Assembly (NCBI RefSeq): GCF_016595415.1
Contig: NZ_JAENIO010000022.1
Coordinates: 1 to 64,000, forward strand
DNA: 64,000 nt
Source: Roseibacillus ishigakijimensis
GTDB lineage: Bacteria > Verrucomicrobiota > Verrucomicrobiia > Verrucomicrobiales > Akkermansiaceae
Direction: 5' to 3'
The translations under genes and the position numbers were made by a program. The notes under the pieces were generated by a model. The model worked only from the letters and a program-made list of their open reading frames with translations, was not told the DNA's origin and searched no databases. Below are positions 1 to 64,000 of the stretch, piece by piece. How positions within the stretch are numbered: position 1 is the stretch's first letter; every line of letters starts with the position of its first letter.

Positions 1-6
1 GACCCC

Positions 7-173
7 GGGGAAATGGCGATTGGCCAAGGGATCGTTTACTTGTTCCCGGGGGAAATCGATTTTTACCAGGGGGAATTTCTTTTGGGTCAGGGGGATTTTC
101 ATTTTTCCCCCTCGAACAAGAGCCTGGTCGAGGGGGACAAGGGGTTTTCCCCCACGGAATCGGGACGGGATCT
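7..173. repeat. Degenerate 21-bp tandem repeat array
   Basis: About eight units of 20-21 bp start at 7, 28, 48, 69, 90, 111, 132 and 153. Most open with a run of three to five G followed by A-rich then T/C-rich sequence; the units at 111 and 153 are badly degraded. Because 21 is a multiple of three, open frames running through it read as seven-residue repeats. I see no convincing gene using them, so I treat this as non-coding or as remnant repeat DNA. It may extend left of the window. Confidence 0.6.
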
Positions 174-187
174 GGTCGAACTGTCTT

Positions 188-231
188 CCCAAGGCCTTGC
201 CCTGGGCTGGTCTATGAAGCCCCTTTGGGGG
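188..231. repeat. Two-hairpin palindromic repeat, copy 1
   Basis: First hairpin CCCAAGGCcttGCCCTGGG (188-206, one mismatch), a short spacer, then a second hairpin with CCCC and GGGG arms around TTT (220-230). The order matches the copy at 409-457, so this is a dispersed REP/BIME-like element rather than a chance palindrome. Confidence 0.6.
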
Positions 232-408
232 ATCGGGAAGGGAGCGAGGGCATGCCGTTGGAAAAAATCGTCAGGGAAGGCGTGGTGCACCGGCGTATCG
301 TGGGTGGACGATGCTGCGGCTGCTTTCGTGATCATCGAAGGCAGCTGCGAGAATGATTATTGGTGTGGCGAGATCACAGTCTTGCTGGGACGAGGGCCGG
401 GCAACAAT

Positions 409-457
409 CCCAGGGCGTTGCCCTGGGCTGGGCTGGTATGGGATGCCCCCTTGGGGC
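409..457. repeat. Two-hairpin palindromic repeat, copy 2
   Basis: Perfect 8-bp hairpin CCCAGGGCgttGCCCTGGG (409-427), an 17-nt spacer, then a perfect 5-bp hairpin GCCCCcttGGGGC (445-457). Same architecture as the copy at 188-231. Repeats of this general look are dispersed through many bacterial genomes, in some cases mobilised by REP-associated tyrosine transposases; no transposase gene is visible here. Confidence 0.65.
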
Positions 458-715
458 TGTGGGTGGGGCTTGGGACGCCGGAACTGCGGTGGGACGGGGC
501 CGGTGGGTTCGGTGTTTTGTTGAACGACGTGGGCTCTGGGGCCGACGGGGCGTCGGCGCTCCTTTTTTTCGAGGTTTTTTGAGGGACGTGGGCAGTGGGC
601 CAACAAGAGTGTCGGGGCTCCCTGACGAATCGTTGGGTGGACGAATTGTCCGGCGGTCAAATGACGTAGCGACGGACGGCCGCTGAAAGGTTCAGCTTCA
701 AGGGAAAGCGGTCCT
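458..715. other. Gene-free remainder of the left end
   Basis: No convincing gene lies in 1-715. Beyond the repeats there is a perfect 7-bp hairpin at 541-557 (GCCGACG arms) followed five bases later by seven T (563-569), a weak terminator candidate on the plus strand. An inverted repeat (CCGCTGAA arms, 680-722) overlaps the stop codon of the neighbouring minus-strand gene and could act in 3'-end formation, although no T-run follows it. Confidence 0.4.
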
Positions 716-1489
716 TCAGCGGACGCGCTTGAGGCTCTGACCATCGAAGTCGAGAACCCAGGGCCGACAATACTTCATCCGTGAACCGGTATTCCAGATC
801 ACCCGCTCCCCGACCCGAAATCGTCCCGCCCGGTGGAAATGCCCACAGACCAATTCTTGCGCTTCCGGAGCATGGGCACTCAGAAATTCGGCGCTCGCGC
901 GGGGAAAGCTCGCCCACACTTTGACCACCTCCAAAAGCCGCCGGGGGGGCCAGAACGCCAGCTTGAGATAGCCAAAAAAGGAGGGAGCCATCCTGGCATC
1001 CGGGCGGAGCAGGCGACCGATGGTGCGGGCGTTTTGCCAGCGCTCCTGAAGGGTCCGGGCGGGATGGCGCGCGAGGAAGCGCTCCACTTCCTCTTCTTTC
1101 TTGAAAAGCTCCTTACTCCAGGGAGAGGCCGTTGGGTAGATCATGTCGCCATGGGTCACGAGGATGCGGCCATTGTCCAGCTTGAGCCACCCTTCCTCCG
1201 AGACTCCGGGATCGTGGTTGCCTGTCAAGGCGATAAAGGTGACCCCCCTTTCGCGGCAGAGCCGGATCAGTTCCAGCCAGAGGGTGTCCGCATTTCTTTG
1301 CCAACCCTGGACCAGCTCTTCGCGACCGTCACCGACCATGACGAGGGTGCCCGCTCCTTCCAAATAAGGTTCCATGGTCGCCCGGGAGGTGACCGCCGAG
1401 CCGGGATGGCCAAGATGCCAGTCCGAGACGAGACGCACGGGCAGGGGCAAGGCACACTCCCCGGAGGTCAATTCGGCTGCCGTGGTCAT
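716..1489 (-). CDS. Calcineurin-like metallophosphoesterase, LpxH-like
   Basis: 257 residues. The dinuclear-metal phosphoesterase motifs appear in order: SDWHLG (D23, H25), GDGRE (D54), GNHD (N91, H92), THGD (H113) and CGHFH near residue 216. Overall it looks like UDP-2,3-diacylglucosamine pyrophosphatase-type enzymes, which cleave the lipid A precursor at the inner membrane, but other cytosolic phosphoesterases share the fold, so the substrate is open. The ATG overlaps the stop of the upstream TrmH gene by 4 nt (ATGA), showing co-transcription, and GGAG lies 8 nt upstream. Fold assignment is secure, substrate is inference. Confidence 0.85.
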   Translation of the reverse strand: MTTAAELTSGECALPLPVRLVSDWHLGHPGSAVTSRATMEPYLEGAGTLVMVGDGREELVQGWQRNADTLWLELIRLCRERGVTFIALTGNHDPGVSEEGWLKLDNGRILVTHGDMIYPTASPWSKELFKKEEEVERFLARHPARTLQERWQNARTIGRLLRPDARMAPSFFGYLKLAFWPPRRLLEVVKVWASFPRASAEFLSAHAPEAQELVCGHFHRAGRFRVGERVIWNTGSRMKYCRPWVLDFDGQSLKRVR

Positions 1490-2073
1490 TCCCCTGCTCC
1501 CTGCATGCGCTGACGGAGGGCTTCGTAGAGACAGACGCCGGTGGCGACGCTGGCATTGAGGCAGGGCACGCTACCGAGCATGGGCAATTTGACCAAAAAG
1601 TCGCAGCCTTCCTCGGTGAGACGTCGCAGGCCATCGCCTTCGGCTCCGATGACGATACCCAGCTTGCCTTGCAGATCGGTCTCGAAGAGGGTCTTGTCGG
1701 CTTTATCACTGGTCCCGACGAGCCACATGCCCGCCTCTTGCAGGCTCTTCATGGACCGGGAAAGATTGGTGACCCTTACGAAGGGGACGGAGTCTGCCGC
1801 GCCGACCGAGATGCGTCGCACGGTGTCGGTGAGGCCGACGGCCTTGTCCTTGGGCACGACCACGGCCTGCACCCCGGCACCATCGGCAGAGCGCAGGATG
1901 GCGCCCAGATTGTGGGGATCCTGCACACAGTCGAGGATGAGAATAAAGTTCACTTCCCCCGCCGCGACCTTGGCCACGAGGTCTTCTTCGCCGAGAAGAT
2001 TGCCTTTGGCCGGGCCGGAGGGGCGATTCCGCACGTGCCGGTTTTCCCGCGCTTCTCCCTTTCGTTTCCGCAT
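1486..2073 (-). CDS. TrmH/SpoU-family RNA 2'-O-methyltransferase
   Basis: 195 residues from the ATG at 2073 (MRKRKGE); a longer frame using a TTG would run into the upstream exonuclease gene. The SPOUT domain follows a basic 40-residue lead: DPHNLGAILRSAD (motif 1), IGAEGDG (motif 2) and SVPCLNASVATG (motif 3, the knotted S-adenosylmethionine-binding loop). It methylates a ribose in rRNA or tRNA. It most resembles RlmB but lacks the roughly 70-residue L30e-like N-terminal substrate-binding domain, so the target is uncertain. It lies 68 nt after the exonuclease gene and overlaps the phosphoesterase gene, so all three may form one operon. Confidence 0.85.
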   Translation of the reverse strand: MRKRKGEARENRHVRNRPSGPAKGNLLGEEDLVAKVAAGEVNFILILDCVQDPHNLGAILRSADGAGVQAVVVPKDKAVGLTDTVRRISVGAADSVPFVRVTNLSRSMKSLQEAGMWLVGTSDKADKTLFETDLQGKLGIVIGAEGDGLRRLTEEGCDFLVKLPMLGSVPCLNASVATGVCLYEALRQRMQGAGE

Positions 2074-2141
2074 GGCGGAAGAGGGTAAGGAGCCGCTCCG
2101 CGCTTGTCCATGCCAAGGCGAGTCCTGCAGAACATCACGCG

Positions 2142-2900
2142 CTAGGCGAGGGTCATTCCCACCGGGCAATGGTCGGAGCCGAGGACCTGGTGGTAGATGA
2201 CCGGGTCTTTGGCTTGCGCGGCGAGTTCGCGACTGACGTTAAAGTAATCCAAGCGCCACCCCACATTGCGGCTGCGCGCGCCTCCGCGATAGGACCACCA
2301 GGTGTAGGCCCCTTCCACGCCGGGATGGGCCGCGCGGAAGGTATCGACAAAGCCGGCCGCCATCATGGCATCAAAGCCCGCCCTCTCTTCGTCGCTGAAG
2401 CCCGCACTCAGGCGATTGGCCTTGGGACGGGCCAGGTCAATTTCGGTATGGGCGACGTTGAGATCCCCGCAGAAGATGACTGGCTTGCGCGTTTCCAGCT
2501 CTTGGCAGAATGCGAGGAAGTCCGCATCCCAGCGCTGCCGGTAAGGGAGTCGCCGCAATTCGTTCTGGGAATTGGGCGTGTAGACCGTGACGAGGTAGAA
2601 ATCGGGATACTCGGCGGTGATCACGCGGCCCTCGCTATCGTGCTCGGCAATGTCCATCCCGTGCCTGATGCTCAGGGGCTCCTTCTTGGAAAAGACGGCC
2701 ACTCCGGAGTAGCCGGCCTTCTCCGCGCTATTCCAATGGGCTTGGTAGCCGGTGAATTCCAGGGGCAAGTCCACCTGCTCGGCGCGTGCCTTCGTTTCTT
2801 GCAGGCAAAAAATGTCGGGTTGTTCGGCGGCCACAAAATCGGCGAGACCCTTCTTGAGGGCCGCGCGAATGCCATTGACGTTCCACGAGATGAGCTTCAT
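2142..2900 (-). CDS. xth: Exodeoxyribonuclease III (AP endonuclease)
   Basis: 252 residues from ATG at 2900 ([12 protein letters not shown]), the conserved family N-terminus; an upstream extension of 12 residues is less likely. Endonuclease/exonuclease/phosphatase fold with LQETK (catalytic Glu), GDLNVAH (metal/phosphate site), RLDYF and a C-terminal SDHCP (catalytic Asp-His). It cuts DNA at abasic sites and removes 3' blocks in base-excision repair. Length is normal for the family. First gene of a probable minus-strand set with the TrmH and metallophosphoesterase genes. Confidence 0.93.
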
Positions 2901-3001
2901 GCCGCCCAGCCTTGCCTCCCCGCGACGACGAAACAAGCCTGCAGGCTGTTCAATCGGGAGGAAGACGGAAGATGGGGAGAAAGTGCAGCGTAGCCTACGC
3001 C

Positions 3002-4024
3002 ATGTCCCACGATTCGCTTTTTGCCAACCGCCGCCATTTCCTCACCACTTCACTGGCTTCCGGCCTGGGTCTGACCGCTCTCGCCCGGGGAGAGGAAGGA
3101 GAAAAGACTGCTCCGCAGACAGCTGCCCCCGGTCCGCTCAAGCGCGCTCCCTCTGTTTACAAATTCCGGATTGGCGAGGCTGAGGCCTGGTCCATTTCGG
3201 ACGCCTACTTCATCATCGGAGGCGACCTCAATCTGATGTGGCCGCGCGAGGACCATGCCCGCATGGAAAAGGTGCTCGCCACGGAAGGGCGCCGCATGGA
3301 AGAAGCCTTGCCGCTCTATGCCAACATCCTCGTGGTGCGCAACGAGAAGGAGACGGTAATCTTCGATGCGGGATTCGGAGGGGAGGAACGGGATCGGATG
3401 GGCTGGCTGCTCAGTGGCCTAGCCTTGGCGGGCATCACGCCGGACTCCGTAACGGCAGCCTTTCTCAGCCACAGTCACAGCGACCATCTCAATGGTTTCG
3501 TGCGAGAGGGCAAGCCGACTTTCCCCAATGCCGAACTGCATCTCTTGCAATCGGAGATCGACTTTTGGCGTGCTCCCGAGCCGGACTTTTCCGAAACCAA
3601 GCGCAATCGCAACAACTTGCCCGGCATGATTCGCACGGTGCGGGCGCACTTTGATTCCTTGGAAGAAGTGATGACCGCCCACAAGCAGGAAAAGACCACC
3701 CTCCTCGATGGCTTGGTCACCATTGAGCCTGCGCCGGGGCATACCACCGGACATGCCTGCTTCCGCATTCGTTCAGGGGGCGAGGAATTACTCCACCTCA
3801 TGGACTTGGCCCATCACGATTTGCTGATGTTTGCCGACCCGAATTGGACCATCGCCTTTGACCACCATCCCCAGCAATCGGTCGCGACGCGGAAGGTCTT
3901 TTGGAAAGAAGCGGCCCACAAGACCACGCGCTGCTACGGCTTTCACCTCCCCTTCCCCGGTCTGGGGACCATTGTGGAAAGCGGGCCGGGCTATCGCTGG
4001 GCGGCGGAGCCTTGGAAATGGTGA
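3002..4024 (+). CDS. Tat-exported metallo-beta-lactamase-fold hydrolase
   Basis: 340 residues from ATG at 3002. The N-terminus carries a twin-arginine signal (NRRHFLTT then a hydrophobic stretch ending near ALARG), so the protein is probably exported folded with its metals. The zinc-binding motif HSHSDH appears near residue 157, followed by a second histidine site in APGHTTGH. Resembles periplasmic MBL-fold proteins related to lactonases and organophosphate-hydrolase-like enzymes; the substrate cannot be read from sequence. It stands alone and is followed by a strong bidirectional terminator. Confidence 0.85.
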
Positions 4025-4050
4025 TTGCTCTCCACGCCCGAAAAATAAGA

Positions 4051-4083
4051 AAAGGCGATCCCCGGGGATCGCCTTTGTTTTTA
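4051..4083. terminator. Bidirectional intrinsic terminator
   Basis: A perfect 11-bp stem (AGGCGATCCCC and its complement, 4053-4074) is flanked by an A-rich run on the left and TTTGTTTTT on the right, so it can end both the MBL-fold gene (plus) and the superoxide dismutase gene (minus), which converge here. Confidence 0.88.
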
Positions 4084-4106
4084 ACAAATCGATTGTCGCG
4101 CAGAGC

Positions 4107-4736
4107 TTACTTGGCAGCGGCGAAGTTGGTCGCCACCACGTCCCAGTTGACCACATTCCAGAAAGCGGAGATATAGTCGGGACGACGATTCTGATAGTTC
4201 AAGTAGTAAGCGTGCTCCCAGACATCGAGGCCGAGAATGGGCGTGCAGCCACAGGTATCGGCGGCTTCGCCCATCAGGGGGGTGTCCTGGTTGGGAGTGG
4301 AAGTGATGGCCAGTGAGCCGTCAGCCTTCACCACCAGCCAAGCCCAGCCGGAGCCGAAGCGAGTGGCGGCAGCGTTGCCGAATTCTTCCTTCATCTTGTC
4401 CAAAGAGCCAAAAGCCGCGTCGATGGCTGCGGCCAGATCGCCGGAGGGAGCGGAAGCGCCGCCCGGAGCGATCACCTTCCAGAAGAGGCTGTGGTTGGCG
4501 TGTCCGCCGCCATTGTTGCGCACAGCACCGCGAATATCCGCGGGCACGGAAGACAGATCGGAGACGAGTTCTTCGATGCTCTTGGCCTCGAGCTCAGCCT
4601 TGCCTGCGATGGCATCGTTGACTTTGCTGACGTAGGCATTGTGGTGCTTGCTGTGGTGGATCTCCATGGTGCGCGCGTCGATGTGCGGCTCCAGGGCGTC
4701 GTATGCATATCCGAGTTCGGGGAGTTCGTAAGCCAT
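4107..4736 (-). CDS. sodA: Superoxide dismutase, Mn-type
   Basis: 209 residues, full length. Metal ligands: H27 (IHHSKHH), His in HANHSLFW, and Asp/His in LDVWEHAYY. Gly in NNGGGH and Gln in NQDTPLM match the Mn-preferring pattern rather than the Fe pattern. It disproportionates superoxide in the cytoplasm and indicates an aerobic lifestyle. Upstream on the minus strand there is a TTGACA (4783-4788) that could serve as a -35 box, though the -10 is poor. Convergent with the MBL-fold gene across a shared terminator. Confidence 0.95.
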
Positions 4737-4843
4737 GATTTTTGTTCTGTGATGGTTTGGTTTTGCCAGCGTCCCAACCTTGTGTCAAAACGCTCTCACG
4801 CGAAGAAAAGCACGGCAGCGACTTTGCGCAAGCGACAATCCTC

Positions 4844-5824
4844 ATGATTCCTGTTCTCTCCACCTTTCCGCCTCTCGCTCAAGCTCTCGCCTCCCCCGCC
4901 GCCGGGAACATCCTTTATTGGCAAATCGGGTGTGCCGGAGCCGGCCTCCTCCTCGGCCTCCTCCTGATGTGGCTGATCATGCGAGCCAAGTTCACCGCTC
5001 TCCACGCCCGCCAAGAGGAGCAAGGCCAGAACGCCCAAAGCGCCATCAGGACCCTCGAAGCAAAAGCCGTGGGGCTGGAGCAAAAGCTGGCCGAACTTCG
5101 CCACACCGAGGTTCTTCTTCTCAAGCGACAAGGCGAACTGGAAGGAATGGTCACGACGCAGCAACAGCAGCAGGAAGAGCAGAAAAAGCTGATGGCTGCG
5201 GTGGAGAGCCGCCTCGCCGAATCCCTGCGCAATCAATCCAGCGAAGTCCTGCGGGAAACGCGGCGGGAGGTTGCCAGCGTAGCCCAGGAATCCGCTGACA
5301 AGCAGTGGCAGGAACTGCGTAAACTACTCACCCAACGCCAGGAATCGCTCAACGACCAGCTGCTACCTCTCAGCGAGGATCTGCAAGCGCTGCGCAAGCG
5401 TTTGGAGGAAATCTCCCGCCGCCAGAATACCGGAGAAAGCCGCCTGCAGGACGACATCGAACAACTGCAACAGGCCCGCAGCGAGTGGGAGGCCAGCTCG
5501 CGGGAGATCCTTGCGGAGGTGGAAAAGGCGGTGCGGGGCTGGCAACAGCCGACAACCGCCCCGGAAAAAGAGTCCTTGTCCGCTGGCGACATCGCCACCC
5601 CTCAGGACCCCTTTGCTCCCCTGCCCCCCTTGGTCGACGGGCCTTCGACCACCTCCCCGGAAGAGCACGACTGGGCCCAGCTCGATGACTCGGGCGAAGA
5701 GAGCGAGGAGCACCACTTTGAGGGCTTCACCCTTGATGAGCCCGCCCATCCGAACGAGGGCAAGGCAAACGCTGCGGCAGACGATCTCCGCGCCGCTCTC
5801 GAGGATCCCTTCAAGCAGGACTAA
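4844..5824 (+). CDS. Membrane-anchored coiled-coil protein, unknown function
   Basis: 326 residues from ATG at 4844. One transmembrane helix (about residues 23-45, GLLLGLLLMWLIM) is followed by about 170 residues of Gln/Glu/Arg/Leu-rich coiled coil, then an acidic Pro-rich tail. The layout resembles the N-terminal part of RmuC, but the RmuC nuclease-like domain is absent, so I do not assign that function. The stop overlaps the stop of the convergent L,D-transpeptidase gene by a few bases. It could be an envelope scaffold. Confidence 0.75.
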   Translation: MIPVLSTFPPLAQALASPAAGNILYWQIGCAGAGLLLGLLLMWLIMRAKFTALHARQEEQGQNAQSAIRTLEAKAVGLEQKLAELRHTEVLLLKRQGELEGMVTTQQQQQEEQKKLMAAVESRLAESLRNQSSEVLRETRREVASVAQESADKQWQELRKLLTQRQESLNDQLLPLSEDLQALRKRLEEISRRQNTGESRLQDDIEQLQQARSEWEASSREILAEVEKAVRGWQQPTTAPEKESLSAGDIATPQDPFAPLPPLVDGPSTTSPEEHDWAQLDDSGEESEEHHFEGFTLDEPAHPNEGKANAAADDLRAALEDPFKQD

Positions 5825-6540
5825 TCGTCCCCAAACGAATAGCGGCCCTCCTGCACGAGGACATTGGGAGGCCGCCGGTGTTTCTCAAACCATTGGTAAC
5901 CGGGCTGGAGTTCTTGCCAAAAGGGCAACCAGCGGTGCCCGCGAGCTCGCCCCATGCGCTCCTCACTCATGCGAAAGGGAAAGCAGTGGACCCGAAAAAA
6001 GGGTTGTCCCGCTGCGAGAGCGGCATCGCACAAAAGATAAATTTCCTCCACCTTCTCATCAGTCATGGCGAAACAGCCAATCGACAGGCGCCCGCCGTGG
6101 ACCATGAGAAAAGAGCCCGTGCGGCCCTGGGCCCGATCGTAGGCATTGGGAAATCCGAGATTAAAAGAGAGATGATAACGGCTGCGCGGATTCATCGCCG
6201 AGCGGGGCACATAATAAAAACCCTCCGGGGCCTGTCGATCACCCTCGGCGAGCTTGGGCCCCAGTTGACCCGACATCCCGGCAATGGCATAGGTCCGGAA
6301 GAGTTCGAAGTGCTCCCCCTTCTCCACCCACAATTCCAACTCGCGCTCTTCCTTGAAGATCCGCAAAAAAACCGCCCCACCCCAGGGGAAATCTCTGCCT
6401 GCCAATTCCTTCCGCAGCCGAGGGACCGTCCTTTCCTTGGCCAGAGCCAAGCGGTCCTCATCTTCTCCTCCAAGCCGTTGCATCAGCCCACAAACGATAA
6501 TAGCACTCGCCAGACCTGCCACCCAACCCAAGCCCTTCAT
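5821..6540 (-). CDS. L,D-transpeptidase (YkuD/YafK-type)
   Basis: 239 residues from ATG at 6540 (a GTG one codon upstream is possible). An N-terminal hydrophobic anchor is followed by a YkuD catalytic core whose active-site motif is VHGGRLSIGCFAMT: His, then Ser-x-Gly-Cys with the catalytic cysteine. Such enzymes act in the periplasm, making or editing peptidoglycan 3-3 crosslinks or lipoprotein attachments; the YafK-like form seen here may be hydrolytic instead. Last gene of a three-gene envelope operon (PAP2, thioesterase, this gene); its start overlaps the thioesterase stop. Confidence 0.88.
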   Translation of the reverse strand: MKGLGWVAGLASAIIVCGLMQRLGGEDEDRLALAKERTVPRLRKELAGRDFPWGGAVFLRIFKEERELELWVEKGEHFELFRTYAIAGMSGQLGPKLAEGDRQAPEGFYYVPRSAMNPRSRYHLSFNLGFPNAYDRAQGRTGSFLMVHGGRLSIGCFAMTDEKVEEIYLLCDAALAAGQPFFRVHCFPFRMSEERMGRARGHRWLPFWQELQPGYQWFEKHRRPPNVLVQEGRYSFGDD

Positions 6541-7010
6541 CACCCGGGCACCTTATCACCCCCCGCCCCGCGTGCCAAGGCCACGAAGGCGCCCTCAAAG
6601 GCCGCCACCTTGCGCCCCCGGCAATGAAGCGTGGCGGAAATGGATTGCCGGGCCCGGCCCCGCCGCTGATAGAGTCGGCAAAAGCGAGCCCAGGCCCCTT
6701 CGTCAGTCAAGGTGGCTTCCGCAACAAATTCTTCCGCAAAGGGCTCCAAATACTCCATCGAGTTCCGCTGAATCACCAGCTCCCCACACAGTCCCGCAGT
6801 CCGCAAACGCACGTGCATGAGGCTCCAGGCCGCCAGAATGGCCACCGCCGACGCACTCCCGCCAAAAACCGTGCACTGATGATTCACATTGGGCGCAAAG
6901 GGAGCGCGCAAAAGCACCCGCGTGGGAGTTGCCAATTCCACCCGCACCCCAAGCGCTCGACTGAGCGGAATTTGCTGCCCCAGGTAGGCCGTCAATTCTT
7001 CCGGAGTCAT
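6540..7010 (-). CDS. YiiD C-terminal-type hotdog thioesterase
   Basis: 156 residues. The start, with PLSRALGVRVE and then FGGSASAVAILAAW, matches the thioesterase domain found at the C-terminus of YiiD. Predicted cytosolic hotdog-fold enzyme acting on acyl thioesters; its substrate is unknown. Its ATG overlaps the PAP2 stop (ATGA) and its stop overlaps the transpeptidase start, so all three are translationally coupled, which suggests a lipid or envelope role. Confidence 0.82.
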   Translation of the reverse strand: MTPEELTAYLGQQIPLSRALGVRVELATPTRVLLRAPFAPNVNHQCTVFGGSASAVAILAAWSLMHVRLRTAGLCGELVIQRNSMEYLEPFAEEFVAEATLTDEGAWARFCRLYQRRGRARQSISATLHCRGRKVAAFEGAFVALARGAGGDKVPG

Positions 7011-7783
7011 TGCTGTCGAGTGGCTGGGGATTCAGGAGGAAAACGGCTCCATAACCACGCGAAAAAGATGCCGATGGCCGAACCATGCAAGGCATCGGTG
7101 GGCCAGTGGTAATTGCCATACACGCGGGACCAGGCGATGAGGAGGGAGAAGGCAATGGCGGGAATGAGAAGACGGCGGAAATAGAGCCCCAGAACCAGGG
7201 CACTCCCCCAGGCCGAAGCGGAATGTCCACTGGGATAGCCCCGCCACCCGCCTTTGAAGTTGGGCCCGCGGAAATCGAATGCGGAGGTCGCCTCCTCCTT
7301 CTTCACGACCGTGGAAGGACGGGGACGACCGGGCAATGTCTTCATCGTCTGCACTGAGAGCCCCGCCATGCCACCAGCGAGAAGAAAAGCCAGGCCCGCC
7401 CGGCGCCAGTGGGGCTTGCTCCTCCAGAGCCCGACCAGAATCAGGAACAAAGCCCCTAACAGGTTGAACCAATGAAACTGGGTGTAGTCGTGGAGCCACT
7501 TGCACAGCTCCAACCACTTTTCCTGATCGGGATCCACCACCCGGGGCAGGTTCAGGTCGGCCCCACTCCGTCCCTGCAGGGCCAAGAGCAGGGATTCATC
7601 GAACCAGCCCAAGGTCAGCCAGGTGAGCACCACCCAGAGCAAGAGCCCTCCCAGACCCCGCTTGGCCCCCGTCCGCCAGCTCCAGGCGAAATCCCGCCAA
7701 GCCGCTTTCCAGTCGAGTAGAAATTCAGACACCCGACAAGTGAAGGGCAGAGCTCTCCGCCCGACCAGCCTGGAACGCGCCAT
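7007..7783 (-). CDS. PAP2-family membrane phosphatase
   Basis: 258 residues with several transmembrane helices. All three phosphatase signature motifs are intact: KTLPGRPRP, YPSGHSAS and SRVYGNYHWPTD. The active site normally faces the periplasm and removes phosphate from lipids such as undecaprenyl pyrophosphate, phosphatidic acid or phosphatidylglycerophosphate. First gene of the operon with the thioesterase and L,D-transpeptidase genes, which favours an envelope lipid-carrier role, though the substrate is inferred. Confidence 0.9.
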   Translation of the reverse strand: MARSRLVGRRALPFTCRVSEFLLDWKAAWRDFAWSWRTGAKRGLGGLLLWVVLTWLTLGWFDESLLLALQGRSGADLNLPRVVDPDQEKWLELCKWLHDYTQFHWFNLLGALFLILVGLWRSKPHWRRAGLAFLLAGGMAGLSVQTMKTLPGRPRPSTVVKKEEATSAFDFRGPNFKGGWRGYPSGHSASAWGSALVLGLYFRRLLIPAIAFSLLIAWSRVYGNYHWPTDALHGSAIGIFFAWLWSRFPPESPATRQQ

Positions 7784-7868
7784 CCTCGGAAGGCGTCACC
7801 CGCGCCGACACACTCTTGCAAAGTTCCCCCCGAATCACCATCCGGATCAAGCTACCGCCCGCACGGGC

Positions 7869-9488
7869 TTAACGATGCTGGGGAGCGGGTTTGGCGAGAA
7901 AGTAGCCCAAGGCAAAGGTGAGCAGAGTGGTCAAGGGCCAAGCCCAGAAGTAACCAAAGCTGGCCTTGATTCCGAGGGCGGTTTCACTGCTTTCATAATA
8001 ACTAGGCAAGGAAGCCAGCCAAGAAATATCCACCCCTGCCTTGTCCAGCAGGACCCAAAGGTCCAGGCGGATGAAGGCGACGAAGAGGAAGGAAAGGACC
8101 GAACCGATGACAAGACCCCGCAAACTTCCACGCCCCGCGAGCGCACAGAAGAACATCCCCAGCAAGGGCCCCATGGTGTAGGCAGTCATGCCGAAGGCCA
8201 GGGGCAGGACGGGAATTTTCATCACCGTTTGCGCGATATACATCAGCATGGTGAAGCCGGTGAGAATGACCCCCCAGACCACGACCAGCATACGGGACTG
8301 ACGCACGAGGCGGCTATCGCCTTCCGCCGTCGTAGGGGGAGCATCACTGAGCTCGGGATTATGGATGAGGGAGAGAGTGGTCTGGCTCAACGCGGCCAGG
8401 ATGGAGTCGAGGCTGGAAATGGCAGCGGCGAAGACTGCGGCCAGAATGAGGCCACTGAGACCGATGGGCAGCTCGGAGACGATCCAAATGGGGAAGACGA
8501 CATCGCCGTTTTTAGGAACGCCATTTTCGCCAAAGGCGAGGGCCCCTGCGAGCAGCCCTTGGGGCGGATGGGTTTGGTAAAAGACATACAGGCCAGCCCC
8601 CACCAGCAGCATGAGGAGAGTCAGCAGTTGGCCCACCGAGCTCCAGATAATGGCCTTGCGGGCATCGCCGGCCGACTTGCAGCAGAACATGCGCTGGGCA
8701 TTGAGTTGATCGACCCCGAAGGCGGTCAGGTTTTGGAAGGGCACCGCGAGAAGGGCGACCCAGAAGGTGAAGTCCAGCTCGGGGGCGAAGCCGAAACGCG
8801 CGTCCCAGAGCTTGGTCTTGCCGCCTTCGCTCGCCACTTGCCAGAATTCAGCGAAGCCTCCGTCGAGGTGGCTGATCATCCAGAAGAGCGAAGCCAGACC
8901 ACCCACCGTGAAGAGGACAAATTGCATCACATCGGTCCAGATCACGGTGCGCATGCCGCCCATCAAAGTCCAGCCGATGGCAAAAAGCCCGATGACGGCG
9001 ATGCACCACTCGAAGGGAAGACCGGTAACCACGCGCAGGGGCAGGGCCGCCACGAGCACGCGCACACTCTGACCCAGGATGGAACCCAGGGAAAAGAAAA
9101 CGGTGGCGAGGGTCTTGAGCCGGGGATGGACCCGCTTGCCCATGTAGTCATAAGGGCTGTAGATCTCATCCTCGTAAAAGACTTTCACAAAATAAACTCC
9201 GACCAAAATTCGGCCAATAATGGAGCCGATGCCCCAGAGCAGGTAGGTGAAGTTGCCGTTGGCAGCCATGACCATGCCCGGCACCCCGATAAAGGTCACG
9301 CCGCTGATCTCAGTCGCGATGATGGAGCCACAGACCGCTTGCCAGGGAAGGCTTTTTCCCCCGGCGAAGAAATCTTTGATGGTGGCTTGTTTGCCCCTCA
9401 TCAGGTGGCCGACCCAAGTCGTCAGAGCCAGATAACCGAACAAGACGAGCCAATCGACCCAGTGGAAAAGAGCGGCAACACCATTCAT
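7869..9488 (-). CDS. Sodium:solute symporter (SSS family)
   Basis: 539 residues from ATG at 9488, which has AGGTG six bases upstream; a GTG three codons earlier is the alternative. About 13 hydrophobic helices, with the family-typical DFFAGGKSLPW loop, a Gly/Ser/Thr-rich helix (SIIATEISGVTFIG) and GGMRTVIWTDVMQ. Sodium-driven uptake of a sugar, organic acid or similar; the substrate cannot be told. No catabolic genes are adjacent. Confidence 0.9.
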   Translation of the reverse strand: MNGVAALFHWVDWLVLFGYLALTTWVGHLMRGKQATIKDFFAGGKSLPWQAVCGSIIATEISGVTFIGVPGMVMAANGNFTYLLWGIGSIIGRILVGVYFVKVFYEDEIYSPYDYMGKRVHPRLKTLATVFFSLGSILGQSVRVLVAALPLRVVTGLPFEWCIAVIGLFAIGWTLMGGMRTVIWTDVMQFVLFTVGGLASLFWMISHLDGGFAEFWQVASEGGKTKLWDARFGFAPELDFTFWVALLAVPFQNLTAFGVDQLNAQRMFCCKSAGDARKAIIWSSVGQLLTLLMLLVGAGLYVFYQTHPPQGLLAGALAFGENGVPKNGDVVFPIWIVSELPIGLSGLILAAVFAAAISSLDSILAALSQTTLSLIHNPELSDAPPTTAEGDSRLVRQSRMLVVVWGVILTGFTMLMYIAQTVMKIPVLPLAFGMTAYTMGPLLGMFFCALAGRGSLRGLVIGSVLSFLFVAFIRLDLWVLLDKAGVDISWLASLPSYYESSETALGIKASFGYFWAWPLTTLLTFALGYFLAKPAPQHR

Positions 9489-9616
9489 CGCAGGCACCTA
9501 AGCAACGGGACGGGGGGGCCGTCCATTCAATCATGCGAAAAAAGCGTCACCATGGCGGCAATGTCTTGGCTTTGGCCGGAAAAGTTTCCTAGGGTCGTGA
9601 AACCCACGCGCTAGAC

Positions 9617-10389
9617 TTGAAGGAATCGCCCGCCACGCCAGAAATCATTGGAATTATCCCGGCCCGATGGGCCTCCAGCCGCTTCCCCGGCAAACCTCTC
9701 CACCCCCTCTGCGGCAAGCCTTTGCTGGCCCATGTCTGCGAGCGGGCCCGGGAGTGTAAGGAACTGAACCATGTGGTGGTCGCCACTGATGATGACCGCA
9801 TCCGCGAAGCTGCCGAGGGCTTCGGCCTGGAAGTGGTGATGACCTCGCCGGAGCATCCCACCGGCACGGATCGCATCGCGGAGGCAGCGGCGCGGTATCC
9901 CTCCGCTTCCCATTTCATCAATATCCAGGGAGACGAACCCCTCATCGACCCCACCCTGGTGGACGAACTGGCAACAATTTTGAGAAAAGACGAAAGCGTG
10001 GATCTCATCACTGCGGCCTCGCCCTTGACCACGGCGGCCCAGCTGGAGGATGCCAACATCGTCAAAGTGGTGCTCAATGCCCGGAATGATGCGCTCTACT
10101 TCTCGCGCGCGGCCATCCCGTATCCCCGCCAGGAGGGAGCAGCGACCGCCCTGCGCCACATCGGACTCTATGGCTACCGGGCCGATTTTTTACAAAAATT
10201 TGTCTCTTGGCCGCCTGCTCCATTGGAAATTGCAGAATCTCTTGAACAATTGCGCGCCTTGCATCATGGAGCGTGCATCCGCGTCGTTTTGACCGAACAC
10301 GAAGCGATCGGACTGGACACCCCGGAGCAGGTGTCCCACCTCGAAACTCTCCTCGCCCGCCTCCACAACCAACCAACCACCAGCCAGTC

Positions 10390-10393
<4 letters not shown>
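9617..10393 (+). CDS. kdsB: 3-deoxy-manno-octulosonate cytidylyltransferase
   Basis: 258 residues. The only usable start ahead of the conserved [16 protein letters not shown] is a TTG at 9617. Further motifs: [27 protein letters not shown] and HIGLYGYR, all standard for KdsB. It makes CMP-Kdo from CTP and Kdo for the inner core of LPS, so the cell has Kdo-containing LPS. Its TGA overlaps the GTG of pyrG by 4 nt, coupling it to the enzyme that makes its CTP substrate. Confidence 0.94.
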
Positions 10394-12003
<1,610 letters not shown>

Positions 12004-12030
12004 ATCCCGCAGACGGCGGCCCTTTTTCAC

Positions 12031-12080
12031 AAAAAAACAGCGGGCTCACCCTCTCTCCCAAGCTGGAGGGGGGAACCCGC
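12031..12080 (-). terminator. Intrinsic terminator of truB
   Basis: Read on the minus strand, a stem closed by GCGGG/CCCGC (12040-12044 with 12076-12080) with GA-rich/CT-rich inner arms is followed by seven T (12031-12037 as A on plus). It lies just past the truB stop. Confidence 0.75.
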
Positions 12081-12094
12081 CGAAAACGGAAACT

Positions 12095-12820
12095 TTACGC
12101 TCCCCGCATGAGGGAAATCTCAGCGAGGCTGATGAAGGAGGCAATCAGCTCGGCCCGTTCTCCGTTCTTCAATTGATCGACGGTGATGGCCCGCTCCAGG
12201 GTGAATTTACCGGAACGAGTGCGCCGCAGGGCACTGAGGTGGGCTCCGCAGCCCAGCTCTGCTCCGATATCGTGGGCATAGGTGCGCACATAGAACCCCT
12301 TGGAGCACTGCACGGTGAAGTCCACCTCAGGGCTCTCAATGCGGGAAATCTCGTAATCGGTGACGTAGACCGCCCGCGGATCCCGCTTCACCTCCTGACC
12401 CTTGCGAGCCAATTTATAGAGGGGGACTCCGTCCTTCTTGATGGCAGAGACCATGGGAGGGATCTGTTCGAAATCCCCCGTAAACTGCCCGAAGGTGGCT
12501 CGGATTTGCTCTTCGGTGACCTCGCCGAAAGGTTTTTCTTCCAGAATCTCGCCCTTGGCATCTTGGGTGGAGGTGGTCGCGCCCAGGGTGAGGGTGCCCA
12601 CGTATTCCTTGTCCTCACTCATTAGCAAGTCCTGAATCTTGGTCGCCTTCCCCACCACCAGCATGAGCAATCCAGTCGCCATGGGGTCGAGGGTTCCACA
12701 GTGGCCGATTTTCTTGATTCCCAGAGAGCGCCGGGCAATGGCGACTACATCGTGAGAAGTCATATCGGGGGCTTTGTCCACCAGGAGGACACCGCTGGGA
12801 GTCTGTTCGTTTTGCTGCAT
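12095..12820 (-). CDS. truB: tRNA pseudouridine(55) synthase
   Basis: 241 residues. GVLLVDKAPDMTSHDVV at the N-terminus, the catalytic-Asp motif GTLDPMATG, then DKEYVGTLTLG, QIPPMVSAIKKDG and KGFYVRTYAHDIG: the full set of TruB motifs. It modifies U55 of tRNAs. The C-terminal domain is short compared with E. coli TruB (about 314 residues), with no clear PUA domain. Ten bases separate it from nrnA upstream; nrnA-truB pairs are common in bacteria, often with rbfA and infB, which are not in view here. Confidence 0.94.
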   Translation of the reverse strand: MQQNEQTPSGVLLVDKAPDMTSHDVVAIARRSLGIKKIGHCGTLDPMATGLLMLVVGKATKIQDLLMSEDKEYVGTLTLGATTSTQDAKGEILEEKPFGEVTEEQIRATFGQFTGDFEQIPPMVSAIKKDGVPLYKLARKGQEVKRDPRAVYVTDYEISRIESPEVDFTVQCSKGFYVRTYAHDIGAELGCGAHLSALRRTRSGKFTLERAITVDQLKNGERAELIASFISLAEISLMRGA

Positions 12821-12830
12821 CGGGTCTATG

Positions 12831-13823
12831 TTAGAGAGTTTTGGCGGCCGCCATCAGGGCCGCGACGAATTGCTGGCGGGCCTCCGGCAAGGGCCCGGGA
12901 AGGCGGGCCCCAGCGGCAAGAATATGGCCTCCCCCGCCGAACTGGCCACAGAGCTCGCTGACGTTGAGGGCAGGGCTTTTAGAACGGGAGGAGACGCGGA
13001 TGGTGCCGTCCGAGATCTCTTCGAAGAAGACGCAAGCCACCACCTCGTCGATGCCCCGCATGACGTCGATGAGGCCCTCGCTATCGCCGGGCTGATAGCC
13101 GACCTCATTTTTCATCGCCAGGGAGAGGCTCCACCAGGCCAGCTTGCCATCCTCGCTGCGTTGCAAGGTTTCCAGCAAGAGGCGGAGCAATTCCACCCGC
13201 CGGTAGGGAAAGTTTTGATAAGTGAGACGGTTCAGCTCCGCCACCTCCAGGCCGGCCGCAAGGAGGTCCGCCGCCATCTCGTGGGTGCGGGCGGTGGTGT
13301 TCGCGTATTGAAAGGATCCGGTATCGGTGGAGGCCCCCACATAGAGAGCGGCCCGGGCAGCGGCAGGAATCGGCCACCCACCGGCTTGGGCCAGTTCCCA
13401 CACCATCTGGGCGGTCGCAGGGGACTGATCGTCAATCCACACCAAGTCTCCGTAGCGCTCATTGGTTACGTGATGATCGATGGTCACCGCCCGACACCCG
13501 CTGGGACATAAAGCCAGCACATCCTCGCCCAGACGCTCGCGGTTGGCAGTATCGAGAGCGACAAAGACCTCGGCCGGAGCAGCCTCCGCAGACCCAGCGA
13601 GCTCGATTCTGGGGTGAGCAGGGTCTTCCAGGAAAGCCAGATTAGCCGGCACACCATCCTGGTGCAGATAACGCACTTCCTTGCCCAGGCTTTCCAGAGT
13701 CAAACCCAGTCCCAACATGGAGCCGATGGCATCCCCATCAGGCCGCAGATGACTGGTCAGCACAAAGCTCTGGTAGCTCTCGAAAAGAGCGACCAACTCG
13801 GGGGGCGTGATTGGCTGGGACAT
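12831..13823 (-). CDS. nrnA: DHH-family phosphoesterase (NrnA-like oligoribonuclease/pAp phosphatase)
   Basis: 330 residues from ATG at 13823 (MSQPITPPELV); a 12-residue upstream extension is unlikely. Motifs: SHLRPDGDAIGS (metal-binding Asp pair), ALDTANRERLG, TIDHHVTN (the DHH motif), STDTGSFQY, and the C-terminal DHHA1 motif GQFGGGGHILAAGA. Degrades short RNA oligonucleotides and/or adenosine 3',5'-bisphosphate; the latter is a by-product of the PAPS reductase encoded at 39 kb. Probably co-transcribed with truB. Confidence 0.92.
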   Translation of the reverse strand: MSQPITPPELVALFESYQSFVLTSHLRPDGDAIGSMLGLGLTLESLGKEVRYLHQDGVPANLAFLEDPAHPRIELAGSAEAAPAEVFVALDTANRERLGEDVLALCPSGCRAVTIDHHVTNERYGDLVWIDDQSPATAQMVWELAQAGGWPIPAAARAALYVGASTDTGSFQYANTTARTHEMAADLLAAGLEVAELNRLTYQNFPYRRVELLRLLLETLQRSEDGKLAWWSLSLAMKNEVGYQPGDSEGLIDVMRGIDEVVACVFFEEISDGTIRVSSRSKSPALNVSELCGQFGGGGHILAAGARLPGPLPEARQQFVAALMAAAKTL

Positions 13824-13935
13824 GAGAAGGCGCATCCTCATCACAGCTCTCCCCCGCAAGCAAGAGCGGAAAGGGATTTCTCATCGCTTCCCGGGTCTGA
13901 CTCTGGCAATCTCGCCCACCCTTCCCCAAACAATA

Positions 13936-14280
13936 ATGCCCTACCTTTCTCTCCAGACCAATGCCACGCCCAGCGCGGAAGAACAAGCTGCCTTCCTCGA
14001 GGAAGCTTCTGAAATCGTCTCCCGGGTTCTCGGCAAAAGCCGCATCTACATCATGGCCGGGGCCCAGACGGGCCTGGTGATGAGCTTTGCGGGTCACGAC
14101 GAACCGTGCGGCTTCATGGAACTCAAAGCCCTCAATTTCTCGCCCGAGCACAGCACGGCCTTGGCCCAAGCGCTCTCCCAAGCGGCTTCCAGCCACCTCG
14201 CCATCAGCCCCTCCCGCCTTTTTCTGCGCTTTGTCGACACCGCGCGAGGTCACTGGGCAATGGGCGAAAAGATCTTCTAG
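13936..14280 (+). CDS. MIF-like tautomerase
   Basis: 114 residues from ATG at 13936. The N-terminus MPYLSLQTN places Pro at position 1 after Met removal, the catalytic base of macrophage migration inhibitory factor/tautomerases. Length and the pattern KSRIYIMAG....MSFAG....PCGFMELKAL match MIF homologues (phenylpyruvate/dopachrome tautomerase). Its role in bacteria is not well established. Divergent from nrnA with a 112-nt gap and 62 nt ahead of the DUF3108 gene. Confidence 0.85.
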   Translation: MPYLSLQTNATPSAEEQAAFLEEASEIVSRVLGKSRIYIMAGAQTGLVMSFAGHDEPCGFMELKALNFSPEHSTALAQALSQAASSHLAISPSRLFLRFVDTARGHWAMGEKIF

Positions 14281-14342
14281 CGCGAGGGTTCAAACATTTG
14301 TTTGAATATTTCCCCACTTTCGGGCCGTTCCATGGGGTGCCG

Positions 14343-15152
14343 ATGACCGTTCATACCGCCCCCCTCCTCTTACTCCTGGCCTTTCTTGGCCTGGCCCCCC
14401 TCGCCGCGCAGCCAACTTGGATGAGAGAGGTGAACTTGACCAAGCCGGGTCCCCACTTGCCCACCCGGCCCATCGAATTGACCTACGATCTGAGCTGGAA
14501 CGGCCGGGTCTCGGCCGGGCAAGCCACCATCCGCTTTGGCCATCCCGACCCACGCTATCCACGCAGCTACATTGCCCAATCCTACGGCAGCACCACTGGC
14601 TTTGCCCGCAAGCTCTTCCAATTCGACTTCAACTACACCTCCTTTCTCCGGCCCGCGTCCTTCCGCCCCCAAGTCTTTGTGGCCGAAGAGAAAACGAGCG
14701 ACGAGCTCAAGCGCACGGAGACCCGCTTCGAGCGCGGCCGGGTAAAAGCCACCGAGCAAAAAACCGACCGGAAGACAGGAAAAGTGGACACTTCCAACTC
14801 CTCTTTCACCTACCCCAATGCACTCGGAGTCCATGCCGCCGTGATTTGGGCGCGCTCCTTGGACCTGAAGGCCGGACAAGAAGCGGTCTTCGTGGTGATG
14901 CCCTTCAAGACCCCTTATCTCTGTCGCCTCACCCATCTCGGACACGAGGTCGTGGCCACCCGGCGCACTATCAAATACGACCTCAAACTCCACAAAATCG
15001 ATAAAAAAACCCTGCAGCTGAAGGATTACGACAAAGTGAAGAGCCTGGTGCTTTGGATCTCCGACGACGCCGAACGCCTACCCCTCGAGTTCCGCTCCGA
15101 GGTGTTCATTGGCGATGTCCGGGCCGTTCTCACCTCCCGCCGCTATCCCTAA
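14343..15152 (+). CDS. DUF3108-type secreted protein
   Basis: 269 residues from ATG at 14343. Signal peptide (hydrophobic LLLLLAFLGLAPLAAQ) followed by a mostly beta-sheet region beginning ELTYDLSWNGRVSAGQA, which matches the DUF3108 pattern, and ending PLEFRSEVFIGDVRAVL. Periplasmic or outer-envelope protein of unknown function. It converges on the matrixin gene with only 7 bases between stops. Confidence 0.75.
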   Translation: MTVHTAPLLLLLAFLGLAPLAAQPTWMREVNLTKPGPHLPTRPIELTYDLSWNGRVSAGQATIRFGHPDPRYPRSYIAQSYGSTTGFARKLFQFDFNYTSFLRPASFRPQVFVAEEKTSDELKRTETRFERGRVKATEQKTDRKTGKVDTSNSSFTYPNALGVHAAVIWARSLDLKAGQEAVFVVMPFKTPYLCRLTHLGHEVVATRRTIKYDLKLHKIDKKTLQLKDYDKVKSLVLWISDDAERLPLEFRSEVFIGDVRAVLTSRRYP

Positions 15153-15159
15153 GGAGGAG

Positions 15160-17007
15160 TCAGGGACCGTAGCGAACGCGGAAAAACCCCCGTTCACCCG
15201 AGACTTCGGGGAGAGTCAGCCCATTCTCGCCCGTCGCTCCCACCCCCAAAGCAACCGGAAGCCAGGTCGCCAAATCCGCACTGCGCTCGATCTGAAGCAA
15301 GCTGCCGGGAACCACCGCATCGAGCTGGAGGTGATTGTCCCCAGCGGAAAAAGCCAGCGCCAGCGGCCCGGAAGAAGCGAGAGCAGCGGATGTTCCCAAC
15401 TGGAATTCTTGCAAATTGCTCAAGCCATCGCCATCGAAGTCACCACCAGGTTGAAAGCGCAATTCAGTGGGATTGGCACGCACGACCGCCCCCCCGAATT
15501 GGTCCTCCAGCCAAGCCTCGGGCAAGGGGTTGTCGCGGCCAATGGCATCCTCCAGGCCATTATCATCCTGCCGCAGAGCCACAATGAGGATGTCCCCCTC
15601 GGCCTCATGGGTGCCATCGCTGACCACATAACGTAGATTTCCAAAATTGCCGGGTGGGTCCGCTACCGAATCGGAATAATAAGCGGCAGGGGTGAAGGAA
15701 AGAAGGCCGGTAGCCGCCTCGAAAGTCCAATCGCCGCTACTCACCGCCAATCCCTCGGGAAAGCTGTAGCTCAGCGGGGCCCCCGAACTCGAAAAAGCCG
15801 CCAGAGTTAGGCGGTTGACGGAGGAAACGGGCTGATCTCCCGGCCGAGAAGCAGCCCGGAAATGACGGGTGGGAGCAAAGGGAGGCAGCTGTGCCGGATA
15901 GGCAAAAGCGATCCGATCGGCATCATAGCACGCCGTCCGCGCCCCCCGGCCATCATTGTGCACGCGGTAATACATGACCGCCTCGGTCAGAGCGGTCTCA
16001 GTCTCACTGGCAGACTCGGAAGAATGCCGCAGGCCCAGGGCATGACCGATCTCGTGGGTGAGAACCTCCGCCACTTGGGCGGCATTGGTCCAAAGACTCG
16101 AACTGTGGTTGATCACCACCCAGCGGTCCTCCAAGCGGCCGAACTCGACCCCCGCCACCGAGCCTCCGGCGGAATTACTCAGGAAGCCACCCGCCCGGCC
16201 CAAGGTAGTGTCGCTTGCGATGGGACTCTGCAAATCGTGCAATTGCAGGTGAATGATTCTCTCCCCGCCCTCTTGAGTGGAGGCGGCTCCTCCGAAATCG
16301 CCAGGCTCGGTGACCACAAAGCGCAAGCCGGAAATCGCCTCCCAGGCATCCAGCGCCTCACGCACCAGAGCGACCGCTTCCCGACGGGTGACCACTGCGG
16401 GAAAGGCCTCGCTATCCACAGCCACCACCAGCGGTTGGCCCGAGTCACACAAGCGCAGTCTCCCCGGCTGCCCCTCGAACTCGAAGTAGCCACTGGGAGT
16501 GAGGCGGGAAGGAGGCACCTCCCCGCAATCGCCGCTCTTGGCGGACTTCGCGAGGGGTGGCGGCTCATCCCCCTCGCCCAAAAAGCGCGCCTTCTGGTCG
16601 TCCCACTCCCCGGCATCCACCTTTTCCGCTGAAGCCTGGTAGAGCTCCCAGCCCACTTCGGCGCGCTGCAAATGGAGGAAATAGCGTTCACCCACTTCCA
16701 ATGCGACGTAGCCGGTGTCCCAATGAAGGCCCTCTTCGCGGCGTCCCCCCGGAATGGTCACCACCACTTCCTCTGCCCCCCCTTCGCCGGCCAGTTCCTC
16801 CTCAATGCGGAGGGTGGCCCGGGTCTTCACTTCGCCCTCGTGAAGGACCTCAAGAGCGACCACCCGGGCCATCACCGTGCGGTCGGCCGCCTCAACGCGA
16901 TGGATGGGACAGCAAGAGGAATAACAGCCCGCCTGTAAAGCCCCTGCAGAGACCATCCCGAGAAGCACCCCGGCAGCAAGCCCGCGTCGAAACAAACCTT
17001 TTGACAT
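15160..17007 (-). CDS. Secreted matrixin-like zinc metalloprotease
   Basis: 615 residues. Signal peptide, a Cys-rich start (CYSSCCPIH), then a metalloprotease domain with the zincin motif HEIGHALGLRH (three His plus catalytic Glu) and a Met-turn candidate AVMYY. After it come beta-sandwich-like sequence, an EF-hand-like calcium loop DFDGDGLSNLQEF, and a C-terminal stretch (LQIERSADLATW ending FFRVRYG) that resembles modules at the end of many verrucomicrobial secreted proteins. Substrate unknown. Likely extracellular or surface bound. Confidence 0.82.
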   Translation of the reverse strand: MSKGLFRRGLAAGVLLGMVSAGALQAGCYSSCCPIHRVEAADRTVMARVVALEVLHEGEVKTRATLRIEEELAGEGGAEEVVVTIPGGRREEGLHWDTGYVALEVGERYFLHLQRAEVGWELYQASAEKVDAGEWDDQKARFLGEGDEPPPLAKSAKSGDCGEVPPSRLTPSGYFEFEGQPGRLRLCDSGQPLVVAVDSEAFPAVVTRREAVALVREALDAWEAISGLRFVVTEPGDFGGAASTQEGGERIIHLQLHDLQSPIASDTTLGRAGGFLSNSAGGSVAGVEFGRLEDRWVVINHSSSLWTNAAQVAEVLTHEIGHALGLRHSSESASETETALTEAVMYYRVHNDGRGARTACYDADRIAFAYPAQLPPFAPTRHFRAASRPGDQPVSSVNRLTLAAFSSSGAPLSYSFPEGLAVSSGDWTFEAATGLLSFTPAAYYSDSVADPPGNFGNLRYVVSDGTHEAEGDILIVALRQDDNGLEDAIGRDNPLPEAWLEDQFGGAVVRANPTELRFQPGGDFDGDGLSNLQEFQLGTSAALASSGPLALAFSAGDNHLQLDAVVPGSLLQIERSADLATWLPVALGVGATGENGLTLPEVSGERGFFRVRYGP

Positions 17008-17103
17008 GGAGCCAGTTTAGCAGCCTTGATAAAAAATCCAGTGTGAAAATGGCGGGAGATCTGACGCGATTTGCGCAAGAAGCGAGAGGATTTATCGTAA
17101 GCA

Positions 17104-19404
17104 ATGGCCGTGCGACGCCTTCAACTTCTAGCCCCCCTGCTCACTCTCCCCCTTTCCCTGGCAGCCCAGCCGCTTCCCGACGAAGTGGAGGACCTTCTGG
17201 ACTTCTATTGCTACGACTGCCACGGCTACGGGAAAAAGGAAGGGGGCATCAAGCTCGACGACCTCACCCTGGGGGCCGACAAGCACCGCGATCTCTGGGA
17301 AAGCATGTGGCGCAACGTCCGCACCGGAATGATGCCCCCGGCGGATGGCGAGCAATTTCTGCCCGAAGAGCGCAAGGAATTGTTGGACTGGTTGGAGCGC
17401 AATCCCCTCGGCATCGATCGGGAAAATCCCGACCCCGGCCGGGTGACCGTGCGCCGCCACAACCGGGTAGAATACCAAGCCACCGTCAAGGATCTCCTGG
17501 CTCTCGACTTTTCCACCGCCGAGCACTTTCCCCCCGATGACACTGGCTATGGCTTCGACACCATTGGCGACGTGCTCTCCATTTCTCCTCTGCTCGCGGA
17601 GCGCTACTTCGAGGCCGCCCAATTATTGATGGACGAAGCCGTGCCGGACAATGCCGCCAAGCTCCCCACCACCGAGATTCACGCCCCGGGCTTCGTGGCT
17701 CCCGATGACAAGGCACAGACCGGGCGCTTCATCGAGTTCACCATCCCCCAGACCGTCACCGCCAAGCGCTGGACCGCCGAGGAAGGCGAACACGAGATTG
17801 TGCTCGCCTTCGACGTCGCGGGTAGCGCGGAAGCCACCGACAACACCGCCACCCTCGTCCTCGCCGTGAACGGCAAAGAACTGGCCCGCAAAGAACTGGG
17901 CTGGGATTTCCAAAAAACTCTGACTTTGCGGGCCAAGACTCATCTCCCCGCCGCCGAGCATGAATACAGCCTGCAGATTCTCGCCGGGGAGCCCCCCAAA
18001 GAAGGCCAGGACGAACTGGGCGTGGAAGTGCAACAACTCCGCATCATCGGCCCCCTGGGAGCCGAGAACCGGCAATATCCCGAGAGCTACCGCCGTGTCA
18101 TCGCTCGTGACCACCAACCCCGGACCCGCGATGAATGGCCCCAAAAAATCCGGGCCGTCCTGGGGGACTTTGCCGCGAAAGCCTGGCGACGACCGGTCGA
18201 AAACGAGACCCTCGACCGCTTGACCGAGATCTCTTGGCAAGAAGCCGAACGCCGGAATTCCTTCGAGGCCGGCATCCGCTTGGGCGGCACCGCCATTCTC
18301 GCCTCCCCCCGCTTCGTCTTGCGCACTGAACTCGCGGAGGACGAGGTTCCCGCCGACGGCTATCCCCTCATCGACGAATGGTCCTTGGCCTCGCGTCTCT
18401 CCTATTTCCTCTGGTCCAGCCTTCCCGATGAGGAGCTGCGCGAGCACGCGGCAGCCGGGACCCTCCGGGCCAATCTCGCGACCCAAGTCGAACGCATGTT
18501 GCAAGACCGCAAGGCCAACCGCTTTGTGCGCCATTTCGTCGGCCAATGGCTGCAAGCCCGCGATGTGGAGAGCCTTGGCATGAGGCCGGAGCGCATCCTG
18601 CGCATCAGCTTCAACGAAGGACAACGCACCTTCAATCCCACCCTCCGGCGTAACATGCGCGAGGAAACCGAAGCGCTCTTCCGCCACGTCCTGCAGGAGA
18701 AACGCCCGGCCGTCGAACTCATCGATGCGAACTACACTTTCCTAAACAAGCGCTTGGCCGATTTTTACGGAATTCGGGGCGTGGATCACGAAGATCTCAA
18801 GAAAGTCGACGTGCCCGACAACCGGGGCGGACTCCTGACGCAAGGAACCTTTCTCGTGGTCACCTCCAATCCCACCCGCACCTCCCCGGTGAAGCGTGGC
18901 CTCTTCGTCCTCGATAACCTCCTCGGCACTCCCCCTCCCCCCGCGCCCCCCGAAGTGCCCGAACTCGAGGAGCCGCGCCGGGGACACAAAAATCCCACCA
19001 TGCGCGAGCAGATGGAAATACATCGGGCCAATCCCGACTGCCGCTCCTGCCACCAACGCATGGACCCCATCGGACTGGCCTTCGAAAACTTTACCGCCGT
19101 CGGCACCTATCGAGAGCAGGATGGCGGACAAGACATCGTCACCGACGGCGAGCTGGTCACCGGAGAGAAATTCGCAGGCGTCAAGGAGCTGAAACGAATT
19201 CTCGCCACCGACAAACGGGGCGACTTCCATCGCTGCCTGGCGGAGAAGCTCCTCACCTACGCCCTCGGCCGTGGCGTGGAATACTACGATGCCCCGGCCG
19301 TGGACGAGATTGTCACCCGTATGGAAGAAAAAGGCGGCACCCTTCACGAGGCCGTCCTCGCCGTCATCGACTCGGTGCCTTTTCAGAAAAGGCGGGCGGA
19401 TTAA
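17104..19404 (+). CDS. DUF1592-type (PSD1-like) secreted cytochrome protein
   Basis: 766 residues with signal peptide. An N-terminal haem site CYDCHG (CxxCH, about residue 38) is followed by VRRHNRVEYQATVKDLLALD (DUF1587), a carbohydrate-binding-like segment, then the DUF1595/1592/1588 blocks, with CRSCHQRMDPIGLAFENF and, at the end, the DUF1585 region. This architecture is a hallmark of Planctomycetota and Verrucomicrobiota. Function is unproven; a role in periplasmic oxidation of sugars or polysaccharides has been suggested. The usual DUF1552 partner gene is not adjacent. Confidence 0.92.
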   Translation: MAVRRLQLLAPLLTLPLSLAAQPLPDEVEDLLDFYCYDCHGYGKKEGGIKLDDLTLGADKHRDLWESMWRNVRTGMMPPADGEQFLPEERKELLDWLERNPLGIDRENPDPGRVTVRRHNRVEYQATVKDLLALDFSTAEHFPPDDTGYGFDTIGDVLSISPLLAERYFEAAQLLMDEAVPDNAAKLPTTEIHAPGFVAPDDKAQTGRFIEFTIPQTVTAKRWTAEEGEHEIVLAFDVAGSAEATDNTATLVLAVNGKELARKELGWDFQKTLTLRAKTHLPAAEHEYSLQILAGEPPKEGQDELGVEVQQLRIIGPLGAENRQYPESYRRVIARDHQPRTRDEWPQKIRAVLGDFAAKAWRRPVENETLDRLTEISWQEAERRNSFEAGIRLGGTAILASPRFVLRTELAEDEVPADGYPLIDEWSLASRLSYFLWSSLPDEELREHAAAGTLRANLATQVERMLQDRKANRFVRHFVGQWLQARDVESLGMRPERILRISFNEGQRTFNPTLRRNMREETEALFRHVLQEKRPAVELIDANYTFLNKRLADFYGIRGVDHEDLKKVDVPDNRGGLLTQGTFLVVTSNPTRTSPVKRGLFVLDNLLGTPPPPAPPEVPELEEPRRGHKNPTMREQMEIHRANPDCRSCHQRMDPIGLAFENFTAVGTYREQDGGQDIVTDGELVTGEKFAGVKELKRILATDKRGDFHRCLAEKLLTYALGRGVEYYDAPAVDEIVTRMEEKGGTLHEAVLAVIDSVPFQKRRAD

Positions 19405-19410
19405 GACCTT

Positions 19411-20202
19411 TTACCACAGCCCCAGCTTGCCCGTACTCACCGCATACCAGCCCATGAGGAAGTTGGCCACGGCGTGCATGACCACACAAGCTCCCAGGCT
19501 TTTGGTCCAAATGGCGACGAGATACATGATCGAGCCGAAGGCGATGGCCCCCGCGTAATCGATGGGAGCATGTGCCAGCATAAAGGCCAGCGTGGTGACC
19601 GCGTAAGTCAGGCAACTGGGCTTGCCGAATGGAATCCGCCAATAGTCGCCATCCCGATCGAGCAACCAGCGCATGAGAAAGCCGCGCCAGAAAATCTCTT
19701 CCACCAACGAGACGATAATGACCGCGCGGAAGAAGCGAAGGGCAAGCGAAGTCCAATCGGCCGCGACATCAAAGGCGAGCGGATTGGGCCCGAACATGCG
19801 GGCGTCAAAACCTTCCCGGCGCTCCTGGACCCCGAGTTTTTGCAACCAGCCCGGCACATCGTCATCCGATGTGAAGGCCAGCCATTCGTAGAGCTGGGTG
19901 GGCAGGAGCCAGCAGCCGATGCCCACCGCCCCCATCACCACGCCAATGAGGGTGCCCTTGCGCGACCAATTGAAGTCATAGTGCTTCCACCAGAACGCGA
20001 GCAAAGCGAGACAGAGCACGCTTTGCAGGGGGTAGATCCACTGGTCGGGCTCGCGGCGCCACCACGGCAAACTGGAATGATTCCGGAAAAATTCCCCGAA
20101 TCCCTCCACCACAAAACCCATTCCTCCCATGAAGATGAGGAAGGCCATCAGGGGCACGACATGCGCGAGCCCTTTGTCTTCTTTTGCCTTTGCCAAATCC
20201 AC
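19411..20202 (-). CDS. CPBP-family intramembrane protease, PEP-CTERM-associated type
   Basis: 263 residues from a GTG start, about seven membrane helices. EExxxR motif at VEEIFWRGFLMR (E168, E169, R172) and a later helix with LAHAP and VVMHAVANF histidines, the expected CPBP (CAAX-protease/bacteriocin-processing) active-site set. The form with WRIPFG after the first motif resembles the group annotated as CAAX prenyl protease-related in exosortase/PEP-CTERM genomes. A PEP-CTERM protein is encoded at 47.9 kb. Converges on the DUF1592 gene with 6 bases between stops. Confidence 0.82.
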   Translation of the reverse strand: MDLAKAKEDKGLAHVVPLMAFLIFMGGMGFVVEGFGEFFRNHSSLPWWRREPDQWIYPLQSVLCLALLAFWWKHYDFNWSRKGTLIGVVMGAVGIGCWLLPTQLYEWLAFTSDDDVPGWLQKLGVQERREGFDARMFGPNPLAFDVAADWTSLALRFFRAVIIVSLVEEIFWRGFLMRWLLDRDGDYWRIPFGKPSCLTYAVTTLAFMLAHAPIDYAGAIAFGSIMYLVAIWTKSLGACVVMHAVANFLMGWYAVSTGKLGLW

Positions 20203-20226
20203 GGGAAGAAAGGGAGCGGGATTCTC

Positions 20227-21399
20227 TTACAGCCTTTTTACGAAGGCCTCCATCTTGTCCATCGCCTGCTCCAGTTGGTCAAAAGCAGTGGCGTAACAAC
20301 AGCGGAGGAAGCCCTCCCCGCCCTCGCCAAAGGCCGTGCCGGGCACCGCCGCCACGCCCTCTTCCTCGAGCAACTTCATGGCAAACTCCTTACTGGTCAG
20401 CCCGAAGCGACTGATGTCGGGGAAGACGTAGAAAGCTCCGCCGGGGGAGTGACAATCGATACCCATTTCATTGAGCCGACGCACCAGGAAGTCGCGCCGC
20501 CGCTTGTAATCGAGACGCATTTTTTCCACCACCTCCATCGTAGCCGGATTCTCCAGCGCCTCCAGGGCGGCGGCCTGACTGGTAATCGGCGCGCAGAGCA
20601 TGGAGTATTGGTGAATCTTCATCATAGCCTCGGTCAGCGGCGCCGGAGCACAGGCATAGCCCAAGCGGAACCCGGTCATGGCAAAGGCTTTGGAGAAACC
20701 ATGGAGCAGAATCGTGCGCTCCTGCATCCCGGGAAGGCTGGCAATGGAAACGTGCTTCTCGTCATCATAGCGCAGCTCCGAGTAAATCTCGTCACTGAGC
20801 ACAATGAGGTCGTGCTTGATGGCGACGGCGGCAATGCCTTCTAACTGCTCGCGCGAGCACACCGCCCCAGTCGGGTTGGTGGGGAAGTTGAGCATCAGCA
20901 CCCGGGAACGGTCCGTAATGGCCGCTTCCACCGCCTCGGGAGTGAGGGCGAAGCCATCCTCCTTGCGCGTGGTCACCTCCACCGCCTTGCCATGGGCCAT
21001 CACCACGCTGGGCGAGTAGGAAACATAGCAAGGAGCGTGATAGATCACTTCATCACCGGGATTGAGCAGAGCGCGTAGAGCCAAATCAATGGCTTCGCTC
21101 ACCCCCACCGTGATGAGAATTTCATTGCTCGCCTCATAATCGACGCCAAAGAAGCCCGAGCAATACTTGGCAATCGCCTTGCGCAAGCTCAACAAGCCCA
21201 GATTGGAGGTGTAGCTGGTCTGGCCTTTCTCAAGGGAATAGATAGCTGCTTCCCGAATATTCCACGGAGTGGGAAAATCCGGCTCCCCGACGCCCAGAGA
21301 AATGACATCGTCGCGACCGATCACCAGTTCAAAGAAATCACGGATGCCGGAGCGAGGCACCTTGCCGACTTGGTCAGAAATTTTTTCAGCGTAATTCAT
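20227..21399 (-). CDS. PLP-dependent class I/II aminotransferase
   Basis: 390 residues. GVGEPDFPTP near the N-terminus, NFPTNPTGAV, SDEIYSELRYD, and the PLP-lysine motif HGFSKAFAMTGFRLGY around residue 235 define fold-type I aminotransferases of the AspC/PatA group. Amino donor not readable. Its ATG overlaps the stop of the Lrp-type regulator gene by 4 nt, so the regulator probably controls its own operon in response to an amino acid. Confidence 0.93.
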   Translation of the reverse strand: MNYAEKISDQVGKVPRSGIRDFFELVIGRDDVISLGVGEPDFPTPWNIREAAIYSLEKGQTSYTSNLGLLSLRKAIAKYCSGFFGVDYEASNEILITVGVSEAIDLALRALLNPGDEVIYHAPCYVSYSPSVVMAHGKAVEVTTRKEDGFALTPEAVEAAITDRSRVLMLNFPTNPTGAVCSREQLEGIAAVAIKHDLIVLSDEIYSELRYDDEKHVSIASLPGMQERTILLHGFSKAFAMTGFRLGYACAPAPLTEAMMKIHQYSMLCAPITSQAAALEALENPATMEVVEKMRLDYKRRRDFLVRRLNEMGIDCHSPGGAFYVFPDISRFGLTSKEFAMKLLEEEGVAAVPGTAFGEGGEGFLRCCYATAFDQLEQAMDKMEAFVKRL

Positions 21400-21881
21400 G
21401 GGGTGACAGGCAAGCGTTCTCCTTGGGTCTCGTTTCCAAACAGGAATCCGTTCTCTTTATAAGTCTTCAGGCGAAAGTGGGTGGCAGTGGAGAGAACCCC
21501 CTCCATCGAACTCAGTTTCTCGCTCACGAACCGCGCCACCGACATCAAATCGGCACCGCTGACCAGGACCATCAGATCGTAGCCTCCGCTGGCCAAGTAG
21601 CAGCTTTCCACCTGCTCGAACTTGGCGATACGGGAGGCCAAGCGATCAAAGCCTCCGCCACGTTCGGGAGTGAGCTTGACCTCGATGAAGGCGGAAACAC
21701 CAGTATCGGCAGCCCGGTCAGTATCGATCACCGCCTGGTAGCCGAGAATGAGGCCATCCGCCTCCCAGGCCGCGACCTTCGCGCTCACCTCGGATTCGGA
21801 CATTGAAAACCTCTCCGCGAGAGACGCCAGGGATTGACGTCCCTCGCGCCTCAATACTTCCAGCATGGGGTCAAGTGACAT
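21396..21881 (-). CDS. Lrp/AsnC-family transcriptional regulator
   Basis: 161 residues from ATG at 21881 (MSLDPMLEVL). N-terminal winged helix-turn-helix (about 3-60, SLAERFSMSESEVSAKV) and a C-terminal RAM/AsnC effector domain (FIEVKLTP to FVSEKLSSMEGV). Binds DNA as an oligomer and senses amino acids. Located directly upstream of, and coupled to, the aminotransferase gene. Confidence 0.9.
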   Translation of the reverse strand: MSLDPMLEVLRREGRQSLASLAERFSMSESEVSAKVAAWEADGLILGYQAVIDTDRAADTGVSAFIEVKLTPERGGGFDRLASRIAKFEQVESCYLASGGYDLMVLVSGADLMSVARFVSEKLSSMEGVLSTATHFRLKTYKENGFLFGNETQGERLPVTP

Positions 21882-22015
21882 GACCCCGCAGATAAACCGC
21901 CCACTCCACCCTGTCGAGCCCCAAGCGTGGCCGCCTCCCGGGAGGCCCCGCGCCCTCCTGCAAAAGCCATTTTCCATCCTTGGCAAAATAGGGAAATTGC
22001 CGCGATAATGGCGTG

Positions 22016-22288
22016 ATGCAAAACCCCGAAGAACTCCGCAGCGAAATCGCCCAACTGCGCGCCGACCTTAATCGTTTGGAAAAATTCGACGACGCTACCC
22101 GGGAAGAGCTTTCCCTGCTGGAAAAACGCATCGAAGACCTGCTCGATGCGGAAAACGAAGAAGAAACCGTGCCCGAAAAAGTCATCCACCACCTGGAGGA
22201 TGCCGCCACCCGCTTTGCCGTCGAGCACCCCAAGGCCGAGGGCCTGCTACGCCGCATTTCCTACGCGCTCGGACGCATGGGTATCTGA
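22016..22288 (+). CDS. DUF4404-family small protein
   Basis: 90 residues from ATG at 22016 (a GTG directly before it is possible). An N-terminal coiled coil (EELRSEIAQLRADLNRL) and a C-terminal block FAVEHPKAEGLLRRISYALGRMG match the short DUF4404 family. Cytoplasmic, function unknown. It converges with recG (12 bases between stops). Confidence 0.8.
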   Translation: MQNPEELRSEIAQLRADLNRLEKFDDATREELSLLEKRIEDLLDAENEEETVPEKVIHHLEDAATRFAVEHPKAEGLLRRISYALGRMGI

Positions 22289-22300
22289 TTTTTGCCCCCC

Positions 22301-24301
22301 TCAGCTCGGAATGATTTCGGTCGCCTCTTCCGCCAGGCGCCGGAGCTCGGGATAATTCTCCAGCAAGGGGTCCTGCTTCAAGAGATCCTCTGCCAGCCGC
22401 CGGGCCTCCCGCACGAGGTCCGGATCGGCCAGAAACTCGGCAAACTGCAGCTCGCCCAGGCCGCTCTGCATCGTGCCCAGCACCTCGCCCGGACCACGCA
22501 GCGCGAGGTCCGCTTCCGCGATGCGAAAGCCGTCATCAGTCTCCGCCATGACGGCGAGCTTCTCCTGCCCGCTTTTGCCATCGGTGGCGAGAATGCAATA
22601 GCTCTTGTGCTCCCCCCGCCCGATACGACCGCGCAACTGATGCAGCTGGGCAAGGCCGAAGCGCTCCGCATTCCAGATGATCATGACATTGGCATTGGGC
22701 ACATCCACCCCAACTTCGATCACCGTGGTGGCGACGAGCACCTGGCTCTCGTTGGCACGGAAGCGGGCCATGACCGCGTCCTTCTCCTCAGGGGCGAGCT
22801 TGCCATGCAATAGCTCCACTTCCCAGTCCTTGAGCCGTTTCTGCCACTTGGGAAATTCCGCCACCGCCGCCTGAGCCTTCACGGAGTCGCTGTCCTCCAC
22901 TAGAGGGTAAACGAGATAGACCTGCCGCCCCTTTGCCAGCTCGCCCTTCAGAAAAGCGGTCACCTCACTGACCTTGGGCTTCTCCCTCACCCCGGTGACG
23001 ATCCTGCCCCGTCCCGCCGGGCGTTCGTCCAACACCGAGACATCGAGGTCCCCGTAAATGGTCAGGGTCAAGGTGCGCGGAATGGGCGTCGCGGTCATGA
23101 CGAGGACATCGGGGGCCCTTCCCTGCTGAATAAGGCGGCCGCGTTGCAACACCCCGAACTTGTGCTGCTCATCGATGACGACCAGGGAAAGGCGCTCGAA
23201 GTGAGCCCGTTCAAAGAGAAGGGCATGGGTCCCGATGAGGATATCCGCCTCCGCCGACTCCTCATCCCGCGCCCCGGTCAGCAGGCCCACCTTGACCCCC
23301 AGCGGTTGCAGCCACTTGGAGAAAGTGAGCCAATGCTGCTCGGCGAGAATCTGGGTGGGAGCCATCAGCGCCGCCTGGTGCCCCGAGTCCACCGCCATCA
23401 CCATGGCGCAGAGGGCGACGAAGGTTTTCCCGCTTCCCACATCACCCTGCAGGAGCCGGTTCATGGCCCGTTCACTGCGCATATCGGCGATAATCTCTTT
23501 CACACTGCGCTTCTGGGCGGCGGTCAAATCGAAGGGCAGACTTTGGTAGAATTCCGTCAACAAAGCGGTCCTCTTCCCCTGCGCCCGACCCACCAACTCC
23601 TCGTGGCGCAAGCGCCGCCAACGCACGGTGAGCTGCAGGGCAAAAAATTCCTCAAGAGCAAAGCGCCGCCGCGCGGCCTCCGTCTGGGCCAGGTCGTCGG
23701 GAAAGTGAATCTCGCGAAAAGCCTCCAGCCGGGGATAACTCCGGTCCACGTCGTAGCTCGCCGCGAGGCTAGCGGGCTCGATTTCTTCCAAAACCCGCGC
23801 CATCAACTCGCGCGCCTTGCGCTGGGGCAAGCCGCTCACCCCGCGATAGATGGGCACGATGCGGTCGAGATGAAGCGAATCCTGCCCACTGACGATCTCG
23901 AACTCGGGATGCTCCATCACAAGCCGCCCCTGATAATCCTTCACCCGGCCATAAACGATGACCTCATGGCCCACCGCCACCATCTTGCTGACGAAGGGCA
24001 TATTGAACCAACGGCAGGAAATAGAGCCGCCCCCAAAAACATTTTCTCCCCCGGGCTCCTCCAGAATGACCTCATAGTAGCCCTTGCCCCCGCCGAAGCG
24101 CTTTTGCATGGAATCGACCACCAGGCCCCGGAGGCAAAGCGCATCGCCGCCCGCCTGGGCCGGAAAGGCATCGAATTGACGGCGATCCTCGTAGCGTTTG
24201 GGATAGAGGCGCAGCAGCTCACCCGCCGTGTGCACCCCCACCCGGCGCAAGCCTTCCCGCTCCTTCTCCGAAAGAAAATCCAATTCGTCCTTTGCCCGCA
24301 C
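22301..24301 (-). CDS. recG: ATP-dependent DNA helicase RecG
   Basis: 666 residues from GTG at 24301. N-terminal wedge/OB region, then helicase domain 1 with LLQGDVGSGKTFVAL (Walker A), DEQHKFGVLQR (DEQH box) and MTATPIPRTLTLT, and domain 2 with ATTVIEVGVDVPNA and QLRGRIGRGEHKSYC. It remodels stalled replication forks and branched recombination intermediates. Slightly shorter than E. coli RecG (693) at the N-terminus. Confidence 0.95.
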   Translation of the reverse strand: MRAKDELDFLSEKEREGLRRVGVHTAGELLRLYPKRYEDRRQFDAFPAQAGGDALCLRGLVVDSMQKRFGGGKGYYEVILEEPGGENVFGGGSISCRWFNMPFVSKMVAVGHEVIVYGRVKDYQGRLVMEHPEFEIVSGQDSLHLDRIVPIYRGVSGLPQRKARELMARVLEEIEPASLAASYDVDRSYPRLEAFREIHFPDDLAQTEAARRRFALEEFFALQLTVRWRRLRHEELVGRAQGKRTALLTEFYQSLPFDLTAAQKRSVKEIIADMRSERAMNRLLQGDVGSGKTFVALCAMVMAVDSGHQAALMAPTQILAEQHWLTFSKWLQPLGVKVGLLTGARDEESAEADILIGTHALLFERAHFERLSLVVIDEQHKFGVLQRGRLIQQGRAPDVLVMTATPIPRTLTLTIYGDLDVSVLDERPAGRGRIVTGVREKPKVSEVTAFLKGELAKGRQVYLVYPLVEDSDSVKAQAAVAEFPKWQKRLKDWEVELLHGKLAPEEKDAVMARFRANESQVLVATTVIEVGVDVPNANVMIIWNAERFGLAQLHQLRGRIGRGEHKSYCILATDGKSGQEKLAVMAETDDGFRIAEADLALRGPGEVLGTMQSGLGELQFAEFLADPDLVREARRLAEDLLKQDPLLENYPELRRLAEEATEIIPS

Positions 24302-24991
24302 AAGGCCGCCAGCATGAAAAATGTTCAGGCTAACATCAACGCAGAAGTGAGTCTGCTATCCAGAGAGCAGAGGCCCAAACGAGAAAGTACCGCACTTCTG
24401 CAGGGCCAAGCATATGCGCCAGCTAAGAACCCCGGAAATGTCGGGCAGTTCGCTTCCTAAAGCCATCGCTGCCATCAAGCAAACCCACCCCAATGGCGAC
24501 GCCCTGTTTTTTAAACAATCCCTTATCAGTTGGCCTCAGTGGTTGTTCTGCCTCTGCCAGTTTATCCCATGTGCTTCCCATAGAAGGATAGCACCTTTTC
24601 AGGGTAGCGTCCGAACCAGTTGTCTCCATCTTTGAAGCGGCGGATAGGCGGCTTGCCTGACAAGGAAGGAGGACGCAGGCAGCCAAATCCGCCACCAGGA
24701 CTTGTCCGACCAGAGGAGAGACTCCCCCACACCTAGCTGCGGTTCCCTCCGGTGAAACCTGATTGCGAAAAGAACCATTTCTTTCGCAATAGCTAGTTCA
24801 CCAGCGACTTATTGAGATTCCCTTTTGCCCGAGGAGCGAAGAAAAATTCCTCCCGGGGAAAAGAGGTCGCTCGTCTACAACCTTTTTTTTTTGCCGCGGC
24901 TGCTTCGCCTATTAGCTTGCCGGTCGGCGCCGAGCAAAATCACAACCCTCCCGAGCTGGATCTGTTTGGCAGAGCGCATCTCGGTGGAGCT
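24302..24991. other. 690-nt gene-free region
   Basis: No convincing gene. The short open frames here have no recognisable domains and poor composition. Its right half (24639-24796) is dense in self-complementary segments, described separately. A run of nine or more T (about 24883-24892) follows on the plus strand but has no strong stem directly before it. Confidence 0.5.
24639..24796. ncRNA. Candidate structured RNA, strand unknown
   Basis: Successive pairings: GGCGGAT (24639-24645) with ATCCGCC (24687-24693) enclosing GGCTTGCCTG/CAGGCAGCC; GGACTTGTCC (24698-24707); GGAG/CTCC (24715-24725); then an outer CTAGCT/AGCTAG (24733-24738 with 24791-24796) enclosing GGTT/AACC and a 9-bp ATTGCGAAA/TTTCGCAAT hairpin, forming a possible three-way junction. 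On the minus strand it would lie upstream of recG. It does not match the tRNA, tmRNA, SRP or RNase P hallmarks I know. Confidence 0.35.
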
Positions 24992-25693
24992 TTAGGGTTC
25001 TGCGTGGAGAAAGCGCAACTCTTCTTCTCGCAAGAGACGCCAGGATCCGGGTTCGAGATTGGCAGGGAGCTCGAGGGGGCCAATTGCCTCCCGATGCAGG
25101 GCAATCACTTTGACTCCAAAGCGGGCGAACATCCGCTTCACCTGATGGTGCTTGCCCTCGTAGATTGTCAGGCGGCAGCACTCGCGGGAAATCTTCTCGA
25201 CCCGGGCGGGCTGGGTCATGATCTGCTCTTTGGCAAACCACATTCCTTGCTCGAGGACGGCCATCATCTCTGGGGTGATGGCGCTTTCGCAAGTCACCCG
25301 GTAGCGTTTGCCGAGTTTGCGCTCCGGCCGGGTGAGGGCCTCGGTCACGGTGCTGTCGTTGGAAAGAATGAGGAGGCCAGTGGTGAAGCGATCGAGGCGC
25401 CCGCCAAGATGAAGTTCGCGGGCCCAGGGCTCTTTGATCAAATCGACCACGGTCTTGTGCTGTTCATCTCGGGTGGCGCTGACCACTCCCTCGGGTTTGT
25501 GCAACAGGACGTGACGCGGCACCCGGTGCTGCACCACCCGGCCAGCCCAAGTGATGCGGTCGAATCCGTTCACTTGCCAAGACCCCTCGTGCACCGGAGA
25601 GCCATTAACCTCCACTTCACCCCGGGCCAGGCGCAGGCGCACTTCCCGGCTACCCCAGCGGGCCCATTTGGCGATGACGCGGTCCAATCTCAC
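24992..25693 (-). CDS. rRNA pseudouridine synthase, RsuA/RluB/E/F family
   Basis: 233 residues from a GTG at 25693 preceded by GGAG; a longer frame from an upstream ATG adds an unlikely hydrophobic lead. N-terminal S4 RNA-binding domain (VRLDRVIAKW....RGEVEVNGSPV), then the catalytic domain with LLHKPEGVVSA and GGRLDRFTTGLLI holding the catalytic Asp, and EGKHHQVKRMFA. It isomerises a specific uridine in rRNA; the exact site is not deducible. Divergent from the Cys-rich repeat gene. Confidence 0.92.
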   Translation of the reverse strand: MRLDRVIAKWARWGSREVRLRLARGEVEVNGSPVHEGSWQVNGFDRITWAGRVVQHRVPRHVLLHKPEGVVSATRDEQHKTVVDLIKEPWARELHLGGRLDRFTTGLLILSNDSTVTEALTRPERKLGKRYRVTCESAITPEMMAVLEQGMWFAKEQIMTQPARVEKISRECCRLTIYEGKHHQVKRMFARFGVKVIALHREAIGPLELPANLEPGSWRLLREEELRFLHAEP

Positions 25694-25853
25694 AAGTGAT
25701 TCGTCTCCTTTCTCCCAATTTGGCGCTTTAAAAAAATTTTTTCCGAAAAAAACGCAACTTCCCATTTGCAGAGGGGTTGTTCCCCCTTAGATTCCTTCTG
25801 AGCTCGCCTAGGGCTGGGCTCCGTGTGGAATCACACCATCCAACCAAAGAACT
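25694..25853. promoter_or_regulatory. Divergent intergenic region with A/T tract
   Basis: Contains TTTAAAAAAATTTTTT (25727-25742), likely curved DNA or an UP-like element, and a small hairpin GGGGttgttCCCC just downstream. It separates the minus-strand pseudouridine synthase from the plus-strand Cys-rich repeat gene and probably holds promoters for both. I could not fix a convincing -35/-10 pair. Confidence 0.35.
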
Positions 25854-26249
25854 ATGAAAGCAATCCTTACTACCCTCCTCGCTTCCTTCGCATTGACTGG
25901 CTTCGCCCTCGCTGGCGACTGCGACAAGTGCAAAAAAGGCGACAAGAAAGAAGAAGCCGTCCTCGCAGGCAAGTGCGACAAGGACAAATGCGACAAAGAC
26001 AAGGAAGAAGCCATCATCGCCGGTGACTGCGACAAGTGCAAGAAAGGCGACAAGAAGGAAGAAGCCGTCATCGCGGGCGACTGCGACAAGTGCAAGAAGG
26101 GCGACAAGAAAGAAGAAGCTCTCCTCGCTGGTGACAAGTGCAAGAAAGGTGGCTGCGACAAGGACAAGGAAGAAGCCCTCCTCGCTGGCGACAAGTGCAA
26201 AAAAGGTGGCTGCGACAAGGACAAGGAAGAAGCGGTCCTGATGGCCTAA
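25854..26249 (+). CDS. Exported six-repeat Cys/Lys/Asp/Glu-rich protein
   Basis: 131 residues. A 20-residue signal peptide ending FALA is followed by six in-frame repeats of 18-20 residues (from 25914, 25968, 26022, 26076, 26130 and 26187). Units 1, 3 and 4 read GDCDKCKKGDKKEEA plus three hydrophobics; unit 2 is GKCDKDKCDKDKEEA-type; units 5-6 are GDKCKKGGCDKDKEEA-type. Each unit has two Cys (12 in all), spaced CxxC, CxxxxC or similar. After secretion the mature protein has almost only C, D, K, E, G and A/V/I/L. No known family recognised; metal binding or redox buffering is inference. Monocistronic, with a strong terminator. Confidence 0.85.
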   Translation: MKAILTTLLASFALTGFALAGDCDKCKKGDKKEEAVLAGKCDKDKCDKDKEEAIIAGDCDKCKKGDKKEEAVIAGDCDKCKKGDKKEEALLAGDKCKKGGCDKDKEEALLAGDKCKKGGCDKDKEEAVLMA

Positions 26250-26275
26250 GCTTTTTTCTCCTACTGATTTTTTAA

Positions 26276-26308
26276 GAGCCCGTCCCGCTTGGCGCGACGG
26301 GCTTTTTT
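26276..26308 (+). terminator. Intrinsic terminator of the Cys-rich repeat gene
   Basis: Stem AGCCCGTC/GACGGGCT (26277-26284 with 26296-26303), extended inwards by CGC/GCG, followed by six T. Confidence 0.88.
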
Positions 26309-26341
26309 CATGGATTCGTTTCCAGGAGCTTTCGCTGCGTT

Positions 26342-27697
26342 TCACTCTACCCGAGGACCGCCGTCGAGGCTCCTCCCTCCTTCCTGCCCATTGCTTTCCC
26401 CGGAGTCATTGAGGTAGGATTGATCAGCGGCCGGGAGGGTGGCCCGCCACTGCTCGGCGGCCTCGCTATCGTCCCTTTTCCACCCTTCATAGACTTGGGT
26501 CAGTCCATTCTGACGTTGGTTATCGTCGAGGACCTGGCTATACCATGCGGCGGCCCGGTCATACTTGGATTGATAGATGAGGTTTTGTCCGGCGTCTTGA
26601 AAGACTTCGTCGGTCTTGAACTCGTCCCCCTGGGCTGTGAGCCATTCCGCAGCGGCGGCCTCATCCTGCCGCACCCACTGGCCGAAGGCGTCGGAGATTT
26701 CCTGGCCCGCATTCTCACTGCCGGCCAATTCCCCGGCCCGCCAATCCAAGGCGGCCTCCGGGTCGGTATTCGCCCAAGCATTGGTGATGTTCCGGCTCAG
26801 GTCCGCTTGCTCCTCGGCCGGAATGTCTCCGCTTTTCAAGAACTCCACCGCTGCCTGGGGGTCTTGCCAAGCGAGGTGGCTGACCATGGTCTCGCGAGCG
26901 GTAAGGAGAAGATCGTCGTCGTTCTTCTTGGCCAGATAGTCGAGCAATTCCGCGCGCTGGGCGGGGTCGCCGCTGGCAGACTGGGCGAGCTGGGTGATGA
27001 CCGCGCGTTGGGTATCGGACTCCATTTCATCGAGCTTGGCCATGGTGCCGGGGAAGTCTTTTTTGGCCATGGCGGCGAAATACATGGCTTCAACCTGCGC
27101 CTGCCCCATGCCCATCATCCCGCCTCCGGCAAGTTCCTCGCCATTTTCCTTGAACCAGCTGTAGGCTTGTTCGGGATCGGCCCGCATCCAGCCCATCATG
27201 GCACCCATGGCTCCCACCATCTTCAGCATCCCACCTCTTTCATCGGCGAGAACGTGCTCCATTGCGGAGGCCCCGTCCCTGGCGGCCCATCGATTGAGCA
27301 GCATCATGCGCACGGCTATGCCCTCCTGCCCCACCGTCATGTCGTCGAGGTCGGCCAACAGGGCCTGCAACTCGTAGGGCCCGAGGTATTGGACCATATC
27401 CCAGATGCCAAAGAGAGTCTCGAAATCCATCTGCGACATGGGAGAATTGCGCAGCTCTTCCAACAGGGTCTCCAGGCCCAGGCGAGGATTCTTGGCCAGC
27501 TCGTAGCCCCGCAAGTTGGGCTCGCCCAGGGCCTCGTAGCCGGAACGGGTCTGAGTGACCGCAGCGGTGCTCTGGGTTGCCTGGGAGGAAGCCTGCGCCC
27601 CCTCCTCCCCGCCGGACCCGCTCTCTTTTCCAAGAAAAAATCCGCCTACACCGGTTAGCACCGATAGGCCTGCTGCAAGGTAAACATTCTTCTGCAT
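26342..27697 (-). CDS. Membrane-anchored helical-repeat protein, unknown function
   Basis: 451 residues from ATG at 27697 (MQKNVYLAAGLSVLTG), with GGAGGT immediately before it. A short N-terminal membrane anchor (residues 5-23) is followed by a Ser/Gln-rich linker and then a long alpha-helical region with loosely repeated units containing DPxxA and a Trp (for example DPEAALDW, EAAAEWL, DPQAAVEFL). This looks like a TPR/SEL-like solenoid of a kind common in Verrucomicrobia. Probably periplasmic; no catalytic motif seen. Divergent from the moeB-like gene. Confidence 0.7.
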   Translation of the reverse strand: MQKNVYLAAGLSVLTGVGGFFLGKESGSGGEEGAQASSQATQSTAAVTQTRSGYEALGEPNLRGYELAKNPRLGLETLLEELRNSPMSQMDFETLFGIWDMVQYLGPYELQALLADLDDMTVGQEGIAVRMMLLNRWAARDGASAMEHVLADERGGMLKMVGAMGAMMGWMRADPEQAYSWFKENGEELAGGGMMGMGQAQVEAMYFAAMAKKDFPGTMAKLDEMESDTQRAVITQLAQSASGDPAQRAELLDYLAKKNDDDLLLTARETMVSHLAWQDPQAAVEFLKSGDIPAEEQADLSRNITNAWANTDPEAALDWRAGELAGSENAGQEISDAFGQWVRQDEAAAAEWLTAQGDEFKTDEVFQDAGQNLIYQSKYDRAAAWYSQVLDDNQRQNGLTQVYEGWKRDDSEAAEQWRATLPAADQSYLNDSGESNGQEGGRSLDGGPRVE

Positions 27698-27830
27698 ACC
27701 TCCGAAATATGACTGGTCCGGGACCCGGGGCCAATTCCAAAAAAGGCCGGGGATTCTTTTGCAGGCCATGACGGCATGAACCCGGCGGGGAGTTGTCAGG
27801 CAGGCGGAACGGTGGCAGCTTGCCCGCACG

Positions 27831-28916
27831 ATGACTTCGGCGCAAAAGGAACGCTACCTCCGCCACACCCTCCTCCCCCAGGTAGGAGAAAAGGGGCAGG
27901 AGAAATTACTCAATTCCTCGGTCTTACTAATCGGCTGTGGGGGGCTGGGCGCTCCCGCCGCCCTCTACCTGGCCGCCGCAGGGGTAGGCCGCCTCGGGCT
28001 GATCGATCCGGATCGGGTGGAAGCCTCCAATCTCCAACGGCAGGTTCTCTTCGCTTCCTCCGAGGTCGGACGTCTCAAGATCGAGGCTACGGAGGAGCGC
28101 TTGCGCGCGCTCAACCCCGACCTCGTGGTGGAACGCCATGCCGAACGATTCACCGTGGACAATGCTCTTTCCCTTGCGGGCAACTACGATCTCATCGTGG
28201 ATGGGTCGGACAATTTCCCAACCCGATACCTCAGCAACGATGCCGCCTTCTTTCGGCAAAAACCGCTGGTCTACGGTTCAATCTTCCAGTTCGACGGCCA
28301 GGCCACGGTCTTTCATCCCTCGCAGGGGGGGCCCTGTTACCGCTGCCTGCTGCCGGATGCCCCGGCGGCGGATGCCGTGCCCAACTGTGCGGAGGCCGGG
28401 GTCCTGGGAGCCCTCCCGGGCGTGATTGGCTCTTTGCAAGCGATGGAAGCGCTCAAGCTCCTCCTCGGCATCGGGGATCCTCCCCTGGGCAAACTCACTT
28501 GCTACGACGCCCTCCGTAGCCAGTTCCGCACCATCAAACTGCGGCGGAATCCGGACTGCATCCTGTGCGGAGACCAGCCCAGCCTTGCAACTTTACGCCA
28601 TGAAGGCCATAGCTGCCCCGTGAACGCACCCTACCGCGAAATCAGCCCCGAAGAATTCCGCGCGCTTCAAGGCGACGATTGGGATGGCATCCTCCTCGAT
28701 GTCCGCACCCCGGAGGAATACGCCCAGCGCCGGATCGAGGGCGCCCTCTTCATCCCCATGCAGGAGATCCCCATGCGCTACCAAGAGCTCCCCCGGGACA
28801 AGCCCCTCGTCATCCACTGCAAGGCCGGCATGCGTTCGGCGCGGGTCTGTCTTTTCCTCGCCGAAAAGGGCTACTCCGATCTGCAGAACCTCACCGGCGG
28901 CATCGACGCTTGGTAA
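27831..28916 (+). CDS. moeB: MoeB/ThiF adenylyltransferase-rhodanese fusion
   Basis: 361 residues. N-terminal E1-like domain (1-245): nucleotide loop IGCGGLGAP, DPDRVEASNLQRQ, zinc-type pairs CYRC and CILC, and the NCAEAGVLGALPG loop with the active Cys. C-terminal rhodanese domain (about 265-361) with active-site loop HCKAGMRSA. Like MOCS3, it can adenylate a small ubiquitin-like sulfur carrier (MoaD or ThiS) and pass on sulfur for molybdopterin or thiazole synthesis. No carrier gene is adjacent. Stops 5 bases from the convergent GH88 gene. Confidence 0.9.
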   Translation: MTSAQKERYLRHTLLPQVGEKGQEKLLNSSVLLIGCGGLGAPAALYLAAAGVGRLGLIDPDRVEASNLQRQVLFASSEVGRLKIEATEERLRALNPDLVVERHAERFTVDNALSLAGNYDLIVDGSDNFPTRYLSNDAAFFRQKPLVYGSIFQFDGQATVFHPSQGGPCYRCLLPDAPAADAVPNCAEAGVLGALPGVIGSLQAMEALKLLLGIGDPPLGKLTCYDALRSQFRTIKLRRNPDCILCGDQPSLATLRHEGHSCPVNAPYREISPEEFRALQGDDWDGILLDVRTPEEYAQRRIEGALFIPMQEIPMRYQELPRDKPLVIHCKAGMRSARVCLFLAEKGYSDLQNLTGGIDAW

Positions 28917-28921
28917 GGGGC

Positions 28922-30118
28922 CTACCACCAGGTGACGGGCAGGCCCAACTCATGCCCCAGAGCTTGGAAAAAGAAATAATCGCCCCAACTGGTGCGGGCA
29001 TGGCGCGCCCGCCCGGGACCGGCACTGACCTGGCCTTTTTGCAACAGAGCCCGCGAGGCGGGCGAAGGATCGAGGAACTCCGCCGAACAGAGGGCGGTGA
29101 GCAGGCGGTCCTTGCTTTCGCTCAAGGCCGCCGGGGCATACTCTCCCTTTTCCAGCTCCTGGATGGCACAAATCGCAATCGCGGCTGCCGAGGAATCCCG
29201 CACCGCGGCGTCCTGCCCCCGGGCGCGAAAGTCCCAAACCGGCACCACCCGCTCGTCGAGATGGCTCGCAAAACACTCGCTGATCCGCAGGGAGGCGTCC
29301 CGATAGGCGGTCACTCCGGTGTAACGGTAGCCCATCGCAAAGCCATACATCGCCCAAGCCGAACCCCGCGCCCAGTGGGAGTCAACCGCGAGCCCCCCAT
29401 AGTTGTCCCCCCGCAAGGGTCGACCTGTCTCCAAATCGAAACGATAAGCATGGTAGGTCGAGCCATCCGGGCGCAGGAAACAACGTAGGGCGGTCTCACT
29501 ATGCTCCATGGCAAGCTCACGATAGCGTTCCTGCCCACTCTCTTCCGCAGCCCAATAGAGCAGCGGCAAGTTCATGAGACTATCGATGATGGCGAGCCCC
29601 GCGTAGTCCCCCTGCAGGTCATCGACCTCTCCCCAAGCGCGCAGATAGCGACCCTTTTCCACAAACCGGGCAGCGAGAACACGGGCCCCCTGCAGCGCCA
29701 GCTCGCGATACCACTCCTCACCCGTCATCTGGAAAAGGGCAACCGCGTAGAGAGAATAGAGAAACCCCAAATCGTGCATGGTCTGCTTGCCATGAATCCC
29801 GACCTTGTCGCGATAAAATGGCTGCAAGCGCGAAAGCTGTTCCAAAAACCAGCGGTCCCGGGTGTAGAGATAGCTCAGCACTCCCATCCCGGAAAAAAAA
29901 GAAGTCGTCCAATTATCGATATGAAAAAAGGGCTCCCGACGACGGGGATAGTCCCCTTCCACATCAAATCCCCAGCTGCTGGGGGAAGCACAAAGGTCCG
30001 GGAGATTGCGCCGGGTCTTGACCACTCCCCCGGCAAAAACCGAGCCGATGGCCGGGCCGCTGACCAAGGTCGCCCCCCTAGTGGCCAAATCCGTCAATTC
30101 ACTACCAAGATTTCTCAT
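28922..30118 (-). CDS. Glycoside hydrolase family 88, unsaturated glycuronyl hydrolase
   Basis: 398 residues from ATG at 30118 (a GTG nine bases upstream is the alternative). (Alpha/alpha)6-barrel GH88 features: MHDLGF (around residue 115) and IIDSLMNLPLLYWA hold the two Asp that match the catalytic pair, and SHWARGSAWAMYG is the family signature. It hydrates and opens the unsaturated uronic acid left by polysaccharide lyases (on glycosaminoglycans, ulvan, xanthan, gellan or rhamnogalacturonan). No signal peptide, so probably cytoplasmic. No lyase gene lies nearby. Confidence 0.88.
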   Translation of the reverse strand: MRNLGSELTDLATRGATLVSGPAIGSVFAGGVVKTRRNLPDLCASPSSWGFDVEGDYPRRREPFFHIDNWTTSFFSGMGVLSYLYTRDRWFLEQLSRLQPFYRDKVGIHGKQTMHDLGFLYSLYAVALFQMTGEEWYRELALQGARVLAARFVEKGRYLRAWGEVDDLQGDYAGLAIIDSLMNLPLLYWAAEESGQERYRELAMEHSETALRCFLRPDGSTYHAYRFDLETGRPLRGDNYGGLAVDSHWARGSAWAMYGFAMGYRYTGVTAYRDASLRISECFASHLDERVVPVWDFRARGQDAAVRDSSAAAIAICAIQELEKGEYAPAALSESKDRLLTALCSAEFLDPSPASRALLQKGQVSAGPGRARHARTSWGDYFFFQALGHELGLPVTWW

Positions 30119-30535
30119 TCCGCGCACTCTTCAGCACGATTGTCTCCAAATCCGACCCTTGCATGCCATTTGACGCTCACTCTGTTAACCCTTCCGGGCA
30201 GGCGAGCACCCCTCGATCCCGCGAATGGCAAGCTTCCTGCTCGCTTTCGCGACCTCAGCTTGGAACGGCAAATGGCAAAAGCGGCCTCTCTGGATCCTCC
30301 CACTCTCGTGGGTTGATCTGTGGACTCAGTTCGCCTAAAGACCTCCAGCACCTTTCCCGCTGTCACTTCATAACATGCAAAAAAACTGGAAAATTCTCAT
30401 TTTTGCTCTTCCTTCCTCCTTCGCGGAAAGGCACGAAGGCCTAGCAATCGCCTACGGATTTCCCGCCACTTTTCGCTAGAGAGAACAAATATTCATCCAA
30501 TCATCTCGTTTTACAGGCTCAAAAGCTATCCATTC
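30119..30535. other. 417-nt intergenic region
   Basis: No gene supported. It contains a small hairpin CCCAC/GTGGG (30299-30312) and becomes AT-richer toward the plus-strand PVC cytochrome gene, so it should hold the divergent promoters for that gene and for GH88. The one open frame across it has no recognisable features. Confidence 0.4.
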
Positions 30536-33133
30536 ATGACCCTTCGCCACCTCCTTTCCCGCACCTTCCTCCTGGGCTCACTCCTTCCCAATCTACTGCA
30601 CGCCAACCCCGAAGACTGGCTATCCACAGAATTCGCGGACGCCTCTCTCACGCCCTCGCCCGCCTGCCTTTGCGCCTCTGCCGCAGGCGAGGTCTTTGTA
30701 GGAGTAGACCTCAATGGCTCGCTGGGGAAAGGACCCGACAAGGGCCGCATCGTGCGTCTGCTCGATATGGATAACGATGGCACCGCCGACTCCCACACCA
30801 TCTTTGCCCGGGTCGACAATCCCCGGGGGCTCGTCGCCATGGGCAACCGTCTCTGGGTCCTGCATTCCGTCATTCCCGAAGGTGCCAAAGAGGTCGCCAG
30901 CGTGCAACTGAGCGTCTTCGAGGACCTCGATGGAGACGGCATTGCTGATGGGCCTCCCCAGCCGCTCGTTAAAAATATTTCCACTCTGGAGCCAAATCGC
31001 GAACGCGGCGCCGACCACACCACGAACGGAATCCAGCTCGGTATCGATGGCTGGATCTATATCGCGGTTGGCGATTTCGGCTTCGTCGAGGCCGAGGGCC
31101 GGGATGGGCGCAAGCTCACCCTCCTGGGAGGCGGGATCTTGCGGGTGCGACCCGATGGCACCGAGATGGAGATGTATACCCGCGGTCTCCGCAACATCTA
31201 CGATGTGGCCATCGACCCTTTCATGAACATCTTCACGAGGGGGAATACCAATGACGGCGGAGGCTGGAACATCCGTTTCATCCATCATGTGCAGTCGGGC
31301 GACTACGGCTACCCCACGCTCTTCAAACATTTCACCCCCGAAATCCTGCCCGCCTTGGCCGACCTCGGGGGCGGCTCGGGGGCCGGCGCCCTCTTTTTGC
31401 AAGAACCCTCTTGGCCTGCCCGCTTCAACAACCTCCCCTTGATGGCCGACTGGGGGCGCTCGCAACTCTACATTCACCGGGTCGAGCCCGACGGCCCCTC
31501 TTTCACGCAAAAACAAGAGCCTTTCCTCAAGTGCTCGCAAATCTCCGATGTCGATGTCGATGCCTCGGGCCGGCTCTATCTGGCCTCTTGGAATGGAGCC
31601 GGATACAAGGGAAACCCAGACATCGGCCTCCTCACCCGGGTCGTTCCTTCCGGTTGGCAATACGTTCCCTTTCCCAATCTCAAGAAAGCCGCCGCCAGTG
31701 AACTGCTGAAGCTCTTGGCCTCTCCCAGCGCCAAGACCCGCCTCTCCGCCTCCCAAGAAATTCTGCTGCGCCGGGACCCCGCCCTGTCCGGGAGTCTCTT
31801 CGCCCTCGCAAGCAATGAAGCCGCCTTGCTCGAAGCTCGCGTCGCCGCCCTCTTCACCCTCGCCCAGCTCGGCCACCAGGAGCGCACTGCCCAGCTGACC
31901 GCCCTGGCTGCCGATGCCAGCGTGCGGGAATGGGCCCTCCGTGCCTTGGCCGATCGCCACGCCACGGCCAAAGACGCCCCCCGCGACCTCTTCACCGCCG
32001 CTCTGCAAGACCCGAATCCCCGCGTGCAAGTGGCGGCCGCCATTGGCCTGGGGCGTATGGGCGACCCCTCGGTGGCAAACGCCCTCCTCGCCGTCACCAC
32101 TCCCGGCGGAGACACCATCACCCCCTTCTCCGAGGCCCGCCTCCAGGAGCTCACCTCCGCTCCCAATCCCGAGACCGAAGGACCGCACGCGAAGCCGAAT
32201 CCAGCAATCATTCTCCCCCACGTGGCCGTCCATTCCCTACGCCAGCTGGAGGCCACCCAAGCCTGCCTCGAGGCCCTCTCCACCCCCGCCCGCAACGGAG
32301 CCCTCTGGGCCCTGCAGCAAATGCATAGCGAGGAAACAGTCACCGGTCTCCTCAACTACTACCAATCCACCGACGAGGCCGCGGACGAAGTCAGAATCAT
32401 CGCCGCCCTGGCCCGCCTCAGCCAAAATGAAGCCCCCTACGACGGCTCCTGGTGGTGGAAAACCCAACCCGACACCCGCGGCCCCTACTACGTCCCGAGC
32501 CCCTGGTCCGGCACCGAGAAGATCGCGCGCTTTGTCCAGGGCATCTACGAGAACGCGCCCCCCCAGGGAAAAGACCTCATTCGCCACTTGGCCGACCGCA
32601 ACCGCTCGCGCTGGGAAGGCATCGGCGGGATGGAACCTTCCTCAGAAAAAGCCTCCGAAAAGGGAGAAATCGGGCGCACCTCCATCGAAGACATCGTCCT
32701 CGCCCTCGACAAACTCAAAGGCCGCCCCAATCGCGGAAAAACCATCCTCAAGGGCATGGCCTGCGCCGGGTGCCACAACCTCACCGCCGAGGAAACTATC
32801 AAAGGCCCCGACCTCAGCCGCCTGGGAAGCCAGACTCCCGCCGAAATCGCGGAATCCATCATCAAGCCCTCTGCCATCATTGCCTCCAGTTGGGTCAATA
32901 TCACCCGCCAGGACGGAACCGTCCTCGCTGGCACCATTGTGGAGAAAAACGACAAGGAAATCGTCCTGCACGACATTGCCGGCACCCCCACCCGGATTCC
33001 CCTCAGCGATATCCAATCCACCACCCCCGGCCCCCCGCTGATGGGCCCCCACCTTGCGGATGAATTGAGCCTGCAGCAATTCGCAGACGTGATAGCCTAT
33101 CTGCGCTCTCTGGACACTTCCGCGAACCATTAA
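30536..33133 (+). CDS. PVC-type beta-propeller/HEAT/cytochrome c protein
   Basis: 865 residues with signal peptide. The N-terminal half (about 30-380) is a sugar-dehydrogenase-like beta-propeller with DMDNDGTAD, DLDGDGIADG, HTTNGIQLGIDGWIY and GLRNIYDVA; then HEAT-like repeats (about 400-600, for example DPNPRVQVAAAIGLGRMGD); then a C-terminal cytochrome c domain with CAGCHN (about residue 742) and the segment DGTVLAGTIVEKND....TRIPLSDI. This is the PVC-type haem-binding protein family, likely a periplasmic dehydrogenase or electron-transfer protein; substrate unknown. Confidence 0.92.
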   Translation: MTLRHLLSRTFLLGSLLPNLLHANPEDWLSTEFADASLTPSPACLCASAAGEVFVGVDLNGSLGKGPDKGRIVRLLDMDNDGTADSHTIFARVDNPRGLVAMGNRLWVLHSVIPEGAKEVASVQLSVFEDLDGDGIADGPPQPLVKNISTLEPNRERGADHTTNGIQLGIDGWIYIAVGDFGFVEAEGRDGRKLTLLGGGILRVRPDGTEMEMYTRGLRNIYDVAIDPFMNIFTRGNTNDGGGWNIRFIHHVQSGDYGYPTLFKHFTPEILPALADLGGGSGAGALFLQEPSWPARFNNLPLMADWGRSQLYIHRVEPDGPSFTQKQEPFLKCSQISDVDVDASGRLYLASWNGAGYKGNPDIGLLTRVVPSGWQYVPFPNLKKAAASELLKLLASPSAKTRLSASQEILLRRDPALSGSLFALASNEAALLEARVAALFTLAQLGHQERTAQLTALAADASVREWALRALADRHATAKDAPRDLFTAALQDPNPRVQVAAAIGLGRMGDPSVANALLAVTTPGGDTITPFSEARLQELTSAPNPETEGPHAKPNPAIILPHVAVHSLRQLEATQACLEALSTPARNGALWALQQMHSEETVTGLLNYYQSTDEAADEVRIIAALARLSQNEAPYDGSWWWKTQPDTRGPYYVPSPWSGTEKIARFVQGIYENAPPQGKDLIRHLADRNRSRWEGIGGMEPSSEKASEKGEIGRTSIEDIVLALDKLKGRPNRGKTILKGMACAGCHNLTAEETIKGPDLSRLGSQTPAEIAESIIKPSAIIASSWVNITRQDGTVLAGTIVEKNDKEIVLHDIAGTPTRIPLSDIQSTTPGPPLMGPHLADELSLQQFADVIAYLRSLDTSANH

Positions 33134-33200
33134 CCCCCTTTGACGGCACCTCCCGATCCCGGCAGCGCTCAATCCCCGGGCGCCTGCCCGCGCGAGAGGC

Positions 33201-33683
33201 CTAAGTTGCCACCTGCACCACTTGGCCCAGAACCTCGCCAAGAGCGGAGTCCGTCTGTCTGCGGTAGGCGATCAACCAAAAGGCGAAAATCACCAAACGT
33301 TCATCCCTCCAGCTTCCGGTGATCTCCTGCCGACGCGTCAGAGGATGCCTGCGCTGGATACAAGCCTTTGTTTCAGGCCCTTCCAAGACTGCGCACTCCC
33401 CGCCTGCATGGCGGGTTAACGTGAAAATTTGGCCCTCTCCCTTGATTTCCACCACTCCCCTGAGAGCGAGCTTTTTGACAGCGACAGAGACAACCTTGTC
33501 TCCATCCCTCAACTCCCACCGTTTCTTGAATCTCCCCGCCAGATCAATGGAGTAATCACCATGGCGGCCCGTGATCGCACCCGACGGGGGTGCCGTGGAG
33601 AAACTCACTCTTGTCACCTGTCCCTCAGCAAGTAGGCGGTAGTTTTGAGAGCACCAACCATCGGGGATACCTTTTATCTTCAT
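33201..33683 (-). CDS. Hypothetical protein
   Basis: 160 residues from ATG at 33683 (GTG one codon upstream possible). Beta-rich basic protein with SIDLAGRFKKRWELRDGDKV and EIKGEGQIFTLTRH, and a more hydrophobic segment near the C-terminus (LVIFAFWLIAY). The pattern of a short strand-rich domain carrying ELRDG is reminiscent of tubby/LURP-one-like proteins, but I cannot assign it. No clear operon partners. Confidence 0.55.
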   Translation of the reverse strand: MKIKGIPDGWCSQNYRLLAEGQVTRVSFSTAPPSGAITGRHGDYSIDLAGRFKKRWELRDGDKVVSVAVKKLALRGVVEIKGEGQIFTLTRHAGGECAVLEGPETKACIQRRHPLTRRQEITGSWRDERLVIFAFWLIAYRRQTDSALGEVLGQVVQVAT

Positions 33684-33950
33684 CACAGCCTATTGCAAGT
33701 CGCTCAGCACCAGCTCGACGACCTGGCTTCAACTGAGCTTCACTCCTTGGCAACTTGAGCCAAATCCCGGCAGACCGTTGCGTCAAGGTGATTCAGGCGA
33801 TTCAAGGCGGTAACAGTGACACCCCCACCGGTTGATTCCGGGTGCAGGGCCCAGTCCGACACAAGTTATCTGAAAAGTTGTCAGGACATGAGTGAAACCT
33901 CGTCTGAAAGCTTGCAGACTTCCCAGATTGAGAAAAAAGGATGAGGATGG

Positions 33951-34024
33951 AGGCGGCGGGCGGATTCGAACCGCCGAATACAGGTTTTGCAAACCCGCGC
34001 CTTAGACCACTTGGCCACGCCGCC
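33951..34024 (-). tRNA. tRNA-Cys (GCA)
   Basis: 74-nt cloverleaf on the minus strand. Acceptor GGCGGCG/CGCCGCC, anticodon arm GGGTT/AACC around TTGCAAA with anticodon GCA, and T-arm GGCGGTTCGAATCCGCC. The CCA end is encoded (33948-33950). A T-rich run follows directly. Confidence 0.95.
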
Positions 34025-34071
34025 GTTGTTTTCTTAGGAAAACATTGCCCGCCGCTTTCGCGCGGGGCGGG

Positions 34072-34101
34072 ATAATTAGGCTCATCCGGAACGGGTGTCA
34101 A
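34072..34101 (-). promoter_or_regulatory. Promoter of tRNA-Cys
   Basis: On the minus strand, a perfect TTGACA (34096-34101) and AATTAT (34072-34077) 18 bp apart, or TAATTA with 17 bp. It is followed by a very GC-rich discriminator, as in stringently controlled stable-RNA promoters. The roughly 45-nt leader holds hairpin GTTTTC/GAAAAC (34028-34043) just before the tRNA. Confidence 0.65.
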
Positions 34102-34201
34102 TGCTCCTCTTGCACGAATTCCGACATTCTCTTTCTTTTCTTGTCACCTCCCGAGAAAACCATTCTCTCTTCCCCTTTCTCTGCGTTAGTTTGCCGGTGG
34201 C

Positions 34202-35764
34202 ATGGAATCTTATCCCCGAGACCTCGACAAACGTTCTGAAGCCCCCGCAATCCGGGCTTCCATCCATGTGGGTGCCTCCGCGATTTCCATGCTGATTCTC
34301 GACTGCAGCGAGGCCGATCATCCCGTTCCGATGGAGTTCCTGGAACAGCCGCTCTCCTTGGCCCGTGATATCTTCTCGCGAGGCCAGGTCTCGCGCGAGA
34401 CCACGGAGCGGGCGGTGGAAATCTTGAGCGGCTATCTCGACTCGCTTCGTGAGCTGGGGGGAGGCCTCGAGGAGGTCTCCCGGGTCGTGGCCACTAATAT
34501 CCTCTCGGAGGCCAGCAACCGGGAGCTCATCTCTACCCGGCTGGCGGTGGCCACGGGTTTACCAATTGAGATTCTCGACGATGGAGAAATGACGCGGTTG
34601 GTCTATCTGAAGACCTTGCGCCGCTTGCATGAGATCGAGGCCATGAAGAAGCGAGTCACGCTGGTGGTTCATGTCGGCCCGGGCAATACCCGCGCGCTCC
34701 TCTTTGCCAAAGGGCACATTGACGAATACGAGTCCTATCGCTTGGGCACTCATCGCACGGCGGAATTCATCGAAGCCTCCTTTGCGGAGGGGGAAGCGCA
34801 GCTGCGGTTGATCCGGGACAATGCCTCGGGCCCGATTTCGCGCATCGTCTTCGATCTGCGGGAGCACCAGATTCAGGACTTGGTCTTGATTGGTTATGAG
34901 ATTCAGCTCCTTGCGCCATTTTTGCTAAAAAGCACGGGCTCGACGCGTTGCTCGGTGCGGGCTCTGCGGGATCTTTGTCAGGAAGCGGCCCGCACGCCCG
35001 AGGACCAGCGGGCGATGGCCTACCAATTGGACTATCATGCCGCCGATGCTCTTTTGCCCGCTTTGCAAATCAATCTGGCCATTGCAGAGGCCTTCGGGGT
35101 GAAGACCGTGCACATTCCCTCCTCCGATTACGAGCGCGGGCTGCTGCACGATCTCCCCTTTTCGGCAGGATTGACGCGGGAATTCGAGGCCGAGGTCATT
35201 CGCTCCGCGCGCAATCTGGCCGAGAAGTATGAGACCCATAGTGGTCATGGCGAACAGGTGGCCTTTCTCTGCGGACGGCTTTTCGAGGAAACCCAGTCCC
35301 TGCACCGGCTTTCGGAGCAAGATGGACTCCTCCTGCAGGTGGCGGCCATTGTGCACGAAGTGGGCGGCTTCGTCAGCCCCCACGCGCACCACAAGCACTC
35401 AGAGTATCTCATTCTCAACTCCGAGATCTTCGGACTCTCGGAGAATGAACGCACCTTGGTGGCTCTGGTCTCCCGCTATCACCGCATGTCTCCCCCCAAG
35501 CCCAATCACGAACGCTACTCCGCCCTCCCCTACCCGGAGCGCATCCGGGTCAGCAAGCTGGCCTCCCTCCTCCGGGTAGCCGACGCGCTGGAACGCACCC
35601 ACTCCAGTCGGGTGCGGGACCTTGCGGTCAAAATCGAGAAAAGCCGCCTCCTGCTCGAGCTCAAGGGGGTGCCCGACGCCTCGGCGGAGCGCCTCGCGCT
35701 GGAGAGCAAAGGCGATCTTTTCCGCGACATTTTCGGGCTCGAAGTCACCATTGCCGAGTCCTAG
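34202..35764 (+). CDS. Ppx/GppA-HD-like protein with degraded catalytic motifs
   Basis: 520 residues. N-terminal ASKHA-fold part (1-310) like exopolyphosphatase/pppGpp phosphatase and a C-terminal HD-type helical part (about 330-500) with HGEQVAFLCGRLFEE, HHKHSEYLI and SRYHRMSPP. The first phosphate loop reads HVGASAIS instead of D-x-G-S-N-S; the second HVGPGNT (157-163) instead of D-x-GGGS-T; and the catalytic Glu position in GEMTRL is Met130. The HD pair is HE. It lies 35 nt before ppk1, so it belongs to polyphosphate metabolism, perhaps as a regulator rather than a hydrolase. That last step is inference. Confidence 0.82.
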   Translation: MESYPRDLDKRSEAPAIRASIHVGASAISMLILDCSEADHPVPMEFLEQPLSLARDIFSRGQVSRETTERAVEILSGYLDSLRELGGGLEEVSRVVATNILSEASNRELISTRLAVATGLPIEILDDGEMTRLVYLKTLRRLHEIEAMKKRVTLVVHVGPGNTRALLFAKGHIDEYESYRLGTHRTAEFIEASFAEGEAQLRLIRDNASGPISRIVFDLREHQIQDLVLIGYEIQLLAPFLLKSTGSTRCSVRALRDLCQEAARTPEDQRAMAYQLDYHAADALLPALQINLAIAEAFGVKTVHIPSSDYERGLLHDLPFSAGLTREFEAEVIRSARNLAEKYETHSGHGEQVAFLCGRLFEETQSLHRLSEQDGLLLQVAAIVHEVGGFVSPHAHHKHSEYLILNSEIFGLSENERTLVALVSRYHRMSPPKPNHERYSALPYPERIRVSKLASLLRVADALERTHSSRVRDLAVKIEKSRLLLELKGVPDASAERLALESKGDLFRDIFGLEVTIAES

Positions 35765-35799
35765 TTTGTTCCCACAGTTTCCATTTTTTCCCCGATACC

Positions 35800-37887
35800 A
35801 TGCCCGACCAATTCATCAATCGTGAGCTCTCCTGGCTCGAGTTCAACCAACGCGTGCTCGACCAGGCCTGCCGTCCCGACCTGCCCATCCTCGAGCGGGT
35901 CAAGTTCCTCGCCATTACGGCTTCCAATCTCGACGAATTCTTCCAGGTCCGGGTCGGGGGGCTGACCATGGCCAAACGGGCGGGCTCGACCTCACGAGAT
36001 CTCACCGGGCTCACCGCCACCCAGCAGTTGGCAAAAATCCGCAGCCGCTGCCAAGAGATGTCCAAGGAGCAATACCGCATTTTCAATGACGAAATCGCAC
36101 CCATGCTGGCCGAGAAAGGCCTGGTCCATCTCAATCCCAAGGACCTGACGCCAGAGGAGCGGGTGGGCGTGGATGACTACTTCAAGTCCTTCATTTTCCC
36201 CATGCTGACTCCCCTTGCGCTGGAGTCCTCCCAGCACGCCATCGCCTTGCCCTCGCTGCAGATTGTCATCGCGGCCCGGCTCACCTCCGAGGAGGAAACC
36301 CGCTATGCCTTCGTGCCCATTCCGGTCAATATTCCCCGCTTCATCTCCGTCCCGCGCGAGGAAGGGGAAGGCTTTGTCATGCTAGAGGATTTGATTCGCT
36401 TCCATCTGGGCGATCTCTTTCCCCGCGAGACCATCACCGGCACCGCTCTCTTCCGGCTGACGCGAAATACCGACATCGCGGTCGATGAAGAAGATGCCTC
36501 CGACCTGATTGACGAAATGGAGGAAGTCCTCTCGGCCCGCCGCTTCTCAGCCACGGTGCGGTTGCAATTGCGCACGGGGGCTCCGCGAGACATCACCAAG
36601 CTGATCCAGGAACTCACCGGCACGGCCTCCCCCCAACTCTACCGGGTGCCCGGCCCCCTCGCACTCACCGAATTCATGCAGCTGGCCTTCCGTCCCGGCT
36701 TCGATCATCTGCGTGCCAAGAAATGGACGCCCCAACCCTCCCCCGCAGTCGGCCCCAGCACCTGCATCTTCGACGCCATCGCCAGCAACGACATCCTGCT
36801 TTCCCATCCCTTCGAGTCCTTCGAGCCCGTGGTGAGACTGGTGCAGGAGGCCGCCAAGGACCCCAATGTCCTTTCAATCAAACAAGTCCTCTATCGCACC
36901 GCCGAGGATTCCGCCATCATCAACGCGCTCATCCGGGCTGCGGAAAATGGCAAACAAGTCACTGTCCTCATTGAGCTCAAAGCCCGCTTCGACGAGGCCC
37001 GCAACTTGCACCGCGCGGAAGAACTGCAGCGGGCGGGAGTGCAAGTGGTCTACGGCGTGAAAGGGCTGAAGACCCACGCCAAAATCACCCTCGTGGCTCG
37101 CAATGAGGGCGGACGTTTGCGCCGTTACGTCCATCTTGGCACCGGCAACTACAACGAATCCACCGCCCGCCTCTATACCGACATCTCCTATCTGACTTGT
37201 CGTCCCGAGTATGCCGCCGACGCCTCCCTCTTTTTCAATGCCGTCACCGGGCGCTCCAAGTTGGTGCGCTTGCAGAAGCTGGCCAGCGCCCCCACCATGC
37301 TAAAGCAACGGGTGTTGGAGCTCATCGAAGGAGAAATCGCCCGGGCCAAGCAAGGGCACAAGGCCCTCATCATGGGCAAAATGAATTCCCTTCAGCACCC
37401 CGAGGTCATCTCCGCCCTCTATCGAGCCTCCCGCGCCGGGGTGGAAATCAAGCTGAACGTGCGCGGCATCTGCTGCCTCAAACCCGGGAACCGCAAGGAC
37501 GCCAAGAACATCACCGTAGTCTCCATCATCGACCGCTTTCTGGAGCACGCCCGCGTCTTTTACTTCCATCGCGGCGGCGACCCGGAGGTTGCCATCTCCT
37601 CCGCCGACTGGATGGTGCGCAATCTCGACTCCCGGGTCGAACTCATGATCCCCATCGAAGATCGGTCCTGCAAGCGCCAGCTCATTCGCATTCTGGAGGC
37701 CGCCTTCAAGGACAACACCAATGCCTCCCTGATCTTGCCCGATGGCACCAGCAAGCCCGTGACCCCGGCCAAGGGAGAGCGCCCTTTCCGCCTACAGGAA
37801 CACCTCTATCGAAATGCGGTCAAAGCGGCCCGCAATCATGCCCGGCAAAAAGCCACCACCTTCGAGCCCCATCTCCCCAACGATTAA
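35800..37887 (+). CDS. ppk1: Polyphosphate kinase 1
   Basis: 695 residues, normal length. Starts FINRELSWLEFNQRVL; phospholipase-D-like active sites with GLKTHAKITLV (phosphorylated His) and FLEHARVFYFH, plus HLGTGNYNESTARLYTD. It reversibly makes inorganic polyphosphate from ATP, usually membrane-associated. Follows the Ppx-like gene closely and in the same direction, forming a likely operon. Confidence 0.97.
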   Translation: MPDQFINRELSWLEFNQRVLDQACRPDLPILERVKFLAITASNLDEFFQVRVGGLTMAKRAGSTSRDLTGLTATQQLAKIRSRCQEMSKEQYRIFNDEIAPMLAEKGLVHLNPKDLTPEERVGVDDYFKSFIFPMLTPLALESSQHAIALPSLQIVIAARLTSEEETRYAFVPIPVNIPRFISVPREEGEGFVMLEDLIRFHLGDLFPRETITGTALFRLTRNTDIAVDEEDASDLIDEMEEVLSARRFSATVRLQLRTGAPRDITKLIQELTGTASPQLYRVPGPLALTEFMQLAFRPGFDHLRAKKWTPQPSPAVGPSTCIFDAIASNDILLSHPFESFEPVVRLVQEAAKDPNVLSIKQVLYRTAEDSAIINALIRAAENGKQVTVLIELKARFDEARNLHRAEELQRAGVQVVYGVKGLKTHAKITLVARNEGGRLRRYVHLGTGNYNESTARLYTDISYLTCRPEYAADASLFFNAVTGRSKLVRLQKLASAPTMLKQRVLELIEGEIARAKQGHKALIMGKMNSLQHPEVISALYRASRAGVEIKLNVRGICCLKPGNRKDAKNITVVSIIDRFLEHARVFYFHRGGDPEVAISSADWMVRNLDSRVELMIPIEDRSCKRQLIRILEAAFKDNTNASLILPDGTSKPVTPAKGERPFRLQEHLYRNAVKAARNHARQKATTFEPHLPND

Positions 37888-37930
37888 GCCGGAGAGTGGC
37901 GGGTGTCGGGGGATTGGCGGTTTTTTCCCG

Positions 37931-37963
37931 AAAAAAAGGCCGCAGGGTCTGTCCCTCCGGCCT
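37931..37963 (-). terminator. Intrinsic terminator of the cys operon
   Basis: On the minus strand, stem AGGCCGgAGGG with its complement (37937-37963) and a 5-nt loop, followed by seven T. It lies 65 nt past the cysK stop. Confidence 0.8.
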
Positions 37964-38027
37964 CTCTTGGCATGGCCCGCCCCTCCCAGTCCGGGGAGGC
38001 GGCAGCTTCTTTTCCAGCGAGGAAAAG

Positions 38028-38981
38028 TCAAATCTCGTGGGTGGGCAAATTGGCCACCTCCTCTTTGACCGCTTCGGCAAGCGGAGTGCTCAGATAACGC
38101 TCGGTGGAAGAGCAACCCACGGTGACGATGCGGCCGCCGGGGAATTGTTTGGCGATTTGCATCGCGGCCCAGACATTGGCTCCGGTGGAGATACCAGCGG
38201 GCAAGCCTTCCTCCTGGGCAAGCCGCTGGGCCGTCGCAAAGGCATCCTCATTGGTCACTTGCACCACCTCGTCGATGATTTCGGTATTGAGGTTGCCGGG
38301 AATGAAGCCCGCGCCGATTCCTTGGATCTTGTGGGGGCCCGGCTGACCGCCGGAAATGACGGGGCTGGCCGTGGGCTCGACAGCCACGATGCGGCTGTTG
38401 CCCCGCTCCTTGAGGACTCCACCGACTCCCGAAAGCGTGCCTCCGGTGCCGACCCCTGCGACGAAGGCGTCAATTTGTCCTTCGGCATCCTTCCAAATTT
38501 CCTCCGCCGTGGTTTCGCGGTGAACCTGCGGGTTGGCGGGGTTGTCGAACTGGCTGGGCCCGAAGGAGCCCGCGCCGTGCTCTTCCAAAAGCTGCTTGGC
38601 CTTGGCAATGGCCCCGCCCATCCCCTTCGGTCCGGGCGTGAGGACGATCTCCGCCCCCAGGAGGCGCAGCAGCACCCGCCGCTCCATGGACATGGTCTCG
38701 GGCATGGTGAGGATGCAGCGATAGCCCTTGGCGCGAGCAACAAATGCAAGGGCAATTCCCGTATTTCCCGAAGTGGGCTCGATGATGGTGCCGCCGGGCT
38801 GCAACTTGCCCTCGCGCTCCGCCGCCTCGATCATGGCTTTGCCGATGCGGTCCTTCACACTGAAAAGCGGATTGAAGAATTCGGCTTTGACGAAGATATC
38901 AGCCCCCGCTTCCTGGGAAATTTTAGGCACTTTGATGAGGGGCGTATTGCCCACGGTGTCGACCATATTGTTTGCAATCAT
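38028..38981 (-). CDS. cysK: Cysteine synthase A (O-acetylserine sulfhydrylase)
   Basis: 317 residues. PLP-Lys site [24 protein letters not shown] substrate loop, and [16 protein letters not shown] phosphate loop: classic CysK. It joins sulfide to O-acetylserine to form cysteine. Last gene of the minus-strand sulfate-assimilation cluster, 49 nt after cysH, and closed by a terminator. Confidence 0.96.
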
Positions 38982-39030
38982 GTCAGCTTAGTATTGAGAA
39001 ATTTTGGGACCTTGCCCAAGGGAAATTCCC

Positions 39031-39768
39031 TTAAATTTGGAAATCGGTCACGCCGGAATTGAGATGAAGACCGCACTCGTATTTCTCACCACCAAAGCGG
39101 GTCTCCTCGGCAGACTCGGCCTCCGAGATTTTCTTGGTGGAATGCCAATCCCCCATGGTGACATACTCGTCGGCGAGAGGATGGCGGGGAAGCTCGTTCT
39201 TCACGAGAAAACGCTCCACTTCATCGTCCTGCCAATCCAGGATGGGATAGGCCTTCATGGTCTTGGACTGCTGTTCGGCAAAGGGCCGGTCCACGCGAGT
39301 GCGGGAGTGACTGCGCCGCAGACCGCTCAACCAGACCTCGGCCCCCGTTTCCGCGATGGCGCGATTCATGGGCTCGACCTTGTTGAGCAAGGCATACTTC
39401 TCATTCCCTTCCGCCCCCTGCTCCCAGAGCTTGCCGTAAGCAGCCTCCTGCCAGGCCGGACTCCATTGCGAGCGATAGACTTTGATATCGAGGTCCAGCC
39501 GATCACTCAACTCCATGGCATAGCGATAAGTCTCTGGAAAATGATACCCGGTATCGATGAAAACGACCGGCACTCCGGGGGCGTGGTCTTTGACCAGCTT
39601 CAGCATCACCGCAGCCTGCAGCCCGAAACTGGTGCTGGCCACCACCCGACCGGGATAGCGTTCGGCCAGAAGTTCGATGCGTTTGCCAGCTGAGAGGAGA
39701 GCCAACTCTTCAGACAGAGAGGGCGCGTCGGGGGTCTCCGCGCCATTGATTTGTGGGGATTCTTTCAC
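39031..39768 (-). CDS. cysH: Phosphoadenylyl-sulfate (PAPS) reductase
   Basis: 245 residues from a GTG start. STSFGLQAAVMLKL (PP-loop), VFIDTGYHFPETY, SGLRRSHSRTR, and the C-terminal catalytic-Cys motif KYECGLH. The CC...CxxC cysteines that bind a [4Fe-4S] cluster in APS reductases are absent, so it should be the thioredoxin-dependent PAPS type. It reduces PAPS to sulfite, giving pAp as by-product. Starts 4 nt after the cysI stop. Confidence 0.92.
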   Translation of the reverse strand: MKESPQINGAETPDAPSLSEELALLSAGKRIELLAERYPGRVVASTSFGLQAAVMLKLVKDHAPGVPVVFIDTGYHFPETYRYAMELSDRLDLDIKVYRSQWSPAWQEAAYGKLWEQGAEGNEKYALLNKVEPMNRAIAETGAEVWLSGLRRSHSRTRVDRPFAEQQSKTMKAYPILDWQDDEVERFLVKNELPRHPLADEYVTMGDWHSTKKISEAESAEETRFGGEKYECGLHLNSGVTDFQI

Positions 39769-39771
39769 GTC

Positions 39772-41490
39772 TTATTCCGAGGCGTAGGCCTCTTCTTTGA
39801 TATTATCATGGAAGTCGCCCCCCCATTCGGTGGCAGCGACATAACCGGCACGGATAACGAAGTCGCCGAATTTCTCGCCCTCGTTCCGCTCTTTGGCATA
39901 CTGTTCCAGAATGGGATCGAGCACTTTACGGATATCATTCTGGTCCAGATCCTGGCGATAAAGTTTGTTCAACCGCATGCCATTGTGCCCCCCTCCGAGA
40001 TAGAGATTGTAGCGGCCCGGACCGCGACCGACGAAGGCGATCTCGGCCAGGAAAGGGCGACCGCAGCCATTGGGGCAACCGGTCATGCGGATAGTGATGG
40101 CGTCGTGACGCAGGCCCACCTCCTCCAGCTTCTCTTCCAGCGACTCGATGACATCGGGGAGGTAGCGCTCGGCCTCGGCCAGGGCAAGGGCACAGGTGGG
40201 CAGAGCCACACAGGCGATGGAGGACAGACGAAGAGCACTCTTTTCGTGGCTGTCCGCGATGCCGTATTGGGCCATGAGAGCCTCGATCTTGGGCTTGTTC
40301 TCGGGCGAGATGTCGGCAATGACCAGATTCTGGTTGGCAGTGAGACGGAAGTCACCTTCGTGAATGCGGGCGATCTCACGCAAGCCGGTGCGCATGGGGT
40401 AGGCCGCCGTATCGAGCACGCGCCCGCCCTGCACGAACATGGTGTAGTGGAAGCGGCCCCGGTCATCCTCCATCCAACCAAAGCGATCGCCATTGTCCTC
40501 GAAGACAAAGTCGCGCGTGGGGGCGAGGTCCCATCCCAGATATTTGTTCAGCTCGGCGAGAATCCAATCCACCCCCCGGTCTTCGATGGTGTATTTGAAG
40601 CGGGCATGCTTGCGATTGGTGCGATCACCATAGTCGCGCTGCACAAGGACGACTTTTTCCGCCACTTCCACCACCTGATCAGGGCGGCAGAAGCCGATGA
40701 CATTGGCGGCCCGGGGAAAGGTCTTCACATCCCCGTGGGTCATGCCCAGTCCTCCTCCCACCGCGACGTTGTAGCCGACGATTTGCCCGTCTTCCACGAT
40801 GGCGATGAAGGAGAGGTCATTGGCGCAGATATCGACGTCATTGGACGGCGGGATAGCCACCGCGATCTTGAACTTGCGGGGAAGATAGGTCTTGCCATAA
40901 ATGGGCTCCACCTCCTCTTCACTCGTTTCAATCTTTTCCCCATCGAGCCAAATCTCATGATAAGCCCGCGTGCGGGGAGTGAGGTGATCGGAAATATCCT
41001 GGGAAATCTTCAGCGCATCGGCATGCACCGAGGAAAGATAAGGATTGGGATAGCACATCACGTTGCGGTTGACATCGCCGCAAGCCGCAATGGTATCCAT
41101 CGCCGTGTCATTGATCTCCTTGATCGTGCGCTTGAGATTGGACTTGATCACCCCATGCAACTGATAGGCCTGCCGGGTAGTCAGCTTGATGGTGCCATTG
41201 GCGAACTGATCCGCCATCCGGTCCACCTCAATCCATTGGTGGGGAGTGGTCACCCCCCCGGGAACGCGAATGCGGATCATGAAGGAATAGGCCTTCTCCA
41301 ACTTGTGGGCCCGGCGACCGGCCCGCAGGTCGCGGTCGTCCTGCTGATAGGTGCCGTGGAATTTCAGCAGCTGCTGATCATCCTCCGACAGGGAGCCGGT
41401 GGAGAGATCGCGGAGTCCCTCGGCGAGGGTCCCGCGCAGATAGTTGGAACGGGTCTTGATGCCTTCGTTGGCTGAGAGTTTGTCACTCAT
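39772..41490 (-). CDS. cysI: Sulfite reductase hemoprotein subunit
   Basis: 572 residues. The [4Fe-4S]/sirohaem cysteines are present as [16 protein letters not shown] and [10 protein letters not shown]; the substrate-binding Arg/Lys region [12 protein letters not shown] and [13 protein letters not shown] are also conserved. Reduces sulfite to sulfide with electrons from the CysJ flavoprotein encoded just upstream (33-nt gap). Full length. Confidence 0.97.
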
Positions 41491-41523
41491 GATATCGATA
41501 GGTTCGGGTAAAATTTCGGATTC

Positions 41524-43290
41524 TTAGTAAACGTCACGCTGGTAACGCTTCTCTTTCTTTAGTTGAGCCACATATTCGGTGGCTTCTTCGCGGGAGAGAC
41601 CGCCTTCTTGCGAAATGATATCGAGAAGGGCCTCGTGGACGTCGAGAGCCATCCGGCTGGCATCGCCGCAAACATAGAAGTGGGCTCCCTTCTGCAACCA
41701 CTCATAGAGCTCGCGGGCATTTTCCCGCATCTTGTCCTGCACGTAGACTTTTTCCGGTTGATCCCGGGAGAAGGCCACGTCCAACTTGCTGAGGGCTCCA
41801 CTTTGCAAGTGGTCCTGCCATTCGAGCTGATAGAGAAAGTCGTAAGTATAGCGTTGGTCGCCAAAGAAGAGCCAGGAGCCGCCATTGCGGCCGGCTTCGG
41901 CCCGGTGTTCGACGAAGGAGCGGAAGGGGGCCACGCCAGTGCCGGGTCCCACCATGATGATGGGAGTTTCATCAGACTCAGGCAGGCGGAAGTTCTTGTT
42001 GGGCTGGACAAAAAGGGACACTTCCCCGCCCTTCTCGACCAAATCAGCGAGGTAGGTGGAGGCCACGCCCTTGCGCGGCTGGCCATCGAACTCGTATCGC
42101 ACGGAGGCAATGGTCAAGTGGACCTCGTCGGGATGCGCCAGCGGGCTCGAGGCGATGGAATAGAGACGCGGGGGAAGCTTGCGCAACAAGCTGGCGAGCT
42201 CGTCCACCTTCAAACCGGAGGGAGCAAAATCGCGAATGGCATCAGCGATCCAGCGGCCCCAGAGATAGCTCTTGAGCTCTTCCTTGGCTTCATCCTCCAG
42301 GAGGGCGGCCAACTTTTCCGAAGGGGCGACGGCGAGCAGCTTTTTCAGCACCGATTTCGACAGCGTCGTGATTTCCAAATCTTCGCGAAGAGCATCGGCG
42401 AGCACTTTCTTCTCCCCTCCTTTGAGCACAATCTCCTCGTTCCCGCTCAACTGGGCGGCGGAGAGAATACCTTCCACCATATCGGGAGCGTTTTTGGCAA
42501 GAACCGCGAGAGCATCGCCGGGCTGGTAATGCAGGCCCGAGCCCTCAAGGGAGAGTTCGTAGTGCCAGGTCTCCTTGGCCGATCCCTCGCCGTTGAGGAG
42601 AGCTTTGTCGAGCAGCTCCGAAGGGAAGGGATTCTTTTTGCCATACTCCACCGCAGGTGCGGCCACCGGGCCTCCCGCAGGCACAAAGGCCGCCGGAGCC
42701 GCTGCCGGAGCCAGTGCCTCAAAGGCCGCCGTGACCCACTGGTTGTAGGGCTCATCATAATCGACATCACAATCCACGCGGGGAGCCACTCGCTGGGCCC
42801 CCAGTTTTTCAAGGCGGGCATCCACTTGCTTGCCAGTCTCGCAGAAACGCTCGTAAGAAGTGTCCCCCAGAGCACAAACCGAGAACTTCACCTGCGACAG
42901 GTCGCTCTCCCCTTCCATGAGGGCTTTGTAAAATTCCTCAGCGGCTTCCGGAGGATCGCCCTCGCCCCAGGTGCTCACAATCACGAGCAAATTCGTCTCC
43001 TTCGCCAAATCAGCGGGCTGGCAATCGGCCATGTTCTTCATCACTGCCTTGAAACCCTTTTTCTTGGCAGCTTTCACCGTCTGATCGGCGAGGGATTCGG
43101 AATTACCTGACTCCGTGCCATAAAGGACGGTGAGAGGAGTTTTGCCCGCCGCAGCAGCGGGAGCGGCGACTCCCGAGCTGGCCGAGAGAAATCCACCCAG
43201 CCACATCCGCTGGCCGGGGTCGAAGCCCGCCAAAAGACCGCTCAGGGCCTGGCGCTGGTCGGGAGAGAAAGGAGCATGCTCAGGAATCAT
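41524..43290 (-). CDS. cysJ: Sulfite reductase flavoprotein subunit
   Basis: 588 residues from ATG at 43290; the longer frame upstream is in the divergent promoter region. N-terminal flavodoxin domain (VLYGTESGNSESLADQ, STWGEGDPPE, ALGDTSYERFC), a Pro/Ala linker, then FAD domain (RLYSIASSP) and NADPH domain (GPGTGVAPFRSFVEHR, CGDASRMA), ending KEKRYQRDVY, the normal CysJ C-terminus. Passes electrons from NADPH to CysI. First gene of the cysJIHK operon. Confidence 0.96.
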   Translation of the reverse strand: MIPEHAPFSPDQRQALSGLLAGFDPGQRMWLGGFLSASSGVAAPAAAAGKTPLTVLYGTESGNSESLADQTVKAAKKKGFKAVMKNMADCQPADLAKETNLLVIVSTWGEGDPPEAAEEFYKALMEGESDLSQVKFSVCALGDTSYERFCETGKQVDARLEKLGAQRVAPRVDCDVDYDEPYNQWVTAAFEALAPAAAPAAFVPAGGPVAAPAVEYGKKNPFPSELLDKALLNGEGSAKETWHYELSLEGSGLHYQPGDALAVLAKNAPDMVEGILSAAQLSGNEEIVLKGGEKKVLADALREDLEITTLSKSVLKKLLAVAPSEKLAALLEDEAKEELKSYLWGRWIADAIRDFAPSGLKVDELASLLRKLPPRLYSIASSPLAHPDEVHLTIASVRYEFDGQPRKGVASTYLADLVEKGGEVSLFVQPNKNFRLPESDETPIIMVGPGTGVAPFRSFVEHRAEAGRNGGSWLFFGDQRYTYDFLYQLEWQDHLQSGALSKLDVAFSRDQPEKVYVQDKMRENARELYEWLQKGAHFYVCGDASRMALDVHEALLDIISQEGGLSREEATEYVAQLKKEKRYQRDVY

Positions 43291-43448
43291 ACTTGAGTAA
43301 ATTGATAAAGTTAATCGTGTTTCCGGACGGGACGCTACCCGCGCGGGCGCCGGATAGCAAATCCTTTTTCGGAAAGAAAGGAGATTGCCGTTGGGGGAAG
43401 GCATTCTTCCGGGTTGCCAAACAGGCGGGCTTGGCGGAGCGTGGAGGC

Positions 43449-44234
43449 TTGCGCACGGAGTTGACATTTCTAGGAACCGGCACCTCGGTGGGAGTGCCCA
43501 TGATCGGTTGTCCCTGCCCGGTCTGCACCTCTTCTGATCCCCGCAATCGGCGGACGCGCTCCTCCCTCTACCTGTCCACCCCTGAGGTCAATGTTCTGGT
43601 AGATACCGGGCCGGACTTGCGGGAACAGGCGCTACGAGAGCGCCTGACGACGGTCGATCATGTCCTCTACACCCACGATCACGTTGATCACATCGTGGGG
43701 TTCGACGAGATTCGCGCGTTTTGCTGGCGCCGCGAGGATCCCATGCCGCTGCATGGCTCCCCCCACACTCTGGCCACGTTGGAGCGCATGTTCCCTTGGG
43801 CCTTTGGCAACACCGCGCGCAACTATGTGCGCCCGGATCCCCGCCCCTTTCATGACTTCGAGGCCATTCATCTGGGCAAGCTGACCGCGCAACCTTTTCC
43901 GGTAGTGCATGGAGCTTCGCCCACCCATGGCTTTCTCTTCACTCTCCCCGATGGCGAACGGGTGGCCTATGCCCCCGATGTGAAAACCTTTCCGCCCGAG
44001 TCGCTGGGAATTCTCCACAATGTGGACCTCCTCATCATCGATGCACTCCGTCCCGACCCCCACCCGACCCACCAATCCCTGGACGAGGCCCTCGCGCTGG
44101 CCGACAGCCTCGCCCCCGCCCGCACCGCGCTGACCCATCTGACACACGATCTGGACTTTGCCACCACGAGCACTAAGCTCCCGGCAAATACCTTTCTCGC
44201 CACCGACGGTCTCACCCTGACTTTTCCCTCATGA
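43449..44234 (+). CDS. PhnP-like metallo-beta-lactamase-fold hydrolase
   Basis: About 261 residues, starting from a TTG at 43449 with GGAG 9 nt upstream; a further 52 open codons upstream overlap the cysJ promoter and look non-coding. Starts ELTFLGTGTSVGVPMIGCPCPVC (with the Cys cluster seen in PhnP-type proteins) and carries the zinc motif THDHVDHIVG. Probably a phosphodiesterase acting on a cyclic phosphate or nucleotide; substrate unknown. Its stop overlaps the ATG of the TIGR03790 gene, so they form an operon. Confidence 0.85.
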   Translation: MRTELTFLGTGTSVGVPMIGCPCPVCTSSDPRNRRTRSSLYLSTPEVNVLVDTGPDLREQALRERLTTVDHVLYTHDHVDHIVGFDEIRAFCWRREDPMPLHGSPHTLATLERMFPWAFGNTARNYVRPDPRPFHDFEAIHLGKLTAQPFPVVHGASPTHGFLFTLPDGERVAYAPDVKTFPPESLGILHNVDLLIIDALRPDPHPTHQSLDEALALADSLAPARTALTHLTHDLDFATTSTKLPANTFLATDGLTLTFPS

Positions 44235-45820
44235 AACGGCTATTATCATTTTCTTGCTTATTCCTTCTCCTGACCGCCTTCCCCTTCCTGGAGGCCGCGC
44301 CCGCCCCCATCGACCCCGCCACGGTGGCAATCATCTTCAATTCCAACGAAAAGAAATCGCAAGCGCTTGCCGTCAAATACGCCCAAGAACGGAACATTCC
44401 CTTTTCCAACCTGGTCCCTCTGGACGTGCCCGACCAGTCCACCCTCAGTCGCACGGAGTTCGAACAAAAAGTGCGCGACCCACTCACCGGGCACTTCGAA
44501 CGGGAAATCTGGTGGAGCCGGGCCCGGGACGGCAAAGGAGTCAAAATCCCGGTAAAAAACAAAATCCGCGTCCTTCTTCTTGTGAAAGGGGTGCCCTATC
44601 GCATCAAGCGGGAGGAGCGATCTCCCGGGGCCGATGGCAAAGTGACGCCACCAGCCCAAGGGCAGCAGGACGAGGCCTCGGTGGACTCGGAGCTGGTTTA
44701 CCTCGGCCTCTCCAAGCACGAAATCAGTGGACCACTCAACAACCCCTATTTCAAGCAAGACAAGGGAATCGCCGACCCCACCCTCACTCCCCTGTTTTTC
44801 ACCTGTCGGCTCGATGGCCCCAGCTATGAAATTTGCGAGCGCATCATCACCGATTCCCTCGCCGCCGAGGAGACGGGCCTCTGGGGCATGTGCTATCTTG
44901 ACGAGGCGCACAAGGGAAAGAACTACGAGATTGGCGATCAGTGGCTCCGGGCCATCGCGCGCCGCAATCGCAAGGAGGGCATCCCCACCGTCGTGGACCG
45001 CTTCCGCGACACCATGGTGACCAACTACCCCATGGCGGGAGCCGCGCTTTATTTCGGTTGGTATGCCCATCACCGCAACGGGCCCTTTCTCAATCAAAAC
45101 TTCCGTTTCAAGAAAGGAGCGATTGCCGTCCACTTGCACTCCTTCTCAGCCGCCCAATTGGAGAATGTGAACAAGAATTGGGTGGCGCCCCTCTTGTCCG
45201 CAGGAGCCGCCGCCACCGTGGGCAACGTCTGGGAGCCCTACCTGACCGGCACCCACCACTTCGATATTCTTCACGAACGCTTGCTCCAGGGCTACTCGCT
45301 GGTCGAGGCCGCGCACATGGCCATTCCGGTGCATTCCTGGCAATCCCTGGTCATCGGCGACCCGCTCTACCGACCCTTCCTCGTCTACAACCAGCCTCCG
45401 GCGGCCGCTGAAGATAACAAAGACTACCGGGCCTTTCGCCTGGGGGTGCAAAAGTGGAGCCTTGAGCCTGAAACTTTGACCGTCAAGCTGCGTTCGGCAG
45501 CCGCGCGCATGGGCTCGGGGCCCCTCTACGAAGCACTCGGGCTGCGCCTACTGGAAGAGAACAAAATCGTGGAAGCAAAGGCCTTCTTCCAAGCCGCAGG
45601 CAAGGTTTACCCCGGCAGTGCTGACAAATTGCGCCAAACCCTCCACGAGATCAACATCCACCGGGTTTTTGGCGAAAAAGAGGCCGCTTTGGGCCTAATT
45701 GAGGAGGCCTCCGAGCGCTTCGGAGAAATCCCCGAAGGAAAGGCCCTCATCGGCTTGCGCAACATCCTCCACCCCCCGGCACCGCCTGCCGCCCAGCCCA
45801 AAAGCGGGGAAAAAAACTGA
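44231..45820 (+). CDS. TIGR03790-family secreted protein
   Basis: 529 residues with a signal peptide (LLSFSCLFLLLTAFPFLEAA). The conserved core includes VAIIFNSNEKKSQALAVKYAQERNIP, LLLVKGVPYRI, LDGPSYEICERII and NVWEPYLTGTHHFDILHERLLQGYSLVEAAHMA, as in TIGR03790, a family of unknown function found in PVC and some other bacteria. The C-terminal 100 residues are helical and TPR-like. Overlaps the upstream hydrolase gene by 4 nt. Confidence 0.83.
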   Translation: MKRLLSFSCLFLLLTAFPFLEAAPAPIDPATVAIIFNSNEKKSQALAVKYAQERNIPFSNLVPLDVPDQSTLSRTEFEQKVRDPLTGHFEREIWWSRARDGKGVKIPVKNKIRVLLLVKGVPYRIKREERSPGADGKVTPPAQGQQDEASVDSELVYLGLSKHEISGPLNNPYFKQDKGIADPTLTPLFFTCRLDGPSYEICERIITDSLAAEETGLWGMCYLDEAHKGKNYEIGDQWLRAIARRNRKEGIPTVVDRFRDTMVTNYPMAGAALYFGWYAHHRNGPFLNQNFRFKKGAIAVHLHSFSAAQLENVNKNWVAPLLSAGAAATVGNVWEPYLTGTHHFDILHERLLQGYSLVEAAHMAIPVHSWQSLVIGDPLYRPFLVYNQPPAAAEDNKDYRAFRLGVQKWSLEPETLTVKLRSAAARMGSGPLYEALGLRLLEENKIVEAKAFFQAAGKVYPGSADKLRQTLHEINIHRVFGEKEAALGLIEEASERFGEIPEGKALIGLRNILHPPAPPAAQPKSGEKN

Positions 45821-45927
45821 CCACCTCGCACCCGCCGCAAGGGACGAAAATCCTTCGGGAAGGCGAAATTTCCCTCCCCGCGAGATTTTTCCCTGACAAG
45901 AGCGGGCACATTCTTCAAAGAGGGCTC

Positions 45928-47838
45928 GTGTCTGACTGGAACTTGGCGCAAGCGCGCGACCTCTACGGCCTCCATCGCTGGGGCAATGGCTACTTCGACT
46001 TGAACGACCAAGGTGAGGTCGTGGTCCATCTGCGGGATCAGGCGACCGGGAAGGAAGTGCCTGTTTCCCTCCCCGAGATCATCAAAGGCATGGGCGAGCG
46101 CGGCTGGGCCATGCCCATCAATCTGCGCTTCCGCGACCTTCTCGACCGCCGCATCGAACACCTCAATGAAGCCTTCCAGAAGGCGATGAGCCAGGCCGGC
46201 TACCAGGGAAAATACCGCGGCGTCTACCCCATCAAAGTCAACCAGCAACAGCAGGTGGTGGAGGAGATCTCCCAATTCGGAAAGAAATACAACTACGGTC
46301 TGGAGTGTGGCTCCAAACCCGAATTGCTGGCCGCCCTTGCCCACCAGCACAACCCCAAGGCCCTCATCATTTGCAATGGCTACAAGGACACCGAGTTCAT
46401 CGACCTTGCCCTCCGTGCCACCCAAATGGGCCTGCGCGTGATTCTTGTGCTGGAGATGCCCTCCGAATTACCCGCTATCATCGAGCGCTCGCAAGCACTG
46501 GGCATCCGGCCCGAGCTCGGCATCCGCTTCCGCCTCTCCACCAAGTCGGAGGGGCATTGGGCGGACTCCGGCGGCGATCACTCCGTCTTTGGCCTGAATA
46601 CCGGGCAGGTGATCGACGCCATCGACGCCTTGAAGGCCGCTGACTTTCTCGACACTCTCCGGCTCTTCCACTTCCACCAGGGCTCCCAGCTCCCCAACAT
46701 CCGATCCATTCGCGAAGCGGCCTCCGAAGCCACCCGGGTTTACGTTTCCCTCGTGCAAGAGGGCGCGCCCATGGGCCTCCTCGATATGGGCGGTGGCCTG
46801 GCCATCGATTACGACGGCTCCAGCAGCTCCAGCTCTTCTTCAGCCAATTACTCGCTAGACGAGTATGCCGCCGACCTCATCGAGACCGTGCAAGAGACCT
46901 GTGCGCAGGCCGGAGTGCCCCATCCCGACATCGTCACCGAGTCGGGCCGCGCGATTGTCGCCTACTACTCGGTCCTCACCTTCAATGTCCTCGACGTCAC
47001 CACCTTCCACGTCCCCGAGGCCCCGCCCCAGCCCGGCCCGGAAAGCCATCCCATGCTGCAGAATATCGCCGAAGTGGTCGATCGTGTGGAGGCCCGCAAT
47101 CTCAACGAGTGCTTCAATGACGCCCTCTTTTACCGGGACAAGATTCGAGCCCTCTTCACCCTCGGCACCATCAACCTGCGCGACCGCGCCTTGGGCGAAA
47201 AGACGTATTGGCACATCATGACCCGCATCGGCGAGGAGGTGCAACAGCTCCAGCACGTCCCCGACGACCTGACCCAGATCGACGAAAATCTCACCGACTT
47301 CTACTACGCCAACCTCTCCGTATTCCAGTCTCTGCCCGACGCTTGGGCCATTGGCCAACTCTTCCCCATCATGCCCCTGCACCGCCATTTGGAAGAGCCC
47401 TCCCGCCCGGCCATCATCGCGGACATCACCTGCGATTGCGATGGCAAGATCGACAAATTCATCGACCGCGACTCCACCCGCAACCAACTCCCGCTCCACC
47501 CCTTCGATCCCGCCAAGGACGAGCCCTACTACCTCGGAGCCTTCCTCACCGGGGCCTATCAAGAGACCTTGGGCGACCTCCACAACCTCCTCGGCGACCC
47601 CAATGTGGTCTCCGTAGCGGTGGAAAATGGCGAGGTCTCCCTCACCCACGAGGTGGAAGGCGACACCGTGGCCGACGTCCTCAGCTACGTGGAATACAAC
47701 CCCAAGGACCTCGAAACCCGCTTCCGCCGCTTTGCCGAGGACGCGGTCAAAAAGGGAAAAATCACCGCCGCCCAGCGCAAGGAAACCATGCAGGCCTTTC
47801 GCGAGAGCTTGCACGGATATACTTATTATGAAGACTGA
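45928..47838 (+). CDS. speA: Biosynthetic arginine decarboxylase
   Basis: 636 residues from a GTG with AGAGG 5 nt upstream (SDWNLAQARDLYGLHRWGNGYF). PLP Lys in YPIKVNQQQQVVEE; later LGIRFRLSTKSEGHW, DMGGGLAIDYDGSSS, TESGRAIVAYY and ITCDCDGKIDKF are typical SpeA. It converts arginine to agmatine, the first step of the agmatine route to putrescine and spermidine; probably cytoplasmic. No speB/aguA neighbour in view. Confidence 0.96.
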   Translation: MSDWNLAQARDLYGLHRWGNGYFDLNDQGEVVVHLRDQATGKEVPVSLPEIIKGMGERGWAMPINLRFRDLLDRRIEHLNEAFQKAMSQAGYQGKYRGVYPIKVNQQQQVVEEISQFGKKYNYGLECGSKPELLAALAHQHNPKALIICNGYKDTEFIDLALRATQMGLRVILVLEMPSELPAIIERSQALGIRPELGIRFRLSTKSEGHWADSGGDHSVFGLNTGQVIDAIDALKAADFLDTLRLFHFHQGSQLPNIRSIREAASEATRVYVSLVQEGAPMGLLDMGGGLAIDYDGSSSSSSSSANYSLDEYAADLIETVQETCAQAGVPHPDIVTESGRAIVAYYSVLTFNVLDVTTFHVPEAPPQPGPESHPMLQNIAEVVDRVEARNLNECFNDALFYRDKIRALFTLGTINLRDRALGEKTYWHIMTRIGEEVQQLQHVPDDLTQIDENLTDFYYANLSVFQSLPDAWAIGQLFPIMPLHRHLEEPSRPAIIADITCDCDGKIDKFIDRDSTRNQLPLHPFDPAKDEPYYLGAFLTGAYQETLGDLHNLLGDPNVVSVAVENGEVSLTHEVEGDTVADVLSYVEYNPKDLETRFRRFAEDAVKKGKITAAQRKETMQAFRESLHGYTYYED

Positions 47839-47883
47839 ACATTTCCTGTAATTTTACAAAAAATATCCTCTCATTTTTTATCG

Positions 47884-47919
47884 ACACGGAACGATATTTT
47901 CATCAAACACGGACCGTGT
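47884..47919. promoter_or_regulatory. Palindromic operator-like site
   Basis: Perfect 6+1+6 palindrome ACACGGaCCGTGT at 47907-47919, only 9 nt upstream of the PEP-CTERM gene ATG, with an extra ACACGGA half-site at 47884-47890, 23 bp away. Its position over the likely start region suggests a repressor site. Confidence 0.4.
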
Positions 47920-47928
47920 CTCTAAAAA

Positions 47929-48717
47929 ATGAATACCCCCATTAATTATTCCACCTTATTATTCTTAGCCGCCACTTTGCCGACTCCGGCAGCAGTCAGC
48001 TACACAGCCCGGCACGTCAATAACACTACCAATCAATCCATCAGATACCTTGATGCTACGGCGGGCACTCTGGTTGTAGGAGGCCAGAACCACTTCGGAG
48101 TCGCCCCAACCGTAGCCAACCCGGCTCCGCCAGCAAGCGTGTTCCAGAATGACACGGCTACGGGAACCACCGCTGCATACCCACTTCAGCAATATTTCGA
48201 AAGTGGCAGTTTCAGCATGATTTATGAATTCGACGAGTTTGTTAGGAGCGGAACGTTCCGACTGGACTTGGCCTGGCAACACAGCAACTGGGAAATCGAA
48301 CTTCTCAATTCCCAAGGTGCAAGTTTTGCCACCGAAGCGGTCACTTTAGGCAACAATAGCGATCGGGACGCCCAAGAGCGAGGAGTCGAATTTGAGGTAT
48401 TGGGTCTGAATTCTGCGATCCTTTCGATGAATAGGCTAACCAGTAAAGCGGGAGACGGATTCTACGGAACCTTCACCGTGACTTCGGAAGGAATGTATTC
48501 AGGAATCCGGATTAGCCAGGTTCACAGTTCCGACCGCGATACCAACGCAACATTGACGGGAATACAAAACAACTTCGATAGCAACGCCCGACTTTACGTC
48601 TCAAATTTGCAAGCAACCGGAATCGCCGTTCCCGAGCCCTCTTTCATCAGTTTGATCGCTTTTCCTACATTTTTTTGGATAAGCAAACGAAGCCGAAACA
48701 ATCGAAGAAAGTCATAA
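47929..48717 (+). CDS. PEP-CTERM sorting-domain protein
   Basis: 262 residues. Signal peptide (LLFLAATLPTPAA), an extracellular beta-rich, Asn/Ser/Thr-rich body without Cys, and a C-terminal PEP-CTERM tripartite signal: VPEPS, hydrophobic helix (FISLIAFPTFFWI), then a basic tail (SKRSRNNRRKS). Such proteins are handled by exosortase and are linked to exopolysaccharide. Base composition is visibly AT-richer than its neighbours, hinting at horizontal acquisition or rapid divergence. Not in an operon. Confidence 0.85.
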   Translation: MNTPINYSTLLFLAATLPTPAAVSYTARHVNNTTNQSIRYLDATAGTLVVGGQNHFGVAPTVANPAPPASVFQNDTATGTTAAYPLQQYFESGSFSMIYEFDEFVRSGTFRLDLAWQHSNWEIELLNSQGASFATEAVTLGNNSDRDAQERGVEFEVLGLNSAILSMNRLTSKAGDGFYGTFTVTSEGMYSGIRISQVHSSDRDTNATLTGIQNNFDSNARLYVSNLQATGIAVPEPSFISLIAFPTFFWISKRSRNNRRKS

Positions 48718-48760
48718 ATCGTCTTGCTTCCAACCTACCTGCGGATCAGCTTTAGAAAGG

Positions 48761-49711
48761 ATGTTTGGTTTTCTCCAAGCCCCCCGGGCAGACTGTTGCG
48801 GACGCGCCCCGGGGTTGTGGCGTGGTCACTTCTGCGGCCTCGCCACCCGCATGAGCCACGACTTTGGCCCGTGGTCCCGCTTTCTCATCAATCGCGATGC
48901 CACCTTTCTCGCCCTGGCCGCTACCATGAAGGAAGACCACCCGCCCCGCTGGGGCACCTGCTGCAATCCCCTCGCCCAGCCCCGCCTCCTCTACGACCAC
49001 GCTCCCGGAGTCGCCTATGCCGCCGATGTCACTCTCTGTGCTCTAGGGGTCAAGCTGCAGGACGATGCCGGGGACGAGAGTGGCCTCCGGCGTCTGGCGG
49101 CGCGCATCGGAAAAATCTCCTTAGCCCCTGCTCTCGACAAGGCCATCGCCCGCCTCAACAGCCAAGGCTTTCCCACTGCCGAGGTCTCAACCACCATTCT
49201 GTCGCAAACCTCCATCGAGCAGGACAATCCCGATGCCCGGCAAGCGGCAGCGGCCACCGCGCAAGCTTACGGAGAGATTTTTGCCTTTACCCAGAAAGAA
49301 AGCCCCGAAGAGACCCGGATGAGAAGCATCGGGCAATCGCTCGGCCGCCTCATCTACTGGGACGATGCCTGGCGGGATTGGCCGGAAGACCGCAAAAGAT
49401 CCCGCTACAATCCCCTGCAACGCACCCCTCCGCCCGAACTGCGCAGCTTGATGGAGAGCGAGCACGATAGCCTGGCCCGGGAGGTCAGCCTCCTCCCACC
49501 CCATCCCCAGCAATCCGTCTTGGCCCAGGTGGTGGCCCAGACCAGAAAGCACCTCCCCCGCGCCACCGAGGACCCGGCGAAAACCGAGAAAAAACGACGC
49601 CGGGCCGAAAGACGCAGTCGCGACGAGCGCCGCTGCGACTGGTGCTACTTTTGCGATGGCGATTGCTGCTCTTGCTCCAGCGGTGGTTTTGCCTGCGGCT
49701 TCTGCGACTGA
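48761..49711 (+). CDS. DUF5685-family Cys-rich protein
   Basis: 316 residues. The N-terminus MFGFLQAPRADCC....HFCGLATRMSHDFGPWSR....FLALAAT fits DUF5685, a family of unknown function. It ends with a cysteine-dense tail (CDWCYFCDGDCCSCSS then CGFC), preceded by a very basic stretch, which suggests metal or Fe-S-type binding. No signal peptide or membrane helix. It lies 96 nt upstream of the Bat operon in the same direction and could be functionally linked; that is inference. Confidence 0.8.
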   Translation: MFGFLQAPRADCCGRAPGLWRGHFCGLATRMSHDFGPWSRFLINRDATFLALAATMKEDHPPRWGTCCNPLAQPRLLYDHAPGVAYAADVTLCALGVKLQDDAGDESGLRRLAARIGKISLAPALDKAIARLNSQGFPTAEVSTTILSQTSIEQDNPDARQAAAATAQAYGEIFAFTQKESPEETRMRSIGQSLGRLIYWDDAWRDWPEDRKRSRYNPLQRTPPPELRSLMESEHDSLAREVSLLPPHPQQSVLAQVVAQTRKHLPRATEDPAKTEKKRRRAERRSRDERRCDWCYFCDGDCCSCSSGGFACGFCD

Positions 49712-49807
49712 GGGGCCGTCTGGCAGGCAAAAAAAGTAAGCGCGCTCCATACTTGAGACAATTGCCAGCCCGACTATCGTTTGCCCCAGTAACAGCCCGA
49801 CTGCCTT

Positions 49808-50701
49808 TTGACTGACCCCGACGAAATAGAAGAAATCATGGCCCGCGTGCACCGTTTGGAGTTGCGGGCCAAGCGACTGGTGAAGGAGACTTTCGCGGGC
49901 GACTACCACTCTTCCTTCAAGGGACAAGGGCTCGATTTCGACGAATTCCGCGAATACCAGCACGGCGACGAAATCCGCTTCATCGACTGGAACGTCACCG
50001 CCCGGCTGGGCACGCCCTTCATCCGCAAATTCCGGGAAGAACGCGAGCTCTCCGCCATCATCGCGGTCGATTTGTCCGCATCCATGAACTACGGCTCGGT
50101 GCGACTCTCCAAGCGCGAGATGGCTGCGGAAATCGCCGCCCTCATCGCCTTTTCCGCCCGCGACAATGGCGACAAAGTGGGCCTCCTCCTCTTTGCCGAC
50201 GAACCGCTTCTCTACCTCCCCCCGGCGAAAGGAACCAAGCACATCCTCCGTTGCATCCGGGAAATCCTCGCCACCCCCTCCCCGGCGGGTGCCGTGAATT
50301 TTCCCGCCGCGACCAAAGTGATGATGAAAGCCATTCGCCAGAAATCCCTTCTCTTCTTGCTCTCAGATTTCATTGGCGCGGATTTCACCAAATCTCTCGC
50401 CACCCTCTCCCAACGGCACGATTTGGTGGCGCTGCGCCTCTTCGACCCCATCGAGCAAGATCTTCCGGCCGTGGGCAAGGTCACTTTAATCGACCCCGAG
50501 ACCGGCTACGAGCGGGTGGTCAATACCTCCAATAGCAACGTGCGCATGGGCTTCTCCAAGCTCAGCCGGCGCTACCGCGAGGGCATTGAAAAAACCTTCA
50601 AACGCTACGACATCGACCACGCCGCCCTCGCCAGCAACGAAGACCCCTTCAAGGTCCTCCATGGCCTCTTCCAACGCCGAGCCAAAAGGAAACAGTCATG
50701 A
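49808..50701 (+). CDS. DUF58-family protein of the Bat operon
   Basis: 297 residues, starting from a TTG at 49808 (an ATG at 49838 is the alternative, but the earlier start keeps the usual DUF58 lead). DUF58 signature: LVKETFAGDYHSSFKGQGLDFDEFREYQHGDEIRFIDWNVTAR; then a vWA-like fold with VDLSASMNYG. Soluble; normally works with a MoxR AAA+ ATPase in assembling or maturing proteins, but no moxR is visible here. Overlaps the next gene by 4 nt. Confidence 0.9.
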   Translation: MTDPDEIEEIMARVHRLELRAKRLVKETFAGDYHSSFKGQGLDFDEFREYQHGDEIRFIDWNVTARLGTPFIRKFREERELSAIIAVDLSASMNYGSVRLSKREMAAEIAALIAFSARDNGDKVGLLLFADEPLLYLPPAKGTKHILRCIREILATPSPAGAVNFPAATKVMMKAIRQKSLLFLLSDFIGADFTKSLATLSQRHDLVALRLFDPIEQDLPAVGKVTLIDPETGYERVVNTSNSNVRMGFSKLSRRYREGIEKTFKRYDIDHAALASNEDPFKVLHGLFQRRAKRKQS

Positions 50702-51357
50702 TGCGAAGCTCCCACTCCCTCTTCTGGTCCGGGGGCGGTCTGCTGCTCCTGAGTCACGGCCTCTCCTCCGCGCAATCCACGCCCCCCCCGGCGGAGCCTG
50801 CCGCCGAACAGGCGACCTCGCTGATCCCAGAACTGCCCGCTACCCCGGAAGAAGAGATCACCCAATCCCCTCATCTTCTCGGCATCCCCAGCTGGCTCAT
50901 TGTCACGACTCTACTGCTGATTTTTCTCCTGTCCGCCCTAGCGGTGAAGGCCATTTTGCGCAGTCAGCGTAAGGACGAACCCCGCCGCCCGGGAGTTGAC
51001 GCCCTCGCCGAGGCGAAGGAAAAATTGGCCCGCCTGCGGGAGGAGAGCGAAACGGCACCCCTTTCGGAAGTGGCCACCCGTCTCTCCCTTCTCCTCCGGG
51101 AATATCTCGCTGCCTCCAAATCCGAGCGCGCTCTGTTCCAAACCCGGGAGGAATTCCTCACCGATGAAGAACGCCTGCGCCGCCTGCGCGAGCCCGATCG
51201 CAGCCAAACCGCCGACCTCCTGGCAGAGCTGGGGGAGCAGCAATACGCCCCACCCACCCCGGCGGGAGCGGTAGCCCACGACCTCATTGTGCGCACCGAC
51301 ACCCTGCTCACCCATCTCGCCCAACCCGAGCCCGTCATTGACTTGGACCATGATTGA
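50698..51357 (+). CDS. DUF4381-like membrane protein of the Bat operon
   Basis: 219 residues. Signal-like N-terminus, Pro/Ala/Glu-rich linker, one transmembrane helix (about 65-87: LIVTTLLLIFLLSALAVKAIL), then a cytoplasmic helical region (LSLLLREYLAASKSERALFQT). Position and layout match DUF4381 genes between DUF58 and BatA genes. Overlaps both neighbours (4 nt and 8 nt), so it is co-translated with them. Confidence 0.8.
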   Translation: MMRSSHSLFWSGGGLLLLSHGLSSAQSTPPPAEPAAEQATSLIPELPATPEEEITQSPHLLGIPSWLIVTTLLLIFLLSALAVKAILRSQRKDEPRRPGVDALAEAKEKLARLREESETAPLSEVATRLSLLLREYLAASKSERALFQTREEFLTDEERLRRLREPDRSQTADLLAELGEQQYAPPTPAGAVAHDLIVRTDTLLTHLAQPEPVIDLDHD

Positions 51358-52354
51358 ATTTTTCCGGCAGCTCACCTTCGCCCAGCCCCTTTGGCTCCTT
51401 GGCATCCTGGCGGTGCCGGCCCTCTGGTTTTTGCAAAAGCGCGAGGGGGCCAGCTCCTCTCTCGCCTTTTCCTCCCTCGCCATTCTGGGCTCACTGGGCC
51501 AGAAACCCCGCATGCGCCCGGGCGGGGTAGCCTTCATTCTCCTCACCCTCACCCTGGTGGCCGGTCTGGTGGCCTTGGCCCGACCGCAACATCGCGAGAC
51601 CTTCATCGCCCGCAAGGCCTCCGGCATCGACATCCTCCTCACCCTCGATTTGTCGGAATCGATGAACATTCCCGATTTCCTTCCCCCCGGAGCGCGCCGC
51701 CCCATCCCGCGCATCGACGCGGCCAAGCAAGTGCTCAAGCCCTTTATCAGCAATCGCCCCAACGACCGCATGGGGCTGGTCGTCTTCTCCGGGCAGCCCT
51801 TCCCCCGTTGCCCCCTCACCCTGGACCACAATTGGTTGCAGACTGCGGTGCAAGACGTCCAAATCAATGACATCGCGGAACAGGGCACAGCCATCGGTTC
51901 GGCCATCGCCGCCGCTGCCACCCGCCTGGATGCCCGCGATTCCAAGTCCCGCATCATCGTCCTAATCACTGACGGAGCTTCCAACTCGGGCAAACTCTCC
52001 CCCAAGCAAGCGGCCGAGCTGGCTGCCGAGCTGGGCATCAAGATCTACACCATCGCCATCGGGACGGAGGACGGTCGCGTGGGGCGCAACATCATGGCCA
52101 TTCCCCGACAAGAGTTCGACGTGGAAACCTTGCAAGAAATCGCCCGCGTGACGGGTGGGGAATTCTTCCGGGCCCGCGACTTTCGCTCCCTGGAGGCCAC
52201 CTTCGATAGCATCGACCAGCTGGAAAAATCGGAAGCCCGTATTTCCAGCACCGTGCAAGCCACCGACTTTTATCCCTGGGTGCTGGGATTCGCCACCCTG
52301 TGCGCCTTTGCCTCCCTGTTGGCCCAAGCTCTCTCCCTTCCACCCCAACCCTGA
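51350..52354 (+). CDS. batA: BatA-type von Willebrand factor A membrane protein
   Basis: 334 residues from ATG at 51350. Two N-terminal helices (BatA_N: PLWLLGILAVPALWFLQK and ILLTLTLVAGLVALARP), a vWA domain with intact MIDAS (DLSESMN), a conserved Thr in EQGTAIGSA and Asp in LITDGASNSG, and a C-terminal transmembrane helix. The vWA domain faces the periplasm. Bat proteins are associated with aerotolerance or stress resistance in Bacteroides and others. Overlaps the DUF4381-like gene. Confidence 0.92.
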   Translation: MIEFFRQLTFAQPLWLLGILAVPALWFLQKREGASSSLAFSSLAILGSLGQKPRMRPGGVAFILLTLTLVAGLVALARPQHRETFIARKASGIDILLTLDLSESMNIPDFLPPGARRPIPRIDAAKQVLKPFISNRPNDRMGLVVFSGQPFPRCPLTLDHNWLQTAVQDVQINDIAEQGTAIGSAIAAAATRLDARDSKSRIIVLITDGASNSGKLSPKQAAELAAELGIKIYTIAIGTEDGRVGRNIMAIPRQEFDVETLQEIARVTGGEFFRARDFRSLEATFDSIDQLEKSEARISSTVQATDFYPWVLGFATLCAFASLLAQALSLPPQP

Positions 52355-52360
52355 GTTGTC

Positions 52361-54277
52361 ATGAAGTTTGCCGAACCCGCTTTTTTCTTTCTCCTCCTGC
52401 TCGTTCCCTTGCTGGCTCTGGGAGCTTGGCTCGCGGAACGACAACGGCGGGAAGCGTGGCAAAAACTAGTCGCCCCCCGCTTGCGGAAAAAGCTGGTGGC
52501 TCCCGCCTCGCCCTATGGCCGTTGGCTTTCGCTGGCCTGCGGTCTCCTCGGCTTTCTTTTCCTCATCCTGGCCCTCGCCCAGCCCAATGCGGGGGAACGC
52601 GAAGTGACCTCCCAAGTGCGGGGACGAAACATCATCATCGCCCTCGATGTCTCCCGGTCCATGCTGGTGCGCGACGTTGCCCCCGACCGGCTGCAGGCGA
52701 CCAAGACCGCGGTCTACGAATTTCTCGACCGCTTTCCGGAGGAACGCATCGGGCTCCTGGCCTTTGCCGGCACCGCCGCCTTGCAAGCCCCGCTGACCGT
52801 GGACCACAACGCGCTGCGCGAAACCCTCGACCAACTGGACGAAAACAACGTGCCCTCGGGGGGCTCCAACCTCGCCGATGCCATTAACCTCGCCACTCAG
52901 ACCTTCAAGGAGACTGGTCAGCGCACCCATGGTCTCATCGTCTTTTCCGACGGGGAATTACACGAAGGAGAGCTCGCCGATGCCGCCTTCGACGCCCGCG
53001 AGGCCGGAGTCTTTGTGGTCACCATCGGGATGGGCACGCGGGAAGGCGACTTCGTCCCCGATGGGGAGGAGAGCGATGGCCGCTTCCGCGACCGGGAAGG
53101 ACGCCCCGTCCTCTCGCGCCTCACCCCCGAGCCCTTGCAAGAATTGGCCGCCGACACGGGAGGCCTTTACTTGGAGGGCATCCAGAATAACTTCACCGAA
53201 AGCATCGATACCGTTATCAGTCGTTTGGACGCCTTCGAAGACGAGGGCCGCGTGCAGCGCAAGCCCGTCCCACGCTTTCAATGGTTCCTCATCACCGCCA
53301 TGCTCTTTTTCACCGCCAGCATCCTCCTCCGCTACCTGTGGCCGCCAGCACGGCCCGCCATGGTCAGCGCCCGCCCGGTGCTCACCGCCCTCACCGCTTT
53401 CCTGCTGGTGGGCCTCACTCCCCGGGCCGAGGCTTGGAGCAATCCGCTCGAAGGCTTCCTGGGCACCCAGGCCCTCCGCAAGGGCGAAAGCAAAACCGCG
53501 CGCGAGCATTTCCGCAAAGCGGCAGAAGAAAGCGCGGGAGAAGAGCGGGCCCGGGCCTACTTCGGACAAGGCCTGAGCGATTACCAGAGCAAGGCCTTCA
53601 CAAAGGCCGCCGAAGCGTTTGGCGAGGCCCTGCTGAGCGAAAACCAGACCCTGCAACGCGATGCCCACAGCCACTTGGGCAACACCCTCTACCAACGGGC
53701 TTACGAACAGCTGCAGACGGACCCCAGCCAGCTGGAAACCCCCATTTCCCTGCTGGAAGACGCCTTGGCTCATTACGACTCCGCTCTCACCCTCGACAAC
53801 GAACATGAATTTGCCCGCACCCGGCGGGACATCGCGGCCCAAGCCCTCGAAATCCTGCAAAAGCAGCAAGAACAACAGCAACAAGAGCAGCAGGACCAGG
53901 AAGAACAGGAAGAGGACGGCGAAGGCGAGAACGGCGAAGAAGAGCCGGAGGAGGGCGACAACGAGGGCGAAGAGGGCGAGAATGGGGACAATGACGAAGA
54001 GGGCCAAGATGGGGAGGGAGGCGAAGGCGAGGACCCGCAAGAAGGCGAAAATGGCTCGGAGGGAGACGACGAAAAGGGTGAGGGCGCGAATGATCGTCCG
54101 GAAGGCCAGCAAGACCGGCCCGGAACTCCGGGAGAAGCCCCCGAAATGCGCCCGGCCCCTCGCGAAGGCGAGAGCGGAGAGGAATTTGCCCGCCGCATTC
54201 TGGAAGAAAACGCGGACATCCAGCAGGAAGCCCTCCGCAAACACGGCCGCCAGTTCACCCCCAACAAAGACTGGTAA
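52361..54277 (+). CDS. BatB-BatC fusion (vWA + TPR)
   Basis: 638 residues. N-terminal half is BatB-like: two helices, then vWA with MIDAS DVSRSM, GGSNLADA and FSDGELHEGE, and a further helix near 310-330. Around residue 355 starts a BatC-like TPR region (ARAYFGQGLSDYQSKAFTKAAEAF), then about 110 residues of extreme low complexity, mostly Glu, Gly, Asp, Asn and Gln, and a final block ARRILEENADIQQEAL....RQF, typical of BatC ends. Normally two genes. Anchored in the inner membrane. 6 nt after batA. Confidence 0.9.
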   Translation: MKFAEPAFFFLLLLVPLLALGAWLAERQRREAWQKLVAPRLRKKLVAPASPYGRWLSLACGLLGFLFLILALAQPNAGEREVTSQVRGRNIIIALDVSRSMLVRDVAPDRLQATKTAVYEFLDRFPEERIGLLAFAGTAALQAPLTVDHNALRETLDQLDENNVPSGGSNLADAINLATQTFKETGQRTHGLIVFSDGELHEGELADAAFDAREAGVFVVTIGMGTREGDFVPDGEESDGRFRDREGRPVLSRLTPEPLQELAADTGGLYLEGIQNNFTESIDTVISRLDAFEDEGRVQRKPVPRFQWFLITAMLFFTASILLRYLWPPARPAMVSARPVLTALTAFLLVGLTPRAEAWSNPLEGFLGTQALRKGESKTAREHFRKAAEESAGEERARAYFGQGLSDYQSKAFTKAAEAFGEALLSENQTLQRDAHSHLGNTLYQRAYEQLQTDPSQLETPISLLEDALAHYDSALTLDNEHEFARTRRDIAAQALEILQKQQEQQQQEQQDQEEQEEDGEGENGEEEPEEGDNEGEEGENGDNDEEGQDGEGGEGEDPQEGENGSEGDDEKGEGANDRPEGQQDRPGTPGEAPEMRPAPREGESGEEFARRILEENADIQQEALRKHGRQFTPNKDW

Positions 54278-54326
54278 GCCTCTTTTCCACCCCTTTTTCC
54301 CTGTGAGCTTTTTTTCAAACTGAAAC

Positions 54327-56711
54327 ATGATGCGACTCCTTTTCCTCTTTCTTCTCACCCTCCCACTCACGGTCGCGGCCCAGAAGCGCGGCGAGAAGGT
54401 GACTTCCTCCTTCCCTCTCACCCAGGTCCTGGTCGGCGAAGAAGCCCTGCTCAACGTGCAAATCGAAGGCGAACGGCCCAATGGCTCCTTAAGCTCCACC
54501 CAGGCCAGTGAATTGAGCTTCCGCACCCTTGAGCCCGATTACATCAACGAGCAATTTCTCAGCCTGAATATCGGCGTCTCGGCCGCCGAACCAGGGGTCA
54601 AAGAGGTGCCCGCCTTCCGCATCCCGCTGGCATCGGGCGAACAAGTTTCGGAAACCTTTGCCATGGAGGTCTTCCCCGCTGACAAAATCCAGTGGAACAC
54701 CCTCGCCATCAATAACCAGAACTACCGCATCGGCAGCCTCATCCTCTACCCCACCGGCTCTCTTTATGCCGGACAAGCGGTGCCCCTGACCGCCAAGCTC
54801 CTGTTGCCGGAGAATCTGCCCGTCCGCAGCATCGGCTACGCCGAAATCGAGAAGGACAACATCGGGGCCTGGCGCATGGAAGCCCCCTTCCCTCCCCGCT
54901 ACGATCAGCGCGTGCGTCCCCGTAGCCCCAATGCCCTCCAACCCCGCACGGTCAAGGTCGACGGCCAAAGCTACCAGGTGGTCAACTACGTCACCATCGC
55001 CGCTCCCCTGAGCGACGGCACCGTCACCGTTGGCCCCGGAACGGTGCAAGGGCTGCAAGTGCAAATCTCCACCACTACCCAAAGGGGCGGCTTCTACAGC
55101 AGCATGAGCCGGAGCTACAATCTCGAGTTGGAGCTGCCTGCCATCAGCTTCGAGGCCCTCCCCCTCCCTGCCGGGGCCCCCGAGGGATTTGCCGGGGCGG
55201 TGGGAGCTTTCACCCTGGAGACCACCCTCGACCAGGAAGGCGAACTGAAGCCGGGCGATCCGGTGATGGTCAATCTCGCGGTCTCGGGAGAAGGGAATCT
55301 CGACACCTTGGCCGCGCCAGAGCTGGAGGCCCCGGAGAAAAATTGGAAAACCTACCCCCCCTCGCGCAAAACGGACGACACCCGCCGGAGCAATCGCGGC
55401 ACGGTGAACTTCAGCCAAATCCTGCGCCCCCTGGTGCCCATCGAAGAAGTTCCCTCCTTCACCCTGAGCTTCTTCAACCCCGCTACCACCAGCTACGAGA
55501 CCCTGCGTAGCGAACCCATCCCGCTCACCCTCTCCCCTCTCGCTTCCGGCGCGGGCTCCTCCGCTCCCCCGCCGGCAGGACTGGTGCCCGTGCCTGAGAT
55601 GACCGACATCCTCGGCCTCATTGACCCTCAGCCCTATCGCGCCCGCAGCGGCCCTTCCCTCCTCCCCTGGTGGCAGGTGCTGCCCGCCCTCGTGGTGGTC
55701 ATCCTCCTGCTCCTCATCGTCCGCCGCCACCTACCCCGCCTCCGGCAGGAGGACCCGGAGAAAGCCCGTCTGCAAGCGGAACTGGAAGAGCTGCGCGGCA
55801 AAAGTGACGCGCGCGAGTTTCTCCGTGCAGCGGCCAATCTGGCCGAGCGCGAGGGAGAAAAAGGCGATGACTTCGTGGCCGAGCTGATCGCGGAGCGCGA
55901 TGCCCGGTGCTTCCAACCCGGGGAAAAAGAACCGGAGCTCCCCGCCAGCCGCCGGGAGGATATCCTTGCCCAATTGAAGAAGCGCTTGAGCCAAGTCATT
56001 CTCCTCCCCGCCCTCCTCCTTCTGGGGACCCCTCATCAGGCCGAGGCCTTTCACGAGGAGGCCCTGCGCGCATGGAACGAAGGCGATTACGAAGCGGCCC
56101 TCGCTGCCTACGAGCTTGCGCGCAAGGACCAGGAGACCCCCGACCTCCTCTTCAATATCGGCAACTGCCACTACCGCCTCGGCAAACCGGGAAAGGCCGG
56201 ACTCTTCTACCATCGGGCCTTGGAGCTGGATCCCAAGCATCCGGAAGCCCGCCAAAATCTCGCCTTCCTCGAGCGAAAAATGGGGGCCATCTCCACCCTC
56301 CCCGACGCGGCCCCCGGCTGGCCTTCCCGCAGCTTGCTGCGAACCTTGCTCGCCGCCTCCGCCTGGGCTTTTGCCATCTTCCTCCTCCTGCGCTTTGCCC
56401 GGCCGGACGCGAAAAGCAAACGCCTCTCCACCCTCGGGCAGCTGGGCACCGGCTTGGCCCTGCTCACTCTGGCCCTCGTCCTCTTCTTCCATCCTCGCAA
56501 AGAAAGCACAGCCCCCCCGGTCAATGCGGTGGTCGTAAGCTCGGAAGCCAGCCCGGTGCGTAGCGAGCCTTCCGCCGGGGGGAGCATCATCCTCAAGGCC
56601 GGCCCCTCGACTGCCTGTCGGGTGCTGGCCGAACGCGGCCCCTGGTCCTATATCGAACTGCCCGATCACACCCGCGGCTGGATCATCAGCGACGGCCTCG
56701 AATCCATCTGA
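54327..56711 (+). CDS. BatD-BatE fusion (BatD + TPR + SH3)
   Basis: 794 residues. Signal peptide, then several beta-sandwich domains typical of BatD (oxygen tolerance), a transmembrane helix near 450-470 (ALVVVILLLLIVRR), a cytoplasmic helical part, then a second membrane/signal-like segment followed by BatE-like TPRs (WNEGDYEAALAAYELARKD, LLFNIGNCHYRLGKPGKAG), two helices and a C-terminal SH3-like domain (VRSEPSAGGSIIL....GWIISDGLESI). Last gene of the Bat operon. Two normally separate proteins in one chain. Confidence 0.9.
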   Translation: MMRLLFLFLLTLPLTVAAQKRGEKVTSSFPLTQVLVGEEALLNVQIEGERPNGSLSSTQASELSFRTLEPDYINEQFLSLNIGVSAAEPGVKEVPAFRIPLASGEQVSETFAMEVFPADKIQWNTLAINNQNYRIGSLILYPTGSLYAGQAVPLTAKLLLPENLPVRSIGYAEIEKDNIGAWRMEAPFPPRYDQRVRPRSPNALQPRTVKVDGQSYQVVNYVTIAAPLSDGTVTVGPGTVQGLQVQISTTTQRGGFYSSMSRSYNLELELPAISFEALPLPAGAPEGFAGAVGAFTLETTLDQEGELKPGDPVMVNLAVSGEGNLDTLAAPELEAPEKNWKTYPPSRKTDDTRRSNRGTVNFSQILRPLVPIEEVPSFTLSFFNPATTSYETLRSEPIPLTLSPLASGAGSSAPPPAGLVPVPEMTDILGLIDPQPYRARSGPSLLPWWQVLPALVVVILLLLIVRRHLPRLRQEDPEKARLQAELEELRGKSDAREFLRAAANLAEREGEKGDDFVAELIAERDARCFQPGEKEPELPASRREDILAQLKKRLSQVILLPALLLLGTPHQAEAFHEEALRAWNEGDYEAALAAYELARKDQETPDLLFNIGNCHYRLGKPGKAGLFYHRALELDPKHPEARQNLAFLERKMGAISTLPDAAPGWPSRSLLRTLLAASAWAFAIFLLLRFARPDAKSKRLSTLGQLGTGLALLTLALVLFFHPRKESTAPPVNAVVVSSEASPVRSEPSAGGSIILKAGPSTACRVLAERGPWSYIELPDHTRGWIISDGLESI

Positions 56712-56728
56712 TTCCAGCCCGGCGGCGC

Positions 56729-57628
56729 CTAGAATTTCTGGGGAATAATGATCTCCTCCGGAACGGGCTGGCGCTCGTAGTCCTCATGGTGGATGCGCGG
56801 AGGCAGATCCACAATCTCCCGCTCCACATGCTCGTAGGGCACCTGTTCGAGCAGATGGGTGATGCAGTTGAGCCGCGCCTTCTTCTTATCATCAGCCGGC
56901 ACCACCCACCAGGGTGCCTCCGGGATGTGAGTGTGCCGCAGCATCACCTCTTTGGCCTTGGTGTAGTCTTCCCAACGCTTGCGGGACTCCAAATCCATCG
57001 GACTCAGCTTCCATTGCTTCAGCGGATCATGGTTCCGGCACTCAAAGCGAAACTCCTGCTCTTCATCACTGATGGAAAACCAATACTTCACGATTTGTAT
57101 CCCCGAGCGAATGAGCATTTTCTCGAACTCCGGCACCGAGCGAAAAAACTCCTGATACTCTTCCTCGGAGCAAAAACCCATCACCCGCTCCACCCCGGCG
57201 CGATTATACCAACTGCGGTCGAAGAGAACGATTTCCCCCGCCGCCGGAAGATGCTCCACATAGCGTTGGAAATACCATTGCGTGCGCTCGCGACTGTTCG
57301 GAGCCGGCAGCGCGGCGACCCGGCAGATGCGGGGATTGAGCCGCTGGGTGATGCGCTTAATCACACTGCCCTTGCCCGCGGAATCCCGCCCTTCAAAGAG
57401 AACCACCAACTTGTGCCCCGTTTCCACCACCCAGTCCTGCAGCTTCACCAACTCCACCTGGAGACGGTAAAGTTCCCGAAAATACTCCCGCCGAAAACCC
57501 CGATCCAGCTCGTGATTCCGGCTATCCTCCTCCGCCTCCTCCAATCCCATTTCCAACTCTTCATCGAACTGATCCACGTAATCTTCGCGGATGCGCTCGA
57601 AGTGTTCTGCCATTTTTTCGGGGCTCAT
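56729..57628 (-). CDS. ppk2: Polyphosphate kinase 2
   Basis: 299 residues from ATG at 57628. P-loop kinase with Walker A FEGRDSAGKGS, Walker B/lid region LFDRSWYNRAGVERVMGF, and KYWFSISDEEQEFRFECR....WKLSPMD, a standard single-domain PPK2. It uses polyphosphate to phosphorylate nucleoside diphosphates or monophosphates (class uncertain by eye). Convergent with the Bat operon and divergent from the Na/Pi-cotransporter gene. Confidence 0.94.
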   Translation of the reverse strand: MSPEKMAEHFERIREDYVDQFDEELEMGLEEAEEDSRNHELDRGFRREYFRELYRLQVELVKLQDWVVETGHKLVVLFEGRDSAGKGSVIKRITQRLNPRICRVAALPAPNSRERTQWYFQRYVEHLPAAGEIVLFDRSWYNRAGVERVMGFCSEEEYQEFFRSVPEFEKMLIRSGIQIVKYWFSISDEEQEFRFECRNHDPLKQWKLSPMDLESRKRWEDYTKAKEVMLRHTHIPEAPWWVVPADDKKKARLNCITHLLEQVPYEHVEREIVDLPPRIHHEDYERQPVPEEIIIPQKF

Positions 57629-57676
57629 GCCGGCAGTTCTTAGGATGGTCCTTGGCAAAAAGGAGGGAGGACTTTT

Positions 57677-57692
57677 GTGACAATTTTGTCAC
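57677..57692. promoter_or_regulatory. Perfect palindrome between ppk2 and the Na/Pi transporter gene
   Basis: GTGACAATTTTGTCAC, a 7-bp inverted repeat with a TT centre, lies between the divergent ppk2 and transporter genes. It is followed by an AT-rich stretch (57705-57727) suited to a promoter. The TGTCA core resembles half of a Pho box, but the arrangement is inverted, not the direct repeat used by PhoB, so the regulator is unknown. Confidence 0.45.
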
Positions 57693-57789
57693 TCAATACC
57701 AACTTGATATATCTATATATTATGATATGTGGCGAAAACGTCACGCGATTACAGGTGCTTCCTCCCGGGCCTTTCTCCAAGTGATTCAT

Positions 57790-59031
57790 ATGTCCTCACT
57801 TAGCACCACGGAAGGCAACGATCATGCCGAAGAGAAAGGGCTCTCTCTCCACGAGACCCAAGAAGGGAATCAGGCCTTGCGCTGGATCACGGTCGTCCTC
57901 CTCATTTACGGCCTTTTGATTGCCGTCGGCATGATTGGCACAGGTTTCAAGACCGCCACCGGGGATAAAGCGACCGAGCTTTTCGCCTTTGCCAGCAATC
58001 CCTTCGCGGGTCTGGTGATCGGCACCGTGGCCACTGCCCTCATCCAGTCCTCCTCCACCGTTTCCTCCATCATCGTCGCTCTCGTGGCTGGCGGGCTTCC
58101 GGTGGGCATCGCCATTCCCATGATCATGGGAGCCAATATCGGCACCACCATCACCAATACCCTGGTGAGCTTGGGTCACGTGCGAGATGGCCAGGAATTC
58201 CGCCGCGCCTTTGCCGCCGCGACGGTGCATGACTTCTTCAACCTCATCAGTGTCGTCATCTTCCTCCCGCTGGAGATGCTCTTCCATCCCTTGCAAAAGC
58301 TCTCCGCCTGGATCGTGCAGCCCATGGTGGGTTCGGCCAGCCTGTCCATGAGTGAGCTCAACTTCATGAAAACCCTCACCAAGCCGCCCGTGACCCTCGT
58401 CAAGGACCTCCTCTCGGGCTTGGGACCGATGGCCACCGGCATCATCATGGCTGTGGGGGGCATCGCCCTCATCTTTCTCGTCATCACCTACATCGGCAAG
58501 CTGCTCCGCAAGCTGATGGTGGGCAAAGCCAAGGCCATTCTCCACACCGCCATTGGCCGCGGCCCGCTCTCCGGGATTTCCTCCGGCACCCTGGTCACCG
58601 TCTTGGTCCAGTCCAGCTCCACCACCACCAGCCTCGTCGTTCCTCTCGCGGGCACCGGCGTCTTCACCCTGCGCCAGATTTATCCCTTCTGCCTGGGCGC
58701 CAATATCGGCACCTGCATCACCGCCCTGCTCGCCGCCACCGCCATCTCGGGCGAGACGGCCGTCTTTGCGATGCAGATCGCGATTGTCCACCTCCTCTAC
58801 AACATCCTGGGCGTGCTCGTCATCTTCGGCCTCCCCATCCTGCGGGAGTGGCCCATCAAGGCCGCCGAATGGCTCGCCGAAGTGGCGGCCAAACAAAAAC
58901 TCTACGCCCTGGCCTACGTGGTGGGCACCTTCTTCCTCATCCCCGCCATCCTCATCGGGGTCAGCTCGGCTTTCGACAAGTCCGGCAACAAGGCCCCGTC
59001 CGCAGTGGAAGAAATCGAATCCTCTCACTAG
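57790..59031 (+). CDS. Na/Pi cotransporter-family protein
   Basis: 413 residues from ATG at 57790. About eight to nine helices forming two inverted repeats, each with the family signature: ALIQSSSTVSSIIV then GANIGTTITN in the first, VLVQSSSTTTSLVV then GANIGTCITA in the second. Imports phosphate with sodium. No C-terminal PhoU-like domain. Divergent from ppk2, which suggests a shared phosphate/polyphosphate role. 29 nt before a small coiled-coil gene. Confidence 0.92.
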   Translation: MSSLSTTEGNDHAEEKGLSLHETQEGNQALRWITVVLLIYGLLIAVGMIGTGFKTATGDKATELFAFASNPFAGLVIGTVATALIQSSSTVSSIIVALVAGGLPVGIAIPMIMGANIGTTITNTLVSLGHVRDGQEFRRAFAAATVHDFFNLISVVIFLPLEMLFHPLQKLSAWIVQPMVGSASLSMSELNFMKTLTKPPVTLVKDLLSGLGPMATGIIMAVGGIALIFLVITYIGKLLRKLMVGKAKAILHTAIGRGPLSGISSGTLVTVLVQSSSTTTSLVVPLAGTGVFTLRQIYPFCLGANIGTCITALLAATAISGETAVFAMQIAIVHLLYNILGVLVIFGLPILREWPIKAAEWLAEVAAKQKLYALAYVVGTFFLIPAILIGVSSAFDKSGNKAPSAVEEIESSH

Positions 59032-59060
59032 CCCTCCTCACCTTTCAACCCCTCTTTCCC

Positions 59061-59270
59061 ATGAAAAGTATCCGCCGCCAAAACCTGGAAGCCGAACTCG
59101 AAAAAGTGCGCGCCGACGTCACCCGCCTGGAAGAAGAAATCGCCAAAGTGCTCGAGGCCGAACAGCATGAAGAAGTCGAGCACTTGGAGGAATACTTCGA
59201 CGCCGTCGAGACGCGCTTCCGCGGACTCCGGGCCTTTTGGCAAAGTCTCTTTGAGAAGCCGGGCGCCTGA
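59061..59270 (+). CDS. Small coiled-coil protein, unknown function
   Basis: 69 residues from ATG at 59061. Almost entirely charged helix with heptad-like Leu/Val/Ile spacing (LEAELEKVRADVTRLEEEIAK), then an amphipathic C-terminus with FRGLRAFWQSLFEK. Follows the Na/Pi transporter gene by 29 nt and is closed by a strong terminator, so it is probably co-transcribed with that transporter. Confidence 0.65.
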   Translation: MKSIRRQNLEAELEKVRADVTRLEEEIAKVLEAEQHEEVEHLEEYFDAVETRFRGLRAFWQSLFEKPGA

Positions 59271-59288
59271 AAAAACTTCCCCCCCGAC

Positions 59289-59332
59289 AAAGCCGTCGTC
59301 CCCACCCTCACCCCGGGGACGATGGCTTTTTT
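59289..59332 (+). terminator. Intrinsic terminator
   Basis: Stem AGCCgTCGTCCCC/GGGGACGATGGCT (59291-59327, one G-T pair) with a roughly 10-nt loop, followed by six T. Ends the Na/Pi transporter-small coiled-coil transcript. Confidence 0.88.
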
Positions 59333-59391
59333 CTTAAAAAATTGCACATCCCGCATTCGCCAAACGCGAAAGACCCGTTAGGCTCAAAGCC

Positions 59392-60789
59392 ATGAATCCC
59401 CCCGAAACCGTCATCGAGCTGATTGATGAAATCGATGAGAGCGAGACTTGGCAAGCTCTCGAGGAAGCCTTGCAGGCTGAAGACGCCACCACCACCAAGG
59501 AAATCCTCGATGGCCTCGAAGCCGAGGATCAGGCCCGAGCGGTTTCCCGTCTCTCGGCAGAAAATCGCGAAGCGCTCGTCACCACCCTGCCGCACGAAGA
59601 CTTCGCCCAACTCTTGCAGGAACTCCCCGAAGCCCAGGCGGTGGAATTGCTTGAAACCCTGCCCAGCGAACAAACCGCCCCGGCCGTGGGCCATCTCCCC
59701 CCGGAAACCAGCAGCCGCCTCCTGCGCGAACTGGAAGACGAGGATTCCGCTGAAATCCTGGGCGAAATCGCGGATGCCGACAGCCTCACCGAGCTGAAGG
59801 CCCGCCTGACCTACACCGAAGGCTGCGCCGGTAGCCTCATGCGGGGCAGCCCGGTGAATTTTCATCAGGACACCACCGTGCGGGAGCTCCTCGACGACCT
59901 CCATGATCGCGCGGAAGACTACTCCGACCGCGACATCCAGTATCTCTACGTGGTGGATGAGGAGAAGAAACTGAAGGGGGTGCTGCAGCTCCGGCAACTC
60001 TTCTGGGCCCCACGGAGCAAGACCATCCGGGAGCTGATGATCCCCGATCCGCTCTCCGTCTCGGACAAACTCGACTTCCACGACCTGGCGGAGATTTTCA
60101 AAAAAAAGCCCTTCCTCGGTCTTCCGGTGGTGGATGACGAAGGTCGGCTCCTCGGGGTCGTGCCCCGCGACACGGTGCAGCGCGAAACCTCCGACGAGCA
60201 GACCGAGCTTTATCTGCAATCGCAGGGTATTGTGGACGGGGAAGAATTGCGCTCCATGCCCCTGCTCGACCGGTGCCGCAAGCGCCTCGCCTGGCTGGCA
60301 CCCAATATCGTGCTCAATCTCGCCGCCGCCAGCGTCATTGCGGCCAATGAAGCCACTTTGCAGGAAGTCATCGCCCTAGCCGTCTTTCTCCCCATCGTCT
60401 CCGACATGTCCGGCTGCAGCGGCAATCAGGCCGTCGCAGTGAGTATCCGCGAGCTCACCCTCGGGATTCTCAAACCCAAGGATTTTATCCGCGTCATTTC
60501 CAAAGAAGGGCTCGTCGGCATCATCAACGGCACCCTGCTGGGCCTCCTCCTCGGCGCGGTTGCCGCGATCTGGAAAGGCAATCTCGTCCTCGGTGCGGTG
60601 GTGGCCACGGCCCTCGCCCTCAACACTGTTCTCTCCGTCTTGCTCGGTGGCCTGGTTCCCCTTCTGCTCAAAAGCCGCAAGGTCGACCCCGCCCTCGCCA
60701 GCGGTCCCATCCTGACCACCTGCACCGACATGTGCGGCTTTTTCCTCGTGCTCTCCCTGGCCTCGGCCGTGCTGCAGCACCTCGTCTGA
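59392..60789 (+). CDS. mgtE: Magnesium transporter MgtE
   Basis: 465 residues. N-terminal helical MgtE_N domain (about 25-135, ALVTTLPHEDFAQLLQELPEA), a CBS-domain pair (about 138-270: AGSLMRGSPVNF, LPVVDDEGRLLGVVPRD) that senses cytosolic Mg, and five C-terminal transmembrane helices with PIVSDMSGCSGNQA and TTCTDMCGFF. Mg-gated inner-membrane channel. Complete and typical. Confidence 0.94.
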   Translation: MNPPETVIELIDEIDESETWQALEEALQAEDATTTKEILDGLEAEDQARAVSRLSAENREALVTTLPHEDFAQLLQELPEAQAVELLETLPSEQTAPAVGHLPPETSSRLLRELEDEDSAEILGEIADADSLTELKARLTYTEGCAGSLMRGSPVNFHQDTTVRELLDDLHDRAEDYSDRDIQYLYVVDEEKKLKGVLQLRQLFWAPRSKTIRELMIPDPLSVSDKLDFHDLAEIFKKKPFLGLPVVDDEGRLLGVVPRDTVQRETSDEQTELYLQSQGIVDGEELRSMPLLDRCRKRLAWLAPNIVLNLAAASVIAANEATLQEVIALAVFLPIVSDMSGCSGNQAVAVSIRELTLGILKPKDFIRVISKEGLVGIINGTLLGLLLGAVAAIWKGNLVLGAVVATALALNTVLSVLLGGLVPLLLKSRKVDPALASGPILTTCTDMCGFFLVLSLASAVLQHLV

Positions 60790-60812
60790 TCGCTTCCGGC
60801 TTTACAGCAGAG

Positions 60813-60850
60813 GGGAAACTTTCATTGCCTAGGCGGGATGAAAGTTTCCC
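60813..60850 (+). promoter_or_regulatory. Inverted repeat enclosing a start codon
   Basis: Left arm GGGAAACTTTCAT (60813-60825) pairs perfectly with ATGAAAGTTTCCC (60838-60850); loop of 12 nt. The right arm begins with the ATG of the SMP-30-like gene, and the GGCGGG just before it lies in the loop. In mRNA the start codon would be in a 13-bp helix. No T-run follows, so it is not a terminator. Confidence 0.6.
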
Positions 60851-61839
60851 TCTTGCTCGCCCTTTGCGCTCTTCCGCTCTCCGCTGAGGAGACCATTGCC
60901 ACCCGCATCGTCAGCCACGATGCCGCCTTTGAAACACTGCTCTCGCCCGAAGCCGAAATCGAGGTGCTGGCCTCGGGCTTCGATTGGTCGGAGGGCCCCG
61001 TCTGGGATGCGGCAGAGCAGCGCCTCCTCTTCTCCGACGTGCCCAACAATGTCGTTCACGCTTGGTCGGAGAAAGACGGTCTCTCGGTCTATCTCCAGCC
61101 CTCGGGCTTCAGCGGTCCTCGAAAGAATTCCCGCGAGCCCGGCTCCAATGGCCTCGCCTTCGACGCCCAAGGCCGTCTCCTGACCTGCGAACACGGGGAC
61201 CGCCGGCTGTCGGTGCTCACTGCCGATGGCGGCAAGATGACCCTCGCCGACACCTACCAAGGCAAACGCTTCAATTCCCCCAACGACCTCGTGGTTCACT
61301 CGTCCGGCTCCATTTTTTTCACTGACCCGCCCTATGGCTTGCCCAATCAAGGCAACGGTCCCGAGCGTCAACTGGAGGAAAACGGCGTTTACCGTTGGGA
61401 TGAGAATGGTGACGTCAACCTCGTCATCGCCGATCTCGACCGCCCCAATGGAGTGACCTTGTCCCCGGACGAACAGACCCTTTACATTGCCCAGTCCCAC
61501 GGCCCAGCCCCCCACGTGATCGCCTATCCGGTGCAAGACGACCTTTCGCTGGGGGAGGGCCGGGTGCTTTTCGACGCTTCCACCCTGGAGCCACAGCTCC
61601 CCGGTGCTCCGGACGGGCTCAAAGTCGACCACGAGGGCAATATCTGGAGCAGCGGCCCCGGCGGAGTCTTCATTGTTTCGCCCGAGGGCAAGCTTCTCGG
61701 TCGCATCCTCACCGGACGCCGCACGGCCAACCTGGCCTGGGGCGGGGACGATTACTCGGTGCTCTACCTCACCGCCGATCACGATCTTCTCCGGGTGCAG
61801 ACCCGGACCCGTGGCCCCCGGCGCCCGCACCACCAGTAA
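60838..61839 (+). CDS. SMP-30/gluconolactonase-like secreted protein
   Basis: 333 residues with a short signal peptide (VSLLLALCALPLSA). Six-bladed beta-propeller of the SMP-30/gluconolactonase/LRE family: WSEGPVWDAAEQRLLFSDV, NGLAFDAQGRLLTCEHGDRR (metal-binding region), SPNDLVVHSSGSIFFTDPPYG, DRPNGVTLSPDEQTLYIA and APDGLKVDHEGNIW hold the expected Glu, Asn and Asp ligands. Likely a periplasmic calcium-dependent lactonase on a sugar lactone. Its start codon sits inside a perfect inverted repeat. Confidence 0.92.
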   Translation: MKVSLLLALCALPLSAEETIATRIVSHDAAFETLLSPEAEIEVLASGFDWSEGPVWDAAEQRLLFSDVPNNVVHAWSEKDGLSVYLQPSGFSGPRKNSREPGSNGLAFDAQGRLLTCEHGDRRLSVLTADGGKMTLADTYQGKRFNSPNDLVVHSSGSIFFTDPPYGLPNQGNGPERQLEENGVYRWDENGDVNLVIADLDRPNGVTLSPDEQTLYIAQSHGPAPHVIAYPVQDDLSLGEGRVLFDASTLEPQLPGAPDGLKVDHEGNIWSSGPGGVFIVSPEGKLLGRILTGRRTANLAWGGDDYSVLYLTADHDLLRVQTRTRGPRRPHHQ

Positions 61840-61855
61840 GCAAAGAGGAACCTGA

Positions 61856-61924
61856 ATGTGCGCTTGCCCGGTTTGTGGAAAAAAGCCCGGCAAGCGGACT
61901 TCGTTCTTCTTTCCGGGCCCGTGA
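61856..61924 (+). CDS. Possible 22-residue CxCxxC peptide
   Basis: Short frame beginning MCACPVCGKKPGK, ATG at 61856 with a good ribosome-binding site (AGAGGAA, 6 nt spacing). Three Cys in CxCxxC followed by basic residues could bind a metal. It lies between the SMP-30-like gene and polA. An 8-bp inverted repeat CGCTTGCC/GGCAAGCG (61861-61896) lies in the same stretch, so the sequence might instead be an mRNA structure. Only one genome is seen, so coding is unproven. Confidence 0.3.
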   Translation: MCACPVCGKKPGKRTSFFFPGP

Positions 61925-61941
61925 TTGCCAATTCTCCTCCC

Positions 61942-64000
61942 ATGACTGAAGCACCCGAGCCCAACCGCCTCTTCCTCCTCGACGGGATGGCCCTCGTTTA
62001 TCGCGCCCACTTCGCCTTCATCCGCAATCCCATCATGAACTCCAAGGGGGTGAACACCTCCGCGCTCTTCGGCTTCACTAACACCCTCCTTTCCATCATC
62101 CAGACCGAGAAGCCCACCCACCTCGCGGTCGCCTGGGACACCTCCGCCCCCACTCCCCGCCACGAAAAATACCCCGCCTACAAGGCCAATCGCGACGAGA
62201 TGCCCGAGGAACTCCGCGCGGCCATCCCAGCCTGCAAAGAGCTCTGCCAAGCCTTCGCCCTTCCCCTGCTGGAAATCGATGGCTACGAGGCCGACGACCT
62301 CATCGGCACCCTCGCCAAGACCGCCGACGAGCGCGGTGGCTTCCACACCTTCATGGTCACCCCGGACAAGGACTTCGCCCAGCTCATCTCCCCCACCAGC
62401 ACGATGTGGCGCCCCGGTCGCAAGGGTGGTGACCACGAAGTCATCCGAGAAGCCGAACTGCCCAAAATCTGGGGCGTGAACGAGCCCCACCAAATCATCG
62501 ACCTCCTCGGCCTCATGGGCGATGCCTCCGACAATATCCCCGGGGTGCCCGGAGTCGGCCCCAAGACCGCGGTCAAGCTCATCGACCAATTCGGCTCCAT
62601 CGAAAATCTTCTCGCCAACACCGCCCAGCTCAAGGGCAAGCAGAAGGAAAAAATCGAGGAAAACCGCGAAAACGCTCTTCTCTCCAAAGACCTCGCCACC
62701 ATCATGCGCGATGCCCCCCTGGAGGTCAGCTTCGAGGATCTGGCCCTCAGTCCTTACGACGAGACCGCCATCCGCGAGCTCTTCGCCGAATACGAATTCC
62801 GCACCCTCGCCAAGCGCCTCTTCGGCGACAACGCCAGCGAAGCCACCTCGGAGGAAGCCGCCCCCGAGCCCGCCACCAGCTTCCGCACCATCGCCGACAC
62901 CCGGCCGGACTACGAGCTGGTCAATTCTCCCGCCCAAGAAAAGAAACTCTTCGCCGCCCTCGAAAAAGCAGACCGCTACTGCTTCGACCTCGAGACCACC
63001 TCTCTCGACCGCTTTGGCTGCGACATCCTCGGTATCGCCTTTTCTTTCCAAAGCGGCAGCGGTTATTACCTGCCCTACAACCGCGTCCACCACCCGCGCC
63101 TACAGAAGCTTTTCGCCCTCCCGGCGGAAAAAATCGGCCACAATCTCAAGTTCGACCTCCACATCCTCAAAAGCCACGGCATCGAGGTCGCGGGGCCCTT
63201 CTTCGACACCATGCTGGTCCATGCCCTCCTCTACCCCGAGCAACGCCACACCATGGACCGACTGGCCGAGAACCTTCTCAGCTACCAGACCATCAAATTG
63301 ACTGAGTTGGCCGAAAGAGCGCTTGCCGAAAAGAACAAGGCCGAGAGTGAAGAGGGCAAAAAAGCGAAAACGAAAAACTCAAAGGCCAAAGAGGACTCTG
63401 ACCAAATGGACCTCTTTGCGGCCACTAACACGCGCGGAGGGAAAAAGAAAAAGCCCGCTCTCGACATGAAGGCCATTCCCCTAGAGGCCCTTGCCGAATA
63501 CGCCGCCGAGGATGCCGACATCACCTGGCAGCTGGCCGAGTTGCTGCGTCCCTTGTTGCAAGAAAACGGCCTTGCGGAAGTCTACGAAACGGTCGAAGCC
63601 CCCCTCCTGCCCGTTCTCGTCGCCCTGGAGGCCGAGGGAATCACTCTCGATCCCGAGCGCCTGGCCGAGGTCGATGGCGAGCTCAGCAGCCGCATCGACG
63701 AGGTCAGCGAGCGCATCACCAGTGCGGCCGGCGAGCCAGTCAACCTGAACTCCCCCAAGCAGCTCGGCGAGGTTCTCTTCGACAAGCTCAAGCTCGTCGA
63801 CAAGCCCAAAAAGACGCGCACCGGCCAATACAAGACCGACGAGCAGACCCTCAGTCTCCTCGCCGCCGAGCACCCCATCGCGGCCGACATTCTCCTCTAC
63901 CGCCAGGCCAGCAAGCTCAAGTCCACCTACGTCGACGCCCTCCCCGGCGAGGTCGCCCCCCACGATGGCCGCATCCACACCCACCTGCACCAGCACATCG
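61942..64000 (+). CDS. polA: DNA polymerase I (3' part beyond window)
   Basis: First 686 residues. 5'-nuclease domain (1-300: LLDGMALVYRAHFAF, YEADDLIGTLA, GDASDNIPGVPGVGPKTA), 3'-5' exonuclease domain (about 320-540) with intact FDLETTSLD, HNLKFDLH and YAAEDADIT catalytic acids, then the start of the polymerase domain (TLDPERLAEVDGEL, LNSPKQLGEVLFDKLKL). Between the exonuclease motifs is a Lys-rich insert (about residues 463-508) holding QMDLF at 488-492. Repairs DNA and processes Okazaki fragments. Polymerase motifs A-C lie outside. Confidence 0.96.
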   Translation, partial: MTEAPEPNRLFLLDGMALVYRAHFAFIRNPIMNSKGVNTSALFGFTNTLLSIIQTEKPTHLAVAWDTSAPTPRHEKYPAYKANRDEMPEELRAAIPACKELCQAFALPLLEIDGYEADDLIGTLAKTADERGGFHTFMVTPDKDFAQLISPTSTMWRPGRKGGDHEVIREAELPKIWGVNEPHQIIDLLGLMGDASDNIPGVPGVGPKTAVKLIDQFGSIENLLANTAQLKGKQKEKIEENRENALLSKDLATIMRDAPLEVSFEDLALSPYDETAIRELFAEYEFRTLAKRLFGDNASEATSEEAAPEPATSFRTIADTRPDYELVNSPAQEKKLFAALEKADRYCFDLETTSLDRFGCDILGIAFSFQSGSGYYLPYNRVHHPRLQKLFALPAEKIGHNLKFDLHILKSHGIEVAGPFFDTMLVHALLYPEQRHTMDRLAENLLSYQTIKLTELAERALAEKNKAESEEGKKAKTKNSKAKEDSDQMDLFAATNTRGGKKKKPALDMKAIPLEALAEYAAEDADITWQLAELLRPLLQENGLAEVYETVEAPLLPVLVALEAEGITLDPERLAEVDGELSSRIDEVSERITSAAGEPVNLNSPKQLGEVLFDKLKLVDKPKKTRTGQYKTDEQTLSLLAAEHPIAADILLYRQASKLKSTYVDALPGEVAPHDGRIHTHLHQHI

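Follow-up and report, generated by a model that had tools for sequence, protein, structure and literature searches.

Among the copper-chelating bufferins, the repeat type Buf_EGKCG carries a Sec signal followed by 17-residue repeats with two Cys motifs each, and some bufferin genes form single-gene units (PMC12452194). Chlamydiae, for their part, stiffen the envelope by means of Cys-rich proteins (PMC2811131). The gene described here lies in a window of 64,000 nucleotides from Roseibacillus ishigakijimensis (Akkermansiaceae; contig NZ_JAENIO010000022.1, positions 1 to 64,000) and encodes an exported protein made of charged two-Cys units; in the literature, we found no description of such a kind of protein in bacteria, nor of its family.

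The open reading frame at 25854-26249 (+), whose coordinates and frame were confirmed on the sequence and the list of open reading frames, encodes 131 aa, of which the first 20 form the signal peptide and the remaining 111 (the mature part) divide entirely into six units (18, 18, 18, 18, 19 and 20 residues), each containing two Cys (Table 1). The signal peptide and six-unit repeat architecture are hence as the initial annotation had described them, and its count of 12 Cys in 111 residues with scarcely any aromatic also holds, as the mature part contains 12 Cys, 30 Lys, 31 Asp+Glu, and no Arg, His or aromatic residue at all. Charged residues amount to 55% with a net charge of ~0, and AlphaFold2 predicts only disorder past the signal peptide (mean pLDDT 41.6). 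At the DNA level the gene contains repeats of 54 and 57 nt, its units differ from each other chiefly by synonymous changes, and it is single-copy in its own genome (4.14 Mb, 95% complete).

Table 1. Features of the repeat gene and its flanks, in window coordinates.
Feature	Coordinates	Strand	Basis or remarks
Candidate promoter TTGCAG-N16-TAGATT	25766..25793	+	Position matches the conserved element of relatives
Leader	25794..25853	+	Across the family, final 40 nt rich in A (42%) and C (34%), poor in G (9%) and lacking a Shine-Dalgarno sequence
Signal peptide MKAILTTLLASFALTGFALA	25854..25913	+	Predicted type I cleavage ALA/GDC (cut at the slash); sequence reading; 75 relatives with the same hydrophobic N-terminus
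Unit 1 GDCDKCKKGDKKEEAVLA	25914..25967	+	Sequence
Unit 2 GKCDKDKCDKDKEEAIIA	25968..26021	+	Sequence
Unit 3 GDCDKCKKGDKKEEAVIA	26022..26075	+	Sequence
Unit 4 GDCDKCKKGDKKEEALLA	26076..26129	+	Sequence
Unit 5 GDKCKKGGCDKDKEEALLA	26130..26186	+	Sequence, DNA repeat
Unit 6 GDKCKKGGCDKDKEEAVLMA and stop codon	26187..26249	+	Sequence, DNA repeat
Intrinsic terminator	26274..26309	+	GC-rich stem 26274-26306, then T run; -21.8 kcal/mol, z -4.0

This frame is a real gene and not a chance product, because it has 75 full-length relatives (among 80 loci read), a low ratio of non-synonymous to synonymous polymorphism (pN/pS), ribosomal-protein-like codons and a strong terminator. Purifying selection is seen in the + frame, with a summed pN/pS of 0.14 and a range of 0.09-0.36 for single pairs, as measured on the few pairs similar enough for comparison. 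The relatives that were read all keep an open frame, with none of the disruption that the initial annotation had named as refuting its reading. On a ribosomal-versus-background scale, its synonymous codon score (0.157) is higher than in any of the eight neighbouring genes and falls among the values of 17 ribosomal-region genes. Of 2000 simulations with background codon usage, none came as high, a test that is overstated since the simulations take repeated units as independent while tandem copies share codons by descent. The trend is plain even so: codon usage is of the ribosomal-protein type and apparently points to strong expression.

The initial annotation had also proposed a strong terminator and a probable promoter. 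The terminator stands (Table 1), and 72 of 75 relatives likewise have a terminator-like stem within 90 nt past their stop codons. For the promoter the outcome was mixed: a strict sigma-70 consensus scan called none upstream of the gene, and a candidate is found at the position conserved in relatives. Conserved upstream elements are genus-specific, with sigma-70-like hexamers readable within them, and read GGGAACAAA...GTTCTC in genus g7 (strongly conserved; loci L034 and L092-L100), GAATAA...CTGGCGCGnCTC in g13 (strongly conserved; loci L104-L151) and ACAAAA...TTGC in g11. Each genome has about one copy of the element, located at the repeat gene, and looser matches appear at the reversed-control rate; therefore no regulon was found, and a regulon reading was rejected because the conserved promoter element is not common to other genes. 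No metal-responsive operator was identified, and a search of Rfam matched no known RNA element. One of 79 family leaders contained a Shine-Dalgarno-like motif, compared with four of 17 starts in the ribosomal region of the window's own genome, whose ribosomal genes also mostly lack one.

The gene is flanked by a pseudouridine synthase gene upstream (-) and a further protein-coding gene downstream (-). The product of the latter (26342-27829, 495 aa) contains repeated DPEAALDW/ALEW-type segments, and Pfam gave no match for it at E 1e-5. No neighbour is conserved across genera, neighbours being common only within a genus, and an operon partner was rejected since no neighbour spans the whole family. 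Layout, leader and terminator are consistent with a monocistronic, well-expressed gene.

Homologues were detected in 95 of 260 Akkermansiaceae genomes at E <= 1e-6, or about a third of those sampled; relatives were also found in 91 of 369 genomes of an order-level sample and in 17 of 388 genomes of a phylum-level sample (14 Akkermansiaceae, and three weak matches outside). The carrier genera are g1, g7, g11, g13 and g16, and carriers include Luteolibacter marinus (L070), the others being Verrucomicrobiota MAGs; genus g3, a gut-type genus with genomes of 2-3.5 Mb that we take to be Akkermansia, has no member among its listed genomes. One MAG labelled Akkermansia muciniphila (L073) does carry the gene, and this species label is doubtful because the place and score of the match equal those of a g13 genome (G529). 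A convincing full-length member that lacks the usual terminator occurs elsewhere in the order, in a family other than Akkermansiaceae (L049:3002-3469, -; genome G067). Further out in the phylum, a different family has a short exported CGKCAKKGDKTEKCEKCDKCEKK protein (L063:1426-1675, -), which may be a remote relative or may have arisen in parallel. Two weak profile matches outside Akkermansiaceae (L062 and L064) were unrelated proteins on inspection, and no plasmid copies of the gene were found. Judging from these sequences, the window protein belongs to a lineage-wide, unnamed exported repeat family; it had been presented as new-looking, which is borne out in that no named family fits it and overturned in that, with so many Akkermansiaceae homologues, it is not an isolated novelty.

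The design of the family is extreme in composition. Over 8,580 mature residues, Lys accounts for 26%, Glu for 17%, Asp for 14% and Cys and Gly for 10% each, with a single Arg and nine aromatics; the charged fraction is 0.56 and the net charge per residue -0.04 (75 members). Units are mostly 16-26 residues long, and 319 of 372 (86%) contain exactly two Cys, spaced 2, 4, 3 or 5 residues apart (mostly CxxC, CxxxC and CxxxxC). Their ends follow the pattern (T/A/L)-(L/I/V)-A, most commonly TLA or ALA, and Ala is terminal in 98% of them, a proportion that holds partly by construction since the unit-splitting rule itself demands terminal Ala; independently of this rule, the C-terminal residue of the whole protein is Ala in 73 of 79 cases. 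Members have between about 2 and 9 units, and near-identical copies occur within single genes, as would be expected from repeat expansion and loss. His represents only 1.1% of mature residues and hardly occurs away from Cys pairs, its main setting being HCGKC-n-H units: 80 of 92 His sit in HC or HCxxC-n-H settings, and a second His lies within 14 residues in 36 of 44 HCGKC units. In units of two members (L103 and L111), His stands in place of the second Cys of the pair (CDKH).

The reading that we tentatively favour, with slightly less than even confidence, is that of an apparently abundant, disordered, stand-alone, Sec-exported soluble protein that would buffer metals (soft metals of the Cu/Zn type) and thiols outside the inner membrane. 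The protein would be exported by Sec to the periplasm or just outside the cell, where each ~18-residue unit would supply one Cys pair, mostly 2-5 residues apart, the near-neutral Lys/Asp/Glu chain would keep these pairs soluble, and unit number (about 2-9) would fix the buffering capacity. The analysis itself shows the export signal (from sequence), the repeat design, the selection, the expression-type codon usage and the stand-alone gene, whereas location, abundance and metal binding are what we infer here. Among the roles that the initial annotation had suggested (metal binding, redox buffering or a disordered ionic matrix), each of which stays plausible, the His-next-to-Cys pattern seems to favour metal binding, since the clustering of His at Cys pairs, together with CDKH, suits metal ligands and not disulfides. 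Paired thiols, nearby His and a soluble zwitterionic chain would all suggest that the protein binds soft metals, thiol buffering being an overlapping alternative. Counting against a metal buffer, none of the conserved neighbours is related to metals, no metal-responsive operator was identified, other genes do not share the conserved promoter element, and His is absent from the window protein.

The main rival, which we regard as rather unlikely, is a disulfide-linked, charge-balanced envelope matrix or spacer with a role comparable to that of chlamydial OmcA/OmcB, in which Cys pairs would mesh chains, Lys/Asp/Glu blocks would form a hydrated zwitterionic layer and TLA/ALA ends would aid packing. 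The even Cys number of 58 of 74 members agrees with such a mesh, as do the variable-number tandem repeats, the apparently high expression, the stand-alone gene and the relatedness of the phylum to Chlamydiae, whose envelopes use Cys-rich proteins (PMC2811131). However, His clustered at Cys pairs and the replacement of CxxC by CxxH are unlike disulfides, and no anchor, lipobox or wall-binding domain was seen in the protein, which had no match in Pfam.

Weaker still, and quite improbable, is a polyprotein precursor, from which a protease cutting after each (T/A/L)-(L/I/V)-A would free two-Cys peptides of ~18-20 residues, possibly modified. The terminal Ala of 366 of 372 units, the resemblance of unit ends to the -3/-1 residues at the end of the signal peptide, and a protein terminus that nearly always shows the same motif could all reflect such cleavage, but identical unit ends arise from tandem duplication alone, and no peptidase or modifying-enzyme neighbour is conserved across genera. 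Signal peptidase I moreover needs a hydrophobic core in its substrate, which the charged units do not have. The MNIO enzyme family (PF05114) is missing from the window's own genome (95% complete) and from 17 of 28 carriers, which argues against the polyprotein and led us to reject an MNIO-modified RiPP as a general account. The 11 carriers that do encode MNIO (G009, G021, G039, G516, G042, G058, G027, G036, G524, G567 and G591) have it always on another contig or >200 kb from the repeat gene. Lastly, there is practically no chance that the true gene is an overlapping frame and the repeats low-complexity noise: the opposite strand has long open frames, such as a 205-aa ORF at 25728-26345 (-), but this reading is refuted by the 75 relatives that keep signal peptide, unit design, start, stop and terminator in the + frame, and by the pN/pS of 0.09-0.36 in that frame. 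The antisense open frames covering the gene (25728-26345 and 25808-26224, both -) are a by-product of its codon usage.

Returning to the favoured metal and thiol buffer and its main rival, it is possible, if doubtful, that the family represents a lineage-specific exported paired-Cys polyampholyte, serving either as an expandable, enzyme-free extracytoplasmic metal store or as a Cys-linked zwitterionic surface layer. An unmodified metal buffer would be a simpler kind of system beside bufferins and copper storage proteins, and a matrix would add to the little-known envelope of Verrucomicrobiota. In either case, an unnamed and apparently highly expressed exported family is kept by a substantial share of the sampled Akkermansiaceae genomes, and its near-absent Arg against abundant Lys, combined with Ala-ended units, makes for an extreme design that calls for a physical explanation.

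Searches of Pfam, NCBIfam and PDB yielded no fitting family, which upholds the initial statement that none matches. The closest profile likeness, a signal peptide followed by CxxC, is to NCBIfam NF041110 (HPE1_fam_CxxC, a plant virulence effector HPE1-like domain), for which the window protein scored 17.2 bits, under the curated cut-off of 45, over residues 1-51 (signal peptide and first units); this weak match recurs in 7 of 18 members. A PARP2 match in PDB (E 0.24) and a scorpion-toxin Pfam match of a single member (E 1.6e-5) were taken as matches of composition. Like metallothioneins, the protein is short, Cys-rich and Lys-rich, without aromatics and with little or no His, but it is exported and built from regular two-Cys units, whereas the metallothioneins known to us are cytosolic; Pfam metallothionein models matched neither the window protein nor the 18 members. 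It shares with chlamydial OmcA/OmcB, from a related phylum, the character of an exported Cys-rich protein, but OmcA is a lipoprotein, we know of no repeats of this kind in OmcA/OmcB, and no Pfam match links the window protein or the members to them. Bufferins come nearest in design, although the family is not classed with them because neither the window protein nor any of 18 members matched bufferin or MNIO-precursor models of Pfam or NCBIfam, EGKCG was not seen in 75 full-length sequences (GKC, EGKC and HCGKC do occur), and MNIO is missing as described above. Compared with Buf_EGKCG, the family is a Lys/Asp/Glu polyampholyte with hydrophobic unit ends in place of EGKCG pairs, and AlphaFold2 predicts disorder for the window protein rather than a beta-helix. 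Both nevertheless share a Sec signal peptide, read from sequence in 75 members here, and a nearly equal repeat (~18 residues with two Cys, against 17), the nearest described design, so that by analogy the repeat family may work like a bufferin.
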